Positions 1 through 64,000 of a stretch of DNA of 64,000 nucleotides are shown here, piece by piece (position 1 is the stretch's first letter; every line of letters starts with the position of its first letter). The translations under genes were made by a program, and so were the position numbers. The notes under the pieces are model-generated. The model was not told the DNA's origin, did no database searches, and was given only the letters and a program-made list of their open reading frames with translations. The stretch is taken from assembly GCA_033439765.1 (NCBI GenBank), contig JAULSN010000003.1:5394001-5458000 (forward strand), read 5' to 3'. Source of the stretch: Lasiosphaeria ovina. Its lineage: Eukaryota; Ascomycota; Sordariomycetes; Sordariales; Lasiosphaeriaceae.

Positions 1-1
1 G

Positions 2-805
2 GTCATTCTGCTCTCGAATATCACCAGCAGGGTGGAGATTCCGGGTCGAGAACAGGCTTTCTGTCTTCTCCAGTTTTTGCTGGCCTTTGCGCCGTCCCCG
101 ATTCCAACACTTTCCAACGACAAACTGTATTTTGCATCATACGATCCAGCTCTTCATCCTTACCTCCCTCACGCCGTCGACTCGCTGGCGAAGCTGTTAG
201 CAAGGGATGAGCCGAATCGGACATTCTACAAGGCGATATTTGCTTCCGATATTGCAATCACGGCAACCCCGCCTGGCGAACTCCTTACTCGAGCCTTTGG
301 ACTTGCCATCTCACCGATCCCCGACCATTCTCGCGACTCTCGGCCTTCGAACCTACCTTCATTGGTTGAGGCGCGGAAGCCTTTCCTGATGCAAGGTCTC
401 CTTGCTGCCGACATAATAGCTGCTCTAGCACCTGCATTCGAAAGTGGTGTAACGCGCGCGTGGCTTGCGTCAGGCAACGGCTTTGCCCAAAACCTCTTTC
501 TCCTCGTTCGCCAACTCAGCGCTCAGTTTGAGGGTCAGTCTACCAGGTCCGGAGGTGGACAGCATAGGAACCATGCCAAGAAGGATTCGGAGCTTGTGTA
601 CATTGTGGGACTTGCCGTGAGCACTTTGAAACGGCTGAGCGAGAAAGCGCGGGATCCGAACAATCCTACAGGGGAGAGTAGCATACCACCCAATGTCCTC
701 CCTGGCAGAGACAGTCTTCTGGGCGCGCTACAGATGCAGGCGCAGGAATGGAGCAAAGAAGGAATGTTGGCCGACTTGGTCGCGTATGCTGGCCTTGAAG
801 ATTGA
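2..805 (+). CDS. C-terminal part of a probable SWI/SNF subunit (Swi1/ARID-like), 5' end outside window
   Basis: The frame is open from the first bases of the window to TGA at 803-805, so this is the 3' part of a larger gene and no start is present. The visible ~267 residues are helical and leucine-rich; stretches such as LAKLLARDEPNRTFYKAIF, RAFGLAISPIPD and ARKPFLMQGLLAADI resemble the C-terminal armadillo-like region of fungal Swi1/ARID subunits of SWI/SNF chromatin remodellers. That assignment rests on memory of the family, because the ARID DNA-binding domain itself would lie upstream. If correct, it acts in the nucleus in transcriptional remodelling. The frame reads through without an intron. 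It is convergent with the mL49 gene. Confidence 0.55.
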   Translation, partial: VILLSNITSRVEIPGREQAFCLLQFLLAFAPSPIPTLSNDKLYFASYDPALHPYLPHAVDSLAKLLARDEPNRTFYKAIFASDIAITATPPGELLTRAFGLAISPIPDHSRDSRPSNLPSLVEARKPFLMQGLLAADIIAALAPAFESGVTRAWLASGNGFAQNLFLLVRQLSAQFEGQSTRSGGGQHRNHAKKDSELVYIVGLAVSTLKRLSEKARDPNNPTGESSIPPNVLPGRDSLLGALQMQAQEWSKEGMLADLVAYAGLED

Positions 806-1683
806 GCAGATCGTTCTCCCCCCCCCCCCCCCCCCCCCCCAAATCTAACTTGCAATCTTTGTCTTGACAGGCCGTGGGGGGGTCAACGTGGCCCCAGGTC
901 GACGAGGTTGAAACAAGGCAGATCACCAAGCTGCAATGTCCCGTGATGAATTTCTGGAGCTGAGAATCGAAAGAAGGACACGCAAATGTACACGATCTGC
1001 TTGTTGCGGGCTTTTCATTTTTTTCGGTTATGGGGCGACGGGAAAGTTAAGGATAAGCGCGTTTGTCATATAGTAGCGGTTGTACTTGCAGGGGCGCATT
1101 GGCAGGCGGGTTAGCTTAGTATAGTTCTTTTCTTCCATTTCTAGCATCTAGTGTTCGAATAGCATGGGGTTTGAAACCGTCGCGTTACATTTGCATCTTG
1201 AAGACTGTTGGTAGCCAACCTTGATAACCGCAGTGATGACCGCCATGGTAGCTTAGTTACGACCATAGTCTAAGATCGATTCTGTTTCGTGCTCGCGTAT
1301 AGGACAACACATGCGTACATTAGAGAGTTTGCAACTTGCAAAGTTACCAGTGGGTATATAATACATTTTGGCTCTGAACTTCTTGGCTCTGAAGTTCACG
1401 CCATCTCTTTCCCTACTTTACATATTGGAGCTAAGCTGTAGCGTCATTGTCCGGGCTTAGTTTGATGGAGGCAAAACTGCTACAGTAAAACGCAACATTG
1501 CATCGTACACGAACAGACACATCGAACCGCCTCATGTTCAGGGAAGCCATTGCCCCATTCCCCTCACGTTGGAATACAGATAATGGTGGCGCTGTCGTTT
1601 GTCGTCGTCCTCACTCCTATATTGCCCATTTCTCATCCCCAGGTAATTCGTTGGATGTGTGAAATGCTTATTGGTTATGCAAT
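806..1683. other. convergent 3' intergenic region, no gene seen
   Basis: This stretch separates the Swi1-like gene (+) from the mL49 gene (-). Apart from the C tract it has mixed composition and no convincing coding frame; it presumably holds the two 3' UTRs. Confidence 0.6.
819..840. repeat. poly-C homopolymer tract
   Basis: About 22 consecutive C residues lie just after the stop of the Swi1-like gene, in its presumed 3' UTR. Tract length is prone to sequencing error. Confidence 0.9.
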
Positions 1684-2334
1684 TTAACACCCCCTTGACT
1701 CGAGGAACTTGCATATCACCTCTTTGTGAGCCCCCTGTTGTTGGACAAGCTGGTCAGCAACATATCCTAGCAGGCAATGTGAATAGCCATGGGACTCATG
1801 GGACCTCATAACTGAGATCGAAAGGGGCGGGAGAGAGAGTATTACCCAGACGACAACTTTCCCCGACACGTTCTTGTATGTGACGCGCTTGGGTTCGAGC
1901 TTCAAGAGCTCTATCAGGTCCGCCTTCAGGGCCATCGGGTCCCCGCCAACTTTCCTAATCTCCGTCACGAAGGTGTTGAGACGGTTCTTTCTCTCCTGGT
2001 ATACCTGCAGGTTGCCCGACGCCGTCCTGAACACCCTGTATGGCGGCTTCTCGATTTCGGCGACGGGGGCAACAGGGTTCGCTAGCGCCTCCTCTTTCAG
2101 CCTCTTTGCGAGGGCCTGCTGTGCTGCCAGGACCGCCGGGTCCGCGGGCTCGGCCATTGCCCACATCGACTGTGCCTTTGTCTTCATCGCCGGAGAAAGC
2201 CTCGGGGGGGTCTTTATTGTGGGAGCGCGGAATGTTGTGAGACATCTAGTGGTGGAGGCTGTCGTCAACGGCGACAGGGCGACGAGACGCCGCGCGGGGG
2301 CAGCCGCCCGCTGGAGGGTAGTCGGACGCAGCAT
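1684..2334 (-). CDS. img2: mitochondrial large-subunit ribosomal protein mL49 (Img2)
   Basis: Two exons: 2334-1846 and 1734-1684, with a phase-0 intron (GTAATA...CAG, 111 nt). Without splicing the frame runs through the intron and yields a spurious tail; splicing gives a compact end, VVVW|GAHKEVICKFLESRGC. The protein is 179 residues. The N-terminal ~45 residues are rich in Arg, Ala, Ser and Thr with almost no acidic residues, as in a mitochondrial presequence. The conserved core is PPYRVFRTASGNLQVYQ, followed by a basic region and a final segment typical of mL49/Img2. It is a structural subunit of the mitochondrial 54S ribosome. It is divergent from the eIF3e gene with about 520 bp between starts. 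The start CAGCATGG is the first ATG in frame. Confidence 0.88.
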   Translation of the reverse strand: MLRPTTLQRAAAPARRLVALSPLTTASTTRCLTTFRAPTIKTPPRLSPAMKTKAQSMWAMAEPADPAVLAAQQALAKRLKEEALANPVAPVAEIEKPPYRVFRTASGNLQVYQERKNRLNTFVTEIRKVGGDPMALKADLIELLKLEPKRVTYKNVSGKVVVWVILSLPPLSISVMRSHESHGYSHCLLGYVADQLVQQQGAHKEVICKFLESRGC

Positions 2335-2858
2335 GGTCCTGCAGGTAGGCGACAGGCCGCGGGTCGGGAATTATCTTTGACGCGCAAGACAATTCGCGGC
2401 GCGACAGTTGGACATCGAACGTGGACCGGCAAGCTCAACTGTCCTACAGCACCTACCAAGCCCAAACGCCGATTGGAAAAAATTCGGCTGTCGGCAGAAC
2501 TATCCGCCGCACCCCACACGCTGCCTTCCCCGGCCATGGTACATCGGTACATGTACCTAGGTCACCGCCCGCTTTGTTGGTGGTGGATCCACACTGTGCG
2601 CAGCGTGCCTAATCGCATTTTCCATTTTTTGACCCCACCAAAGATTGAAAAGGATACCCTCACGCAAATTCGGGCCGTTGATGTGTGTGCCAATTGGGCT
2701 TTTCTTTCTTCCCTCCCCTACGCATCCAAGCTCCGACTTTTACGCTCGATCGGTCCGGCCGCATTCTCGCCCTCCGTCGTCGAGCGTCCTCAAATTCGTA
2801 TTCCAGAACCAATTTATCCTTTCGGTCGACGGGCTCGTATCACCACCACACCGCAATC
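2335..2858. promoter_or_regulatory. shared divergent promoter region of mL49 and eIF3e
   Basis: About 524 bp between two divergent translation genes. There is no clear TATA box; pyrimidine-rich stretches precede the eIF3e start, as is usual for housekeeping genes. The pairing suggests, but does not show, coordinate regulation. Confidence 0.5.
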
Positions 2859-4288
2859 ATGGCCTCCGACGCGCCACCTGCCTCCAATGGCGAGGCTTCG
2901 ATTGACAGCTACGACCTGATGCCCAAGCTGGCCGCGAACCTCGACCGCCACATGGTCTTTCCCCTCCTCGAGTTTACCGCCAGCCAGCTTGTCGACGAGG
3001 AGTCAAATGCCGTTAAGGATGAGAAGAAGATGCGCGAGATCACGCAGGCCAAGTACGAGCTGCTGAAGAAGACGGACATGACCGACTACGTGGCCAACCT
3101 GTACTGCGAGCTCGAGGGTCTTAAGGAGCCGCCGGTTGAGTTCGCCGACAAGAAGCAGAAGGTCTTCAGCCAGCTGGAGAAGTACGAGCAGGAGACGGCT
3201 AAGATCACAGAGCTTTTGCAGCGGGACGACGTAATTAATAACCTGCGGAGCGACAAAGTTGCCAACTTGGAGTTCCTCAAGCGTGAGCACGAGGTGAGTT
3301 GTTTGTCTGGGAAGCTGACATATTTCAGCCGCCGAGTTGGTCGTTAACCAAGTCATTTCCCCCTCCGCGCTAGGTCACAATCGAGATGGTCGACGCACTC
3401 TACGATTTCGGCAACCTGCAGTACAGCTGCGGCAACTACGCCGACGCGTCCGAGGTGCTGCACCGGTTCCGCGTGCTTTCCACAGACAACGACAAGGTTG
3501 CGTATGCGACATGGGGCAGACTGGCGTGCGAGACTCTCACCATGAACTGGGAATCTGCCATGGAGGAGGTGCAGAAGGTGCGCGAAAGCATCGACTCGAG
3601 GCTGGCCAACAACCCGCTCGCCCAGCTGGAGCACCGTACTGCGCTCATTCACTGGGCGCTCTTCCCGCTCTTCAACTTCGAGAAGGCGCGCGAGCCCATC
3701 CTCGAGCTCTTCTTCAACGCCGGCTTCATCAACACGATCCAAGCGAACTGCCCCTGGATCCTGCGCTACCTCGCCGTCGCTGTCATAACAGGCCGTGGCC
3801 GGTCTAAGAACCAGGGCATCCAGCAGAAGCAGATGAAGGATATCGTTCGCATCGTCAAGCGGGAGTCGTACGAGTACCAGGACCCCGTGACCCGGTTCGT
3901 GCACGCCCTGTGCGTCGACTTCGACTTTGAGGAGGCGCAGCACCAGCTGGTACTGGCTGAGGAGGTCCTCCGCCGCGATTTCTTCCTGCTTGGCACCGCC
4001 GACGACTTTGTCGACGCCGCCCGGCATCTGATCTTCGAGAGCTACTGCAAGATACACTCGCGTATCACGCTCAAGGACCTGAGCGCCCGGCTGGGCCTGA
4101 ACAAGGAGGACGCAGAGAAGTGGATCGTCAACCTTATCCGCGACACCAGGCTCGACGCCAAGATTGACTACCAGGAGGGCACAGTCGTTATGAACCACCC
4201 CCCGAGCTCCGTGTACCAGCAGGTGATAGAACGGACTAAGGGCGGCTTCTTCCGCACCCAGGTTCTGAGTGCAGCGGTTGCCAGATAG
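2859..4288 (+). CDS. int6: eukaryotic translation initiation factor 3 subunit E (eIF3e/Int6)
   Basis: Exons 2859-3293 and 3374-4288; the 80-nt intron (GTGAGT...TAG) is phase 0 and joins KREHE to [22 protein letters not shown]. The product is 449 residues, normal for eIF3e. The N-terminal half is the helical eIF3e/Int6 N-terminal domain ([16 protein letters not shown]). The C-terminal third is a PCI domain, visible as [20 protein letters not shown] followed by [13 protein letters not shown], the winged-helix part. It is a core subunit of eIF3, which loads mRNA and initiator tRNA on the 40S ribosome. The start ATG is embedded in AATCATGG and follows upstream in-frame sequence with no family similarity, so the more distal open frame was not used. 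Confidence 0.97.
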
Positions 4289-5631
4289 TCGTGAGAACGA
4301 TCCAACTAAAAAGACACAAATAGACACTGCATCATTACGGGTCAACTGCACGAGGCTAGTGCGGGTAACTGTGGTGCAGGGTACAAGCCTAGACGAAGAC
4401 GCAGGCCGGGGGTCACTGACGGATCAGCGAAGCCTGACTTGGTGAGACTTTTGGTTGTATCGCGACATGCGGAGAGAGCAATTTCGTCAGCACTTAACCA
4501 AACTGCCAAAGCGGCGTTGAAGCGACGCAACACACCTCCTCAGCACGCATGAAAATGGTTAACGGCTCACTCCCCCTAGATGAAGGCAAACTAAGGCCCT
4601 CTTATCGGTTGAGCATCGGCGAGGGTTGGTTATCGTTGGCTTTGGTCTTGCTGCATGGTAGCTCAGTTAATTGAGAATTCGGAGACGATTGTTATGTCAG
4701 AACATTGCCGGCTTGTGATGTTCTTCGTCCCTTAGTCTGGGCGATATTTCGTACTCGTGGCCAGGGCCTGTGATCCTGTCCCAGACGTGGTAGGTGGTTA
4801 TTTCGATTGGAAGTTTCTCAGTGAGTTCCTTGCTGTTTTATATCAATTAACTAGATTAAATGTGTTAAATCCAATGTCAAATGATGAAAGTCGCGAATTT
4901 CCGGATGTCGATGCCAAGGTAAACTCATCGGCCATTGACTTCACTTATATTCATCAAGGTAATTAGGGGGCCGAGTTAATAATACGAGTAGTCAAATCGG
5001 GTACCCTCAAATAATAAGACGAAAATGTCACCGAGATTTTCCAAACAGGTTTCAACATGTCAAGACCAACGAGTCATGCTTGGTCTATTTCCTTGAAACC
5101 TGAATCATAACCCCTGTATGCTAGTAAGCTTGAAACTTGGAGAGAAGAATTTTCTTTTCAGATCAAAGATAAAAGCACACATCTGGTTGAAGGTCCACGG
5201 ATGAATCACTTGAGTTGTTCACCCCAAAAAAACTACCCATGACAAAAAAAGCTGCCACAACTCACCTATTGTCCACAAAAATGAGAATAAGCAACAATGG
5301 CTATCCTGTCAAGGTTGTTATATAGCCTAGACACAATCGCTTTGTGCGCGCCACGTTATATTCGGATGTCAGGTTCTGGTTCTTCGGGCCCATCTCCTCG
5401 TAAGTAATGAACAGAGTTGCTGTTGTATGAACACAAGCACGGGTTTGAACAGCCTGCCGGTGTGCTCGTGACTACATTTACTAACCTGTCAGAGAGTCTC
5501 CAAGTTCTGACTCCATCATCCCGCCGCCTCACAGAACTTGAAGCAAGGAACTGCAGGTGCGGTAATTTCATTTGATATTACCCTGGGCAGGAATCAAGGC
5601 AAATAGCAAACTGCGTCGCGGGATGCTTACA
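4289..5631. other. gene-free interval, partly AT-rich
   Basis: About 1.3 kb between eIF3e and the amidoligase gene. The stretch 4,830-5,300 is AT-rich with A runs and no coding frame. No repeat or RNA gene was recognised. A tRNA A-box-like string near 4,655 lacks a B box. The end of the interval should hold the promoter of the next gene. Confidence 0.5.
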
Positions 5632-7158
5632 ATGGCTGGCGAGCAGCAGCAGCAGCAGCCAGACCTCCTTGTAGGCTTCGAGCTCGAGTTCATGATCGCC
5701 ACTGGAAGCGAGGACCACTACCCGGACGACCCCCGATGGTGGTTCAACAATGCCCACACAGAAGAGCCCACCCTCCTCAGCAAGGAGTCCGATTCGTCCC
5801 CCTGGGCCGGCGATGTCCCCGCCGCGGTGCAGGCCAAGGTGGCCGACATCGTCACGGGGCAGGGGCTCTTCTTCCAGCACGACACGAGCGCGTCGCTGCG
5901 CGAGCGCGACGTGGCCGAGCAGATGCAGGCGGCGGGCATCGCGCCAACGGCCCACGTCGACTGGAACCACCAGGGCTACTCGCTGACGACGGACAACACC
6001 ATCAAGCCGAGCCGCGCGCAGGAGAGTGAGGAGTGGCTGGGCGTGGAGCTGCGCAGCCGCGCCATGCCAGCCAACAACACGGCCGAGCTCGACGGCGTGT
6101 GCCGCGGCCTGCGCGCCGCCCTGCGCACCCAGCTCAGCCCGTCTTGCGCCCTGCACGTCACCGTGTCGCGCGCCCAGCCAGGCGGCCTCGACCTGCTGGC
6201 CGCCAAGAAGGCCCTCGCTTTGGTCTGGCTGCTCGAGCAGCCGCTGTTGTTTGCCCTGTGCGCGCCCCACCGTCGCCGCCCCGACGCCATATACTGCCGC
6301 CCGGCCACGCTCGCGAGCAAGCTGGCCCGGTCGACGGGGTTCGAGCCGGCAGCGGCCGTGACGGCGGGACTTTCCGGGTGCCGGCTGCTGCCCAACATAA
6401 TGAAGAACAAGGCGATGCTGCCGCCAACGCCGCCGCCGGAACCAGCTGCGCCTACTACGTCTACTACTACCCCTTTAACCATGACAACATCCACCGACGC
6501 GGCTGCTGCAGCAACCACCACCGCAACGGATCCCCACAAAGATAACAAAGACGACAACGCCAACAAAGTAAACAACCCCTCCCACGCCCCCGAGGACAGC
6601 CCGACCCACTCCTTCTTCTCCGCCCACATCCCGCCGGACGTCCCCCTCACGCCCCTCCAGCGGCAGCACCTCCACACGCTGTGGCGGGCTCCCTCGCCAA
6701 AGGCCCTAGCCCGGCTGCTGGCCGGCGACTTTGGGTTCCGCACGGCGGTGGCGGCCAAGACGGGCCTCGGCGCGGGGTGCGCGTGCGCGCTCGAGTTCCG
6801 CATGCTGGAGGCGACGCTGGACCCGGGGGTCGCGCGGCGGTGGGCGCGGCTGTGCGTTGCGGTCGTCGCGGCGGGGTGTGGTGGTCTGGAGAGGTTTGTG
6901 GGGGTGTTGCGCGCTGTCGCTGCTAGGGTTAATGGCGATGGTGGTTGTGATGCGTGTGGTGGTGGTGGGAAAATGGGAAGGGAAAGAGTTTGTTGGGACT
7001 TGTTGCGGGTGTTGGGTGTTGGCGAGGAGGACGCGAGGTTTTGGGTTAGGCGGCTGTTGGTGATAAGGGGGATGGAGGAGGATGGGAATGCAGGGGACGT
7101 CCCCGGCTTTATTCCAAGCTTGGAGGATGAGGATGAGGAGGTGGGTGTTTGGCTTTGA
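5632..7158 (+). CDS. fungal Amidoligase_2-family protein
   Basis: An intronless frame of 508 residues from ATG 5632 (ACAATGG context; an in-frame ATG at 5623 adds only three residues). Residues 6-10 are a run of Gln. The family pattern is visible in order: VGFELEF (14-20), an acidic metal-binding-type start; VELRSRAM (~139); LHVTVSRA (~178), matching the GLHVHV position; then CALEFRMLEATLDP (~385), the final EFR...TLD element. PF12224-type proteins belong to the COOH-NH2 ligase/glutamine-synthetase fold and are predicted to form amide or peptide bonds; the fungal substrate is unknown. A low-complexity Thr/Ala/Asp/Asn/Pro insert (~265-335) interrupts the domain, and the last ~70 codons are G-rich and less conserved in appearance. 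No signal peptide or membrane segment is seen. Confidence 0.75.
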   Translation: MAGEQQQQQPDLLVGFELEFMIATGSEDHYPDDPRWWFNNAHTEEPTLLSKESDSSPWAGDVPAAVQAKVADIVTGQGLFFQHDTSASLRERDVAEQMQAAGIAPTAHVDWNHQGYSLTTDNTIKPSRAQESEEWLGVELRSRAMPANNTAELDGVCRGLRAALRTQLSPSCALHVTVSRAQPGGLDLLAAKKALALVWLLEQPLLFALCAPHRRRPDAIYCRPATLASKLARSTGFEPAAAVTAGLSGCRLLPNIMKNKAMLPPTPPPEPAAPTTSTTTPLTMTTSTDAAAAATTTATDPHKDNKDDNANKVNNPSHAPEDSPTHSFFSAHIPPDVPLTPLQRQHLHTLWRAPSPKALARLLAGDFGFRTAVAAKTGLGAGCACALEFRMLEATLDPGVARRWARLCVAVVAAGCGGLERFVGVLRAVAARVNGDGGCDACGGGGKMGRERVCWDLLRVLGVGEEDARFWVRRLLVIRGMEEDGNAGDVPGFIPSLEDEDEEVGVWL

Positions 7159-8068
7159 GGTGATGGTGTTGTAATTATACCTCGGGTAGGGAGTTAGGTG
7201 TTCAGTTGCCTGGGTAATCAGGTACCTTGGCTGAGATGTAAGTGAGTGATGGTCATTTGACAGCAATCACGAGAATTGCTGTGGCACATATATTTACGTA
7301 TTCTAGTTGTTGACTCACGATGAAGACGAATTCACCGCGCCTTCCTTTTTCCCTTATATTGACGGGATATTTCCAAAATCGACATAATTCCATGCTCACT
7401 GTAATTGTATGAGTTTTGTTGACCAGTATGGCACCCCGGTCGTGGGGCCTTCTCAATTGCCCCAGCAATAATCTATGAGAAAAGCGAAATGTCTCATCAT
7501 TGTCTGTGATTTCAGGAACACCGATATCACGCGACACTCACGCTCTTGAAAAGCGTGAAGTAATCTGAGAGCCTCGAATAGCCGTGCGAGAATAAGGTGG
7601 TCTTCAATTAGTATCGTGATGGCGAATTGGAACTCAGGGGCGCCTCACAATTCCATCAGCCCCTCTTGGCGGACAAACAGGGACGCCTTGGCCGGGCGTC
7701 CTGCTCATGTTGCCGTTCGGGGCTAGCCGTCTCTTATCTTTCCCTGCGGTGTGCCTAGAGCGCCACATCTGCACCCCTTGACACCGCCGCCCCCTACTCC
7801 TGTCCCCACGCATGTGCCTGGGAACGGGGGTCTAGACCGCCCGCCCGCCAGCCCAGAGCCTTTCTTCACTCTTAAATCATACTTTCCACTGAAACAAGTC
7901 TCAGTTGCTCAGCTTGACTACTTGAGGGAATCGCTCGAGACGCCTTTCTTTTGTTCGGTTTGAGCAACCGATAAAGCGGGCGTGTTCCGTCGCTTTCGGC
8001 CCGTTAACATTTGCTCTTAGACGACCCGCAGCCTCGCCCGATTTCGGGGGCTGTTGCACCGCTGCACC
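7159..8068. other. intergenic interval upstream of the PNP-domain gene
   Basis: About 0.9 kb without a supportable gene. The last ~330 bp are C-rich and pyrimidine-rich (7,750-8,060) and probably hold the promoter and 5' UTR of the next gene. Confidence 0.45.
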
Positions 8069-10141
8069 ATGGGTGACATTCGGCCACAGTCCCGGGACGA
8101 GTTCAGGGTCGCCATTCTCTGCGCGCTGCCGCCTGAGGCCGAAGCCGTGCTCGACCTGTTCGACTGCTTCTGGGACGACGACTGCGATGCGTATGGAAAG
8201 GCAGCGAACGACCCCAACGACTACCGCACCGGCCGCATCGGCCAGGATCACGTCGTGCTGTGCATCACGGGCGTGGGCAAGGCGAGAGCTGCCACTGCCA
8301 CCTCGTTCCTGCTCTCGAGCTACACCAGGGTGCAGCGCGCCTTTGTTGTCGGCATCTGCGGCGGTGTTCCAAGACCCAATAGGCACGATGCCGGGGCCGA
8401 GATACTGCTCGGCGACGTCATCATCAGCAGCGCCGTGGTCCAGTTCGATCTCGGGCGCCGCTACCACGGCGGCTATTTCGAGATCAGGACGTCGACCCAA
8501 GACCGGCTGGGCAACGCGGACCCGAGTCTCGCCGCCCAGCTGCGATCGCTGCACACCATCCACAACAAAGATAGGCTGGAGGAGTGCGCCGCTCGGTTCC
8601 TGAGTGAGCTGCAGGAGAAGCGTCCGGGACAGTACGACTACCCGGGCACGGCCCAGGACAGGTTGTATCCTTCAAACTATCACCACCGCCATCGCGGGAC
8701 TGAGCCTTGCGGATGTACCGACGAGCGTCCATGCGCGGCTGCCACGATGGTACCCTGCCCCGACGTTGGCTGCGAGGAGACGATGATCGTCACACCGAGA
8801 CAACAACCCGCGCAGAAGCGCCAGCTCGAGGGAGCACGTAAAACCCTCGGCACCCAGGCCCAGGCCCCGGCGGTGCACATTGGCAGCATCGCTTCGGGCG
8901 ACACGGTGATGAAGTCGGCTGAAGTGCGCGACCAGATCGCCGAAGCCCACGGTGTCATTGGCTTTGAGATGGAAGCTGCCGGTGTCTGGGACCTGCCCCA
9001 GCTGGCCTGCGTTGTGGTGAAAGGGGTTTGCGACTACGCCGACAGCCACAAGAACAAGACATGGCAAAGCTTTGCATCGGCCGCCGCGGCATCAGTCATG
9101 AAAGGCATGTTGAGGCATCGCGTGCGGACGGACGAGAGGCCGCCTCTATCGACTATCGATGGTGAGACAAAACGTTCAAGTGATTTCAGAGGAAAGACAG
9201 GGAAAGTATCGAGTCTTGCTTACTTACCACTGCACCAACAGAATCCCGAGCATCACGCCAGCTGCAAAACATGGTCTACCAAAACGAAATTGCCGTAGCC
9301 ATGGCGAGACTGGAAGGGGAAAACCGAATGCTCCATCATACAGTGGCGATGCTGCAGGACAATATCTCTGCCATGATCCACGCTCAGCCGGGCCTGCAGT
9401 CGAGGCTAGTGCCGCAGCTCTCGGACCAATCTGTGAGGGTTGTCGATGCTCGGGCAGAATGCATGATTGTGCACTTGGGGACCATCACGTCGAAAGAGGT
9501 CGGCTCGTTGATCAAATTCAGGTTCGAGAGAAAAGAGCTAACCATGGACACAGGCATTCATGTTTATTCTGAAACACCGATTCCAGGACATAGGCTGCGG
9601 CAAGATAGAAAGGCAGGAGTGGTTTCTCGAAGACCAGGACACGGGACGTGCCGTCGACTTTTCGAGACCATGGAGCTCGATCATGAAGGTGAGTCTGCAA
9701 GATGGAACTGAAATGACAGGAATCTGACAGGGATTGCAGCCTGGGAGAGTGTTGAACATGAGCATGGTGTTCAAGCAACGAAGCTCCCAGCCAGCTCAGC
9801 AATGCCCGTCGTGCCAGTTCACAAACCCAGGACGTACGACCGACGAAATCACATGGTTGGTTTTCTTACAACACCTCTTGCTAGTCGTTGTTTAGTAACA
9901 TTGCATGCATCACAGCTCCAGTTGCAGGCTCACCTATCGCCGGGCCGAGGAAGTACAAGACATCGAGGTTCAGAAGGATGACGTGACAACGTCGCCCATT
10001 GCCACGTCGGGGCGAAGAAGGAACGCATCTATACGTAATAAAGGCACTCCAGAATCTCGATACCTAGCAGTCCCACGGCCTAGACCACCTAGTACTCCCA
10101 AGCCCGCCGATGAAGAGATTGGTAGCTACAAGCGTGTTTAG
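8069..10141 (+). CDS. purine nucleoside phosphorylase-domain protein with ubiquitin-like domain and zinc ribbon
   Basis: Five exons fit in phase: 8069-9161, 9242-9498, 9554-9688, 9740-9855, 9916-10141 (608 residues). The second 5' splice site (GTCGGC) is weak, but its intron has GCTAAC 12 nt before CAG. Residues ~14-345 are a PNP_UDP-type nucleosidase domain (VAILCALPPEAEAV, GVGKARAA, VGICGGVP, GSIASGDTVMKS, GFEMEAAGVW, VVKGVCDYADSHK) with a Cys-rich insert near 210-240. Then come a short heptad-like helix (~370-415), a fungal ubiquitin-like domain (ULD_2 type: FQDIGCGKIERQEWFLED, SRPW, PGRVLNMSMVF), and a zinc ribbon CPSC-x13-CSSCRLTYRR (C517, C520, C534, C537). PNP domains commonly head fungal NLR immune receptors; here there is no NACHT or NB-ARC. 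Start CACCATGG is clear. Ligand and role are unknown. Confidence 0.78.
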
Positions 10142-10207
10142 CTCATCGACACCATCTTCCGAATCCACCCTTCGGGAGCCATCATCCGGAAAGGGGTACA
10201 GCTGACG

Positions 10208-11327
10208 ATGCAGGACTTCCAAGACGCCGAGATTCTGGCCGCACACCTGTCCAACATCTACGGCTTGCCCGAAAAGGACTGCCTGGACGCCCTGGACGAG
10301 CTCGAAGCCGAGCTCTCGGCCCTAAGAGAGCAGCTTGAGGCGGACAGAAGGTCGGAACGCCACACAACCAAATTCTCGACGAAGCCTACACCGAGGCAAA
10401 AGAGGCGGTCGCCAACATCAGGCGCCATACGAGTAACCAAGATTAGACGGGGCTCGTCCCGGCCCACCGGCTCGGGCTCGGGCTCGGGCTCGTCTCCCAC
10501 ACAAAACCCCCCCTCCTCAGCGGGGCTGGACGAGCACAAACCCAGGGACGATTTTGACGAGCTCAAATTGTACGACGACGCCCTGATCGCCGAGGCAAAC
10601 GCTGCTGCCACCGACGACGGCGTAGATGGCCTTCTCGGCGCGCAAGTGCAGCCCAGAAGGAGTGCGGCGGGCAAGACGCGCCCAGCAAGCCAATTCGAAC
10701 ATCTCACAAGCGAGGCCGCTGACTCCGAGAATGCTCACCTGCCGCCGAAACCTCTACAGCCTGGCGAGACGCCAGCGAGTACCAGCGCTTTCCGCCAGCG
10801 GATGGCAGAAAAGGGGCTGCAGCTCGTGACCCAGGCGGCAGCTTCCACGGAGACAGGAACCGCAAGGGCAGACACCAGCCACCACAACATCACCACCGCA
10901 GCCACGAGCCCAGACGGCAACGACGACGAGCCCCAGCCGCGCCGGCCGCCGCGCCGCGTGTTCTCGGCGCAGATGATGAGCTCGCGCGAGCCGCACCGGC
11001 TGTTCCTCTGGTACTGCGTAAGTTTTCTTTCTCTCCCTCCCTCTCTCCCCCCCCCCCCCCTTTCCTCCACACGATTCCAAAACAGAAACTCACCGAGACA
11101 AACAGCCCGAATGCCACGACGGGCCCTACAACGCCACCGTGACGCCGCAGTGCCTCAACCGCGCGTGCGTCGCGCGCTCGCCGTCCGAGATGGACCTGCG
11201 CCTGGCGCGGCTCGACCAGGCGCTGGCTGTTGCGCTGCGCGTCAAGGCGCTGCGTGAGGGTGCGGCGGCGAGGGTTGTTGGTGGTGCTGGTGTTGGGAGA
11301 AGGGCTGTTTCTGCTGGTGAATATTAA
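10208..11327 (+). CDS. unknown protein with acidic coiled coil and C-terminal Cys motif
   Basis: Exons 10208-11017 and 11106-11327, joined in phase 0 by an 88-nt intron (GTAAGT...CAG) that contains a poly-C run. The product is 343 residues. Residues 1-50 form an acidic Leu-rich helix (LDALDELEAELSALREQL); the middle is Ser/Thr/Pro/Gly-rich with a Gly-Ser repeat; splicing brings together HRLFLWYC and PECHDGPYNATVTPQC, giving C-x2-C-x12-C-x4-C, a likely zinc site. No family recognised. The reading frame is open in phase from the previous gene's stop at 10141 (22 codons without a stop before this ATG), so the true 5' end may lie upstream or the two may be one gene. The last ~20 residues are Gly/Ala/Val-rich. 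Confidence 0.6.
11045..11060. repeat. poly-C run inside an intron
   Basis: A C-rich run of about 14 C residues follows CTCTCT within the intron of the preceding gene, serving as an extreme pyrimidine tract. Confidence 0.8.
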
Positions 11328-11820
11328 TTAGTGTGTGTGTGTGAGGGGAGGGGGTGGGTGTTGTCTTACGTTTCTGGTGAATGTGGGGAGGGATTGTGGA
11401 ATTGTGGCTGGCTATGCTTGTGGTTATTGAGCTGGGGGACAGCTGAGGTCTCCTATGTGGCTAGCTGAGGATGGTGGGATTCTAGACCCGAGATGTTTCT
11501 TATCAGTCAGCCAGCCACAGCTGGGCTTTTGCAGACGAGTCAGACGAGATACATCATACGGCAATGTCAATACACGTATGACATTTTCAGCTGGCGGTTT
11601 ACAAGTTGATCAAGGTGGGAGACATCCTGTGGCTGGCTGATATTAGTCACTGCCACAAAGTTATCGTGTCAAGAGGCCAGTTTGCTACGTTGAGCGCGTA
11701 ACCATATTCAAGAGATGGTAGAATATCAAGTAATATTTACTTACTCAAGCCCTTATAGAACAAGACAAAAGCAGCCATCCATTCTGTGCAGCATGCAACA
11801 AACGTCTACAAAATCCCAAA
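11328..11820. other. convergent 3' region, no gene seen
   Basis: About 490 bp between the Cys-motif gene (+) and the frameshifted gene (-). It starts with a GT-rich stretch (TGTGTGTGTGTG near 11,331). No coding frame is supported. Confidence 0.5.
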
Positions 11821-12338
11821 CTAAGCCGTGTGTGCAACCACCTGTGCAATGGCCCCTACGATGGCATCAACATTGGCCCGCTGAGCGTACGCGTCCCAGG
11901 GCGTGGTGTTGTAGGCGGACGCCAAGTTGGCGCCGGTGACCTTGAGCACCTGGTTCTGCCCGCCGCCGGGGGTGTACTCGAGGATGATGAAGCCGTCGCC
12001 CGAGGCAGCATGCCGTAGCGCCGGCCGTTGTGCAGCGGCGTCATCTGCGAGATGTAGCCGGCGGCCTGTCCCACGTCGGCCGTCCACTGGGTCTGGCCCA
12101 TCGGGCCCTGCTTGCCCTCGAAGGCGAAGACGGGCCGCGGCCCGCCCGGCACCCTCTCCAGCACGCAGAGGTCGACCCGCGTGCCGAGCGGCGTGTAGTA
12201 CTCGGGCGCGATGATGAAGGCCGGCGAGGGGAACTGGATTCGGAGGGCTTCGTACCAGATGCCGTTGATGACGGACTCTCGGACTTGTCCGCCCATGTCT
12301 TGGTAGAGAGCGGCGATGACAGCTGCAGACGTCGTCAT
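11821..12338 (-). pseudogene. conserved fungal hypothetical with PD-(D/E)XK-like pattern, single frameshift
   Basis: The frame starts at ATG 12338 (MTTSAAVIAALYQDMGGQ) and reads well to GRRYGML near 12,015. Coding sense then continues in another frame (ASGDGFIILEYTPGGGQ ... VVAHTA, stop TAG 11823-11821). The two halves adjoin without room for an intron, so a one-base indel near 12,000-12,015 is implied: either a real inactivating mutation or an assembly error. The total would be ~171 residues. The pattern VDL, a 16-residue loop, then FEGKQ resembles the D...(E)xK core of PD-(D/E)XK nuclease folds; this is inference only. Both halves have strong C/G third positions, so the gene is young if dead. 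Confidence 0.6.
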
Positions 12339-12814
12339 CTTGGGTGTGTGAAGGTGTATGTGCTGACGTGTAGTATGGGAAGTTGCTTGGTGCTTGCGAG
12401 GCGAGGAAAGAAAGATGGAACATGGCCTGGAGATTGCGAGAAGAGAGTACGAGTCCTCAGAATTTGTAGGCGCATCATGGTTAAGCTTTTCGTCGAAGCG
12501 AGGAAGAGCAAAGACGGGCTAAAATTCATCATCTCGTTCAAGCCCAATGTAAATCTTCAGCTTGTGTCAAGCAGCACTACCGATGCAGGTGCCTGTATTT
12601 GTCGGATTCAGCTGAGCCATACTCCACTTCCTGATAGATGACATGCGTGCCAAGCATGACTACTCCAACACCAGTGGCTTTCTGCCCAGAGAGTTCATTG
12701 CACCCCTGTTCACAAACGAAATATAGAAGAAATATTGATATGGATTCTATCCCCAGTAAAAAGACATGTTAGGCAATTTGGAAACATGTGGCGACGGTTA
12801 ATTTCGATGCCCTA
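12339..12814. other. interval between two minus-strand genes
   Basis: About 475 bp, holding the promoter of the frameshifted gene and the 3' flank of the CorA-like gene. No feature recognised. Confidence 0.45.
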
Positions 12815-14504
12815 CTAGTGCCGTGACTCGAGGTGTGCTGTAACAAGTCTGACGACATACACCAGGCCGATCGTCAGGGCGAGAGTGGGCAAGGCGACGG
12901 CGGGATAGAAGCGGGCCTCGAGTTCAAAGGATGTCATGCCGAATATCGACTATAATTATATGGTTCACTGTCAGTTCGGAAACAAGTGCATCATAGGGGA
13001 CGAGGGAACAAACCGCCACAAAGCTCAGTGGAAGGAACACAAAGGCGAGAGCGTTGATCCGGGCCACTGCCTGCGTCTGGTGGACGGTCTCAAGATTGAA
13101 CCTCTATTGGTTGACCGGCGTTAGCGAGGGGAACAAGGCCTCGTCTGCAGATCTCGGTGGAACTCACCAAGCTCAAAAGATTATTCCAGCGACCAAGAAG
13201 AGCATTGAATTCTTCCCCATAACCCTCAATCCTAAATATCTGGTCACCCAGCTCAGAATTGAAACGCTTGAATGGCTGGCTGTGGGCATCGCGACTAGCT
13301 CCCACCAACTCTTGCATGCACTTGAAACCTCTCACATCCGAACGAACTTCCTGCACCAATTCCATAATTTTAGATGTGCTCTTATATAAATCTTTTGTCT
13401 GTATGACAATCGATCCTTTGTGTCCTTTGTTATCAAACATCTTCTGTGCACGGTATCGTTGTTAACCACTTTGGCTTACTCAGCCGCATCTCAACTCATG
13501 GGAAAGACTTTAAAAAGGACCAAATAATTAGAACCAGCACACTCGCCTTTTCTGCATCTTCCAGCTGTTGCTCACATGCTTCTAGAACGCCTATCCAATT
13601 CGTAAGAACTGCCCAAATATCGACGAAGATGTGGTAAGGGCATTGTTGTAGTTCCTTCCAATACTGAGAGTTGTGGAGGATGGCTACCAATCTTTTGGTA
13701 ACGGGGAAAGTTTCTTCGTTGGCATTTGTGTAGAAAACGGCGATAACTTCCCGTTCAGGGCATTCGGAAAAGGCATTGGCCCGACAAATCCATGTAAAAA
13801 CCTAGTGTTTGATGCTTGTTATTTAACGGAAACCAAAGCCGATTAATTCGGTATAAAGCGGAATCAACACACGTATGGAAGAATTGGCTCATAGCCCTGT
13901 TCATCATCATTTCCAAGTCTGAAATAGTTGTCCGAAAAGACCATAGTCTCTGAGATTCAAACATTTTGTTAGCGAATAATAGCGCTTAGGATGTCTCGGA
14001 GTCTAGGTACTGAAGGAATATTAGAGATTACCTTGGGTATCGTCGGTGTCAATATACCTGGGGATTTTTGGGGTAGTTTTTTCCCATTGACGTTCGTATT
14101 TGCGTAGATTGAAAGTGGGCAAGGTTTCTTGCGTTGGACCAAAGGCCCAAGAATGCCAATCCTCGACGATGCTTCCAGCCACATGTCAGAACGTGTCCTT
14201 GATTTGATTCCAATAAAAACCGAATGGAGGAGTTGTGATGTATTCACATAACGAATGCCCCAGTCGAGTTGGCAAGCTCCTGCTTCACAAAGCCCGGCAG
14301 GCCCTGGATGTCGGCTTCATTGAAGAACCTTGTGACGGTTCGTGGGAGACTAGCGATGCCGGCACCAGACGGAAATGGGGAGCCGGGAGCATCCATGGCA
14401 GGCGGATCGTCTTTGGCGTTTGTTAGGATGGTGATTTGGATCTGCTGGGGGCCGTCAACCTTGACCCCTTCGAGGCCATGGGTATTATTGGCTTCGTCCC
14501 CCAT
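12815..14504 (-). CDS. CorA-like membrane protein (fungal Mg2+ transporter-like), first exon ambiguous
   Basis: Exons that fit in phase: 13949-13873, 13801-13541, 13443-13168, 13103-13014 and 12949-12815, preceded by exon 1 from ATG 14504 (CCACCATGG) to 14032. The end carries the CorA-like hallmark: FVFLPLSFVA|SIFGMTSFE, a first membrane helix and a GMT variant of the CorA GMN signature, then FYPAVALPTLALTIGLVYVV as second helix and a short tail. The middle exons are soluble and helical (VAILHNSQYWKELQQCPYHIF, KSTSKIMELVQEVRSDV). Exon 1 has a problem: after GAFVM at ~14,247 the coding-like frame shifts and meets a TGA near 14,185. Either it is disrupted, or a 76-nt intron 14247-14172 (GTGAAT, CTGAC, poor AAG acceptor) is removed, which is also phase-consistent. 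Substrate is unproven. Confidence 0.7.
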
Positions 14505-15173
14505 GGTGGATCGCGATAGAGCCGAGACTGAGAGAGACTGGACGATAGGAACCAGATAAACTCTATCGTTGACACAGAAGTGACAGAGATAACATGGAAG
14601 AAGCAGGCATGGCTGGGGTGATAAATGGCGGCGAGAGCCCGCTCCGCTGAGAGCCTTGTGCGGCTGTCCAGACGCTCTGCCTCCACCAAAAAGCGCCAAG
14701 GCATGCGAGGCCAACTACTTCGAAATAGTGTGGACGCTTATTATTGGTGAAAAGTCAGGCACACCATCCCAATCGATTAGGCTGTCCGTGATTGGTGATA
14801 GAGCCGAAATTCCCAGTGAAAAGCCACAGGTAAGTATATATATGTATGCACAATACAGCAAGGTGACTGTTGAAGATGACGGCAGTATTTCATACACCAT
14901 GCTGGAATCGGTAATACATTCCATTGTACGCGCTCTAATCCGCGATGCTTTCACTTGTAAGCGCCATGCTAATTACCCAAAGTGTTACGAGAAAACACGA
15001 GGAAAACAAAGACAAAACGGTAATTTACAGTTCGACCCTCAATTACGCAGGCTGAGGCCAATTACGCACCACCTGGTATCAGTATCGTATCAGTATCAGT
15101 ATTTACAACAAACACCGCCTGGCAACTTCCAACCCACACCATCCTCTCCAACTACCCACGGGTCAGCACCCAA
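14505..15173. other. interval between CorA-like gene and VPS41
   Basis: Promoter region of the CorA-like gene and 3' flank of VPS41. It contains a short GTATCA/GTATCAGTATC repeat near 15,075-15,100. No gene is supported. Confidence 0.45.
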
Positions 15174-18100
15174 TCACGCAGGAGGCTCCTTGACCTTGCA
15201 GACCGGACAGCCGCCCGTGATGCGGTCCCTGAGCAGCCTGGCGTGCGTGACCTTTGCGCCGATGCGGTGGGAGCGGTACTCTGCGACGCCGTCGAGGAGG
15301 ACGCGGTCGACGGGCTGGCCGGGGTGGAGCGCCTCGAGCAGGTGGGCGAGGTGGAAGATGTGGCCGCAGGCGAAGCCGACCAGCGTCTCCGTCTCCCACG
15401 CGGCGAACGACTCGAAGCACTGCGCGCAGTGGCCCGGCGACCACTTCTTGGCCGCGCCGGGGGGTTTGGTAGCAGCGGCACTGCTGCCTTCCGCGGGGGC
15501 CGGCACCTCATCCCCGGCAGCGGGTTTGCCGTCCGCCTGGTGCGGATCTAGTGTTGGTGCGTCCTTGGGCTGGACGTCAACGTGGTCGGCGGCGTGAATC
15601 TCGACCTCGAACTTGACGCCCCTGCGCTGGCCGTTGCGCAGGAGGTTCTGGGCGGCGGCGACCTCGCTGCGCAGCACGCGCGCCACGCCCGAGCTGATGC
15701 TGAACTGGATTTCGTGCTCCTTCATGATGTGCTTCAGGCCCTCGCGCAGGCCCTCGATGGCCAAGCCCTGGGGGATCCGCCGCACTAGGGTGATTGGGTT
15801 GATGGCCGTGCCGACCTCCTCGAGGAGGCCGCGGATGAAGCGCGGCTTGTCCATGCTGTAGTTAAGCAGATCCTCCCAGAGATCTGGGTCGTCCTGCTCC
15901 TTGGCAAAGGCAATGGCGCGGCTGACATCGCCGAGCCGGTCGATGATGAGATACAGCGCCCGCTTCATCTCGCCGGTCTTGGAGTACAAATAGACAAGTT
16001 CCGGGATGTAGTTTTTGTGTTCGCATTCTTGGACAGCCTATTTCGCATGTTAGTATGGCTCTGGATGCCCCATAGCGATCTACAGGGAGGAAAGCTCACC
16101 TTCTCGAACGTGTATGCGGTCGACGTCTTTAAAAAGTCCATCAGCAGCGACTGGTCGAAAAGGGCAAAGAGCTGGACTGTGAGGTCGGCAAAATTGTCGA
16201 CCAGCGATTTGCTGTCCGAGACGAGACGGTCGTGGGACTCGCCGTGGTGTTGGTGGATGCCCTGGCCGCGCCACAAACCCCGAATGTAAAAAAAGGTATA
16301 CGTAGTCAAGTTCTTCTCCTGCAGCTGGCTAACAACGACGTCGGGCTTGACCAGTCCGTGCTGGGCCTCATCGACAAGCAGCGTGATGGCTTCCGAGGTT
16401 GCCTCTTCGAGCTCGGCGCGGGTCATTCTGTTGACGCGATCTTGTGGTACGCGCAAGCCAATGAAACTCGGAATGTCATCCGTAATTGCCTCTGCGAGGT
16501 GGCCATCTTTGACCAACCGCATCGCCGAGTCGGCATCTTGGAGTTTGATATAACACCTCAGAGCTTCCCTGGTTCGGCCGTTGGCCTCGTGCAGCTTGGC
16601 AAGACTCTCCATAACGATGCGCCAATCGCGGCCGACCTCGCCGTCCTCGATACTGTCCTCCTGGACATCGCGGTATTTGAGCTGTCGCTCGAGAGCAGCC
16701 GTCACCGATGTGACGCCAAATAGATATGTTGGCCACCTCTCTAGCAAGTCGCGAAACCTGGGCTTATTGAACTCGAGGTAGTGCCCGAGCACAACCTCGT
16801 ATATGGTCCCGGGGATCGGAGGCCGGGTGGGTTCGGTCGGAATGTAATCCACAATCTCGTCGAACTTCTTCGCGCCAGCAAACGTCCACACCCACTTCTC
16901 CCATCGGTCTGGTGAGCCGAGAACCTTGCCGCAGACCTGGCCTGCACGCGCCCAGTCGCCAGCTTCGATGAGTTCCTGCACCCACATCTCTCCGATTCGG
17001 CGTTTTTCCTTCTCCGCCGACGAGTAGAAGGACCGCATGCCGTCCATGATCGACGAAGTGTCGTCGAAGAAGTCGTCTGAGGCCTGCGTCCGGTCTGGAG
17101 TTACGGGGGACACGTCAGAATGCTTCTCGACGCTTGACATGACCTCAGGGTGCTCGTCAACCAACTCCCAGGCCTGCTGATAATGCTGGCGCTCCAAAAG
17201 CCACGCTAGATGGTCTCCTAGGTCCCGTTTCGTTGCCAGAATGCAGTCGTAGGGGCTGTGGAGGAAGATCTTGATTCCGGGCTTGGCGAGATTCGGGTGG
17301 ACAGAGCCGCGCCCGTTGCGTAGTGAGGACGCCACATTGCTCGACGTAGGGGTAATCTTGGACCCGGAACCCCCATCATTGCTACCGTTGCTCTTGACGC
17401 TGGCTCCCGAGTTAAATAGCGACCTGGGGTTGAAGGCAACGTTGAGCATCTCGCTACCAAGCCCCGCTAGAGTCTCCAGAGCTCCGCGAGTCGATGCCAC
17501 CGCGGCCACTGTCTGCGCTGGCAAAACGCCGAGGTGGTAGTCGTTCGAGGATAGCCGCTCGAAGCGACTCACGCTGAGCCCGTCCTTGTCGACCTCAGCT
17601 TGTGATGTGAGGTCAATCAGCCGCAACTCCGGTGGCGGGTTGTTTTGCTTGCGGCGTATGCCCCCCGACGGCTCGCTCCCGGTAGATGCTGTGGATAATG
17701 TGTGTTTGTGACCGCGAGAGCTGCTCCCTCCGTTCTCCGCCTCCTCCACCTCCTTATCAGGCAAACAGAAAGCAAGTACTAATAATAGGTTCTGGGTATA
17801 TAACGAGATGCCGGAAATAATGCAATCCATGCGAAGTCTGCGACAGGTCAGCAACATGTCCTGCCTGTTCAGGGCCTGTTCAGGGCCTACCACTCACATC
17901 TTTACGATCTCGGCCCGTCCAGCGGACCTTTCCCCAGCGTTTTTGCCAACCCCAATGCTGCCTGGATGGATGTGGATGATCCAGATGGTGCCACCCCAAC
18001 CTACGAGCAAGCGCTCAATCTTTTTAGTGCTCTTCAACTGCTGTTGTTTGAGCCTTTCCGCTGCGGGTGACAATGGCGCTGCTTGGCGATCTTTGTCAGT

Positions 18101-19562
18101 CTCGTCGGGCTCGATGGCCTGCTCATCAATCCATTCGACTCTGCCTTTCCATACACTGGCCATGGTCTCCCATTCGTCCGTCTGCGGCCTGTCGATATGG
18201 CCAATGCGCTTCCAGGCATCTTCTGCATCGGCACTCTCGAGGTGCAGTTTTGTGCGCATTATCTTGATGCCGTGCTCGTTCAGCCACGCTACATACTTGC
18301 CCGACAGTGACCACTTGATAGTATTGATGGTGCCCTCGCCTGAATGCAAGACAGTATCCTTGCCGCTAGTGGCTCCGACCATGTTGCCCAACCACCCAGC
18401 GGCCTGCGCGGTAGCGCCTGTGGTAGTTGCAGTGCTTCGGCCGGCAGGCGCACCGACAGTCAGAATGAGCTGCCCAGACAGGCCGCCGGAGAGATATGCC
18501 CTGTCGTGTTTGTACTCGGGGGAGAGCGCAACTGCCTGGACTGGGCGAGCAAAGTTTCTCAGCTGCACATCCTTGACATCAACCAGTGACTGCACGCAGA
18601 CATTCCCGTCCATTGATGACGTTGCGATGTATATATTGTTGGCCGGGGTGTTTGGAACAGCGGGGCGCTCTTTCGGCTTCCTTGCAGCGGCAGGCGAGGT
18701 TGGAGCTTGGCTCGTTCCTGTACCCGGTCGGAGGGTGTTGGTCCCAGACTGGGTGATGCCTCGCGCGGCTGCCTCCGACTTGACAGTTGGGAGGGGGGCA
18801 GGAAAGGGAGATATCGATAAAGATGTCACGGATGCAGAATGGGCGTGGTAGACGTGGAGCGACTGGAAGACGGGCAATTGGATGATATGCTATGGCACCA
18901 GTTAGCAAACGGGGCATCTTGCGCGTGTCGAGGGCCACTGACGATATTGCCGTTGTGCGTTCCAATGATCTGCCAAGCCATGTTAGCGAGTGAGCCGGTG
19001 ATACAGAGGCGATGCGCCAGACCATCTTGTCTCCCGAAACCAGAAAGGAGCTCGTGGCGTCGCCATTCCGGTAGACGGGTCCCAAATGCTGTGTCAGCCT
19101 GGCGTATTTGAGCTTCGGTTCGTCATCCTCGTCTTCGTCGTCATCTTCGTCTTCGTCTTCCTCATCCTCTTCGTCGTCGCCGTCGTCGTCGTGGTCGTCG
19201 TGGTCGTCGTGGTCGTCGTGGTCGTCGTGGTCGTCGTCGTTGGCGCCGTCGTTTCCTCCATCCTTTCCGCCTTCGTCTTTATCGGCTGCTTTGGGTGTTG
19301 CTTGTTCTGCCTCGTCGCCGGTATTTGTGCCAGTGCTACCGCCAGCGCCATCGCTTGTGAGGGCCGAGGTACTGTCGTCGGCATGCCGTGTCACGTCGGC
19401 GGGATGGTTGGCGGGATGGTCGGCGGGATGGTCGGCGGGATGGTCGGCGGGATGGTCGGCGGCAAGCTGGTCCGTCGCTGTTGGACCGGCGTCGTCGGGC
19501 ATTGGGCTGGGGACTGCATGCTGGGTCTCTCTGTCGCCGGCGTCCGGCGAGGCTTCGGTCAT
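15174..19562 (-). CDS. VPS41: vacuolar protein sorting protein 41 (HOPS subunit Vps41)
   Basis: Five exons: 19562-19023, 18969-18943, 18889-17898, 17837-16100, 16037-15174 (1386 residues); all joins keep phase, including a 9-codon exon (IIGTHNGNI). Residues 1-150 are a disordered, very acidic extension with HPAD and DDH repeats. A WD-type beta-propeller follows (MVIGTHNGNIHIIQLPVFQSL...). Clathrin-heavy-chain-type helical repeats occupy ~1000-1250 (VYLYSKTGEMKRALYLIIDRL, FAKEQDDPDLWEDLLNYSMDK). A C-terminal RING-like zinc domain, CAQCFESF ... FACGHIFHLAHLL ... CPVCK, ends the protein. Vps41 is the HOPS subunit that tethers AP-3 vesicles and late endosomes to the vacuole through Ypt7. It is divergent from APC1. 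Confidence 0.95.
19126..19250. repeat. trinucleotide-rich tract encoding Asp/Glu/His run in VPS41
   Basis: GTC/GTCGTG/TTC-type repeats on the plus strand encode an uninterrupted acidic tract (DDHDDHDD, then D/E) of about 40 residues. Confidence 0.85.
19399..19463. repeat. 12-bp coding tandem repeat in VPS41
   Basis: About five near-perfect copies of GGCGGGATGGTC encode DHPADHPADHPA on the minus strand, in the N-terminal tail of Vps41. Copy number could vary between strains. Confidence 0.85.
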
Positions 19563-20068
19563 GTTGATTCTAGAGAAGCCAGCAGCGTCATGGCGTTTGT
19601 GCGATGCGCGGAAGGGGCTTCAGATCGGTCGGCGTGCGCTGTCGAAGCTCCAGGTAGCAGTTGCACGAGCGAGACCGAAAGCTACGTCAGAGCTATGGCG
19701 CCAAATGAAAGGACGGGCCGAGGAGGCCCTGCTGCCCTGTATGATGTGTCAAGCTTCGGCCAATAAACAGCTGTCCCTCCCAGATTTGTGGGGCACTGCA
19801 GCCTTGCCGGGCTGGTTGTCGGTCGCGTCGAGCAATTGAACGCGCCTACCACATTTTCAACAGCAGAGGCGAGGGGTCAAAAGTTGCCAAACCTTCCATC
19901 CCGCCAGGTAACAAACGCCAGTTCAAGTTGTCTGCAAAACCCAATCTTTGCAGCCGACATGTCTCGCTCTGCTCTCTCATTATCGAAACTCTCAACTCTA
20001 ATTTCGGCGTAACTTGCCAAATCCACTACTCTGGAACCTGACCGCCGCCCACCGACCCCGCCGGCACC
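19563..20068. promoter_or_regulatory. bidirectional promoter of VPS41 and APC1
   Basis: A 506-bp interval between two divergent starts. No TATA box stands out. Confidence 0.55.
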
Positions 20069-23000
20069 ATGGCGTCGGTCACGTCGCTGGGGGTGCACCA
20101 GCCGACTAGCTTGCGACATGCGATCAAGGAGGGCATTCTCCCCCCAAACCCCCCGGCCTCCTCCTACACATGGGAGGTTAGTACCGACAGCGAGGCCAAT
20201 TTCGACTGCGAAGACGAGCTTCTCACCACCGAGACCTGCGTGCTCTGGTCCCGGGGGGGCCTTTTCCGCAAGAGCTTCAAGTTTGACCTCGAGAACGAGC
20301 CCATCACGCAGGCCATCTTGACCTACTTCCCCGCCTCGTCCGACAGTCAACACATACCCCCAGAAATCGGACAGCCTACCAAGAAACCCGACGACCAATC
20401 GCTCCTCTCCAGAGCCCTTGTCGTCTTCCTCAAGACCCAAGCTCACATCTTCTTCCTCTCCGGAACAAGCCATGTCCTCCACATGCCTTTCGAGGTCGAG
20501 TCGGCCTGCGCAGCGCCAGTCGGCGTCATTATACAACGAAAAGCAAAGGCAAATAACACGGCGTCGGTGTCGCTTCGGTTCCCCAAGGTTCCCCCCAACT
20601 CTTTTATATCGTCAAATTCGCCCGTGTCAGCGCGGAACCAGAAGGTCACGGAATTCTCAACCGAAGGACTAGGGAACCCAAAAGTGTTGCCGCTTCGTCT
20701 CAGCTCGACACTGGAAAATATGTGGCAACATCCAATTGAGTCGAGCGAGAGCCACTGGCCCCGTCTGGTGTGTCTGACGGACCCCCTGCTCGAGATTGGC
20801 CTAGTGGTCACCCAGCCGGACAAGCCCAGACCTGCTGGAGGGCGGACGAGCTCCGTCGGCACCATTTTCCTCAATGCAAGCGAGGAAATTGTGCACATTG
20901 AGGCGATTAAGATTCCCTTTGACTCCAGTGTCGGGGAAGGCAGGTTGAACATCGCCGTGACGGTCAATCGTGAAACAAGTATGTACAGTGTGTGGCGACT
21001 CAGCTATCTCCGGAAAGAAGACCCCTTCATTGGACGGCAAAAGAACAAGGCACCAAAAGTATCTCGCCGGCGGAGCTCTATGGCACCTGGGCTGGCAAGC
21101 GGTGCTGTAACCCCGCTGCACCCCGCGATGAGAGAAAGCTTTGGCGCGCCCCTTCCTGGCAAGAAGACAAGGAAGAGCGTGAGAATTGACGAGAAGGACA
21201 AGACCCTCGAAAAGACTCTGGACAACGCTTTGAGCGCCTTGGACCCCGAGAGGGGCAGCGATGTGACCCGTAGGCAGTCGCGGAGAGTGAGCTCGCTGCT
21301 GGCCCGAGCAGACCTTTCCGCGTCCCAGGACAGGTCTAACTTTGCCGAACCGCCGCTACATAGCGGGCCTAGCGGAAGGAGGCTCGAGTCGCAGACCAGT
21401 CAGCGACCACGCATGAGCAGCGGATATGGTGGCCCGAGTTTCGGCGGCGCTCTGAATCAGAACCTTAACGTGGTCAGCGAGGCAGACAGCTTGCTCGAGG
21501 AGCTGCGCGTAGACGGCGATTTTGGAGGATTCCATACAATGGGCCTCGAAGATCACGACTTCGACGGTCTTACACACGAGATGCTTTTCACCAAGGTTCA
21601 TAGTATCACCATGGACAATGCAAATGTTCGATACTCGACCTCCAGCAAGCCCGCAAGGAGCCAGTCTAGGGTGTTTGTTCTACTCGGTCCACCCACCGCC
21701 ACGGATGAGCAAGGTCGCACGCTGCTTTTGGTTGGCATCCAGGACCCGGTTGATAGAAGACTGCAGCTTCTTACTCTTTTTGTCGAGAGGCGGAAAGACG
21801 AAACCCCAGGAAAGAGCAGCAGACCCCCACCAACAGATTCGCCCGATGTGAACGTTACATTCGCCGAAGTCCGGAGAGTTCAGAGTGTAGTTGACTCGTG
21901 CAAGGTCTCTGATGGTGAAGAGACTATCATGATCCTGTCCGAAGACAGGTCTGGGAGGCGGGAGTTAAGCTTGCAATCGCCATGGAGTCCATTGACTACA
22001 GTGGCATTGCCGCTACTTTTCGTCGACGACATCAACAGTCTCGGCTTTGTTGGTAGCCACCGGGTGAACCGAGAAGTACGTGCCCGGCGGTCAATGGGTG
22101 TTGGGGTCACCGGCACACAGATTGACTCCATCTGCCATCCCAAATACCGTGGCGTCATTGATCTTCGGGACAAAGATGGCAAGTTTCATCGCATCAGAGT
22201 CAAGCTTCAGCCGTTGTCCCCTTTTGTTCGGAGAACACTGGCGACCTGCCGGAGCGTCCTGCCCTCTTCACATGCCGAAAAAATGCTTGTCGGGTGGTGG
22301 CACATTATGCAGTGGCTCCAGGAGCTGAAAGGTCGGGGGCTCAACACTCCCCCAACAGACTTGGAGTGGTCGTCTCTAGTAATTCTACTCTTGAGCAGCT
22401 TCCTGGTTTTGGAGTGCTCCGACGAGAAATCCACAAGGGCTAACAGCAGTGCTCCCCCGCGGTTGGCCCCAAAGAGCAACTTTGAACTTATGATGATGCA
22501 CGAAACCCCAAACTCGGCTGCCTGTCCGCCCTGGATGCGTAAGAAGGGGTGGTCTTGGCTGCTCGACGAGGGCGTCCTGGACACACCACAGAGCCTCGCA
22601 GAACAGGACTTGGGGTCGGGTAGCTTCATGGCCGTTCATATAGGACTCGCTAAAAGGTATATGTCGTCAGCCGGTGGTCTCTCGGCGTTTGGGTCCGAGG
22701 GTTATCTTCCGACAGCGGTGAGCAGGGACCGAGAGTCTCGGAATATGGCAGCATGGAGTACGATGCTTGCCATGCATCTTCTTGTTGAGGAACAAAAACT
22801 CAGCATTCTGTCCCCGGAGGAAGTGTCGCCTGGCCCGAGCGACCTGAAAGCGGTGCTTTGCCAGCTGTCTCGGTGGCTGGGATGGAAGGGATACGAGGCT
22901 CTGTACGCTCTAGGAATGCAAGTCGAACTGGAAGAAACCCGCGACTCAGGTATGCAAAACAACCCTCGAGTAGATGCAATCGTATTACTGACGTTTCCGC

Positions 23001-26000
23001 AGCCCCTTTTGTCCACACAAGCATCGCCCAGCCTCCGGCCATTTATTGCATCTTGACTTGGATTCAGTCGCATCTCACAACCGATAACGGCTCTGAATTC
23101 CCTACTTTGCCACAAGTTTACACCAATGCCACTCGGGATTTTTGGACCGACAGCCCCCGACGGGAATTGTGGGGGAGCCTTACGTCCCGTACCCTCATGT
23201 TCGAGAAGCTCTTTGTCCTACTCAAGTCAACAAGCAACCCCTTCCAGATGGTTGTGGCTATGCATGATTGCGGCTTCACTCCGCAGATTCTTGAAACTCT
23301 ACCCGAAGCAGTCTTAACGCCTTTGCAAGATGTTATTTACATGTGCCAGCCACATCCGCCGACAGCTTGGTCGAAGAGCCTGCTTGCCCTTGTGAACCGT
23401 ACTGACATCAGTGCGGCATTGCAGCCAGCAAAGCCTGGCCAGGCCCTGGGCTCCGACATCAATGTGAGTATCCGATTCGTTTACATGTTCATTTGAGGAC
23501 TAAGGACTCATTCTTTGTTAGGCTCCTTCCCATGTTGCAAAATGGGACTTCAAAATGATTTGCCAGCACCTCGACGACCTCCATGACCAGGTCGAGGAGA
23601 CCAACGGAACAGACAGTCAGGCCGTCGTCCGCTCGCTTTTCAGGGATGACAGGAGGCTGAACGAAGCCCAACATCTCTTGTCGTCTACCAAGCCTCGGGT
23701 TCTCCGTCTAGACGCCAAGAAAGACTGGACGGAGCCTGAATACTTGGAGCGGCAAAAGGATCTGGCGTCGACCGTCGCAACTAGCACCCTTGCTATTCCG
23801 GCAGGCCGAGGTCTTTTATACTATGCTCTCCGGCACCCGCTTCTCACGCAAAAGTACCACATTGCCGGGTTCAACCTGACGTGCATCATCAAACCGGCAA
23901 ATAACACGGTCGGAGTCGACAAGTCCCTGTTCACCGAGGAGAAGATGAACTGGGCCTTTTTTCACCAAGGTGTCGCTGGTGGTCTTGCTATATCTCCGAA
24001 CGCCAAAGGGATCGACACGTCGTGGATCCTCTACAACAAACCAGGCCAGGACCTTAGCAATCGCCACGCCGGCTTCTTGCTTGCGCTGGGGCTGAACGGC
24101 CATCTCAAGTCGGTTGCCAAATGGGTCGCGTTTAAGTATCTGACCCCGAAGCATACTATGACTTCGATCGGGCTGCTTCTGGGCTTGGCAGCATCGTACA
24201 TCGGGACAATGGATTCGCTGATTACGCGCCTTCTGTCTGTCCATGTCACTCGCATGCTGCCCCCGGGAGCTGCAGAACTCAACCTGTCCAAACACACCCA
24301 AACCACGGGTATCATGGGCATCGGGCTTTTGTACTGCAACAGCCAACACCGACGCATGAGCGAAATCATGATGTCTGAGATTGAGTTTATTGAGGACGGA
24401 GAGGAAGAGGACCCTCTTCGTGATGAAGGGTACCGTCTGGCAGCCGGCTTCTCGTTGGGCCTCATCAACCTCGGCAGGGGCAACGACTTGAAGGGCCTGC
24501 GGGATATGCGTCTGACCGAGAAACTGCTCACAATTGCGACGTCTACGAAGAGAGTCGAGTTGGTTCATGTCCTCGACAGGTCTGCTGCCGGGGCCGTTGT
24601 CGCCATCGCGCTTATCTTCATGAAATCCGGGGATCATATTGTTGCACGCAAGATTGATGTTCCCAACACCATTTTGCAGTTCGACTACGTACGCCCCGAC
24701 ATATTGTTGCTGCGAACTGTTGCAAAGAACATCATTATGTGGGAGGAAATAAACCCAACATTTGAGTGGATACAAGATGCGCTGCCTGCTGCATACAGGC
24801 CCAAGTCGCGTCTTACAAACGTATCAAAGCTCGACAGTAAGGATATGCCTTTCTTCTCCATTCTAGCTGGCCTCTGCTTCGCACTAGGTCTGCGCTTTGC
24901 TGGCTCGGCCAATACCAAAGTGCGCGATTTGCTCGTGCACTACCTGGAGGAGTTCATGCGTATTGTGCGAGCCCCGGCCGGTAACTTCGACAGCGAAGTG
25001 ACTCGAGGGAATGCGCGCATGTGCATGGACACGGTGGCATTGTCGTGTGCGACTGTGATGGCAGGCACGGGAGATCTTGTTATGCTTCGGCGACTGCGCG
25101 CACTGCACGGCCGAGACGATCCCAACACAACATATGGGAGCCATCTCGCTGCTCACCTCGCTATCGGTGCCCTGTTTCTCGGCTGTGGTACGGCCACATT
25201 CAGCACCAGCAACCTCGCCATTGCGGCTCTCATGATTTCGTTTTACCCGCTATTCCCGGCAAGTGTACAAGATAACCGATCGCATCTCCAGGCATTCCGG
25301 CACTTCTGGGTTCTAGCAACAGACCCTCGCTGTCTCGTGGCCAGGGATCTTGTCACCGGCCAGCCCCTTAACGTTCCTGTGCTCATAGAATTGAAGCCGA
25401 ACTCTCCCACCGCCGTTGCCACTGTCGGCAACACGGCCTCATCTTCAACATCCCGCGAGGCCATCAGCTTCCGAAAACAGACGCCGTGCTTACTTCCTCC
25501 TCTCGACGATGTGCGGCGCGTGAGCACTGACGCAAGCTCCATGGGATTCTGGAACATTGTCATTGATCTGGAAAGCTCCCCGCACCTTATTGAAGACTTC
25601 CGCAAAAACCAGTCTGTGTACCTCCGTCGTCGACCTGCCCATGACAGCCCGTTCCCAGCCACACTCCGCGCGTTGGGTGGCAGTGATCTCGCCGGGATGA
25701 ACCCTAGTGCCCGTGATCCGCTAGAGTGGCTCTTCACTTTGGACGCGCTGAAAGATCTCACGCATGCCGAGCGCTCTCTGGTGCTTGACCGTCTTGGCTC
25801 TGGCGGGGGCGTTGGCGAGGGAGAAGGAGCGAGCACGGCAGTTGACGCCAGGCTGGTGCTTAGAAGCGGGCTGGAGGGCTGGTCTCGTGATAGGTTGCTG
25901 GGACTACGATTTCTGTTTGAGTGGGCAGACCGGCGGTCAATGCTCGTTGACAGGCCTGCTGAGAAGGCGGCTGCCACTGAGTTGTTTGGCCTTGCGGATG

Positions 26001-26254
26001 ATGGCGGCCCAGATGATGGCTCAGTCGCTGCTAGCAATAGCAAACGAGCTAGGAAAGGGAAGGCGAAGGCCGTGGCCAAGACTTCGGAGGCCAAGAAGGG
26101 AAGGAAAAAGGTCACTGTGCAGACCAATGCCGAGGACACGGCCGCGAGAGATGCCAAACCTGAAGTAGCAGAAACGGATGTCGGCTGGTGGCTGAAAGAC
26201 AGCACCATCGAGGAGCTGAAGGGACAGGCCTGGCTGACGGGGAGAGAGGAGTGA
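20069..26254 (+). CDS. apc1: anaphase-promoting complex subunit 1 (APC1/BimE)
   Basis: Three exons: 20069-22949, 23003-23463, 23522-26254 (2024 residues); introns 53 and 58 nt, phases 1 and 0. Start GCACCATGG. The N-terminal part (TSLGVHQPTSLRHAIKEGILPPN; TWEVSTDSEANFDCEDELL) is the Apc1 WD-type domain; the linker ~320-480 is basic and Ser-rich with several Cdk-like S/T-P sites. From ~1270 proteasome/cyclosome (PC) repeats are visible: HAGFLLALGLNGHLKSVAKW, MTSIGLLLGLAASYIG, TTGIMGIGLLYCNS. Near the C terminus is a Lys/Arg-rich tail (KRARKGKAKAVAKTSE). Apc1 is the largest scaffold of the APC/C ubiquitin ligase, joining the platform to the Cdc27/Cdc16 arm, and acts in the nucleus at mitotic exit. 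BimE is its Aspergillus name. Confidence 0.96.
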
Positions 26255-26837
26255 TGAAGATGTTGCCGAGGGAGTATCTGTCAGGAAAATGAGCTGGTGG
26301 GTGTTGGCCCATTGGACTTTTACGTGTATGTACCTAGGGAGGGTGGCTGTCTCTGTGCATAAAGACCGCGATGCGTTATGATGATGTTTTAGCGATATCG
26401 TTTGGGAGTTGCTGAGCATTCGGAATTGAAGGGCAAAATGACGGACTTGACGTTTACAGACCGGAGGCGAGGCAAATGAAGTGGTTAGGTTAGTTCTAAG
26501 CATTCAACGCTTCTTCACTGTAATTACTGTGTTCTTGACTGCACTGTGATCTTCACTTTACCGGGTGGGAGCACAGTGACCTGTTGAGAAAGCCTTGGTG
26601 TCTGTATCTACAGCGGCCTAGTTCTAATTGTCTTGTCCCCCTTTATTGTCCGTCCCCCTTTCCTCCATTACCCCCTATTGCCTTTTCCTTCCCTCCTCCG
26701 CCATTCAACTACCCCGTGAGACTCTTAATTCAGCTGATATATATGGTATCGATTATAAACACATTAGCAGTAGCGATTAGGTTAGTTGGGTGCTTCGCAA
26801 CTTCAGCGCCCCGGTCTGCAACCGGCTGGTTCGTTCA
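26255..26837. other. convergent 3' region of APC1 and the Hce2-type gene
   Basis: About 580 bp with pyrimidine-rich tracts near 26,630-26,710. No gene is supported. Confidence 0.5.
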
Positions 26838-27429
26838 TCACTTGGTGTGGTAAATTCCCCAGGTCACAATCAGGTCGTCTGAGATCCTCGCCTCTGTTCG
26901 CGTCTTGTCAGCACCACAAAGTGAAACCGGACAAGAGAAAAAGAAAAGAACAAAGAGCCTTACTGCATCCCATCTTCCCCTCGCATCCGATAATCGGCTT
27001 GCCGTCGCGGCTGAGGTGCTGGAACTGCTGGACCGAGTCGGTAATCGAGTCGATGACGTCCTGGTTGCCGACGTAGAACGTGTCGAGCCGGCCCGTGATG
27101 GAGATGCCCGTGACGCCGAACGCGCACGTGCCGAACTGCGCGATCTCCTTCTGCCACGGGCCGAAGATGGACCACCCGCCGCCGCTGCGGATGTTGGCCG
27201 CCAGCTGCATGCAGTCGCGGGCCAGCGGCGACGCGAACGACGTCTGGTCTGTGATGTTGGACTTGCCGCAGTCTTTCTCTGGCTTGTTGTCGTCGGCCCG
27301 CCGGAACAGTGGCACGCTGTCGGTTGAGTCGCCGCCGCCGCCGACGACGACGACGACGGGCGCCGGAGTGGCCTGCGCCAGGGCGAGCAGGGCGGACGCC
27401 GCGATGGCGAGCCCCAGGAGGCGATGCAT
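26838..27429 (-). CDS. secreted Ecp2/Hce2-type effector-like protein
   Basis: Two exons: 27429-26964 and 26878-26838 (intron 85 nt, phase 1, GTAAGG...CAG), giving 168 residues ending NDLIVTWGIYHTK. Residues 1-20 are a signal peptide (LLGLAIAASALLALAQA); a Val/Gly-rich stretch follows. The Hce2 pattern is clear: DCGKSNITDQTSFASPLARDC, NIRSGGGW, QFGTCAFGV, VGNQDVIDSITDSVQQF, GKMGC. Six cysteines remain in the mature part, C-terminal ...GC|NDLIVTWGIY being the usual Hce2 end. Members are homologues of Cladosporium fulvum Ecp2, a secreted protein recognised by plants; many fungi have several copies of unknown function. The final exon is only 13 codons and would be missed by simple gene calling. 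Confidence 0.85.
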
Positions 27430-28633
27430 CGGAGGCAGTTTACTGCGTGGCTATTATAATAGCGGCGCACGATATCAGGGCTGCAAAAGGCCGAGGCACT
27501 GGGATTTGAATCCTAGTCTCCACACAGGGTCCTGCCCCCATGGGCTACGTAGCTATTTCCAGGCTTCGGTCGGCTTTCGGGAAGGTGGTGATCAGGGGGA
27601 CAGGGGTGGATACGGACGGACGTGGGTGTTCAATTATTATACGTCTTCGGCAGCTCGCAACACGCAGATCTCGATCCGCGGATGGCCATGCTGACGGGGG
27701 CCCGAAATCTGGACCCGTGGCCCGTGTATCACGTCGTGCGCCAGAGGGTGGCCCCGGCGCCGGTCGCTGTGCCGTCGCTTGTCGGAAGTTCTGGCCAGCC
27801 GGCCCATCCTGCGGCCCCTTTATCTGCGGGGCTCCGCGCTGTCCAAGGACATATATTGCGAGAAGCCTGACGGGAGTTGGAGCGACAATCTTCCAAGACG
27901 TTTTTCCGTCTTCGTCCCTCGATGCATCGATCTGACCACTTTGGTCACTTGATCCCGGGTTGCCGAGCCAATTGGGGTCGTTTGTTTAGTCCTGCTGTCA
28001 ACATCAACAACCAGCAAACACAACACTGCACCAAACGCTCATTTGCAACTATTTCGGCAGCCGTGTTTCGATGTCAAGCCACCACCCACAACTACCACCA
28101 CCGGATTGTTGCAATGTAGTTTCCTCACAGCTTTGTGACAATCAGCTGATGTTGAGGGTTCATCATTCGTTTCGGTGTTTCAAGCCAGGCTTATGTAAGA
28201 TTGAACGGCCGCCTTGGCCGGCCACAACTGAGTGGCAGGCCAAGGCTGAGACAGCCTGAGGACGAGACAGGGTAGCTTGTCGTTTTTCAAGTCACGTGTT
28301 GTCAGCCAAGTAAAAGTCGGCGAGTTTCGGGGATATCTTTGCAAGCTGTTTTAACAGAGTTGAAGCCTGATTCTTTCTTCATCAGCTCATTCTGGTCGAA
28401 TTTTGGCCGTCGGTCTCTTTTTGTGAGACAATGTCTCCGTAAATTCGACACAGATAAAGCAAAGACGTGTTAATATTCCAACGAGCTGGACAAGGTCATG
28501 CACGACCTTTGAGTTTGCCGTATAGCTAGTTCCCACCACCGTAGTTGCCAAAAAGCGTCAAGCTTTCCAATGCCGTGAAGGAAACCAAATTGCAAAAGAA
28601 CACCACCACCATGACGCAGCGGGCAAAAAGATA
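27430..28633. other. gene-poor interval upstream of the Hce2-type gene
   Basis: About 1.2 kb with no supported gene. The first part should hold the Hce2-type promoter. Near 27,500 a palindromic GGATTTGAATCC resembles a tRNA B box, but no cloverleaf can be drawn. The part from 27,990 to 28,550 is AT-rich. Confidence 0.45.
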
Positions 28634-28791
28634 GGGGCCTCCCGGGGATTGAACCCGGGACCTCTCACAGAATTGCTCTGGGGTTTGTACCCTAAGCCTG
28701 GTGGAGGCAGTTAGCACAGGGAAATGCTGCAGGTGAAGAAGCTTGTTTGGATTTTTGACTTACGAGAATCATGCCACTAGACCAGCGGCCC
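28634..28791 (-). tRNA. trnP(AGG): tRNA-Pro(AGG) with a tRNA intron plus a spliceosomal-type insert
   Basis: Read on the minus strand from 28791: acceptor GGGCCGC, A box TGGTCTAGTGG, anticodon-stem start CTC, then a 66-nt insert (28762-28697) beginning GTAAGT, holding GCTAAC 12 nt before its CAG end. Next come GC, loop TTAGGGT with anticodon AGG interrupted after G37 by a 20-nt insert (the usual tRNA intron site), stem GTGAG, T arm CCGGG-TTCAATC-CCCGG with B box GGTTCAATCC, acceptor GAGGCCC and discriminator C. A pol III T5 terminator follows at 28624-28628. Removing both inserts gives a 72-nt cloverleaf with one acceptor mismatch (G6-A67) and one G-U in the anticodon stem. The tRNA identity is firm; whether it is functional is open. 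Confidence 0.85.
28697..28762 (-). other. spliceosomal-type intron-like insert in the tRNA-Pro anticodon stem
   Basis: 66 nt between tRNA positions 29 and 30. It has the local nuclear mRNA intron consensus at all three sites: GTAAGT donor, GCTAAC branch site, CAG acceptor with a C-rich tract between. Length matches introns of neighbouring protein genes (51-90 nt). See the finding for tests. Confidence 0.75.
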
Positions 28792-29582
28792 TTGGATTTG
28801 GTTGAAGGCTGTCCCCCGTATGCTGCGTCTTGAAGGCTTGGCAGCTGCGGTTGTGGACCTTCTCGGCACTCGGCAAGGCCGATGCACAAAGTATCGCGGT
28901 TTTGTGGGCGCCACTGGTTCCACTGCGGCCATTAGGGTTTGGTGTTTGCCCCCACCCCTTTCTTTTGTTTTGGTGGCACGTGGGTGGACAGCAGGAATGC
29001 GGTGGCCCGGCTGCAGGTCCGGTCAATATCATGAAGAATGGGTACGGTGATGACAGGCCCCCTAATTCTTTGTAGAATGCGGAGATCATCCAATGTCCGA
29101 GTTTACCAAGGAGTCTAACCATAACAGTAACTGAGAAGAGATGAAGGAGTGATTGGTTGACTCAAGCAGAACAATAGGCAGTCATTATTTGCACTTGGTC
29201 AAGCCATGCTATACACATACCGAGGGTACGAGGGGTACGGAGGACGGAGGACTGTTGACTCTTTGTAGCTCCTGAATATCACTCCTAGAAGATAGAACTA
29301 GGTCACTATCTTCATATCATATAATTAACACTACCACTTTCCACAAAGCAATCCGTCGCGTGCTTTTTTAAGGTTCCGATAATTAGATACTCGGCAACAG
29401 TCTTAACTCTTCTCTTCGATTTTGCCCTGCAGTGGAACCTATCAACCGACAGCAGACCTCGGCTGTGCGGGTCCAGAGTCGCGGGTTCCCGATCCACCGG
29501 GCCCATCGACACTTAATAGAACCACAGATGGATGCTCCCTCTATAACCTTGAGATCCATCCACATACATCAAAATCAGACTA
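28792..29582. other. interval between the two tRNA genes
   Basis: About 0.8 kb without a supported gene. GAGGGTACG-type short repeats occur near 29,222-29,250. Several A/T-rich stretches. Confidence 0.45.
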
Positions 29583-29668
29583 GGGATAATAGTATAGTGG
29601 TCAGTACTTCTCGTTGTGGCTGTCACAAAACACCCGAGAGGACCCAGGTTCGATTCCTGGTTATCCCA
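29583..29668 (+). tRNA. trnH(GTG): tRNA-His(GTG) with intron
   Basis: Acceptor GGGATAA pairs fully with TTATCCC, discriminator A. The A box region is TAGTATAGTGG. Anticodon stem TCTCG/CGAGA closes loop TTGTGGC with anticodon GTG; a 14-nt insert after position 37 (about 29621-29634) is the ordinary tRNA intron. T arm CCAGG-TTCGATT-CCTGG holds the B box. A T run near 29,735 can terminate pol III. All stems are perfect, so it should be functional. It lies about 0.8 kb from the tRNA-Pro gene on the other strand. Confidence 0.88.
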
Positions 29669-30454
29669 ATCCACAGATTAGGACGATTGGCCCATGCAGC
29701 TCGGTTCGTCCGTCCGGTTGAGTTAAATCCGATTCTCTTTTTTGGTCTTGTTCCCACACCGAACTTTTAATTTTTTCCGTCAAGATTCGTTGCCTCGAGA
29801 TTTTCCTTAAACCATAGAATCCACCTAAGCTTTGCCGCTGGCCTTTGTCGATTCAAAGAAAACCCAGGAGCGCGTTTGTTGGTAACAGAGGCCGCGACGA
29901 AGTAAGCCCATGGACGGGGCGGCTAATCAGGCATTACGACGGAGATGGAAGTATTTTGTCTCCGAGGCATGCGAATTTGCTAATAGAGGCAGGGCCGTTC
30001 TCTGAGATCTTTGTCAGCCTGGAATAACTCGCCCGGCCGACGGACGGAACTTGACTGCGGTGGAGTTCCGAACTCCGAACTCCGAAGGCTGAGGTAATGC
30101 AGCGAGACGTACTACAAGATAATCGTTACAAATGCCACATTGTTAATCAGACTACGTTTTGGTTATGTGGTTGCACTCATTGAATAACTAGGTACTTTCG
30201 GCCGGCGTGATTAGAAGATTGTGGTCCGAGCTGGTTGAACGAAGGGAAAGCCAGCACGGGAAACAAGCCCTGGGCCGAGCCATTGTTGGCTTTGATCCCA
30301 CGCCTCTTACAAATTCGTCCGAATGTTGTTTTGTCCGGCCTGGGCTCTTGGCACATAACTCCACTCAATCATGGACTGCATCCACGCTGTCAAAGTATAA
30401 AGATGTCTCGATAGACGGGTACTCACTGCATCTCGCAAGTTTCGCCATTCTGCA
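29669..30454. other. interval between tRNA-His and NmrA-like remnant
   Basis: No gene supported. Direct repeat GAACTCCGAA near 30,068-30,088. The missing 5' part of the following NmrA-like gene cannot be found here. Confidence 0.45.
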
Positions 30455-31276
30455 TTGAATCACCTCAAGTCGGTCGAGTCCCTGACCAAGGCGTTCGCGG
30501 GTCAGGATGCCGTCGTGTCGACCATTGGATCGTACCACCTCGACGACCAGCGCGCCATGATCGACGCCGTTGTCGCCGCCGGCGTGAGTCGCTTCCTCCC
30601 CTCGGAGTACGGCCACGACACGCGCCGCCTCGACGGCGTCCTGGGGGCGATGCTCGCGGGCAAGGCCGCTATCGCCGACTACGCTGCCGAGCAGGCCAAG
30701 ACGCACCCGGCGTTTACCTGGACGACGCTCGGCGTGAGAATCTTCTTCGACACGGCCTGTATGCCCGGACTGTCCAATCTCCTTTTTTAGTCATCGACTA
30801 ACAAACAACCCGCCCCAAAACAGAATGTCGACGCGGGCATCTTTGGCGTCAACCTCAAAGACAAGACAACCGCGCTATACGAATCGGGCGACACGCTCAT
30901 GACGGTGTCGACGACGGCGTTTATTGGGCGGGCGGTGGCGGCGGTGCTGCAGCACGAGGCCGAGACGGCGAACCGGCACCTGGACGTGTTCGAGTTCCGC
31001 GTGTCGCAGAACATGGTGCTGAAGGTCTTTGAGGAGGAGACGGGCGCCAAGTTTGCTGTCAGTCACCGGGACATGGCCGCCGTGGACAGCGAGGTCAAGG
31101 CCAAGTTTGCGAAGGGTGATTACAGCATCTTTGTTGATGCCCTGCTGGTGCACAACTTTTGCGATGGCGCTAGTGCTGGGCTCAAGAACGAGCACAGCGC
31201 TAATGGCCTGCTTGGGCTTGAGACAAACACGCTCCGGGAGATGGTGAGGGAGTATATCAGGACTCGCAGCTCGTAG
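30455..31276 (+). pseudogene. NmrA-like / isoflavone reductase-like gene, 5' truncated
   Basis: Coding sense begins near 30,465 (SVESLTKAFAGQDAVVSTIG) and continues with FLPSEYGHDTRR, WTTLGVRIFFDT, then after an intron VDAGIFGVNLKDKTTALYESGD and a C-terminal half to TAG at 31276. These are the middle and end of an NmrA-like NAD(P)-binding reductase (IFR/PCBER type). The N-terminal ~60 residues with the GxxGxxG dinucleotide motif are absent upstream. In addition the likely splice (GTATGC at 30759 to CAG at 30823) makes a TAA across the join, while the alternative GTGAGA at 30734 keeps phase but deletes FFDT. Both facts argue for a dead copy. Third-position C/G bias remains strong, so the loss is recent. 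Confidence 0.65.
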
Positions 31277-31793
31277 GGTGGTCATTTGCGGAAAAGGTAA
31301 TGAGAAGGGGTTGTGTATTAAGGTGCAACTTGCTGCCGTCTCGCCATTGTCGTTGTTTTGTTTTCAGCTTTACTTATATGTTGAACTGGGATGGAAGCTC
31401 GCGTTGTCCGAGCGCCACATTGTGATCGTGAAAAGGAAGGTGAAGATTTGTTGACAACATCTTGAACCAACGACAAGGTGCCAAGTACAGGATAAGATAA
31501 AATGAAACTGGTTGGTACGGAAAGTGATCGTAATCTACCGTATTTGGATGTCTATTTTGAGGTGAACCGGAAGGAGCCATCATCTGAAGATGAAGGCTTT
31601 AGTTGAGCTCTGGCAGCTCCTGCTGGATTAGACCAGCTTGAGCCTTGCCGAACGTCCTTCGTCAAACGGTAAAAGCGCCCTTTCGTCCAACTGCCTTGTA
31701 TTTACACTGTTTTACCACAATCTAACTCTACATCCAGTCGCCCGCCTTATCAACAATACATTTTGAACCCCCGCATCTCAACCAAAAATACAA
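31277..31793. other. convergent interval, no gene seen
   Basis: About 515 bp between the NmrA-like remnant and the end of the ABC transporter. No feature recognised. Confidence 0.45.
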
Positions 31794-34700
31794 CTACATG
31801 CGAATCCTCTTACCCGCAAACAGCCCAGCAAATGCCAACACCCTGTACAGCGTGCCAATGGCCGCCAGCACGCCCAGGTTGCGCCACAGGTGATCGAGCG
31901 CGAACCCAGAGGCATCAGCCGCCTGCTCAACATCATACAAATAGGCAAAGGGCCCGACGAGCTGACCGAAATAGAGCTCGGCAAGCCAGACGCCCGGGCT
32001 GGCGCGCCACAGCCACTCGACATGCCAGCCCTTGACCGTCCTGAGCGGCGGCGCGGCGCCCGACAAGATCCCGACAATGAGACTCAGCATGGTCGCGAAC
32101 AGCGGCGCGTCCTCGCGGCGCACGACCATGCTCACCACACTGGCGAGCCCGTACACGCAGTAAAAGTACAGCAGGTTCGCCGGGAACGCCACGCCCCACG
32201 GCACGACGGCCGCCGAGAGCAGCAGCAGCGGCGCGGTGAAGTGCAGGCACGCGCAGGCCATGCGGGGCGCCGCCGCCGCCGACTTGGCGGCGAAGTACGC
32301 CAGCCGGCTGTGCCCGGCCTCGGCCTCGCGGCGGTGCAGCAGCAGTTCCTCGGAGAACACGCGCACGCCCGGCGCGGCGCCCACGAGACCCACCGCGATG
32401 GCCACCAGCAGTGCGAGCTCGGGCGCGGAGCGCAGGTCCGACGACACGCTGAGGATCGAGTACGCCCCGCGGTAGCTGCCCGTGAACAGCACGCCCTGCT
32501 TCGCGTGCTCGGCGAGCCCTAGGAGGAATCCCGCGAGTGTGGCGAGGCACATCTCGTACCAGAAGGTTGCGACGGCGCGGTACTGCTGGAGCATCGCTCG
32601 TGCGAAGCAGAGTTGGGTCTGCCGCCAGAGAGGAGCGCCGCGCCGGCGTAGCAGCCGCTGCATGTTGGCGTGGGTTTGGCTGTTGCTGGTGCGGGCGGTG
32701 GCAGAGGCTGGGAACGGGAAGGGGAGCGAGAATCGGGGGTTGGCGGTTATGGTATTGGTGCTGTCGTTAGGGCGGGCGGTTTGTGATACGGCGCCCGTGG
32801 CTGGGGCCGCGGTGTGTGGTGAGGACAAAGACGCGGGACTTTGCGGCCGAGACGGTACCGTTGCCTCCATGGTTCTGTCATCGCCATGGCTGCCCTGTCG
32901 CGACGCAGACCAGTGGCCGATCAGCGCGTCCTTGGAGATGTCGCCCGTCTTCTTGTACGGGCGTCCGTTCCCGGTGATGATGTCGGTGACGACGTCGCCG
33001 TAGTTGGCGTGGGGCGGAAAGTGGAAGCCGAGCTGCTCGAAGAAGGGCTGCACGTCGGCCTCTCGGCCCGCGTAGATGAGCTGTCCGTTGGCCAGCAGGA
33101 TCAAGTCGTCGAGCATGTCGAAGATCTCCATGCGGGGCTGGTGGATGACGACGATGACCGAGATGCCCAGGCGCGCGAGCGCCTTGAGCGTGCGCATGAT
33201 GGACGTGGCCGCCGTCGCGTCGAGGCCCGACGTCGGCTCGTCGAGGAAGATGGCCATGGGCGCCGCCGCCAGCTCCATGCCGATGCTGACGCGCTTGCGC
33301 TGCCCGCCGCTGAGTATCGGCTTGCTCGCGCTGCCCACCAGGCTGTCGCTGACGTGGCTCAGCTCGAGACAGTCGATGACGGCCGTGACGTGCGCGCAGA
33401 TGTCCGCGTCTTTCCAGGTGCGCGGCAGCCGCACGCGCGCCGAGTGAAGTAGGTTCTCGCGCACCGTTAGCTCAGGCAGCACCACGTCGTCTTGCGGCAC
33501 GTAGCCCACCACTTTTTTATACTGCCGCAGCTTGCCCGGCGCGCCATTGATGGTGACGCTCCCTGCCGTGTACTCACTCTTGCCCATCAGCACGTTGACA
33601 AACGTCGACTTGCCAGCCCCCGACCCGCCCATGACGGCCGTCAGCGTCCCGCGCCTGATCTCTCCTGTGACGCCCTGCAAAATCGGCCGCTGGCTCCCTT
33701 TGGGCTGGAAGGTGAGCTCCGAGAACCCAAACGACAGCCCAAAGTCAGCCGCATCGGTAGCCTTGCTCATTGAGCTGACAAACGCGCGGATCTCAGGCGT
33801 GAGACCAGCCTCCGGACTGTTCAAGACATCTATGGGACTCCAAACTGGCTGCTCGGGGATATCGAGCGCCGCCTCGAAGCCGCTCCACGTATCCTGGCGG
33901 CCGGGCACGTAGGTGGCGTTCATGACGGGTCCCATCTCGCCGTCTTCGTCCACACGGCCCGTTTCGTCCTGTACGCGCTTGTACCTGTGTCCAGCGATGA
34001 CGGCCGCGATGCTGCTGCTGGCACTCGCCCGCTGCTTCTCGAGAAAGCCCAGCGACGACACGCCGTGCCCGCGCGCGCTGGCCTTGAGGCGCCGGCGGTG
34101 GCGCAGCAGCAGGGTCCCGACGACGAGCAGCACGTCGAGCGCGACGAGGAGGCCGACGGGCACGAGGAACAGCTGGTACGTCGACCCCGGCGGGCACCTG
34201 CTGCCGCCCGTGCACGGTGTAGGCGTCGACACGCCCGCCTGGCAGTACGTGCCTGCCGGGCACTCGCGCGTCACGGTTCCGTTGCCCGACGGCGGACAGT
34301 ACCGCCCCGCCTGGCACACCACGGGCTCGAACGGCCCCATGCCCACGTTGCTGCCGTTGAGCTGGCACACGGTGCTGGCGAGCCGCGCCAGCTGGCATTC
34401 TTGGATCGGGGGGCAGTATTGCGGGAGGGAGTTGACCGTGTTGTTCACGCCTGGGTGGTCTCGGTCAGCAATTCGGAGGAGGAGGACGTGGACGGGGTCG
34501 CTGCGAGTACGCACACATGAACCCCTCCAGGCACCCCGTCGTCTGCCAGTCGGACACGTTTTGGATCTGAACGGGAACGGCACCGGACCTCCAGCACGGC
34601 GCAGCCGCCGTTGGATCCTGGTTGCTCTCCAGCTGCTCGTTTGCCTGATAAAAGGAGGTCGAGAATTCGGTGCGGTTCTCGCCCGTGCACGCCGCGTCCC

Positions 34701-35151
34701 ACACGCTGAGTCTGCTGTCCTTGTTGTTCCCGTCAGAAAGCTTGACGAACGACTTTGACTGGAGATCCCATGTCATGGGCGTGGCCGCGTCGAGAGGGTG
34801 AGCCGCCGAGTTGACGGGCAGTCTAAACAGGTCGGCGTCGGTCCCCTCGGCACTGTCGCGGGTCTTGTACCACTTCCCGCTCGGCTCCATGGTGGCCGCT
34901 CCCGTCTGGTTGCCGACACATTGCCAGAGAAACGTCTTCTTGTCCGCGTCCGGGTCCAAGCCGCTGTCGTCTGCGCTGCTCGGGTCTGTCTGCATCTGGC
35001 ACAGGCATCCCTGCGTGTCGAGAAAGGTCGGCACCAGGGGCTCTTGCTGCGGCAGGAAGGGGTCTTGCGGCAGACTGGCCGTGCTGGTGTTGAAGAGGCG
35101 GTTGCAGAATCCATCGTCGTCGAAGCTGTCGTCGTCAGTGGAATTTCCCAT
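31794..35151 (-). CDS. ABCG-type half transporter with large Cys-rich extracytoplasmic N terminus (Adp1-like)
   Basis: Exons 35151-34515 and 34450-31794 (phase 1; donor GTGCGT), total 1097 residues. The N-terminal ~300 residues are Cys- and Asn-rich, with EGFMC|VNNTVNSLPQYCPP and CPAGTYCQAG repeats as in yeast Adp1. One membrane helix (LFLVPVGLLVALDVLLVVGTLLL) precedes the ABC domain: Walker A GGSGAGKST, signature LSGGQRKRVSIG, Walker B MAIFLDEPTSGLD, and switch His in VVIHQPR. The C-terminal half has about six membrane segments with a long low-complexity linker before them. This reverse order (ABC before membrane domain) defines ABCG/White half transporters, which must dimerise. Substrate unknown. 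No signal peptide follows the chosen ATG; an upstream exon is possible, since an in-frame open stretch (CLDKLCCKTHPIDN) with an acceptor CTCAG precedes it at ~35,208. Confidence 0.88.
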
Positions 35152-35911
35152 GCTGGGTGACAGGGTGTTGTCTATGGGATGAGTCTTGCAGCAGAGTTTG
35201 TCGAGGCACTGAGATGGTGTAGCTTAGAGGTGGGAAACTAGTGCCATTTGAGACAATCCCAAGCACCAGCGACATATAATCGCGGAGAGGACACCTACAG
35301 CTGTGCTCCCTCCCTTCGGGTTCTCGAGCCTGCGCTTAATCCGACATAGGTGGCTTGTGAGGCCCTCAAGCTAGGGCGCCATCCTTCCGATCAATGCACT
35401 GCAACAATCTCGCCCGCAAGCGCACGGCAGGCAGCAACTAAGTGTTAGGGGCCGGCCCTGATAGGCTGCTATTTGCGATCGTGGCAATGCGGATTCGAAA
35501 TTGCTTGGTTGGACGTTTATAAGAGAGGTCGGCTCGGACTTTGAGCGTAGATTTGTGCTTGCTTATTTTCTCCAGTACGCAGTAATCAATGATGCTCGGG
35601 TCGGACCGCGGCGCAGGCGCGCCAGGATCTGATGGGTTTCGTATACGCATGGGGCTATATTAATTGCTCGGTACGACTCTACGCTCGGAGAACCTTGCGT
35701 CCCGGCGCTGTGTCCGGGGCGCGGTACGCTCGACTGCTGGGCCCAATCAGACGTACACGCGCACAGCACAGCGTGGCACTGGGCACGGCAATCCTCCCGT
35801 GGCTGGGTTCGGGATTTAAGACGGCTTGCTTATTTTCACCGCCCCGTCTGAAGTCTTTATGGGCTTTTTATCATCTGGCTGCCTGCCTACCTAGTTTGCA
35901 TTCCTAGCTTT
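35152..35911. other. interval upstream of the ABC transporter
   Basis: About 760 bp. It may contain a first exon and promoter of the ABC gene, and the 3' flank of the alcohol dehydrogenase gene. No other gene is seen. Confidence 0.45.
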
Positions 35912-37220
35912 TTATGTGTCTTTGTTATTGTTGACAAGCACTGGCTTGATCACCTTGCCGTCTTTCATGTCCTGCACGGCCTGGTGGAATTGGTCAAAGT
36001 CGTAGAATGTCAACAGTTGGTCGAACGGAAATTTTCCTGCCATCGTCAGCTATTGTTTAGGATCGAGTTCTCGAAGGGGGGGCGAAAACAAACCTTGACG
36101 CCAGAGATCGATCATGAACGGGATTGACTGGAGACGGGCGAGGGTTAGCACCTTTTAGCCAGACTTGCATCCAGCTCTCCGATAAAAAACTTACCACAGC
36201 TGGCACTGAGTCGCCTTGATGGGTTCCCCTGAACGTGATGCCTTTTGTGAGATGGTCTCTCATGGGCACCTGCAGCGCCATATCCTGCGACCCGCCGACG
36301 GCGATGATGGTCCCCCTCGACTTGAGTGCCAAGTGCCCTACCCTCACCAGATCACCGCTGCCCACGCAGTCGAGCACAAAGTCAAACCCGCGCCCGCCCG
36401 GCGTCAGCCCCTTCAACTTCTCCACAAACTCTCCATCCCCACCGGCGCCAGCCAGCGCAGACGGGTCGACTAGATGCGTCGCCGCGTCTCTGACACACGC
36501 AGGCAGCATCGCCAGCTTGGCCGCCGAGTTGTCCACCACGACCAACCGCGCCGGCGACGCCAGCCGCGCCGCCAGACACGCCGCCAGCCCGACGGACCCC
36601 GCGCCGAAGATGCACACGCTGCTGCCCGGTGGTGGCCGCGCCACGTTAAACACGGCGCCGGCGCCGGTCTGGATCCCGCACCCCAGCGCCGCCAGCACCC
36701 GCAGCTCCCCCTCGTCTCCCCCGGCCGGTAGCCGCACCGCACAGCTCGCCCGCGCCACAATCCGCCGCCCGAGGCTGCTCTGCCCGAAGAAGTGCCCGCC
36801 GACCGGCATCCCACTCTCGCTAACCCTTGCCGCCAGCGTCCCGTCTTTCCGACACCCGCGCATGTTCAGCGCGAGCAGCTCGCGGCAGTACGCCGGCGCG
36901 CCGCCCGCGCACTCGCCGCACGCCCCGCAACTACTATACGACAGCACGACGCGGTCGCCGGGCGCGAGGTTATGGACGGCGGATCCGACCGCCAGCACCA
37001 CGCCCGCGCTCTCGTGGCCCAGGATCAGCGGCGGCCCGCACAGGAACTTGCCCGCGGCGGCCTTGAGGTCCGTTGCGCAGATGGCTGTCGCGGCCGTCTC
37101 GATCACGATCTCGTCGGCTGCGATGGCGCCGTAGGTTACGCGTGAGAGTGTGATGGGGCCGGCGGCGGCCTGGGTGATGTAGGCTTCGCTTGTGAAGCCC
37201 GCGGTTAGGTCGGGGGACAT
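35912..37220 (-). CDS. zinc-dependent alcohol dehydrogenase (MDR superfamily, aryl-alcohol type)
   Basis: Exons 37220-36195, 36127-36094 and 36036-35912, all in phase; 394 residues. The catalytic zinc site is seen in ICATDLKA (Cys) and GHESAGVV (His-Glu); the structural zinc loop is CGACGECAGGAPAYC; the NAD-binding motif is GAGSVGLAA near residue 205, with VVVDNS at the end of the second strand, where the Asp favours NAD over NADP. The C-terminal exons encode SIPFMIDLWRQGKFPFDQLLTFYDFDQFHQAVQDM, the usual MDR end. Closest in pattern to aryl-alcohol/benzyl-alcohol dehydrogenases; the true substrate is not deducible. The 34-nt middle exon is easily missed. Confidence 0.9.
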
Positions 37221-38813
37221 TTTGGGGTGGTGGGGTTGTGTTTGTGGGCGTGGTGAAGTTGGAGTGAGTGAGGGTGATGTTGTGTGCTTTCTTCCCTTTG
37301 ACTGGCCGCGGAATAGTGAGGTAGGTGAGGTCCTGTTGAGGTCTTGGTGAGGTCAGGATATCGGGTAAACTGTGCAGACTGCAGTGTGTAGCATGCGGGG
37401 TGCGGGTGCGGCTCGGCAGATGTCAACTCGGCGTGTTCCGACAACCAGTCTTGGACATGGCTGAGGATTCCGGACTGATACTTGACATCACTCGCTGAGA
37501 ACTTGAAAGGCTGGGAGGGAGAGTACAAATCCAGCTGGACATTACAACTTGGATGTATCTCAGAACTTCTCGAAGTACGAAGGCAAGCCCGCTTCCGATA
37601 CAATCTCCCTAGTTCCGCATTTCACAATCACTCGCCATGCCACCATACCCTCATCCCTCATCGCTTATAGCGTACCACTGTCCTTCGTGACGAGGCGGTT
37701 GTCATCGTCCGGGACTAGAACTACCCCGACATCAGCTGAGATATATGCTCTTAGATACAGGGCTCCCCTCTTTATAGGTAACTAATTATCGGAATTTGTG
37801 TTGACTGAGCTGTAAGCGAGTTGCCTCGGTGATCAACAGCCAATCATATGCAACCGAGCTGTCAGTAGGTGTTATACTAGCTCGCTAGGAGAGACTAATA
37901 TCCCGTCTTACGGGCGGCTAGTTGCGGGATACCCCTGCTGGTCTAGGTGGCGTTGCGAAGCAGTGCACATGGATGCAGCGCCGACGGAAAATAAGCTCCG
38001 AGCCGTGGTGCCAGCGCCCGCTATTGGCGGCAACAGGCCACTACTGCAGCAGGTGCCGGCGGCCACTACGGTAACGGCGCTATCCAATTCTCCGCATATA
38101 ATAGTCCAATCGCAGAGTGTTTATTAGCGAGGGATTTTCCAAGATCTACTCTTCAGGACTACAAAAACGCCCTAACCAACGCAATTCAGCCCTGACGAGT
38201 AGAGGCCGAGAGCCCCGCAGGACTATAAATCAATCTCATTTAGAACAGTAGGATTTGGGCGACATTCCTTCTTTGTGGGGGCTTTTAGGGGTCCCCTTTA
38301 ACTTGAGTCCCTATTTTAGAATGTTAGCAACCTTTTCACTCGCACGATCATAATTAGATTGGCGGCTTTCTCTGCGAAAAACCGTAAGCAGAGCCGGAGT
38401 ACTTTTTCATCCGAGGTGGTTGCCGTCTTATTCAGGAAGTCACCTGTAGCTTGGAGACTATCATTATCGCTTTTTTCTTAGCGGCGACTTGCTTAGCGCG
38501 CTTGGAGCTGGCTCTCAGTGGAGTGAAGTCGTAAGCCGCTCGACGCCGCCCGTCTCAATTGGGCCGTGGTCAGCTGCGCATCCAAGCTCTGCGCCATTTC
38601 CACTGGCGCCAAGACCAAACTTCGTATTCCAGCCGACAGGCGAGCAATAGCACCTCAACGACCATACAAAAGAGTGCATCGTATCCGGCTTGTCTTGGCT
38701 CAGGCCGGGTGCTGGCGAACATGCGTGACTGTCACCTGTCTAATTCAAGTCCGAGGTTATCCTCCTGTCCTATGAAGCATGATGAGAGGAGGGTGTGAAT
38801 GCCATTCGGGTAG
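37221..38813. other. gene-poor, partly AT-rich interval, possible transposon relic
   Basis: About 1.6 kb with stop codons in all frames. The 37,680-38,550 part differs in composition from the genes around it. Fragments look weakly like worn DNA-transposon coding sequence, but no terminal repeat or domain could be confirmed. Confidence 0.3.
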
Positions 38814-38820
38814 TATAAAG
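38814..38820 (+). promoter_or_regulatory. TATA box of the small cysteine-rich protein gene
   Basis: TATAAAG lies 104 bp upstream of the ATG at 38918, a good distance for a fungal core promoter with a short 5' UTR. Confidence 0.6.
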
Positions 38821-38917
38821 CTGAGGCGTTGCCCGCATCATGAATACAAAGTCAGCAAGTATTGAAAACCAGTTTTTGACCCATATTCATCTCACTCTAT
38901 CTCAGTCTCGCCTCACC

Positions 38918-39423
38918 ATGAAGTTTCTCGCCTCCATTATGGCGCTGGGCCTTGCAGCCCTCGCGTCTGCGGCTCCCCTCGAGGACCGCGATGCTCCGCA
39001 GACGGTCCATCTCACCTTCCACGGCGGGCCGGCCGAGTACTCGATGGCCTTCCCGGCCGACGGCAACCTGTATCCAACTAGTAAGCGATGACCCCTCTTT
39101 CTCAACCTGACTTTACTCTCACTGACAATGCCTCCCCAGACAACAACATCGCCGTCAACATCATCGACGCGCCCGACTATAACGCCTTCTACCAGTGCAC
39201 CTTCTACACGCCGGGCGACAAGACGCTGGCCAGCAGCATCTCGCCCACGGGCGTCGGCGAGATCTTCGTCGGCCCGCCGCAGCCCGTCACGGGCGTGCGC
39301 TGCCTCGGCTTCTGCGTCGCCACCTACAGCGACTGCTACAACTCGCAGGGCCAGTACGTCGGCCCGTGCTGCAACGGCTTCTGCGCCGCCAACAAGTGCC
39401 GCCCCTGGGTCAGCCCGTTCTAG
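38918..39423 (+). CDS. small secreted cysteine-rich protein
   Basis: Exons 38918-39080 and 39140-39423 (59-nt intron, phase 1), 148 residues. Start CTCACCATGAAG. Residues 1-19 are a textbook signal peptide (FLASIMALGLAALASAA). A polar region of ~60 residues follows, then eight cysteines, seven of them in the last 45 residues: RC-x3-C-x6-C-x9-CC-x3-C-x4-C, a knottin-like spacing. A ninth is not present. No family recognised with confidence; size, secretion and Cys pattern fit effector candidates or small antimicrobial-type proteins, which is inference only. TATA box and a short leader suggest strong, regulated expression. Confidence 0.8.
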
Positions 39424-42250
39424 CGTGTGTAATTAAACAGGAGTTCTCTGGCACCGCGGGGTGTTTAGCTTGTTTTTGTTATGTTTTTCGATCGGTTTAT
39501 GAAGGGATGACATGCATAGTTATGGGAAAACGAGGCACAAATGCAAATATTTTGACAGGTGGAAGCACAACGCTGGACTCGTAATTAGCGTGGTAATTCG
39601 TTACACCCGTACTTTCTTCAGCTCGTCGATTCATTGCCCAAGTCTCTTTATTAGCGCGTCGATTAGATCGATAAGATCAGTCTTATTACCGGCAGTTGAA
39701 AAGCAGGCCAATACTAAGAAGAGGAAAAGTGGGCACAACGACCGGGGCCCCCGGCTTTAAGTTCAACTGTATTTTATTGAGCGGAAAGCGGAAGAGCACA
39801 GGTAACCCGTGACTTGGATCAACCTACATGAATCGTTACTGCAACGATTGTGTTGCAGTTGTGAAAAATGGAATAATTACACCCAATTAAAACTTCACGA
39901 ATAAGCTTTTTGTAGCCCGCCAAAAGCTCCTGTTAGGGAGACATTGTGTGCATTGGCTAGCTAACTCTAGGAGAGCGAAGCTCCTTACAAAAGGTGTGGG
40001 CCAAAACCCGCGTGGGGGGACGTGGCCCATGCGCTACCAAGCTTGGGCCAAGGGACCCCACAACAGCTCCCTCGGCAGCCAGCAGCCGGGCGGTTGCTAG
40101 CTTGTGCCGGTGGGTTGTTGGTCGGCTGCGCTTGCCTGGTCAACAGACAAGTGGAATCATAGGATGAAATCGGGACCTGCCCAATCGCCGACTCCGGTTC
40201 GGCACGACTCCTTGGCCAATACTGTGCGGGCCACGGTCAGCGTGTGGGAGGTGTTTCCAACGGCCCACGGCCCACGGCCCACAATGGCGCCTTGGCGCTG
40301 ATCTCGGGCCGACACGGACACCTCGCTGAGATATTTCGTGCTCGACTCGACTCGACTTCAGCGACACATGGAGGGTCTGGAAAATGCGGCACTCCCAGCA
40401 CGCCGGCCCAGAGAGAGAGACAAATAAACTTGATACATTGCTGCGAGGGGTTTGCTCGGTCCCAGAGGCTCGGTGCCCAGCACAGCGTGTCTTGAAACGG
40501 TCCGGGCCGAGCCCAGAACAGAAATGCATTATTATTTCCGCATTAATTAGATGTAGTGTGCCGAGACCCTGTTTGGTCCCGAGGGCCTGGGCTCGGTTAG
40601 CAAGCTCTTGGACCTGCAGGTTGACGATCGTGAAGGCGGTTTAGCTCGATGCCAGTCGACCGTAATTCCTGGATGGTGCAGAGTGCGGAGGATTTGTGGT
40701 TGATAATTATCGATGTGCCATGCCTATGCCCGGACTTTGTGATTCTGACGTCGAGAGTTGGTCGAGACGCACTCATGCTGCGCTGCGCTCGACGAGAAGG
40801 CGCTAGGAGAGGAGTTTTGGGGGCGGGGAGGTCAACTCACGATACAGACTCGCAGGCGCCCAGGCGCCCGAAATTGGACTGCAAAAGGCTCCGGAACGAC
40901 AGGAGGTGGCCTCAGCCTGACAGCATGCATCCAGGCATGGTCTGTCAGGGATCAAAGGTTTGAATGAGAGTAAGTAAGAGAGTGGCTCAGTCGAGACGCT
41001 CACGGCAGCCGACGAAAGATGGCACAGAACTATCAATAATTAGTTATCATTTATCGTTGCGGAAGCGCGACCAGGGAATCCCCGCCACCCAAGCTTGACC
41101 GCAACGAGGGTTCAGTCATCGATCGCCGACGGGACTCGGCCTTGTTGCCAGACTGCAGCCTCGCACCCCCAGCCCTCACCTTGGCTCGAAATGTGCCGCA
41201 CCCGCCAGAGGTACAGGGGTTAAAGGATCAAAAATTTGGGATTCGGGAGTCGAAAGTTGACAAATTGGGCAACTCCCATTGGTCCGAGCCAAAGTCTCGG
41301 AGTTGCTCCGAATTTCATGTCAGCAGTCGTTGCCCATTGGTCCGGGCCACAGCATCCGTCTGTCAGCCGCAATCCAAGGCACCTCCTTCTCACCTCACAC
41401 CCTGCTCAAATCGACTCATTCCTGTGATTAGCTAAGTGTGGGGGCCCAGTATGTCCAACAATCTGGGGAAACCCACCCCACGCTCAACACAACGAATGTT
41501 TACGAATTACCTGTCTGTGCCATAGTTGTGAGGTGGAGGGACCCCTGGACCCCTGGATCCCTGGATCCTTGGATCCCTGGATCCCTGGACCCTTGATCCG
41601 TTCACTTTGGCACACAATACCAGAAATAGACGCGGCGGAGAACCACCCTCCCCGCGCCCCCAACATCGCCGCTGACATCCAACATGCGCTCGATGTGCTG
41701 TGTGTGGGATTGTGATCTCGGGGACACGGATACGACCGGTCACAAACAGTAACACTTCTAGATTCAGCACTTGGCCAAGCTGCCTCTTGGGCTGAGCTGC
41801 CCATCTGGCACATGCCTCCTTTTTCCCTTCCTCCATCCGGCCCACCCCTACCCCCTGGCTCCCTCTGCCTCTCTCTAGCTGTGCCTGTAAGCTTTGACAT
41901 GTGTCCCTCCATGTCATGTTTGCCAAGGGTGGCGCTTCGAATTCGAAGACGGTACTTGTCCGCTCGTATGTCTTTCAGTCAAACAGCGCCGTCTCCTAGC
42001 CTGCCGGAACCCGACTTCAGTCCAACAGCCCCAAACAAGGCTCATCATGAATAGCAATACTTCTGTGCCCCATACTCGGGGGCCAGGAGAGTGGAGAGTG
42101 GAGAGTTGCAACAACTCGGCCGTGAATGTGCCCCATTGTCAGACCAGGCAGGCAGAACAGACATGAAATCAACACGTTGGCGGCGCGAGAATGGCGAGGT
42201 TTGACCACCAGAGCGCCAAAGGCGCCCTCAAGTTTGGTCGTTGAACTGAC
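39424..42250. other. long gene-free interval
   Basis: About 2.8 kb without any frame showing codon bias. It contains the 8-bp satellite at 41,545 and short duplications such as GGCCCAC near 40,262-40,280 and AACTTGGG-type words. No RNA gene was recognised. Confidence 0.5.
41545..41592. repeat. 8-bp tandem repeat CTGGATCC
   Basis: Six consecutive units CTGGACCC, CTGGATCC, CTGGATCC, TTGGATCC, CTGGATCC, CTGGACCC, nearly palindromic (GGATCC core in each). Confidence 0.9.
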
Positions 42251-42257
42251 TATAAAG
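42251..42257 (+). promoter_or_regulatory. candidate TATA box of the DUF2235 gene
   Basis: TATAAAG 271 bp upstream of the ATG at 42528; the leader between has pyrimidine-rich and T-rich tracts. Confidence 0.4.
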
Positions 42258-42527
42258 GTCTCTGAGTTTCTTACTCCAAGATAGACTTGATTCTCCATCT
42301 CTCGCATCACAGGCTCTCTCAACTTCACCTTCTCGTCCCTGATATCACACTTGATTTTGCCCACTGCTGGTCTGGTTTGGCACTTCATCTTGTGTTCAGC
42401 TGGTCTTTTTTTTTTTCAAATTTTCTTTTTCAAATCTATCTATCGTTTCTGCTTAACCCTCGCGTCCCTGATCCACCGGGCTGCCTGAATATCTTAAATT
42501 GGCGAAGCACTTCCATTTGCTTTCACA

Positions 42528-44276
42528 ATGACGGAGGCACACCCCCATTTTATTGGAACCTATCTCGTTGCCTCGGACAACGAACATGCACTCGCCAACG
42601 ACTGCCATACCCTCTCGGACACGGACCACCCTCGCCAGACGGATGTGCACCGCAGGCTCATCTTCATTTGTGATGGAACGAGCAACAACCCAGTCAAAGA
42701 CCCCGGCGTTGACACGACGAACCCCGGCAGGATGGCCTCCATGTTCCTAAGTCGGTCAGATGGCCCCCCACCAGCCGAACCCAACAAGGTGGTCCAAAAC
42801 AAGCCAACTGGTACCAAAGTCTGGGAACAGATCATCGTCATTCAACCTGGGCTGGGGAACGACGGGCGAGGACACAAACACTTGGATCTAGCGAGCGCCA
42901 AGCACATCGTCCCAATCGTAGTGTCCTTGGTTCGGGCCGCGTCTCTTTTCAACCTCAAAGTGGGGGATGCAATCTCCCTCATCGGCTTCTCCCGCGGCTC
43001 GACAACTGCACTGATCTTGATGGCAATTTTTGCCCATTGGGGTCCCCTGGACATGAAAAAATTCCGGGCGATCCACCCAGACCCATACAAGAGAGATAGC
43101 GCGGAGGGCGACGTGCTCGACACGGCTATCTCGGAAATGGTGAAGAGGTTCATCATCTTGAAGGGCTTGGGGGCAATCCCTGCCCCGTTTGACACCCTCA
43201 TTGTTAAAAACATCAAGATTGACTTCGTTGGCGTTTATGACCCTGTTGCATCACTCGGATTCCCGGATGTCGGCCCATTTGACAACCAAAACCACAATCT
43301 TGATTTCGTCTTGAATCTTGACGGTCTCTCCACAATCGAGCACGTGGCCGTGGCCGTCTCGGACTCGGAGCACCGGGAAAGCTTTAAGCCGTTTCTTCCG
43401 CACAAGAGTGCCGCCGCAACGAACGCGAGCACAAGGCTTTCCATTACCGTCTTCCCGGGGTACCATACATCGATTGGTGGAGGCGCCGGCATCCACGACC
43501 CAGTGCAGTCGCTCACCTTGGTTTGGATGACCGGGCATGCCATCGACGCCGGGCTTCTAATAAACGAACACGCCCTGATCGACATGGCCCTCCCGGCTTA
43601 TGGTTTCACGCCCAAGAATATGCTCAATGATTCGATGTCACTCCTTTATAAGGCTGGCGGCAGTTTCCACAGAAATGAGTTTGGGCCGGTGGCCAAGTGG
43701 CATCCCAGCATGAAGCAGCCGAAATTTACGGAACTCACACATGTCAAGGAGCTGCCCAAGGAGACCACCGACAAGCAGGCTAATAAAACTCACGATACTT
43801 GGTTGAGTAACCCTGCCAAAGAGGACCCTCTGTCTACGCTAGAGGACAAGTTCAACACCGAAAGACTAGGCTTCCTCAACACCAGACTGTTGCACTTGAA
43901 GAGTCATTTGGCCGAGATAGGGATGTACGACTATCTCAAGCACGACGCGAACGGCATAAAAGTGCGGACGGGGAAACAAGACAAGGCGGCGATGCAGGCA
44001 TGGTGGAAGGAGCTTGGAGATCACCCGATCGCCAAGATAATTGGGTGGAGTGTGGCGTTCAACGAGGAGGGATACAATGTGACCAAGACGAAAGTCATGG
44101 AAGAAATCAAAGCGAGTGAGTTGAGGGAGCAGGCTTTCCTTGACGTGGATCCATCAAAGGAGCACTACGACTCCATTTGGGAGCACATCGTCAGCGGGTC
44201 CGTGCAGGGGCTCCTTAAACTGGCACATCGTGGTCTTCCTATCAACAGGGTCCCGAGGAGGCTGCCCATGGCGTAA
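42528..44276 (+). CDS. DUF2235 / Tle1-like alpha/beta hydrolase domain protein
   Basis: A single open frame of 582 residues, no intron. RRLIFICDGTSNNP (~42-55) is the first strand and Asp-Gly-Thr motif of DUF2235 (PF09994). The nucleophile elbow is IGFSRGSTTAL (GFSRG, Ser ~155); IDFVGVYDPVASLG (~226) and FPGYHTSIGGG (~308, candidate catalytic His) complete the expected triad order. Bacterial relatives include the type VI effector phospholipases Tle1; fungal members are of unknown function. The C-terminal ~200 residues are helical and Lys/Glu-rich. No signal peptide, so probably cytosolic. It is flanked by a long gene-poor region and followed by a 42-bp minisatellite. Confidence 0.85.
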   Translation: MTEAHPHFIGTYLVASDNEHALANDCHTLSDTDHPRQTDVHRRLIFICDGTSNNPVKDPGVDTTNPGRMASMFLSRSDGPPPAEPNKVVQNKPTGTKVWEQIIVIQPGLGNDGRGHKHLDLASAKHIVPIVVSLVRAASLFNLKVGDAISLIGFSRGSTTALILMAIFAHWGPLDMKKFRAIHPDPYKRDSAEGDVLDTAISEMVKRFIILKGLGAIPAPFDTLIVKNIKIDFVGVYDPVASLGFPDVGPFDNQNHNLDFVLNLDGLSTIEHVAVAVSDSEHRESFKPFLPHKSAAATNASTRLSITVFPGYHTSIGGGAGIHDPVQSLTLVWMTGHAIDAGLLINEHALIDMALPAYGFTPKNMLNDSMSLLYKAGGSFHRNEFGPVAKWHPSMKQPKFTELTHVKELPKETTDKQANKTHDTWLSNPAKEDPLSTLEDKFNTERLGFLNTRLLHLKSHLAEIGMYDYLKHDANGIKVRTGKQDKAAMQAWWKELGDHPIAKIIGWSVAFNEEGYNVTKTKVMEEIKASELREQAFLDVDPSKEHYDSIWEHIVSGSVQGLLKLAHRGLPINRVPRRLPMA

Positions 44277-44443
44277 CTTAACCCGTCGCCCGAGTCTTGA
44301 AGCTATTATTTCGACACGCCGCGGCGCTCCCTCCCTCCGTGATGATTAACGTGGTGGGAAAGGGGGAGTGGCTGGCGGGGGTTCTCAAGATAGAGCGCAA
44401 GGTTTTTTTTTTCATGTGCGTGCGTGTGCGCGAGAGAAAGATC

Positions 44444-44640
44444 AGGCTGGAACCTGAGAGGCAGGACCTCGGAACACAAGCATTCAGGCTGGAACCTGGG
44501 AGGCAGGACCTTGGAACAAAAACATTCAGGCTGGAACCTGGGAGGCAGGACCTTGGAACAAAAACATTCAGGCTGGAACCTGAGAGGCAGGACCTCGAAA
44601 CAAAGAAACAGTAGGCTGGAACCTGAGATGCAGGACCTCA
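44444..44640. repeat. 42-bp minisatellite, about five copies
   Basis: Copies start at 44444, 44486, 44528, 44570 and 44613, each opening with AGGCTGGAACCTGRGA. Copies 2 and 3 are identical; the fourth is one base longer at its end and the fifth breaks off into the adjacent CAA repeat. Confidence 0.92.
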
Positions 44641-44650
44641 CAACAACAGC

Positions 44651-44694
<44 letters not shown>

Positions 44695-44695
44695 C
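44641..44695. repeat. (CAA)n microsatellite
   Basis: About 18 CAA units with one CAG interruption, directly joined to the minisatellite. Confidence 0.95.
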
Positions 44696-45759
44696 TGGGG
44701 AAAAAGGGTGTAAAACCCCATTTTTTAAAGAAGAGAAGAAAAAGAAAGGCCAGGCAGGGAACTAGTCAATAACTAACTACACGGGCGGCGGGCCCGCCTA
44801 CATACTAGTCCCAGGCAGGCCCTGAAGTCATATACGGCAGCGAATTTTTTATTTAGCTGTTCCATGTTGCAACGTTTTGTCTCTCTGCAACGTTGATTGG
44901 CTTGACAGTTCAGATGGTGCGCGGTGAATTTTTGTCCGAAGCTGTAGCAATCGATCAAAACGGAGCAGTTAACTATCAAATAAGAAAAACAAATCGGCTC
45001 TTTTCCGCCATTTGGGTCATGATTACCTACCTTACGTGATCAGGACATGGGAAAGGTAGGCAACTGTAGCAGGGCATGCAGCTGCAGAGCCGTGATTGGT
45101 CAACAAGCTTGGGGGGCTGGCAAGCGCACGCCTCTCACGTGACCCCGGGACATCCCCAAAACCACCGCATCCTGTCCCCGTAGTTCGTGATCCTCTTACA
45201 TAGTCAACACAGAAGGATACAACCACCAACCACCCCCTACCTTTCGCATTGGCTACTATAGTGACTACTGATTGAATGAGCTAGTCATTCCAACAGCAAT
45301 TAATCCCAAGCACTTGGGACTATACACGCCCTGTGCTCGAAACACCGTTCTGTGCTCATAATTAACCCCCTACTCTATCCTTTACACCTTTTCATTTACT
45401 CATAAAGAACTCTGCTGGCATATTACATTCCCTTCCAAATACTGTTCCCCAGCTTAAGTTCATTTCTACCTCCCAAACTCGTACGAGGAGTCAGTCAACG
45501 CACCGAGAGGGATTGTTGCATGCATTATACTCCATACAGACCATAGAGCGATCCACGAATCATGTTGCGAGTTGATCCTGCCACCCTTTCCGCTGCACTG
45601 CGCGCCGTGTTAATGACGTACTGGTCATAATGAGCCAGCACGCGTATTTTGCCGCGTATGTATGTAACTAGCTGCCGCCCAATTCGTCTGTGACCTCCCT
45701 CAGAGAAACTCTCGCATTATCCAACACACCAAATGCCACGCCGTCTCTCACGGTTCACC
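44696..45759. other. gene-free interval
   Basis: About 1 kb, AT-rich at 44,830-45,000 and 45,200-45,480, with no supported gene. The final part is likely promoter of the small gene that follows. Confidence 0.45.
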
Positions 45760-46034
45760 ATGAATCCCAAGAGCCCTACTACCGAGGTCCCCAACCTCAG
45801 CAGCAGCATGACGAAAGCCGAGCTCATCGCTCTCGCCAACGCTCACGCCCACGCCGCAAAGCACGGCCCCCGGGGCCCCTGCGAGCACCAATGCCAATCG
45901 TGATTTTACCGACCCCCCTAATTTTCCTTCTCTTCTCCCTCGTGTGTGGGACTGTTCACAACCCCAGAGAAAATTCCAAGCGCCTCATAGCTCCACCGAC
46001 ACTCAATGGCCATGCTGGCCCACGTCCCACTTGA
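45760..46034 (+). CDS. very small protein gene, unknown
   Basis: ATG 45760 (TTCACCATGAATCCC) opens a frame with almost all codons ending in C or G (MNPKSPTTEVPNLSSSMTK...). Unspliced it stops at 45903 after 47 residues. A possible intron 45900-45967 (GTGATT...CCCCAG) would extend it in phase to TGA 46034, giving about 69 residues. The protein is Ala/His-rich with HAHAAKHGPRGPC-x3-C. No family recognised. The codon bias over 47 codons is the main support; a chance frame would not be expected to show it. No signal peptide or membrane segment. Confidence 0.45.
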
Positions 46035-46408
46035 TTTCACGGATGGGGCCTTTCATATCTGCATTAGAAACTTCCTTGGTTCTCAAGTCTGTTTCTAGTT
46101 GTTTAGCGATGTGGGGATGCTGGATCTAGATAGTTCCGAGATTGATTGTTAATTATTCCTTACGCCTGACGAGTTACTAGCGTGGCTAATCACGTCACTT
46201 GACTACAATCCCAGTAGGAAGAAGTCGACCTTACAGTTTCACCACTAGAGAAACTACCATTTTACCACAATTTAGTTGACAATTATTCATTCAGTAACTG
46301 CTGCTGTTATCTCCCACAAATACCACGCCTCTCTTCTCCCGCCCAGATTCAACCCCCTAACCTCGAACTTCGACCTACAACACCGTTCCCCGCTGTCCCA
46401 CACCTTAA
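46035..46408. other. convergent interval
   Basis: About 370 bp of AT-rich 3' flank between the small gene and the carboxypeptidase gene. Confidence 0.45.
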
Positions 46409-48205
46409 TTACAGATCCCAGTCGTTGTCGAGCTTGTCGTTGTCGAGCTTCCCAATGGGCAGAGCGCCGATGAACTTGTAGATCATCTCCTTGACCTCAG
46501 CACCCCTCTTCTCGTTGCCCATGTGGCCGGCCCCGTAGATGCGCGCGTACTTGAGCGGCCCGACCTCGATGAAGTTTCCAAACGTCTTCTTGAGATCCGT
46601 CGTCTCCAGCGGGAGGTAACTGGTCTCGGGCCGGTCGAGCTGCGCCAGCACCTCCTGCTGCCGCGGCCAGTGCAGCCCGCGGATGATCTTCTTGAGCGAC
46701 AGGAACGGCGTCATCAGGTCGAGGTCGCCCTGATTTCTCACAGTCAGAAACGGCTCCCATGCATACCATGCATGCATGTCAATGGGGGGAAACTCACCGC
46801 AAACGCCAGCACCTTGATGGTGTTTCCCTCGAGTGAGAGCAGCTTGGCCAGCCTGACGCTCGAGTCCTGGTACGCTGCTCCGCTCGCACGGAAGGCGTCG
46901 CGCACCTTGGGTTGGAACATAGCCCAAGTGCCTTCGGCACCAATCTGACCGACAAACTTGTTAAGCCACAAGTCGGCCCACTTGAGGTTCTCCTTGCGGC
47001 CGGCTTCCCACGCTCGCTTTTCGGACAGGTCATACGGGTCCAGTCCCCGTTTCTGTTGGCAAGGTAGGTATTGTCAGCCTCTAGCTCATGCACCCCAAGG
47101 ACAGACGGGGCTGCTCACCTGCCAGTAGTTGAACGGCGAGCTGGCGCTGCAGCCGTCGACAGTGACCTTCTGGCCGGTGCACTCGGACACCTTGGCGCGG
47201 CAGGCCAAGATGGCGGCGCGGCACCTTGGGACCGACTCCTCGCGCCACGTCTTGCACTCGGCGTCGGAGAGCAGCCAGTAGGGCGACACGGTCAGCGACT
47301 TCTCGCAGATCATCTGGTACACGCCGTCCTCGGCCTGCAGGTCGTCGAGCGCCGGGTTGCCGAGGATGATGGACGTCAGCTTGAGCTTGTCGCGCGTGGC
47401 CTTGTCGGCGCTCGCGACCGCCAGCGCCAGCGCCGACACGTAGTGGCCCGCGAACGACGCGCCGAACACGTGCAGCGCCTGGTCGGCAAACTTCTCGCCC
47501 TTGAAGTCGGTCCCCCGCAGCGCCAGCAGGAACTCGATCAGGTCCGCCGTGCTCTGCTCCACCGTCCCGACCTCGCCCGCGCGTGAGGGCTGTGAGAAGC
47601 CCACGCCGAGCGGGTTGTCGATGTAGATGACGTTGGCGCGCTCGTTGAGGTTGTTCGTGTTGGGCATCTGGTTGGCGTGCGTGGTTACGGTGTCAGCACG
47701 GGGCGGTGTTGTGCAATCAATGCGGGGGCAGGACGGGAGCAGGAACATACCAGGCCGTCGACGCCGTATGGAACGGTCCGGGACCCCCACTGGATCATCA
47801 TGCCGTACATGGAGGAGGCGCCAGGGCCCCCGTTGAGATAGACCAGGATGGGGTCTGTTTTGGGGTTCTTCTGGCTCTTCTGCAGCCTGAAGTCTTGTCT
47901 GTCAGAGAAAGGAGAGGGCCAAGGCATGGAAAGGGCGCTGTGAGGCGCTTTGCTTACCAGAAGAAAATGCCCTTGTGGCTCGTCGTCGTGAGGTATCCGC
48001 TCCAGTGCTTTTTGGTCGGGTCGTCGGTGTTTTCGTAGAGGATGCTCGGGTCGACAAAATTGAGAATGCCCACCGTGTCGTTCAGCGACGAGCTGTCCCG
48101 GTCGAGACAGTCATGTTGAGCCGGCCGTGCATTGTCCAGGACCGTCTGTGGGATGAAGGTGCCGAGCGCCAGGCCGGCGAAGAGCGCCAAAGCCGTGAGC
48201 TTCAT
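46409..48205 (-). CDS. serine carboxypeptidase family (S10) secreted protein
   Basis: Five exons in phase: 48205-47958, 47886-47751, 47667-47119, 47052-46798, 46729-46409 (502 residues). Signal peptide LTALALFAGLALGTFIP. S10 landmarks: SGYLTTTSHKGIFFW, ILVYLNGGPGASSMYG, IDNPLGVGFS, the Ser loop GASFAGHY (Ser ~199), the Asp region AGDLDLMTPF (~398) and YGAGHMG (His ~465). All triad positions are present, but flanking residues depart from the usual GESYAGHY and NGGPGCSS. S10 enzymes remove C-terminal residues from peptides in vacuole or outside the cell; some members are acyltransferases. About 12 cysteines in the middle exon (CKTWREESVPRC, C-AILAC, CTG) fit the disulfide-rich insertion loop. 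Confidence 0.88.
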
Positions 48206-49953
48206 GGCGGGGTTTCAGTGAAGGATGGGTGATGAGGCGTTGGTCAGTGGCGGCTCATGGGCCGTTGGTCGAGTGGGCGTGGTTCTGCTTGGATTGTTGA
48301 ACACAGAGATGTCTCGGACTGGCCCATGATGTCAGGTCGGACAAGAGGGAATTTAAGCACTTGGGTATATCAACACCAACTGCCAATATTCGGCCTCTTA
48401 GGGGGTAGCTTGGCACTAGAATGGTCCTCTTGTCCTCAATCATTGAGGGAGCCGGCCATGGCTGGCTGAGTCGCAGCAGTCTACCGCTGGATTCGGCAAT
48501 CGACTAACAGCTGCCCATCCGTCAGCGTGCCGAATCACACATGCAGTTGGGACCCTGTGCTGACGGGCGGTTGAGTTGTGCGTTATCCAGCCAATCAAAG
48601 CAAGCCCTGGGCTGGTTTCAGCCCGCCTCAGACAACCGTGGCACTCAGCCCTACAGACGAACTGGCCGGCGACCCCGCATTCGAAGGCCTCTAACGGCCG
48701 TCAAGATGCCACTGTAGTACGTAGCCGGATTTATGTGTCCCAATCCTGTCAGAACGTCATGTTTCAACCCGATTTACTCCTTTTCTTGGCGTAGTCCCTG
48801 ATCTTGGACCCCTTTCTTCTTTTTTTGGTCCGCGAAATTACGCCACAGCGCGCTCTCTACACGTGAATTTCAAACCCAATTCGCGATGAAATACGGATCC
48901 GGCAATAAGATGGGCAAAAGAATCTTGATTCCATGGTTGCCTCAGCCGCAAACTAGCTCAGAGTCTAGCTCAAAGTTCTCGACCAGTTATCTGCGACATG
49001 TGCTGCGAACATATGCGCCCCACAAGCCATTTCTCACGAACACGGATAGCGCCAACAGGGGTGCTGTTGGTTGGCTGTTGTGTTATCTTCTGCCTTTGCC
49101 GGGCGGGAAGATGCGGACAGTGGCACCCAGGTTTCCGGAGGAGCTCAACAGACTTTGGGTACTGCAGTGGAGCTGGGCTCCCCGATCACCTCCACCGTTC
49201 CCACTTAAAGACCGTTAGAATTCTGGATACGAACACCCTTCGCGGAACCGAACCCTAATGAACGGTTGAACCACATTTTGCGAGGTGGATCAGGCATGAG
49301 AGCGTGAATTTCTCCTACCCTCCTGTCATCTGACTTGAAAATGAAAAGCCAATCTTCACGAGTAAGGTTATAACGCCGTTGAGCTTAGTCCCCTACTTTC
49401 TTACTTCTATCTCCTCTCCCCAAAGAGACTGCGGCAGTAAATTCTCTCCGGAAAACCTCCAGAGAGCATTTCAAAATCGCTGCTGGTGGAGCGGTAAAAT
49501 TTGCCGAAGGATAGCCGTTTGGGTTATCCCCGTTGAGACCTTCACCCCCTGTACCCCGTCATCGTCCAGTCATGCACATAGGTACCCAGCCCTTCTCGAC
49601 AGCATGTTTAACTCTAACAGCTAAACTGTAATGACCATCAACTCTTGGCGGGATATTGAAGCTGGCTGTTGTCTATGCAAGGAAGACTCAAGAGGAAACA
49701 TGATATTATACCCCCATGGTAGAGTGTGTCGCTTAGCCTAGAAAAACAGCCTTGTATTACTTGAGATCTGCTCGATGATTACATGGCTTTAAACCTACCT
49801 ACGGCACTCCGATGTGGTTGCGAGCCCCACTGAGCACAAAACAAAGCCTAAATTACGGGACGACTTTTTTTGGCTTTCGAAGTATCCTCTTCGATGCCGT
49901 TAGATAACCTTAGTTTGACATAGTTTGACTGGATCTGCTCTGCTTCCCTCACG
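48206..49953. other. gene-free interval
   Basis: About 1.7 kb. Frames here lack codon bias and homology. Carries the promoter of the carboxypeptidase at its left end and that of the F-box-like gene at its right end. Confidence 0.45.
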
Positions 49954-49960
49954 TATATAA
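49954..49960 (+). promoter_or_regulatory. candidate TATA box of the F-box-like gene
   Basis: TATATAA lies 241 bp before ATG 50195; a CT-rich leader follows, as in strongly expressed fungal genes. Confidence 0.45.
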
Positions 49961-50059
49961 CATACCCTGTCCTCCCCTCTTGCCTCTGCAGATTTCTCTT
50001 CTCTGTATCGCTCTCAAGTCTCTTGCACTCTCAATTACCAGTGCAGCCTGCCAGCAAAC

Positions 50060-50150
50060 TTTACGAGTCTCTTGCTCCATCAAGCCTCTTCCACCATCAA
50101 GTCTCTCTCTTCACCATCAAGTCTCTTGAACTATCAACTACCACTGCGGT
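50060..50150 (+). repeat. imperfect direct repeats in a 5' leader
   Basis: The words CACCATCAAGTCTCT and variants of CATCAAG occur four times in the presumed 5' UTR of the next gene. Confidence 0.6.
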
Positions 50151-50194
50151 CTACCAGCAAGCCTCCCAAGACTCAATACTCACACATATCCACG

Positions 50195-51292
50195 ATGAGG
50201 CCCTTTGAGCTTGAAGACATCACCTACCACTGGTCCGAGAACAACCCGATGGTCCTTATGCTGAACAGGCAAATGGCCACAGCCTCCTTCATGCAGCGCC
50301 TGGTCTCCAAGGGCGGACACGCTCGCATCACGAGCAAGGGCCAAGGACAGGACACCACACTCCCAGCAAAAGTCTGGAGCCACATCATCGACATCTTGGC
50401 CGCCGACGCCGATGCCAACCCGGTCTTCACCCTGGTTCAAGCCACACTGACCAACCCGGAAGTCCACCCAGCCGTCTCGCCCGCCGTCCTGGCCTGCATC
50501 CCAATACACGCCAGTGAAGGCGACCACAGCTTCGGCACCATGCGCTGCGCCAAGACCATCCAGTCATTCGAGGAGGCCATGGCCTTCCGCCGGGTGCCCC
50601 CGTTGAGCGACCCGGCGCGCGTCAACCCCAAAGTCATCTTCTTCATCGGCATCGACGAGCCACCCCAGAACCTCTCCTGCTGCTCCGACAGCGGCCTGCA
50701 CCTGCGCGCAGCCGTCGACCGCCTGAACGGCGGCAGGTGCCTCATGGGCCACGCCAACCGCACGCTCCCCAGCACCGCGCCACAGCTCACCTGCCTGTAC
50801 AGCGACATCGACCTCCCAGACATCATCGCGCGCGTCGGGGGCGGCAGCTGCCGGGCGTGCGAGGGCGCGCGCTTCGTCGGCGCCAGCCTGATCAACCGCG
50901 ACGCCGGCCGCAAGCGCAAGCGCACCCAGCACGACAGCAACGACTACGGCCACCCCGACAGCAAGCGCGCCAGGAGCCTGACGCTGCTCGAGGCGTCCGG
51001 TGCGCTGCTCGCGTGCCCCGTGTGCCTCGGCACCAAGACGTGCGAGGACCACCGCGCGTACTTTGACAGCCGCACTGCTTCGGCCGCCGCCGGCAGCAAC
51101 AACAACTTGCGCTCTCGCCTGGTATTCTTCCCCGACGACGAGGCCGACGTGCATGACGACCTGCGCGAGCGGCTGGATGAGTTGGGGTACGCCGACGTGC
51201 CAGTCCCCACCGCGGCGCTGGTGTCGTACTGGGGCGGCGCCGGGTGGAATTTGGAGCAGGGTAATGCGCGCCGGGGATACTTTATGCCGTGA
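50195..51292 (+). CDS. unknown protein with F-box-like N terminus and two CxxC pairs
   Basis: One exon, 365 residues. ATG 50195 (CACGATGAGG) is the first methionine in frame. LPAKVWSHIIDILAA (~56-70) resembles an F-box helix, which would link it to SCF ubiquitin ligases; this is weak. The C-terminal half has CRACEG (~225) and CPVCLGTKTCEDH (~275), a possible zinc pair, separated by a basic stretch (GRKRKRTQH, SKRARS) that could be a nuclear signal. The motif WGGAGWNLEQGNARRGYFMP closes the protein. No enzyme motif was recognised. It is flanked by gene-poor DNA on both sides. Confidence 0.65.
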   Translation: MRPFELEDITYHWSENNPMVLMLNRQMATASFMQRLVSKGGHARITSKGQGQDTTLPAKVWSHIIDILAADADANPVFTLVQATLTNPEVHPAVSPAVLACIPIHASEGDHSFGTMRCAKTIQSFEEAMAFRRVPPLSDPARVNPKVIFFIGIDEPPQNLSCCSDSGLHLRAAVDRLNGGRCLMGHANRTLPSTAPQLTCLYSDIDLPDIIARVGGGSCRACEGARFVGASLINRDAGRKRKRTQHDSNDYGHPDSKRARSLTLLEASGALLACPVCLGTKTCEDHRAYFDSRTASAAAGSNNNLRSRLVFFPDDEADVHDDLRERLDELGYADVPVPTAALVSYWGGAGWNLEQGNARRGYFMP

Positions 51293-53086
51293 GAGCGGGG
51301 ATGGGATTTGGAGGGTTTGGTGATCGGATGATCAGAGGTTTGGGTGTTTGGGTTTTCAGGCTTTGCCTTTTGGATATAACAGGGTTTTGGACAGGACAGC
51401 GCTCTTTTTTGAGGGATATATTATTCGCCCTGTTGTCTTGAGGGTTTTCTTTCCCCTGCCAGCAAGTACGCAATTACAGGTTTTCATGGCTGGAATATGT
51501 TCCCTCTCTGCTGTCGTTGGAAATACATGATTGCTGTCGACACGCAATTAATTACCTATCTTGTTCACTTGTCATGTGATTTCAGAAACGATGAATCTAT
51601 GATCAAACCAATGCTCTTTCCCAGCTGAGTGGTTCAGGAACAGTCTCGCCCGTTGCAACCGACGTCTGGAGCCCATTTTCCATTAGGAAGTCTCTTACCA
51701 ACCGCAGAAGACCTATATCAGTACCTATTCGGAATCATGTTTCGCATTAGTGTATGTGAGCGAGAATACCAAGTATGGTGTTTATTTTCTTCTTTGTTTC
51801 TGGGATAGAGAATACGGACCTTTTGGCGCTGTGATCCCAAGGGAAACTGGAAAGAACTCCTGGCGATTCGACGCGCTCGAGTCTAAAGGGCACTGCTCGA
51901 CTTCAGCAAATCGCAATTGGTTTGGTTTCTTTTGGTATACGGGACTCTGGTTTGTGAGTGGGATGAGTGTGCACAAACTTGGCACAATGATGTTACGCAG
52001 TTCTGTAAAAAGTGGCATGCAGATTGGAGTCGAGCAAAAATTGATGCGCCGCATCAGCGAGGTTGATTCTGATGATGCGCATCGTGCTGGGTTGTCAAGC
52101 GGCTCTGTCACATTTTGAGACCAACACTTGGTTATATCGATAATTCGGAGTCGAATAGAATAGCCTTTCCGGTGGAGGAGACAGCAAATGCCGACTGAGC
52201 ATGGCGTTTGCAGAGGGATGAATTCAGGCAGCAGAGGAGGGGCAGCTGCACGGTGAGGTGGGCAGAAATGTGACTTGGACATGTAGTCTTCCCTGTCACC
52301 GCTCTTGGCTTCTGTAAGTCACCGCTTCTTGTATACCATTTCCCAAGCCACTTTCCCATGCCATAAGCAAAGATGGATTCTCTCTACACTCACACTCCAG
52401 GCTAACCTGCAGTCCGAAAAAGGGGAGCTTGTAGGCTTTACCAACTATAACAGAGTCTTGTGCGGTACTGAGCTAATCTCAGATAATAGTCTTCTTTAGG
52501 ATTGGTTTCACAACCCAAGCCCAGACGCTCGAAAAAGACTCAAGAACGATACACAGTTTAATGTAACTATTACAGTTACAAGAAGGACCGCCTTTGCATT
52601 GAGATTGTTCCGCCCTTGGTTTCTCTTCACTTTGGCTTCTCAATTGGAATATTCAGAGGGTGGGATATGAACAGTTCCCGGCTCATCTACCGGGTTGTGT
52701 CACTTCGGTATCCGGCACAAACCTGGCCAGAACTCAATAGCCGTCCCGCCAAATCTCGGGAGAATAAGGATACCCACAGGAGAGGAAGGTGCAGCAAGGA
52801 ACCGTCCTTAATCTATTTGGGGATATTGAATTTCATACCGTCCTTAACAGCTATTTCTTTGGTGTAAATGGATATATCCGGCGCGAAGCTATAGGAGAAA
52901 TGCAACTCTAGACGAATACTATTACCCAGACAATCGCCTAAAACATAAGCACAGAAATTTGCCGCCTACAAAAATTCAGCGAGCTTTCGTCTGTCTAAGA
53001 AAGCTGCAGAGTTTTTTCTCGCCCACAGCATTTAAATTTTTTGACCTTCTGTGATATATTATATCAACTTGCCACACGCTATCAAC
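51293..53086. other. gene-free interval upstream of the GH7 gene
   Basis: About 1.8 kb. Overlapping frames on both strands near 51,750-52,280 lack codon bias and known motifs. The right end is AT-rich (GCATTTAAATTTTTTG near 53,027) and should hold the cellulase promoter. Confidence 0.45.
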
Positions 53087-54418
53087 ATGTCTCTCGCAAC
53101 CATATTGACAGTCTTCGGGCTGCTCAGCCTTGCACTATCACAGCAAATTGGTAGCAAAATCCCAGAAGTGCACCCCATACTGACAACCTACAAATGCACT
53201 AAGGCCGGCGGCTGCACAGCGCAAAACACCTCAGTCGTCATCGACCCGGACTGGCGCGTGGTGACGGCCGTGGGCGCCAATGGCGGCATCTGCAAGGAAC
53301 CCGCCTTCGTCGGGGGCCTGAACAAGACTTTTTGTCCCGATGCAGCCACCTGCGCCCGGAACTGCGCACTGGAAGGCGTCAACTACACGGCAATGGGCGT
53401 GCGCACCACGAGCAACAATGGCCAAGCCGGCTCGCTGACGCTTAATATGTACGTCGACGACGTCCCGGTTAGTCCTCGAGTGTACTTGCTCGGCGCCGAT
53501 GGAGCCGACTACGCGGACCTACAGCTGGTGAACCAGGAGATTGCGTTCGATGCCGACGTGTCGAAGCTGCCGTGCGGCATGAACGGCGCCCTGTATCTGT
53601 CCGAAATGGATATGACTGGCGGACGAGGCGACCTGAACCCGGCCGGCGCGACCATGGGCACTGGCTACTGCGACGCGCAGTGCCCGACGAACTATACTTG
53701 GATTAACGGCATTGTGAGTTGGAAACAACCGCTTTACTATCTGTAGGCGACTACATTGGTAATTCAAGAAGCTAACTAGCCTGAACAGGCAAACCTCAAC
53801 TCAACCGGCGCGTGCTGCAGCGAGATGGACCTCTGGGAAGCGAACAGCGCGGCGACGAAATACACGCCGCACACGTGCACCAAGCCGGGGCTGTACGGGT
53901 GCGCGGGCGACGACTGCGGCGTCGAGGGCGTGTGCGCGCACACGGGGTGCGGCTTCAACACGTACGTGCAGGGGCACAAGGAGTTCTACGCGCCGGGCGG
54001 CACCGTGGACACGCGGCGGCCCTTCACGGTCGTGACGCAGTTCGTCTCGGCCGACAACTCACCAGGCGGCGAGCTCGTCGACATCCGGCGGCTGTACGTG
54101 CAGGACGGAAAGGTCATCCCGAACCCGCCGGCCGCGTCGGGTAAGGGCGACTCGCTGACAGCGACGTTCTGCGGCACCGGCACCGCGTTCGCCAGCCACG
54201 GCGGCATGAAGACCATGGGCGAGGCGCTGGCCCGCGGCATGGTACTCGTGTTCAGCATCTGGAACGACGCCAACGGGTTCATGGGCTGGCTGGATGGTGG
54301 CAGCAACGGCCCGTGCAGTGCCACGGATGGAAATCCGGACAATATCAAGGCCACGACTCCGGATACGTCGGTTGTGTTTTCCAATATCAAGTGGGGGGAT
54401 ATTGGAACCACGTACTAA
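53087..54418 (+). CDS. glycoside hydrolase family 7 endoglucanase (EG I type)
   Basis: Exons 53087-53713 and 53789-54418 (75-nt intron, phase 0, GCTAAC branch), 418 residues. Signal peptide LATILTVFGLLSLALS, mature start near QQIGSKIPEVHPILTTYKC. The GH7 catalytic signature is EMDLWEAN: nucleophile Glu221, Asp223, acid/base Glu226. Family landmarks: PRVYLLG, ALYLSEMD, GTGYCDAQCP, FWGD-like end KWGDIGTTY. The N-terminal motif PEVHP-LTTYKCTKAGGC and the short loops point to endo-beta-1,4-glucanase rather than cellobiohydrolase. There is no carbohydrate-binding module. About 18 cysteines fit the disulfide-rich fold. It cuts internal bonds in cellulose outside the cell; neighbours show no cellulase cluster. 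Confidence 0.95.
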
Positions 54419-54483
54419 TTATGGTCGAGGGAGTGTTGAGTTTACACCGAGCTTCTATTCGAGGTGTCAGCCCCCCTAATTAG

Positions 54484-56602
54484 ATGGAGTATATCCGTAA
54501 CCGTATCCGTATCCTTATCTGCATCTTTCACGATACCGGCGGCGGGACAAAAGAAAACTATGTCCCATATTTAAGGGTAGGAGATGCTCCAAAATTTGTC
54601 TTTGCCCGAGCGCCCATCGTCTGCCCCGCTGGCGGCACCTTGACCGATGGCGCCGCTGGGGCGTCCTCGCTGACGTGCTCGAGCACCGCGGCCGTCGCGG
54701 AGGGCGGGACGGGGCCCAGTGCCCGCTACTATGTCTGCTGCGCTTCGGGCGGCTCGTGCCTGGGTGCGCCGGGTGACATTGTCACCGAGTGTATCACTGG
54801 CGCGGTGCAGCAGTCGAGTGCCGGGCGCATAACTTGCCCAACATGCCAGACACTCGATGTCGGCGGCGCAACGATGCTCCGGTGCCCACCAGCCTCGCCC
54901 AATAGTGCTTCGTGCCTGCTGCCGCCCGAGCGGGAGTTCTGCCCGGGCTCCTCGGCGACATCCATCCGCGTGATGACGCGCAACGACCTCAGCACCACGT
55001 TCGGGTACGGGGCGGGTCTGCACTTCAGCCTCGACGGGGCCCCGAGCCCGACGGCGTGGATGCTCAGCGTCGAGGAGCAGGCTCCGGTGGCCGGGGCAGC
55101 GACCCCGCGAGGCGACCCCGACAACATTGTTATCGAAGCGCTCGGGCGCATCGGCGGCCCGCCGCCAGCCTGCACGGCCGACATCAAGCGCTTCTGCCCT
55201 TCGGTCTACAGCGTCATGCAGGCCACGTTCGGCCTGCCCGGGGCCGTGGCCTCCATCTGCAACACGGTCCACGACACCATCTGCCCCGGCGTGTGTCCGC
55301 TGTGGGACGACCACCTGAACTGGGAGTTCTGGCTGACGGCGGCGTGCATGCGCGTGCCGGGATGGAACAGCGACACGTGGGTCGACGCGGTGAACAGCAC
55401 CTTCGCCGACGGGAGCACGGCTGCCTTCCGGCTCACGGCGCCGTGGTCGTGGACGGTCGAGGCCATAGACCCCAACAGCACGGCGTCGTGCCCCGCGGCC
55501 GAGGCCACGCTGGGCTCGTTCGCCGTGGTCAACGTAGCAGTGTTCGCGGGCGGGTTCCTGCTCGGGCGGCGCACCGTCGTGCGGCGCCTGTCGTGCGGGC
55601 TGCTCGGCCGCAGGGGCTCGCGCCTGTGGCCGGCCACGGCGCTGGTCAACGTGGCCATGGCGCTGGCCGCCAACTACGCCAACGCCTTGCTGGTGGCGCG
55701 CGAGTCGACGGCGCCGACGTGGGACCTGGTCGCGCTGTGGTTCACGCGCCCGCGCCTGGGCTGGCTGGCCGTCGTGCTCCTGGCCTGGGCCGACGACGAC
55801 CGCGAGCTGTACGCGTCCATGGGCGCCGCCGCCCTGCTGGCCGAGGTCCTGCTGCAGGCCGCCACCGCCTACTACATGGCCCGCACCGTGGTCCACGGCG
55901 TACAGATCGGCATCTACACGGCCGAGGGCCAGCAGAAGCTGCTCCCCGAGCCCTTGTTCAGGAGCCGGAACGGCTCCGACCAGGCCCTCATCTTGTACGC
56001 GGGCGCCATGCTCTGGATGTGCACCGTCTGGTTCCTGTTCTTTGGGGCCACCTTCATGTACGTGGCGCTGCTCTTTGGCTCGCCCGATACTACCCAAAGC
56101 GGCGGAGACAACGTGGACAATGCTGCCGACAGTACTATCCACAGCAACGAATACGTAACTCAACAAGAACATGCGCCCCCACCGCCCACCCCTCCCGAGA
56201 AGCAAGCCATGTCCCGGGAGGCCAAGTTGAAGATGGGACGCTGTGCGTTTTACCTGGTGCTACCGTGGATTGGCCAGTGGTTGTTCTGGACGGGGTTTGT
56301 GAAGCTCGCTGGGCCGTTGTGAGTCTGCTTCGGTGCCTCGTCAATCCATCACAGTGATGCTTGCCAAGATATATGCTGATTATTCCGCCCGTCGCTTCTC
56401 GCAGATATTGCACCAAGCCAGTCTGGAGCATGGCTGGCGTGTGGACCGGAGCCGGAGTTTCCAGTAAGTCTGGTTCGGTTCAACTGGTTGATTACCTCCT
56501 GGCCGAGTTCTCTGAGCTTCTTCCGGCAGTCACAAAGTCAAGACAATTACCTAACCAGGCTAACTAATCGAAAAAGATGCACTTATTGGGGCGTCAGGTT
56601 GA
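54484..56602 (+). CDS. multi-pass membrane protein with Cys-rich extracellular N terminus, unknown
   Basis: Exons 54484-56318, 56405-56463, 56577-56602 (phases 2, 1; last intron has CTAACTAAT branch), 639 residues. Stopping at the first exon's TGA loses the last helix. Residues ~40-330 hold many cysteines (CCASGGSC, ITCPTCQTL, CPGVCPLWD) and NxT/S sites. Membrane segments: LGSFAVVNVAVFAGGFLLG, ATALVNVAMALAANYANALL, LGWLAVVLLAW, AALLAEVLLQAATAYYMA, ILYAGAMLWMCTVWFLFFG, AFYLVLPWIGQWLFW and the one completed by exons 2-3, about seven in all. No signal peptide follows the first ATG, whose first ~35 codons have off-type codon use; the real 5' end may be lost or in an unseen exon. It starts only 65 nt after the GH7 stop. 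Family not recognised. Confidence 0.65.
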
Positions 56603-56785
56603 TTTCCAGGGTGATTCTGGCGCTTTCAAGCCTGCCTCCAAGCGTGCCTCGCAACTACGAAACAGTCTACAAACAAATCCATAACCCATACAAGTAGTTA
56701 CCTTCAAACCAACCTAATTCCCCCTTGTTATCATGTCAATAATTAAACAGCAATGAACCCCAAGTACGTCAACAAATCGTCTCGC
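56603..56785. other. short convergent 3' region
   Basis: About 180 bp between the membrane protein gene (+) and the flavoprotein gene (-). Confidence 0.5.
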
Positions 56786-58504
56786 CTACTCCCTCAGCCC
56801 CAGCCGCTTGGTAAACGCATTGTCAAACATGCCCGTCGTGTTCAGCTCGCGGAACACGGCCTGCCACCGGCCGAGGTCGGGATACCACCTGCGCACGTCG
56901 TCGCGAGTGGTGTAGCCCCAGTCGAGGCCCCAGTGGACGCGCACGCTGTGGTTCCCGTCGCCGCCGACGGTCGAGCAGATGATCTCCTTGACCTTGCCCA
57001 GCAGCTCGCGGTCGTGGTGGATGCCGTACAGCATGTCGAGCTCGACGGCGCACGTGAACCTGCCGGCCTGCGGCGCCAGGAACGCGTCCGACGCCCTAAT
57101 GAACCGAATGCCCAGCGGCCCGGCAATGTACCACTTATGCTCCCGGCCGAGCGTCTTGAACGCCGCGAGCACCTTGTCGATGGCCGCCACGCAGTCCTCC
57201 GCCGCGTCGACGTGCAGCTCGACCGCCCACGCACTGACCGTGTTCTCGACGCCGAGCGTGAAGACGGCGTGGCTGACGTCGACGTACGGCGGCGCCATGT
57301 CGACGAGGAAGCCGAGCGCCGTGTTGATGGCGCTGCGGTTCAGCAGGCCCGGGACCTTGTTCAGCGCCGTGACGAGCGCCCACGAGTTCTTCACGCTGAG
57401 CTTCTCCATCCAGCTCCAGAACCCGGAGAGCCGTTCGCCGCTGGGCTTCTGCAGCTTCTTGCGCGTGCGCTCGACCTTGATGCATTTGTGCGAGGCGTTG
57501 TCTTCGGCGTACGGGTTGATCAGCAACTCGAAGTGGTCGATGTCCTGGAGGATGGGCGGTGGCCACGACGACGAGGACAGGAGCGGCTTCATTGCTTCCC
57601 ACGTCGTCATGCTGCGCACCTCGGACACGCTGAAGGCCTCCTGCACGCGGATCGTGTAGCTGTAGATGATGCCCAGGCAGCCCATGGCCACCTTTGCGGC
57701 GCGGAACCACTCGTCGTCCTGCTTCAGCTCGACGGGGACGTCGGGGGCCTCGGGGAGATGGCCGGGGAACTTGGCGGGGTCCGTGATAGGTTGCTGAGGA
57801 GTCGACGAAGGCGAGGGCTCGATCTGGTACACCTTGCCGCTTTCCGTGACGAGCACGATAGAGAGGAGGAAATCTGCCATGGGTCCGTACTTTGCCCCGG
57901 AACCGTGCGTGCCCGTCGAAAGAGCCCCGGAGATGGTCTGTCCGTCGTATGCGCCCATGTTGATGAGCCCCAGCTTCTTGGCGTCGAGCGCCTTGTTGAG
58001 GTCCGCGACGGTGATGCCGCACTGTGCTCTGATCATGTTGGCCGGATCCGAACCATCGTGTAGGATGGATGGGTCGACGGGAAAGACTTGATTGAGCCCG
58101 CTGCTTGGGTCGACGAGGAGCGCGCCCTGCGAGTTGGTGATGTCCGAGAAGGAGTGGCCCGACCCGATGGCTCGCACTGCGACTTTCTTGTCTCGCGCTT
58201 CGGCGATGACACCAACTAGCCCCTTCAACGACGTGGAACGGCGATAACCGAGAGGGAGGCACGATTGTTCGCCGATGCAGTTCTTCCATGTCTCGACTGC
58301 GTCCGCCCGAGCCTGGAAGTCGAAGTGGGGAGGGTAAAGGTCAAGCCTGTTTGCGACTGCGTCGACTGCATCGAGGACTGTCCGGGGGTCCTTCTCAAAG
58401 GCAGCCACCAATTGCTGCTTCTTGTCCTCGTCGTCGGGTCTTGTTAGGGCCCAGATGAAGAGCTCGGCTGCTTCGTTTGGGTCGACCTTGTCCGCTTGGT
58501 CCAT
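56786..58504 (-). CDS. FAD-linked sugar-lactone oxidase-type flavoprotein (VAO/PCMH family)
   Basis: An intronless gene of 572 residues. The FAD-binding PCMH domain is seen from ~90: KKVAVRAIGSGHSFSDI (His is the usual covalent FAD ligand in this position), ALLVDPSSGLNQV, then AQCGITVADLNKALDAKKLGLINMGAYDGQTISGALSTGTHGSG. The C-terminal ALO-type domain ends with VRVHWGLDWGYT, equivalent to the HWGK motif of aldonolactone oxidases. Closest to D-arabinono-1,4-lactone oxidase/L-gulonolactone oxidase, which make erythroascorbate, but it lacks the mitochondrial membrane helix typical of Alo1, so a different sugar or alditol substrate is possible. A TATA-like TATAAAGC lies about 155 bp before the start. 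Confidence 0.9.
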   Translation of the reverse strand: MDQADKVDPNEAAELFIWALTRPDDEDKKQQLVAAFEKDPRTVLDAVDAVANRLDLYPPHFDFQARADAVETWKNCIGEQSCLPLGYRRSTSLKGLVGVIAEARDKKVAVRAIGSGHSFSDITNSQGALLVDPSSGLNQVFPVDPSILHDGSDPANMIRAQCGITVADLNKALDAKKLGLINMGAYDGQTISGALSTGTHGSGAKYGPMADFLLSIVLVTESGKVYQIEPSPSSTPQQPITDPAKFPGHLPEAPDVPVELKQDDEWFRAAKVAMGCLGIIYSYTIRVQEAFSVSEVRSMTTWEAMKPLLSSSSWPPPILQDIDHFELLINPYAEDNASHKCIKVERTRKKLQKPSGERLSGFWSWMEKLSVKNSWALVTALNKVPGLLNRSAINTALGFLVDMAPPYVDVSHAVFTLGVENTVSAWAVELHVDAAEDCVAAIDKVLAAFKTLGREHKWYIAGPLGIRFIRASDAFLAPQAGRFTCAVELDMLYGIHHDRELLGKVKEIICSTVGGDGNHSVRVHWGLDWGYTTRDDVRRWYPDLGRWQAVFRELNTTGMFDNAFTKRLGLRE

Positions 58505-58654
58505 TGTTGATGATTGGCTACCTCAGGTAAGTAAAAAGAGTATTTCTAGGTGGTCCTCAAATTGGCCGTGGAATTCTAGTCACGGCACGCGTGGATGTAA
58601 ACGATCTAGGTGCACATGAAGAAAAGGGGACGAGCAAAGAATGCCCCATCACGA

Positions 58655-58662
58655 GCTTTATA
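58655..58662 (-). promoter_or_regulatory. candidate TATA box of the flavoprotein gene
   Basis: TATAAAGC on the minus strand about 155 bp upstream of the ATG at 58504. Confidence 0.5.
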
Positions 58663-59435
58663 CACCTACTCTCTCCCTCTTCTATCTCATAGACCAGGCT
58701 GAGTCGAAAGCTTCAAGCGCACATGCCGCGGTAAAGCCGGATTCTAGACCCAATATTGCGCTACAGTCGACGCTCTAGACCGCCTTGTTGCCAGACAGTA
58801 CATGCACACTTTATTCTGATAATGGTGTCGGGCATGACTTGGCCACCAATGAGCGCTTGTGATGGCCGAGTTCAGCTGGCCACCGCGAATGCGCTAGTCC
58901 AATTTCAATGGGGAATGCACCGGGTGTAAGCTGAACATGTGCATGCATGAACTTGTCCCGTTTTAGTTGGCGAGGGGTTCGCAAGCCTTTTCTCTCCTTT
59001 CTGCTTCACTCTGCTTTGTACAGATAACAGAATGATAGTTAGATGAAAGATGGAGATGCCTGGGTAGGCGTAGGAGCTTGGTGAGTAGCGGGGTCTGAAA
59101 TCAAGGAGTAACTACAAATTGCCTATCTTTGTTCGATAATTATTTGTATGTTTATACCAACGGGAGGAATAAGGACCAATCGGAAAGGTGAAGCATTATG
59201 CACCTTCATTCACGAGTTCAATAAATAAGCGTAATGCAAGAACGGTAGCGGCCGAAATTGTGGTCAAAGTGAATCTCCATATTCCACTATTACCTCCTCC
59301 GACCCCGAAGTCGGTCAGGCTGCGCTCTCGATTGACAAGGGATGGCTTGTGTAGTAGCGACGGCAGTCTGGCTCGGCCCCCAACTCACAACCTTGGCAAG
59401 TTGACAGTTGGCTCACATCCATGGACGTTGTTGGG
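58663..59435. other. gene-free interval
   Basis: About 0.8 kb without a supported gene; contains the lost 5' side of the following fragment. Confidence 0.4.
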
Positions 59436-59866
59436 CTTGCTGGATGTAGTCGCCTACAAGAAAGCGGCCACCCTCGACGATCTCGCCCGAGGCTTCGGTG
59501 TTGTTCCGGGAGCCATGCAGGAGACCATCAAGGCGTACAACGACGCAATCGCAAACAAGCAGCCCGACCCGGTAAGAAAACTCGAGTATCCGTCTCCAAT
59601 CGTGGCAGCACCCTTCTACGGCATCGATATATCTGTGAGAGACGATGGAATGCTGCTCGTTCCAGCAATAACCCTTGGGGGTCACGTGTTGATGGGACAT
59701 TAGGCCTGGTGCTCAATGAAGCCGGCAAGACAATACCTAGATTGTATGCCGCGGGAAGGAATGCTGTTGGCATCTGCTCGAACAACTACGTCTCGGGACT
59801 CTCGCTAGCCGACTGCGTATTTTCGGGGAAAAGGGCTGGCGAGAGCGCAGCCCTGTTACTTACTTA
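59436..59866 (+). pseudogene. C-terminal fragment of an FAD_binding_2 oxidoreductase, frameshifted
   Basis: VAYKKAATLDDLARGFGV, ETIKAYNDAIAN and PSPIVAAPFYGIDIS belong to the substrate-domain part of fumarate reductase/3-ketosteroid dehydrogenase-like flavoproteins. At the GGGGG run near 59,680 the sense frame changes to GTLGLVLNEAGKTIPRLYAAGRNAVGICSNNYVSGLSLADC, the FAD-binding C terminus, ending TAG 59864-59866. One G appears to be missing from the run. The N-terminal FAD domain (GxGxxG) is absent upstream. Together these point to a decayed remnant rather than only a sequencing error. Confidence 0.7.
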
Positions 59867-59994
59867 GTCACTCTACATACATAGTTACTTAGCACAGATG
59901 TCCTGATCTGGTCCCTCTCAGTCTATACCGACAGGCCAGGTGTGCGTGATGTGAAGTTTCGCCGCCCGGTCCCCCTGCTCCGTCCATCAGGATA

Positions 59995-60218
59995 TTAATT
60001 TTCGTCTGCTTAATGAGGCTCTGCTCGAGGAGGGGCTTCCATAATTAGATTTATCATGAAAGTAAAATAGCTTATACCCATCACTGGGTATATGTTGAAA
60101 GGTTATATTATAATTCGTCTGCCTCAATAAGACTTGCTGCCTTAAGGAGGGACTTCCACAGTTAGATTTATCACAAAAGTGAAATGGCTCTTACCCATCA
60201 CCACGTACACATTAAAGG
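59995..60218. repeat. diverged tandem duplication A (two units of ~108 bp)
   Basis: Unit 59995-60102 and unit 60111-60218 align through shared words TTCGTCTGC, GAGG-CTTCCA-A-TTAGATTTATCA, ACCCATCAC and GTT/ATTAAAGG, with many transitions between them. Confidence 0.75.
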
Positions 60219-60508
60219 TTGACACAGGCATTTGCCGCAGTATAGCAAAAAGTCAAACTATTAAACGGCACTGCTCCGACAGAGTCATACCGGCCGGCTC
60301 ACGAACCTTACCACCGCCATGCAAGATCGAAGTTTTCGCCCAGGGCACATAAAGCGTATGTTGAAAGGTTAATATATGTATTTGCCACGGTGTGGCAAAA
60401 ATTCAAATAATTAAACGGTAATGATACAGTTATACCGGGCCGAGTTACGAACCTTGTCCCCGCCAATGTGAGATGGAAGTTTCGCCCAGGGCATGTATAT
60501 AAAGCGGA
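60219..60508. repeat. diverged tandem duplication B in a promoter (two units of ~138 bp)
   Basis: 60219-60356 and 60369-60508 share TTGCC-C-G, TTAAACGG, GTTATACCGG-like, ACGAACCTT, ACCGCCA-G, GAAGTTT-CGCCCAGGGCA and end in TAAAGCG. The second unit carries a better TATA box. Confidence 0.78.
60496..60504 (+). promoter_or_regulatory. TATA box of the 111-residue protein gene
   Basis: TATATAAAG, 203-211 bp upstream of ATG 60707, lies in the second copy of duplication B; the first copy has only ACATAAAGCG. Confidence 0.5.
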
Positions 60509-60706
60509 TGGCCGCATAGGATCGCTCTTCTGCGCCCTCTTCCTGATCTGCAGAGACACCAAAACTTATTATAGTTTCCTCTGACCCTACACGTCTCACG
60601 ACCAACTTCCCCGCGCCCTCGCTCCCAAAGAGAGCTTGACCGTCTTCTTCCTGCCCTCTTCATTCATTAACTTTATATTCGACTCAACGCCGCGAATTAG
60701 CCCACC

Positions 60707-61140
60707 ATGTCCGCCGTCCAGGGTCGCGGGAACAAATGCTTCCACGTCTCCAGAGTTACCGCCTCTGGCGAGGTTGAAGTGCGCAAGCAGGTCATCGAGG
60801 ACCTGACAGCTGCGAAGCCTCAGGAAGTAACAAACGCGGCGCGATTCGACCAAGTCATCGACCACTACAGGGCCGGCAATCGACTCCCTCGCGATGAAAT
60901 AGGTCTCTGGACACTTGGGGATGAGGTCGTACTGGGTACTTGCGACCAATATGAAGAGGCCGTTATCATGCACAACGGGGACAAGCCGTACCGAGAATGG
61001 GACTGGGGGTTTAGTCACGTAAGTTCTCACCCTATTCTCGATATTCTCCCTCCATTTTTCTTCATTCTTCCCTTCTTTATCTCCATTAAGCTTTCTAATT
61101 CTTGGCTCAATATAGGCGATTGCCTATCCGCTGTGGTAAT
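60707..61140 (+). CDS. small unknown protein
   Basis: Exons 60707-61018 and 61117-61140; the 98-nt intron (GTAAGT...ATAG) is phase 0 and the second exon encodes only AIAYPLW. Total 111 residues. Start CCCACCATGTCC is strong and codon use is C/G-ending in the first exon. Residues include KCFHVSRVTASGEVEVRKQVIEDL and RFDQVIDHYRAGNRLPRDEI, with a Trp-rich end (REWDWGFSH). No family, signal peptide or membrane helix recognised. The second exon is a proposal; without it the frame runs on into low-complexity sequence. Confidence 0.5.
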
Positions 61141-62262
61141 TATGCTCCCGTCAATCAGTCGGCAATCGATTCGGATCCCGCTACCTTCCCCTGAGGCCTA
61201 TAAAGAGCGAAGCAAAACAAAACAGGCTGTTATTACGGCAGGCCAGGGGGTCTTCAGGTATTTCTTGCCTTCTTTATGTCTCTGGGGCCAACCATTACTA
61301 GCATACTAAAAGTCCCAACTCTTTAGATCGTTCGCATATTCAATTTTTCTGGGGCAAATCTGGCGAGCCCGTTCAAAACGTGTAATGGACGGTGTAATGG
61401 ACGCATACGGATTCACTGGGACATACGGATAAGAGCGTCGAGGAATGCCGGTACTTTTGGCTTGCTGGACTCGGACTTGAGTTCCAATTGTAGTGTATGG
61501 AATGTTATAGTTATTCGTTGAAAGTGGATCAGTGTTAATATCCCGTTCAGTTGAGCTGGCTGTGGTTCATCGGCCTTGACCTCCTCGCAGAAGAAATATG
61601 AACGAGCTTTCCGCACTTGGAAGTTTGGAGCCATTTTCTTGCTAACGTAACTCTAGTGCCGGAGACACGTGCTAAATCGGGGGCCCAGATCATGGCAGGC
61701 GGTTATGTGGATCCGGGAAACCGCGCCTGCCCGGACCTCCCTAATCCGGGGTTGCGCACTTTTCACACATTGGAATTAACCTAGAATTTCTGCGGGGTTG
61801 CTTCTCCAACTCCATTTCTCCAAGACGAGGGGCCAATAACAGGTCTGTAATTCCACACGTTCTCAACGCCTGGTGAAATTTAATCGGAGCGGGGTTTCGA
61901 AGCCAGGATTGTGCGGTTGAATTCCGTGGCCGAGAAGCGTCGATCAAGAAGGGCCACCCAGCACCCAACCGCTTAGAATCACCGACACCAGGCTCGCTAC
62001 AGCAGGTCGTGCAGTTAGCGAGCGTCGCGATTGGTCGGCCCTGGCCTTTAAGCATGGGCTACAAGACCTTGTCGGGACGTCCAGGCCAACAGCTGAACCC
62101 ATGGGCCAGCCAAAGTTCCAGCCACGCCTCAGGACGGAGCGACGGGTGTGAAACAAGATTATGGTAATTGCGGTGCTGTGCCCAATGTCGGGCATATAAC
62201 GACTTGGTCTGCTTTTCGGCCGAGTTGCTGAATTCCTTTGGTTTCTTTGCCACCATGCTACG
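61141..62262. other. gene-free interval upstream of the PhoD-like gene
   Basis: About 1.1 kb. No supported gene; the right part is the probable promoter of the phosphatase gene. Confidence 0.45.
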
Positions 62263-64000
62263 ATGAAGCTCATCGGTCTTGTTTCGCTGGCCACCGGGGC
62301 TTCGGCCACGTTCGGGGGCAACCTCAACTATCAGTCGCCGTCGCTGCATCACCCCTCGCTCGGCGTGTCCATCAGAAAGGTAGTTGCCCGCACATATGCA
62401 ACCTCGCCATGGACACCGGCGCAGCTCAACTTTACACACGGTGTGGCATCCGGCGACCCGTACTCCGACAGCATAATCTTGTGGACGCGAGCGGCACCAG
62501 GCAGCGACAATGACAAGTCCAACGTTACTGTGAGCGGCTACGCTGAGCTCTTCACCCACGACAACGACGGCTTTGTCAAGGCGAGCAAGGCCACTGTGTG
62601 CGTCGACTGGAAAATCTCGGCTACCAAAGATTTCGCCAAGGTTGCCGACAACGGGCGGGCGTACACCAGCTCCGACGTCGACTTCACGGTCAAGGTCGAG
62701 GCCAAGAAATTGAAGGCCTTCACAACCTACTACTACCAGTTTTCCATCTGCAACTCCAACAACACCTCGCCACTGGGCCGAACCAAGACGCTCCCGGAAA
62801 GAAGGAAAAAGGTGTCAGCGCCCATCAAGCTGGCCGTGTACTCGTGCAGCAACTTCCGTGAGTTCGGTCGGAATTTCCCACGCAGCGTAATCTGACCTTC
62901 CCAGCATTCGGCTTCTTCAACGCGTACGGGAACCCGGTCAGAAAAGATAGCGTCGACTACGTGCTGCACCTCGGCGATTACATCTACGAGTACCAGAACG
63001 GCGCGTACGGCTGGGGAGACTCGCTGGGGCGAATCCCTCTCCCGAACCGAGAGATTGTCACGTAATATGGTACCCATCGCCCCAGAGACCTGACCAACAA
63101 GCTTACATTGACAGTCTCTATGACTACCGGAAGAGAATCGCCACCTACCGAACCGATCTCGATCTCTACGCCAGCCACCAAAACTTTCCCTGGATTACCG
63201 TGTGGGACGACCATGAGGTGATTACCAGGCCCTGAATAAACTGACAGAAAACGAACGGTTATGCTAACTTATCGCAGGTCGCCGACAACACGTACAAGGA
63301 CGGCATGGCGCACCTGAATAACTCAGAGGAGTCCTTTGTGCACGATGGCGGCATCTCGGTTGACCAGCGCAAGGCGAACGCCGTGCGCGCCTACTTTGAG
63401 TGGATGCCAATCCGCCAGGTCGAGATGGACGACAATCTGCGCATCTGGCGCAACTTTGAGTTTGGCGACCTGTTCGACCTAATCATGCTGGACACGAGGC
63501 AGTATGACCGGAGCATCACGGATCTTTACTTGGTACGTTCCCACCCTTTGGTCCGATATTTTCCACTGACACACCCAGAACACGGAATACATCCAGGAAA
63601 TTTCCAACGACAACGGGCGCTCTCTCATGGGACCGCGGCAAGAGTCGTGGTTCTACCGCACGATGCGCGAGAGCAAGGCGCGCAAGACGCTGTGGCGTGT
63701 CGTCGGCAACCAGATCATCTTCAGCCGCATCTCGCAGTCGGCCAGCGGGCTGTTCAACTACGACCAGTGGGACGGGTACCTGGCGAACCGCAACCGCACG
63801 TTTGCCAACATGTACGAGCACAAGATCGACAACAACATCATGCTGGCGGGCGACTCGCACGCGTCGTGGGTGTCGGACCTAGTGTGGCTCGGCGAGCACG
63901 GCTACAACGCCACGTCGGGCAACGGGTCCGTCGGCGTCGAGTTCGCCGGGTCGGCCGTCAGCTCGCCGTGCCCCATCGGGCAGAACGCCACGCTCAACAC
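62263..64000 (+). CDS. PhoD-like secreted alkaline phosphatase/phosphodiesterase, 3' end outside window
   Basis: Exons 62263-62857, 62905-63061, 63115-63217, 63278-63532, 63579 onward; all four introns (47-60 nt) keep phase. Signal-peptide-like start MKLIGLVSLATGASA. The N-terminal PhoD_N domain contains NFTHGVASGDPYSDSIILWTRA. The metallophosphatase core shows YSCSNFPFGFFNAYG, DYVLHLGDYIYEY (metal-binding Asp), ITVWDDHEVADNTY, DLIMLDTRQYDR, GPRQESWF, VVGNQIIFS and IMLAGDSHASWVSDL. PhoD enzymes release phosphate from mono- and diesters with Ca2+/Fe3+ and are secreted or wall-bound. The gene continues past base 64000; the visible part is ~510 residues. Confidence 0.92.

Follow-up and report, generated by a model that had tools for sequence, protein, structure and literature searches.

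Three of the eight tRNA-Pro(AGG) genes found in the Lasiosphaeria ovina genome are interrupted twice. Besides an ordinary tRNA intron, they carry an insert with GT..AG borders between tRNA nucleotides 29 and 30. Judging from the DNA sequence, we consider it probable, with some reserve, that these three nuclear genes carry a U2-type spliceosomal intron at this site, and that it goes back to one old insertion. The three-member arrangement in one genome is real and rare; the present function of the subfamily is in doubt. One member (L012, on contig C23) is encoded in the window, by which we mean the whole 64-kb stretch of DNA that was analyzed.

The tRNA-Pro(AGG) gene in the window is located at 28791..28634 on the minus strand and has a length of 158 nt. 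Its first exon, which contains the A box (TGGTCTAGTGG; 28764..28791, minus), covers nucleotides 1-29 and consists of 28 nt, as the tRNA is devoid of nucleotide 17. The sole difference of this exon from three insert-free copies (L009, L010 and L011) is T20>C. It is followed by the 66-nt GT..AG insert (28698..28763, minus), which has a GTAAGT donor, a GCTAAC branch motif whose branch A is at a distance of 13 nt from the 3' end, and a CAG acceptor. The second exon (GCTTAGGG; 28690..28697, minus; 8 nt, nucleotides 30-37) includes the anticodon AGG and is unchanged in all eight aligned Pro(AGG) copies. The canonical tRNA intron of 20 nt (28670..28689, minus; ends uncertain by one T) is located after nucleotide 37. 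It fits a canonical nuclear tRNA intron by its position (37/38) and by its pairing with the anticodon region, where GGG pairs with CCC of the intron in the lowest-energy fold computed without the 66 nt. Canonical introns of 16-21 nt are found at the same place in the six other Pro(AGG) copies that were measured. The third exon (28634..28669, minus; 36 nt, nucleotides 38-73) has an intact B box and differs by C40>T (giving G30.U40) and T67>A (giving G6.A67). The sequence directly after it is TATCTTTTTG. A run of five T residues (T5; 28625..28629, minus), likely an RNA polymerase III terminator, starts at the fifth nucleotide past the gene, and the polymerase III signals (A box, B box, T5) are all retained in the window copy. 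The one acceptor-stem mismatch which had been suspected is real (G6.A67, as compared to G6.U67 in L009, L010 and L011), and it is the acceptor mismatch of the computed cloverleaf. Nucleotides U13 and U22 are unpaired in all five folded copies, including two that are insert-free.

The borders of the 66-nt insert were set by comparison with the insert-free paralogs; they are exact except that a shared G allows a shift by one base. When it is excised at GT..AG, the exon sequence of the insert-free homologs results (alignment with five Pro(AGG) copies). On paper, excision rejoins CTC and GC, which pair with nucleotides 39-43 of the anticodon stem. A sequence-only reading had placed the insert, with these signals, in the 5' strand of the anticodon stem and had stated that a GT..AG cut rebuilds the Pro(AGG) arm; both statements hold, the exact site being between nucleotides 29 and 30. 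ARAGORN makes no call with the insert present; without the 66 nt, it reports a tRNA-Pro(AGG) that has an intron of 20 nt. The gene is not called by Rfam at the gathering score.

The splice signals of the insert are rarely found together. All 66-nt stretches of the 64-kb DNA, on both strands, were tested for a GTRNGT donor, a CTRAC branch motif 6-36 nt before the end and a YAG acceptor, and only one of the 127,868 stretches passes. As the insert in the window copy has all these elements, it must be this stretch. The insert had also been considered identical in style and size to the mRNA introns of the window. Twelve candidate mRNA introns (with 11 donors) of 46-88 nt were obtained from open frames, and the same scan gave one in the reversed sequence. 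The likeness in size stands, because 66 nt is within this range; the likeness in motifs is not independent, since the scan required splice motifs and only length and branch spacing are informative.

Searches of the species' own genome covered 51.7 Mb in 32 contigs. A segment of the 5' exon has 20 matches with at most two mismatches (control: none), which represent, according to a reading of the sequences, eight Pro(AGG), four Pro(UGG), four Pro(CGG) and four Ala tRNA genes. The GT..AG insert is present between nucleotides 29 and 30 in three of the eight Pro(AGG) genes, namely the window copy (66 nt), L015 on contig C8 (44 nt) and L027 on contig C27 (75 nt). The nucleotide is identical and the loci are unrelated. 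That such an insert occurs at the same nucleotide in three of eight copies supports and strengthens the proposal of a spliceosomal-type intron. When the complete L015 and L027 genes were used as DNA queries, their 14 and 11 matches, respectively, included no additional gene with the insert. A whole-genome tRNA search, in which 63 of 1379 candidates were scored, is no census. Many intact tRNA-Pro(AGG) genes elsewhere had been named beforehand as part of what would speak against the proposal, and four intact insert-free copies, all called by ARAGORN, are indeed found (L009, L010, L011 and L013). A fifth insert-free copy, L019 (C27:3039727), is degraded; it has a changed acceptor stem and a damaged T arm and is pseudogene-like.

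Some observations on the other loci are of interest by themselves. L014 (C1:6582433-6582452, minus) is the 5' half of a tRNA-Pro(UGG), starting with GGGCTGT. L030 (C1:6582996-6583017, plus) is a 3' half that ends with ACAGCCCC, and its acceptor strand is complementary to L014. Some 0.5 kb separates the two halves, which are on opposite strands; an inversion within a single gene would leave such a picture. The Pro(CGG) and Ala tRNA genes L016, L020, L021 and L028 have long canonical introns (44-64 nt, ARAGORN); for L016 and L028, the isotype assigned by ARAGORN differs from the anticodon reading.

When the insert is omitted, ARAGORN calls Pro(AGG) in two of the three insert-bearing copies (L027 is rejected even then), and none is called when it is kept. 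In a control with shifted excision, 18 of 61 offsets gave some tRNA for the window copy, three of these being Pro(AGG); for L015, two of 61 offsets gave a call, both Pro(AGG) and one via the shared G; for L027 the control is uninformative, as most calls were antisense or odd. All three inserts are bordered by GT..AG, and their donors are close to the fungal consensus, as expected for U2-type introns (GTAAGT/CAG in the window copy and in L015, GTACGT/TAG in L027). GTACGT is also the donor of one candidate mRNA intron in the window. A strict CTRAC branch motif is found only in the window copy; L027 has CTCAC and L015 at best CCAAC, both being one-mismatch forms. The lengths of 66 and 75 nt are inside the range of the candidate mRNA introns, and the L015 insert (44 nt) is just below it, 44 nt being the shortest length scanned.

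The same borders can be read in terms of the other splicing machinery. In some archaea, a non-canonical tRNA intron at 29/30 is cut by the tRNA-splicing endonuclease via a bulge-helix-bulge, and the three inserts could be of this kind, which we consider very improbable. The text of a tRNA-intron review available to us (PMC4090602) lists 29/30 among the archaeal sites; the nuclear cases described there are from algae and nucleomorphs, not from fungi. When the cut is placed at C|GT..AG|G, the three outer pairs (helix h) form in all three copies, and UAAG of the insert pairs fully with CUUA of the exon in the window copy and in L015. This pairing follows, however, from a consensus donor being located beside CUUA. 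The central helix H (4 bp) is broken in L027 (three of four pairs), and the inner helix h' has none of its three pairs in the window copy, two in L015 and none in L027. Helices h, H and h' thus do not build a complete bulge-helix-bulge at the borders of the 66-nt insert. In addition, the AG at the 3' end of all three inserts would be left without an explanation. The donor change A>C in L027 would keep a spliceosomal donor while breaking the helix of the tRNA-endonuclease type. Because the bulge-helix-bulge is broken in L027 and the inner helix is missing or partial, the spliceosome is preferred over the tRNA endonuclease. Independent of this, the complementarity between the donor UAAG and CUUA of the Pro(AGG) anticodon arm (28763-28698 and 28697-28690, minus) is a feature of the locus. 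The CUUA stretch is also similar to the 5' end of U1 snRNA.

The anticodon stem is interrupted by the insert. With the insert, the computed cloverleaf drops from -22.5 to -13.6 kcal/mol in the window copy, from -25.9 to -17.0 kcal/mol in L015 and from -26.2 to -16.7 kcal/mol in L027. At a cost of about 9 kcal/mol per copy, the spliceosome would have to act first. The order rests on the fact that the tRNA endonuclease reads the mature domain of the pre-tRNA. The lowest-energy fold of the unspliced RNA is not a cloverleaf; such misfolding is weak evidence, since the lowest-energy folds of the insert-free L009 and L011 also depart from the full cloverleaf, and our argument relies on the cloverleaf energy alone.

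The inserts of the three copies are differently related to each other. The first 24 nt past the donor are similar between the window copy and L015 (the score is reached by 18 of 2000 shuffles), and the last 24 nt before the acceptor are similar between the window copy and L027 (23 of 2000), as is the whole core of the latter pair (25 of 2000). For the whole core, the window copy and L015 do not score higher than shuffles (353 of 2000), and the L015 and L027 inserts show no resemblance, scoring below shuffles (1977 of 2000). A separate test with 100 shuffles agrees (score reached by 47 for window copy and L015, by one for window copy and L027, and by 100 for L015 and L027). The canonical introns of the window copy and L015 are near-identical (18/20). 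Given that the 5' part of the window insert is like that of L015 and its 3' part like that of L027, all three inserts would be most simply explained by one old insertion into an ancestral gene and by later copying and divergence. Separate insertions at one nucleotide in the three genes may also account for the pattern.

Introner-like elements are short new fungal introns which have complete splice signals and occur in multiple copies. The insert in the window copy is similar in being short and in having complete splice signals but, unlike introners, it matches only itself: in a search against the genome that skips very common words, the single match was the insert. A mobile intron or introner was rejected for lack of another copy, and the earlier suggestion of a mobile, multiplying intron-like element is thus not upheld; the three copies rather look like one insertion that was carried along by gene duplication. 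Two further candidates were discarded. A lone pseudogene with a random insertion was rejected in view of the two additional copies with the same insertion site, and an assembly fault in view of the occurrence on three contigs with diverged sequences.

Outside the genes, the insert-bearing loci have in common about 14 nt on the upstream side and 9-11 nt on the downstream side (BLAST with 3-kb pieces, short stray matches aside). Divergence of the flanks was rejected as a clock. The insert-free L010 and L011 agree in 72 of 72 exon positions and in 19 of 19 positions of the canonical intron (with two gaps), and have only about 11 nt of flanks in common. Thus, tRNA gene copying seems to take little flank here. 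This pair, which shares exons and canonical intron and almost no flanks, deserves mention in its own right.

If the insert had inactivated the gene at once, the distribution of changes between the window copy and L027 would be hard to understand. Their exons are alike at 67 of 72 positions, as compared to nine of 16 for the canonical introns and 39 of 66 for the inserts (the D-loop insertion of L027 apart). Fisher tests, based on intron alignments that were forced end to end, give p 0.0008 for exons versus canonical intron and 6e-7 for exons versus both introns. For this pair, the mature tRNA sequence appears to have been preserved during the divergence of both introns. Alternatively, such a pattern could result from gene conversion by intact copies. 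For the window copy and L015, forced end-to-end alignment of the inserts overstates the contrast; judged on the alignable intron letters, the exons of this pair are not significantly better conserved (p 0.17).

The exon changes are also the basis for the most serious competing explanation. The three genes could be a decaying tRNA pseudogene family, in which one copy received an insertion that was intron-like by chance, or became so, and was then duplicated. No copy would work now, and the insert would either stay in place or be excised without consequence. We regard this as unlikely, though well worth considering. Exon changes are found in all three insert-bearing copies, some at conserved core positions: three substitutions in the window copy (T20>C, C40>T and T67>A), two in L015, in the conserved core and the B box (G18>A and C61>A), and two in L027 (C60T and C63T) plus a 6-nt insertion in the D loop. 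As tRNAs, L015 and L027 are more damaged than the window copy, and the branch motif is poor in these two of the three. The D-loop insertion (L027:1486-1661; GGTCTA GACCTA GTGG), which is present besides the 75-nt insert, looks like an imperfect tandem duplication. The four intact copies elsewhere in the genome also fit a dead family, because they make the insert-bearing copies dispensable. Three of them (L009, L010 and L011) agree with each other in all 72 nt; L013 differs from these at nine of 72 letters, mostly in an acceptor stem that is changed yet paired. On the other hand, a chance insertion having such signals at fixed borders is rare, as the scan of the 66-nt stretches indicates (1/127,868), and donor and acceptor are kept in all three copies despite the loss of similarity between them. 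The exons of the window copy and L027 are better kept than both introns. T5 terminators are also retained: a T5 run is found within 15 nt downstream in all three insert-bearing and in two of the four intact insert-free copies, compared to 1031 of 127,960 random 15-mers of the window.

The terminators in all three copies also bear on the question of which polymerase transcribes the locus. The insert could be an ordinary mRNA intron in a longer non-coding or 5' leader RNA made by RNA polymerase II, with the tRNA as a passenger, an idea to which we give little credence. Some 1.2 kb downstream of the gene, the same strand contains an ORF (26908-27450, minus) for a protein with an Hce2 domain (Pfam: pathogen effector, putative necrosis-inducing factor). 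This makes a leader across the locus conceivable, and non-functional tRNA exons could survive for some time. A host transcript common to the three copies is, however, not apparent, given that flanks are shared for so few nucleotides in the 3-kb pieces compared, and the minus-strand reading frame that enters exon 1 stops within exon 1. The T5 terminators of all three copies also speak against this idea. On the other flank of the gene, a tRNA-His is encoded (29583-29668, plus).

Further surveys addressed additional genes of this kind. Four ungapped patterns consisting of A box plus donor gave 6, 4, 3 and 7 matches in the genome, compared to 3, 6, 13 and 12 in the controls; they cover position 29/30 and some D-loop lengths, with L015 and L027 being outside the patterns. 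Patterns 1 and 2 are spaced one base off the Pro type, and their 10 loci have no B box in the 260 nt that were read, save one that overlaps the A box itself. Pattern 3, which has the Pro spacing, finds the window gene, and this is the sole one of its three matches with a B box. Four of the seven matches to the fourth pattern are places already found by pattern 1. A pattern search with GCTTAGGGT was uninformative (11 matches, 25 in the control). For U6 snRNA, at least nine matches were above the cut-off (48 of 2376 candidates scored), and all are uninterrupted from end to end, so that U6 offers no local example of such an intron; an interrupted copy might not match. The full-length U6 matches are dispersed over contigs.

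To our knowledge, the removal of introns from nuclear tRNAs is attributed to the tRNA endonuclease alone. Among the matches listed for open-licence PMC papers (titles and starts of abstracts), there is no report on a spliceosomal intron in a nuclear tRNA gene, and no word starting with "spliceosom" occurs in the accessible text of the tRNA-intron review (PMC4090602). Other non-coding RNA genes offer parallels. Fission yeast U6 has an mRNA-type intron for which reverse splicing was proposed as origin, according to the available part of PMC10484740. The case described here is similar in that a short fungal RNA polymerase III gene has a spliceosomal-type intron. It differs in that U6 sits in the active site of the spliceosome, which favors reverse splicing into U6, and in that tRNA-Pro has a second intron for another machine. 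Fungal U3 snoRNA genes, as far as described in the accessible portion of PMC5832005, contain GT-AG introns of ordinary size that have an RCTRAC branch and mostly interrupt the 5' strand of a stem-loop, and copies with and without intron occur in one genome. The tRNA-Pro genes share the location of a GT-AG intron in a stem of a non-coding RNA and the coexistence of intron-bearing and intron-free copies. In contrast to U3, for which 138 introns across fungi were treated, there are three copies of one tRNA in one genome. Introns in fungal rRNA and U2 appear as reference titles in PMC2586383. Non-canonical tRNA introns from archaea, Cyanidioschyzon and nucleomorphs are located away from 37/38 and sometimes occur in addition to a canonical intron (PMC4090602, accessible text). 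The site off 37/38 and the canonical intron in the same gene are common features, and 29/30 is a known archaeal site. The archaeal introns are, however, cut by the tRNA endonuclease via folds of the bulge-helix-bulge type, whereas the window copy has GT..CTAAC..AG and an incomplete fold. According to the text seen of a paper on a standard gene finder (PMC8450103), eukaryotic tRNA genes are limited to one intron. As this is assumed, and as ARAGORN missed the genes described here, tRNA genes with two introns could be missed.

Under the spliceosomal interpretation, the ancestral gene would have gained the insertion once and would then have been copied; the copies differ and are probably in part decaying, the window copy the least. 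RNA polymerase III would make the precursor, as suggested by A box, B box and T5 terminator. In the nucleus, the GT..AG intron of 44-75 nt would then be removed by the spliceosome, as its signals indicate, and the anticodon stem would be rebuilt. Only then would the pre-tRNA have the shape that is recognized by the tRNA-splicing endonuclease, which, together with tRNA ligase, would remove the intron of 16-21 nt. With somewhat less confidence, we consider it possible that a lineage of nuclear tRNA genes has long depended, through its duplications, on the spliceosome to rebuild the anticodon stem and then on tRNA endonuclease and ligase, with the RNA-based and the protein-based splicing system of the nucleus acting in turn on one polymerase III transcript. 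If the insert is spliced, a small transcript of RNA polymerase III whose first exon measures 28 nt would be accessible to the spliceosome. The genes would then provide a clean test of intron gain outside of mRNA, and an order would be set between two splicing systems.
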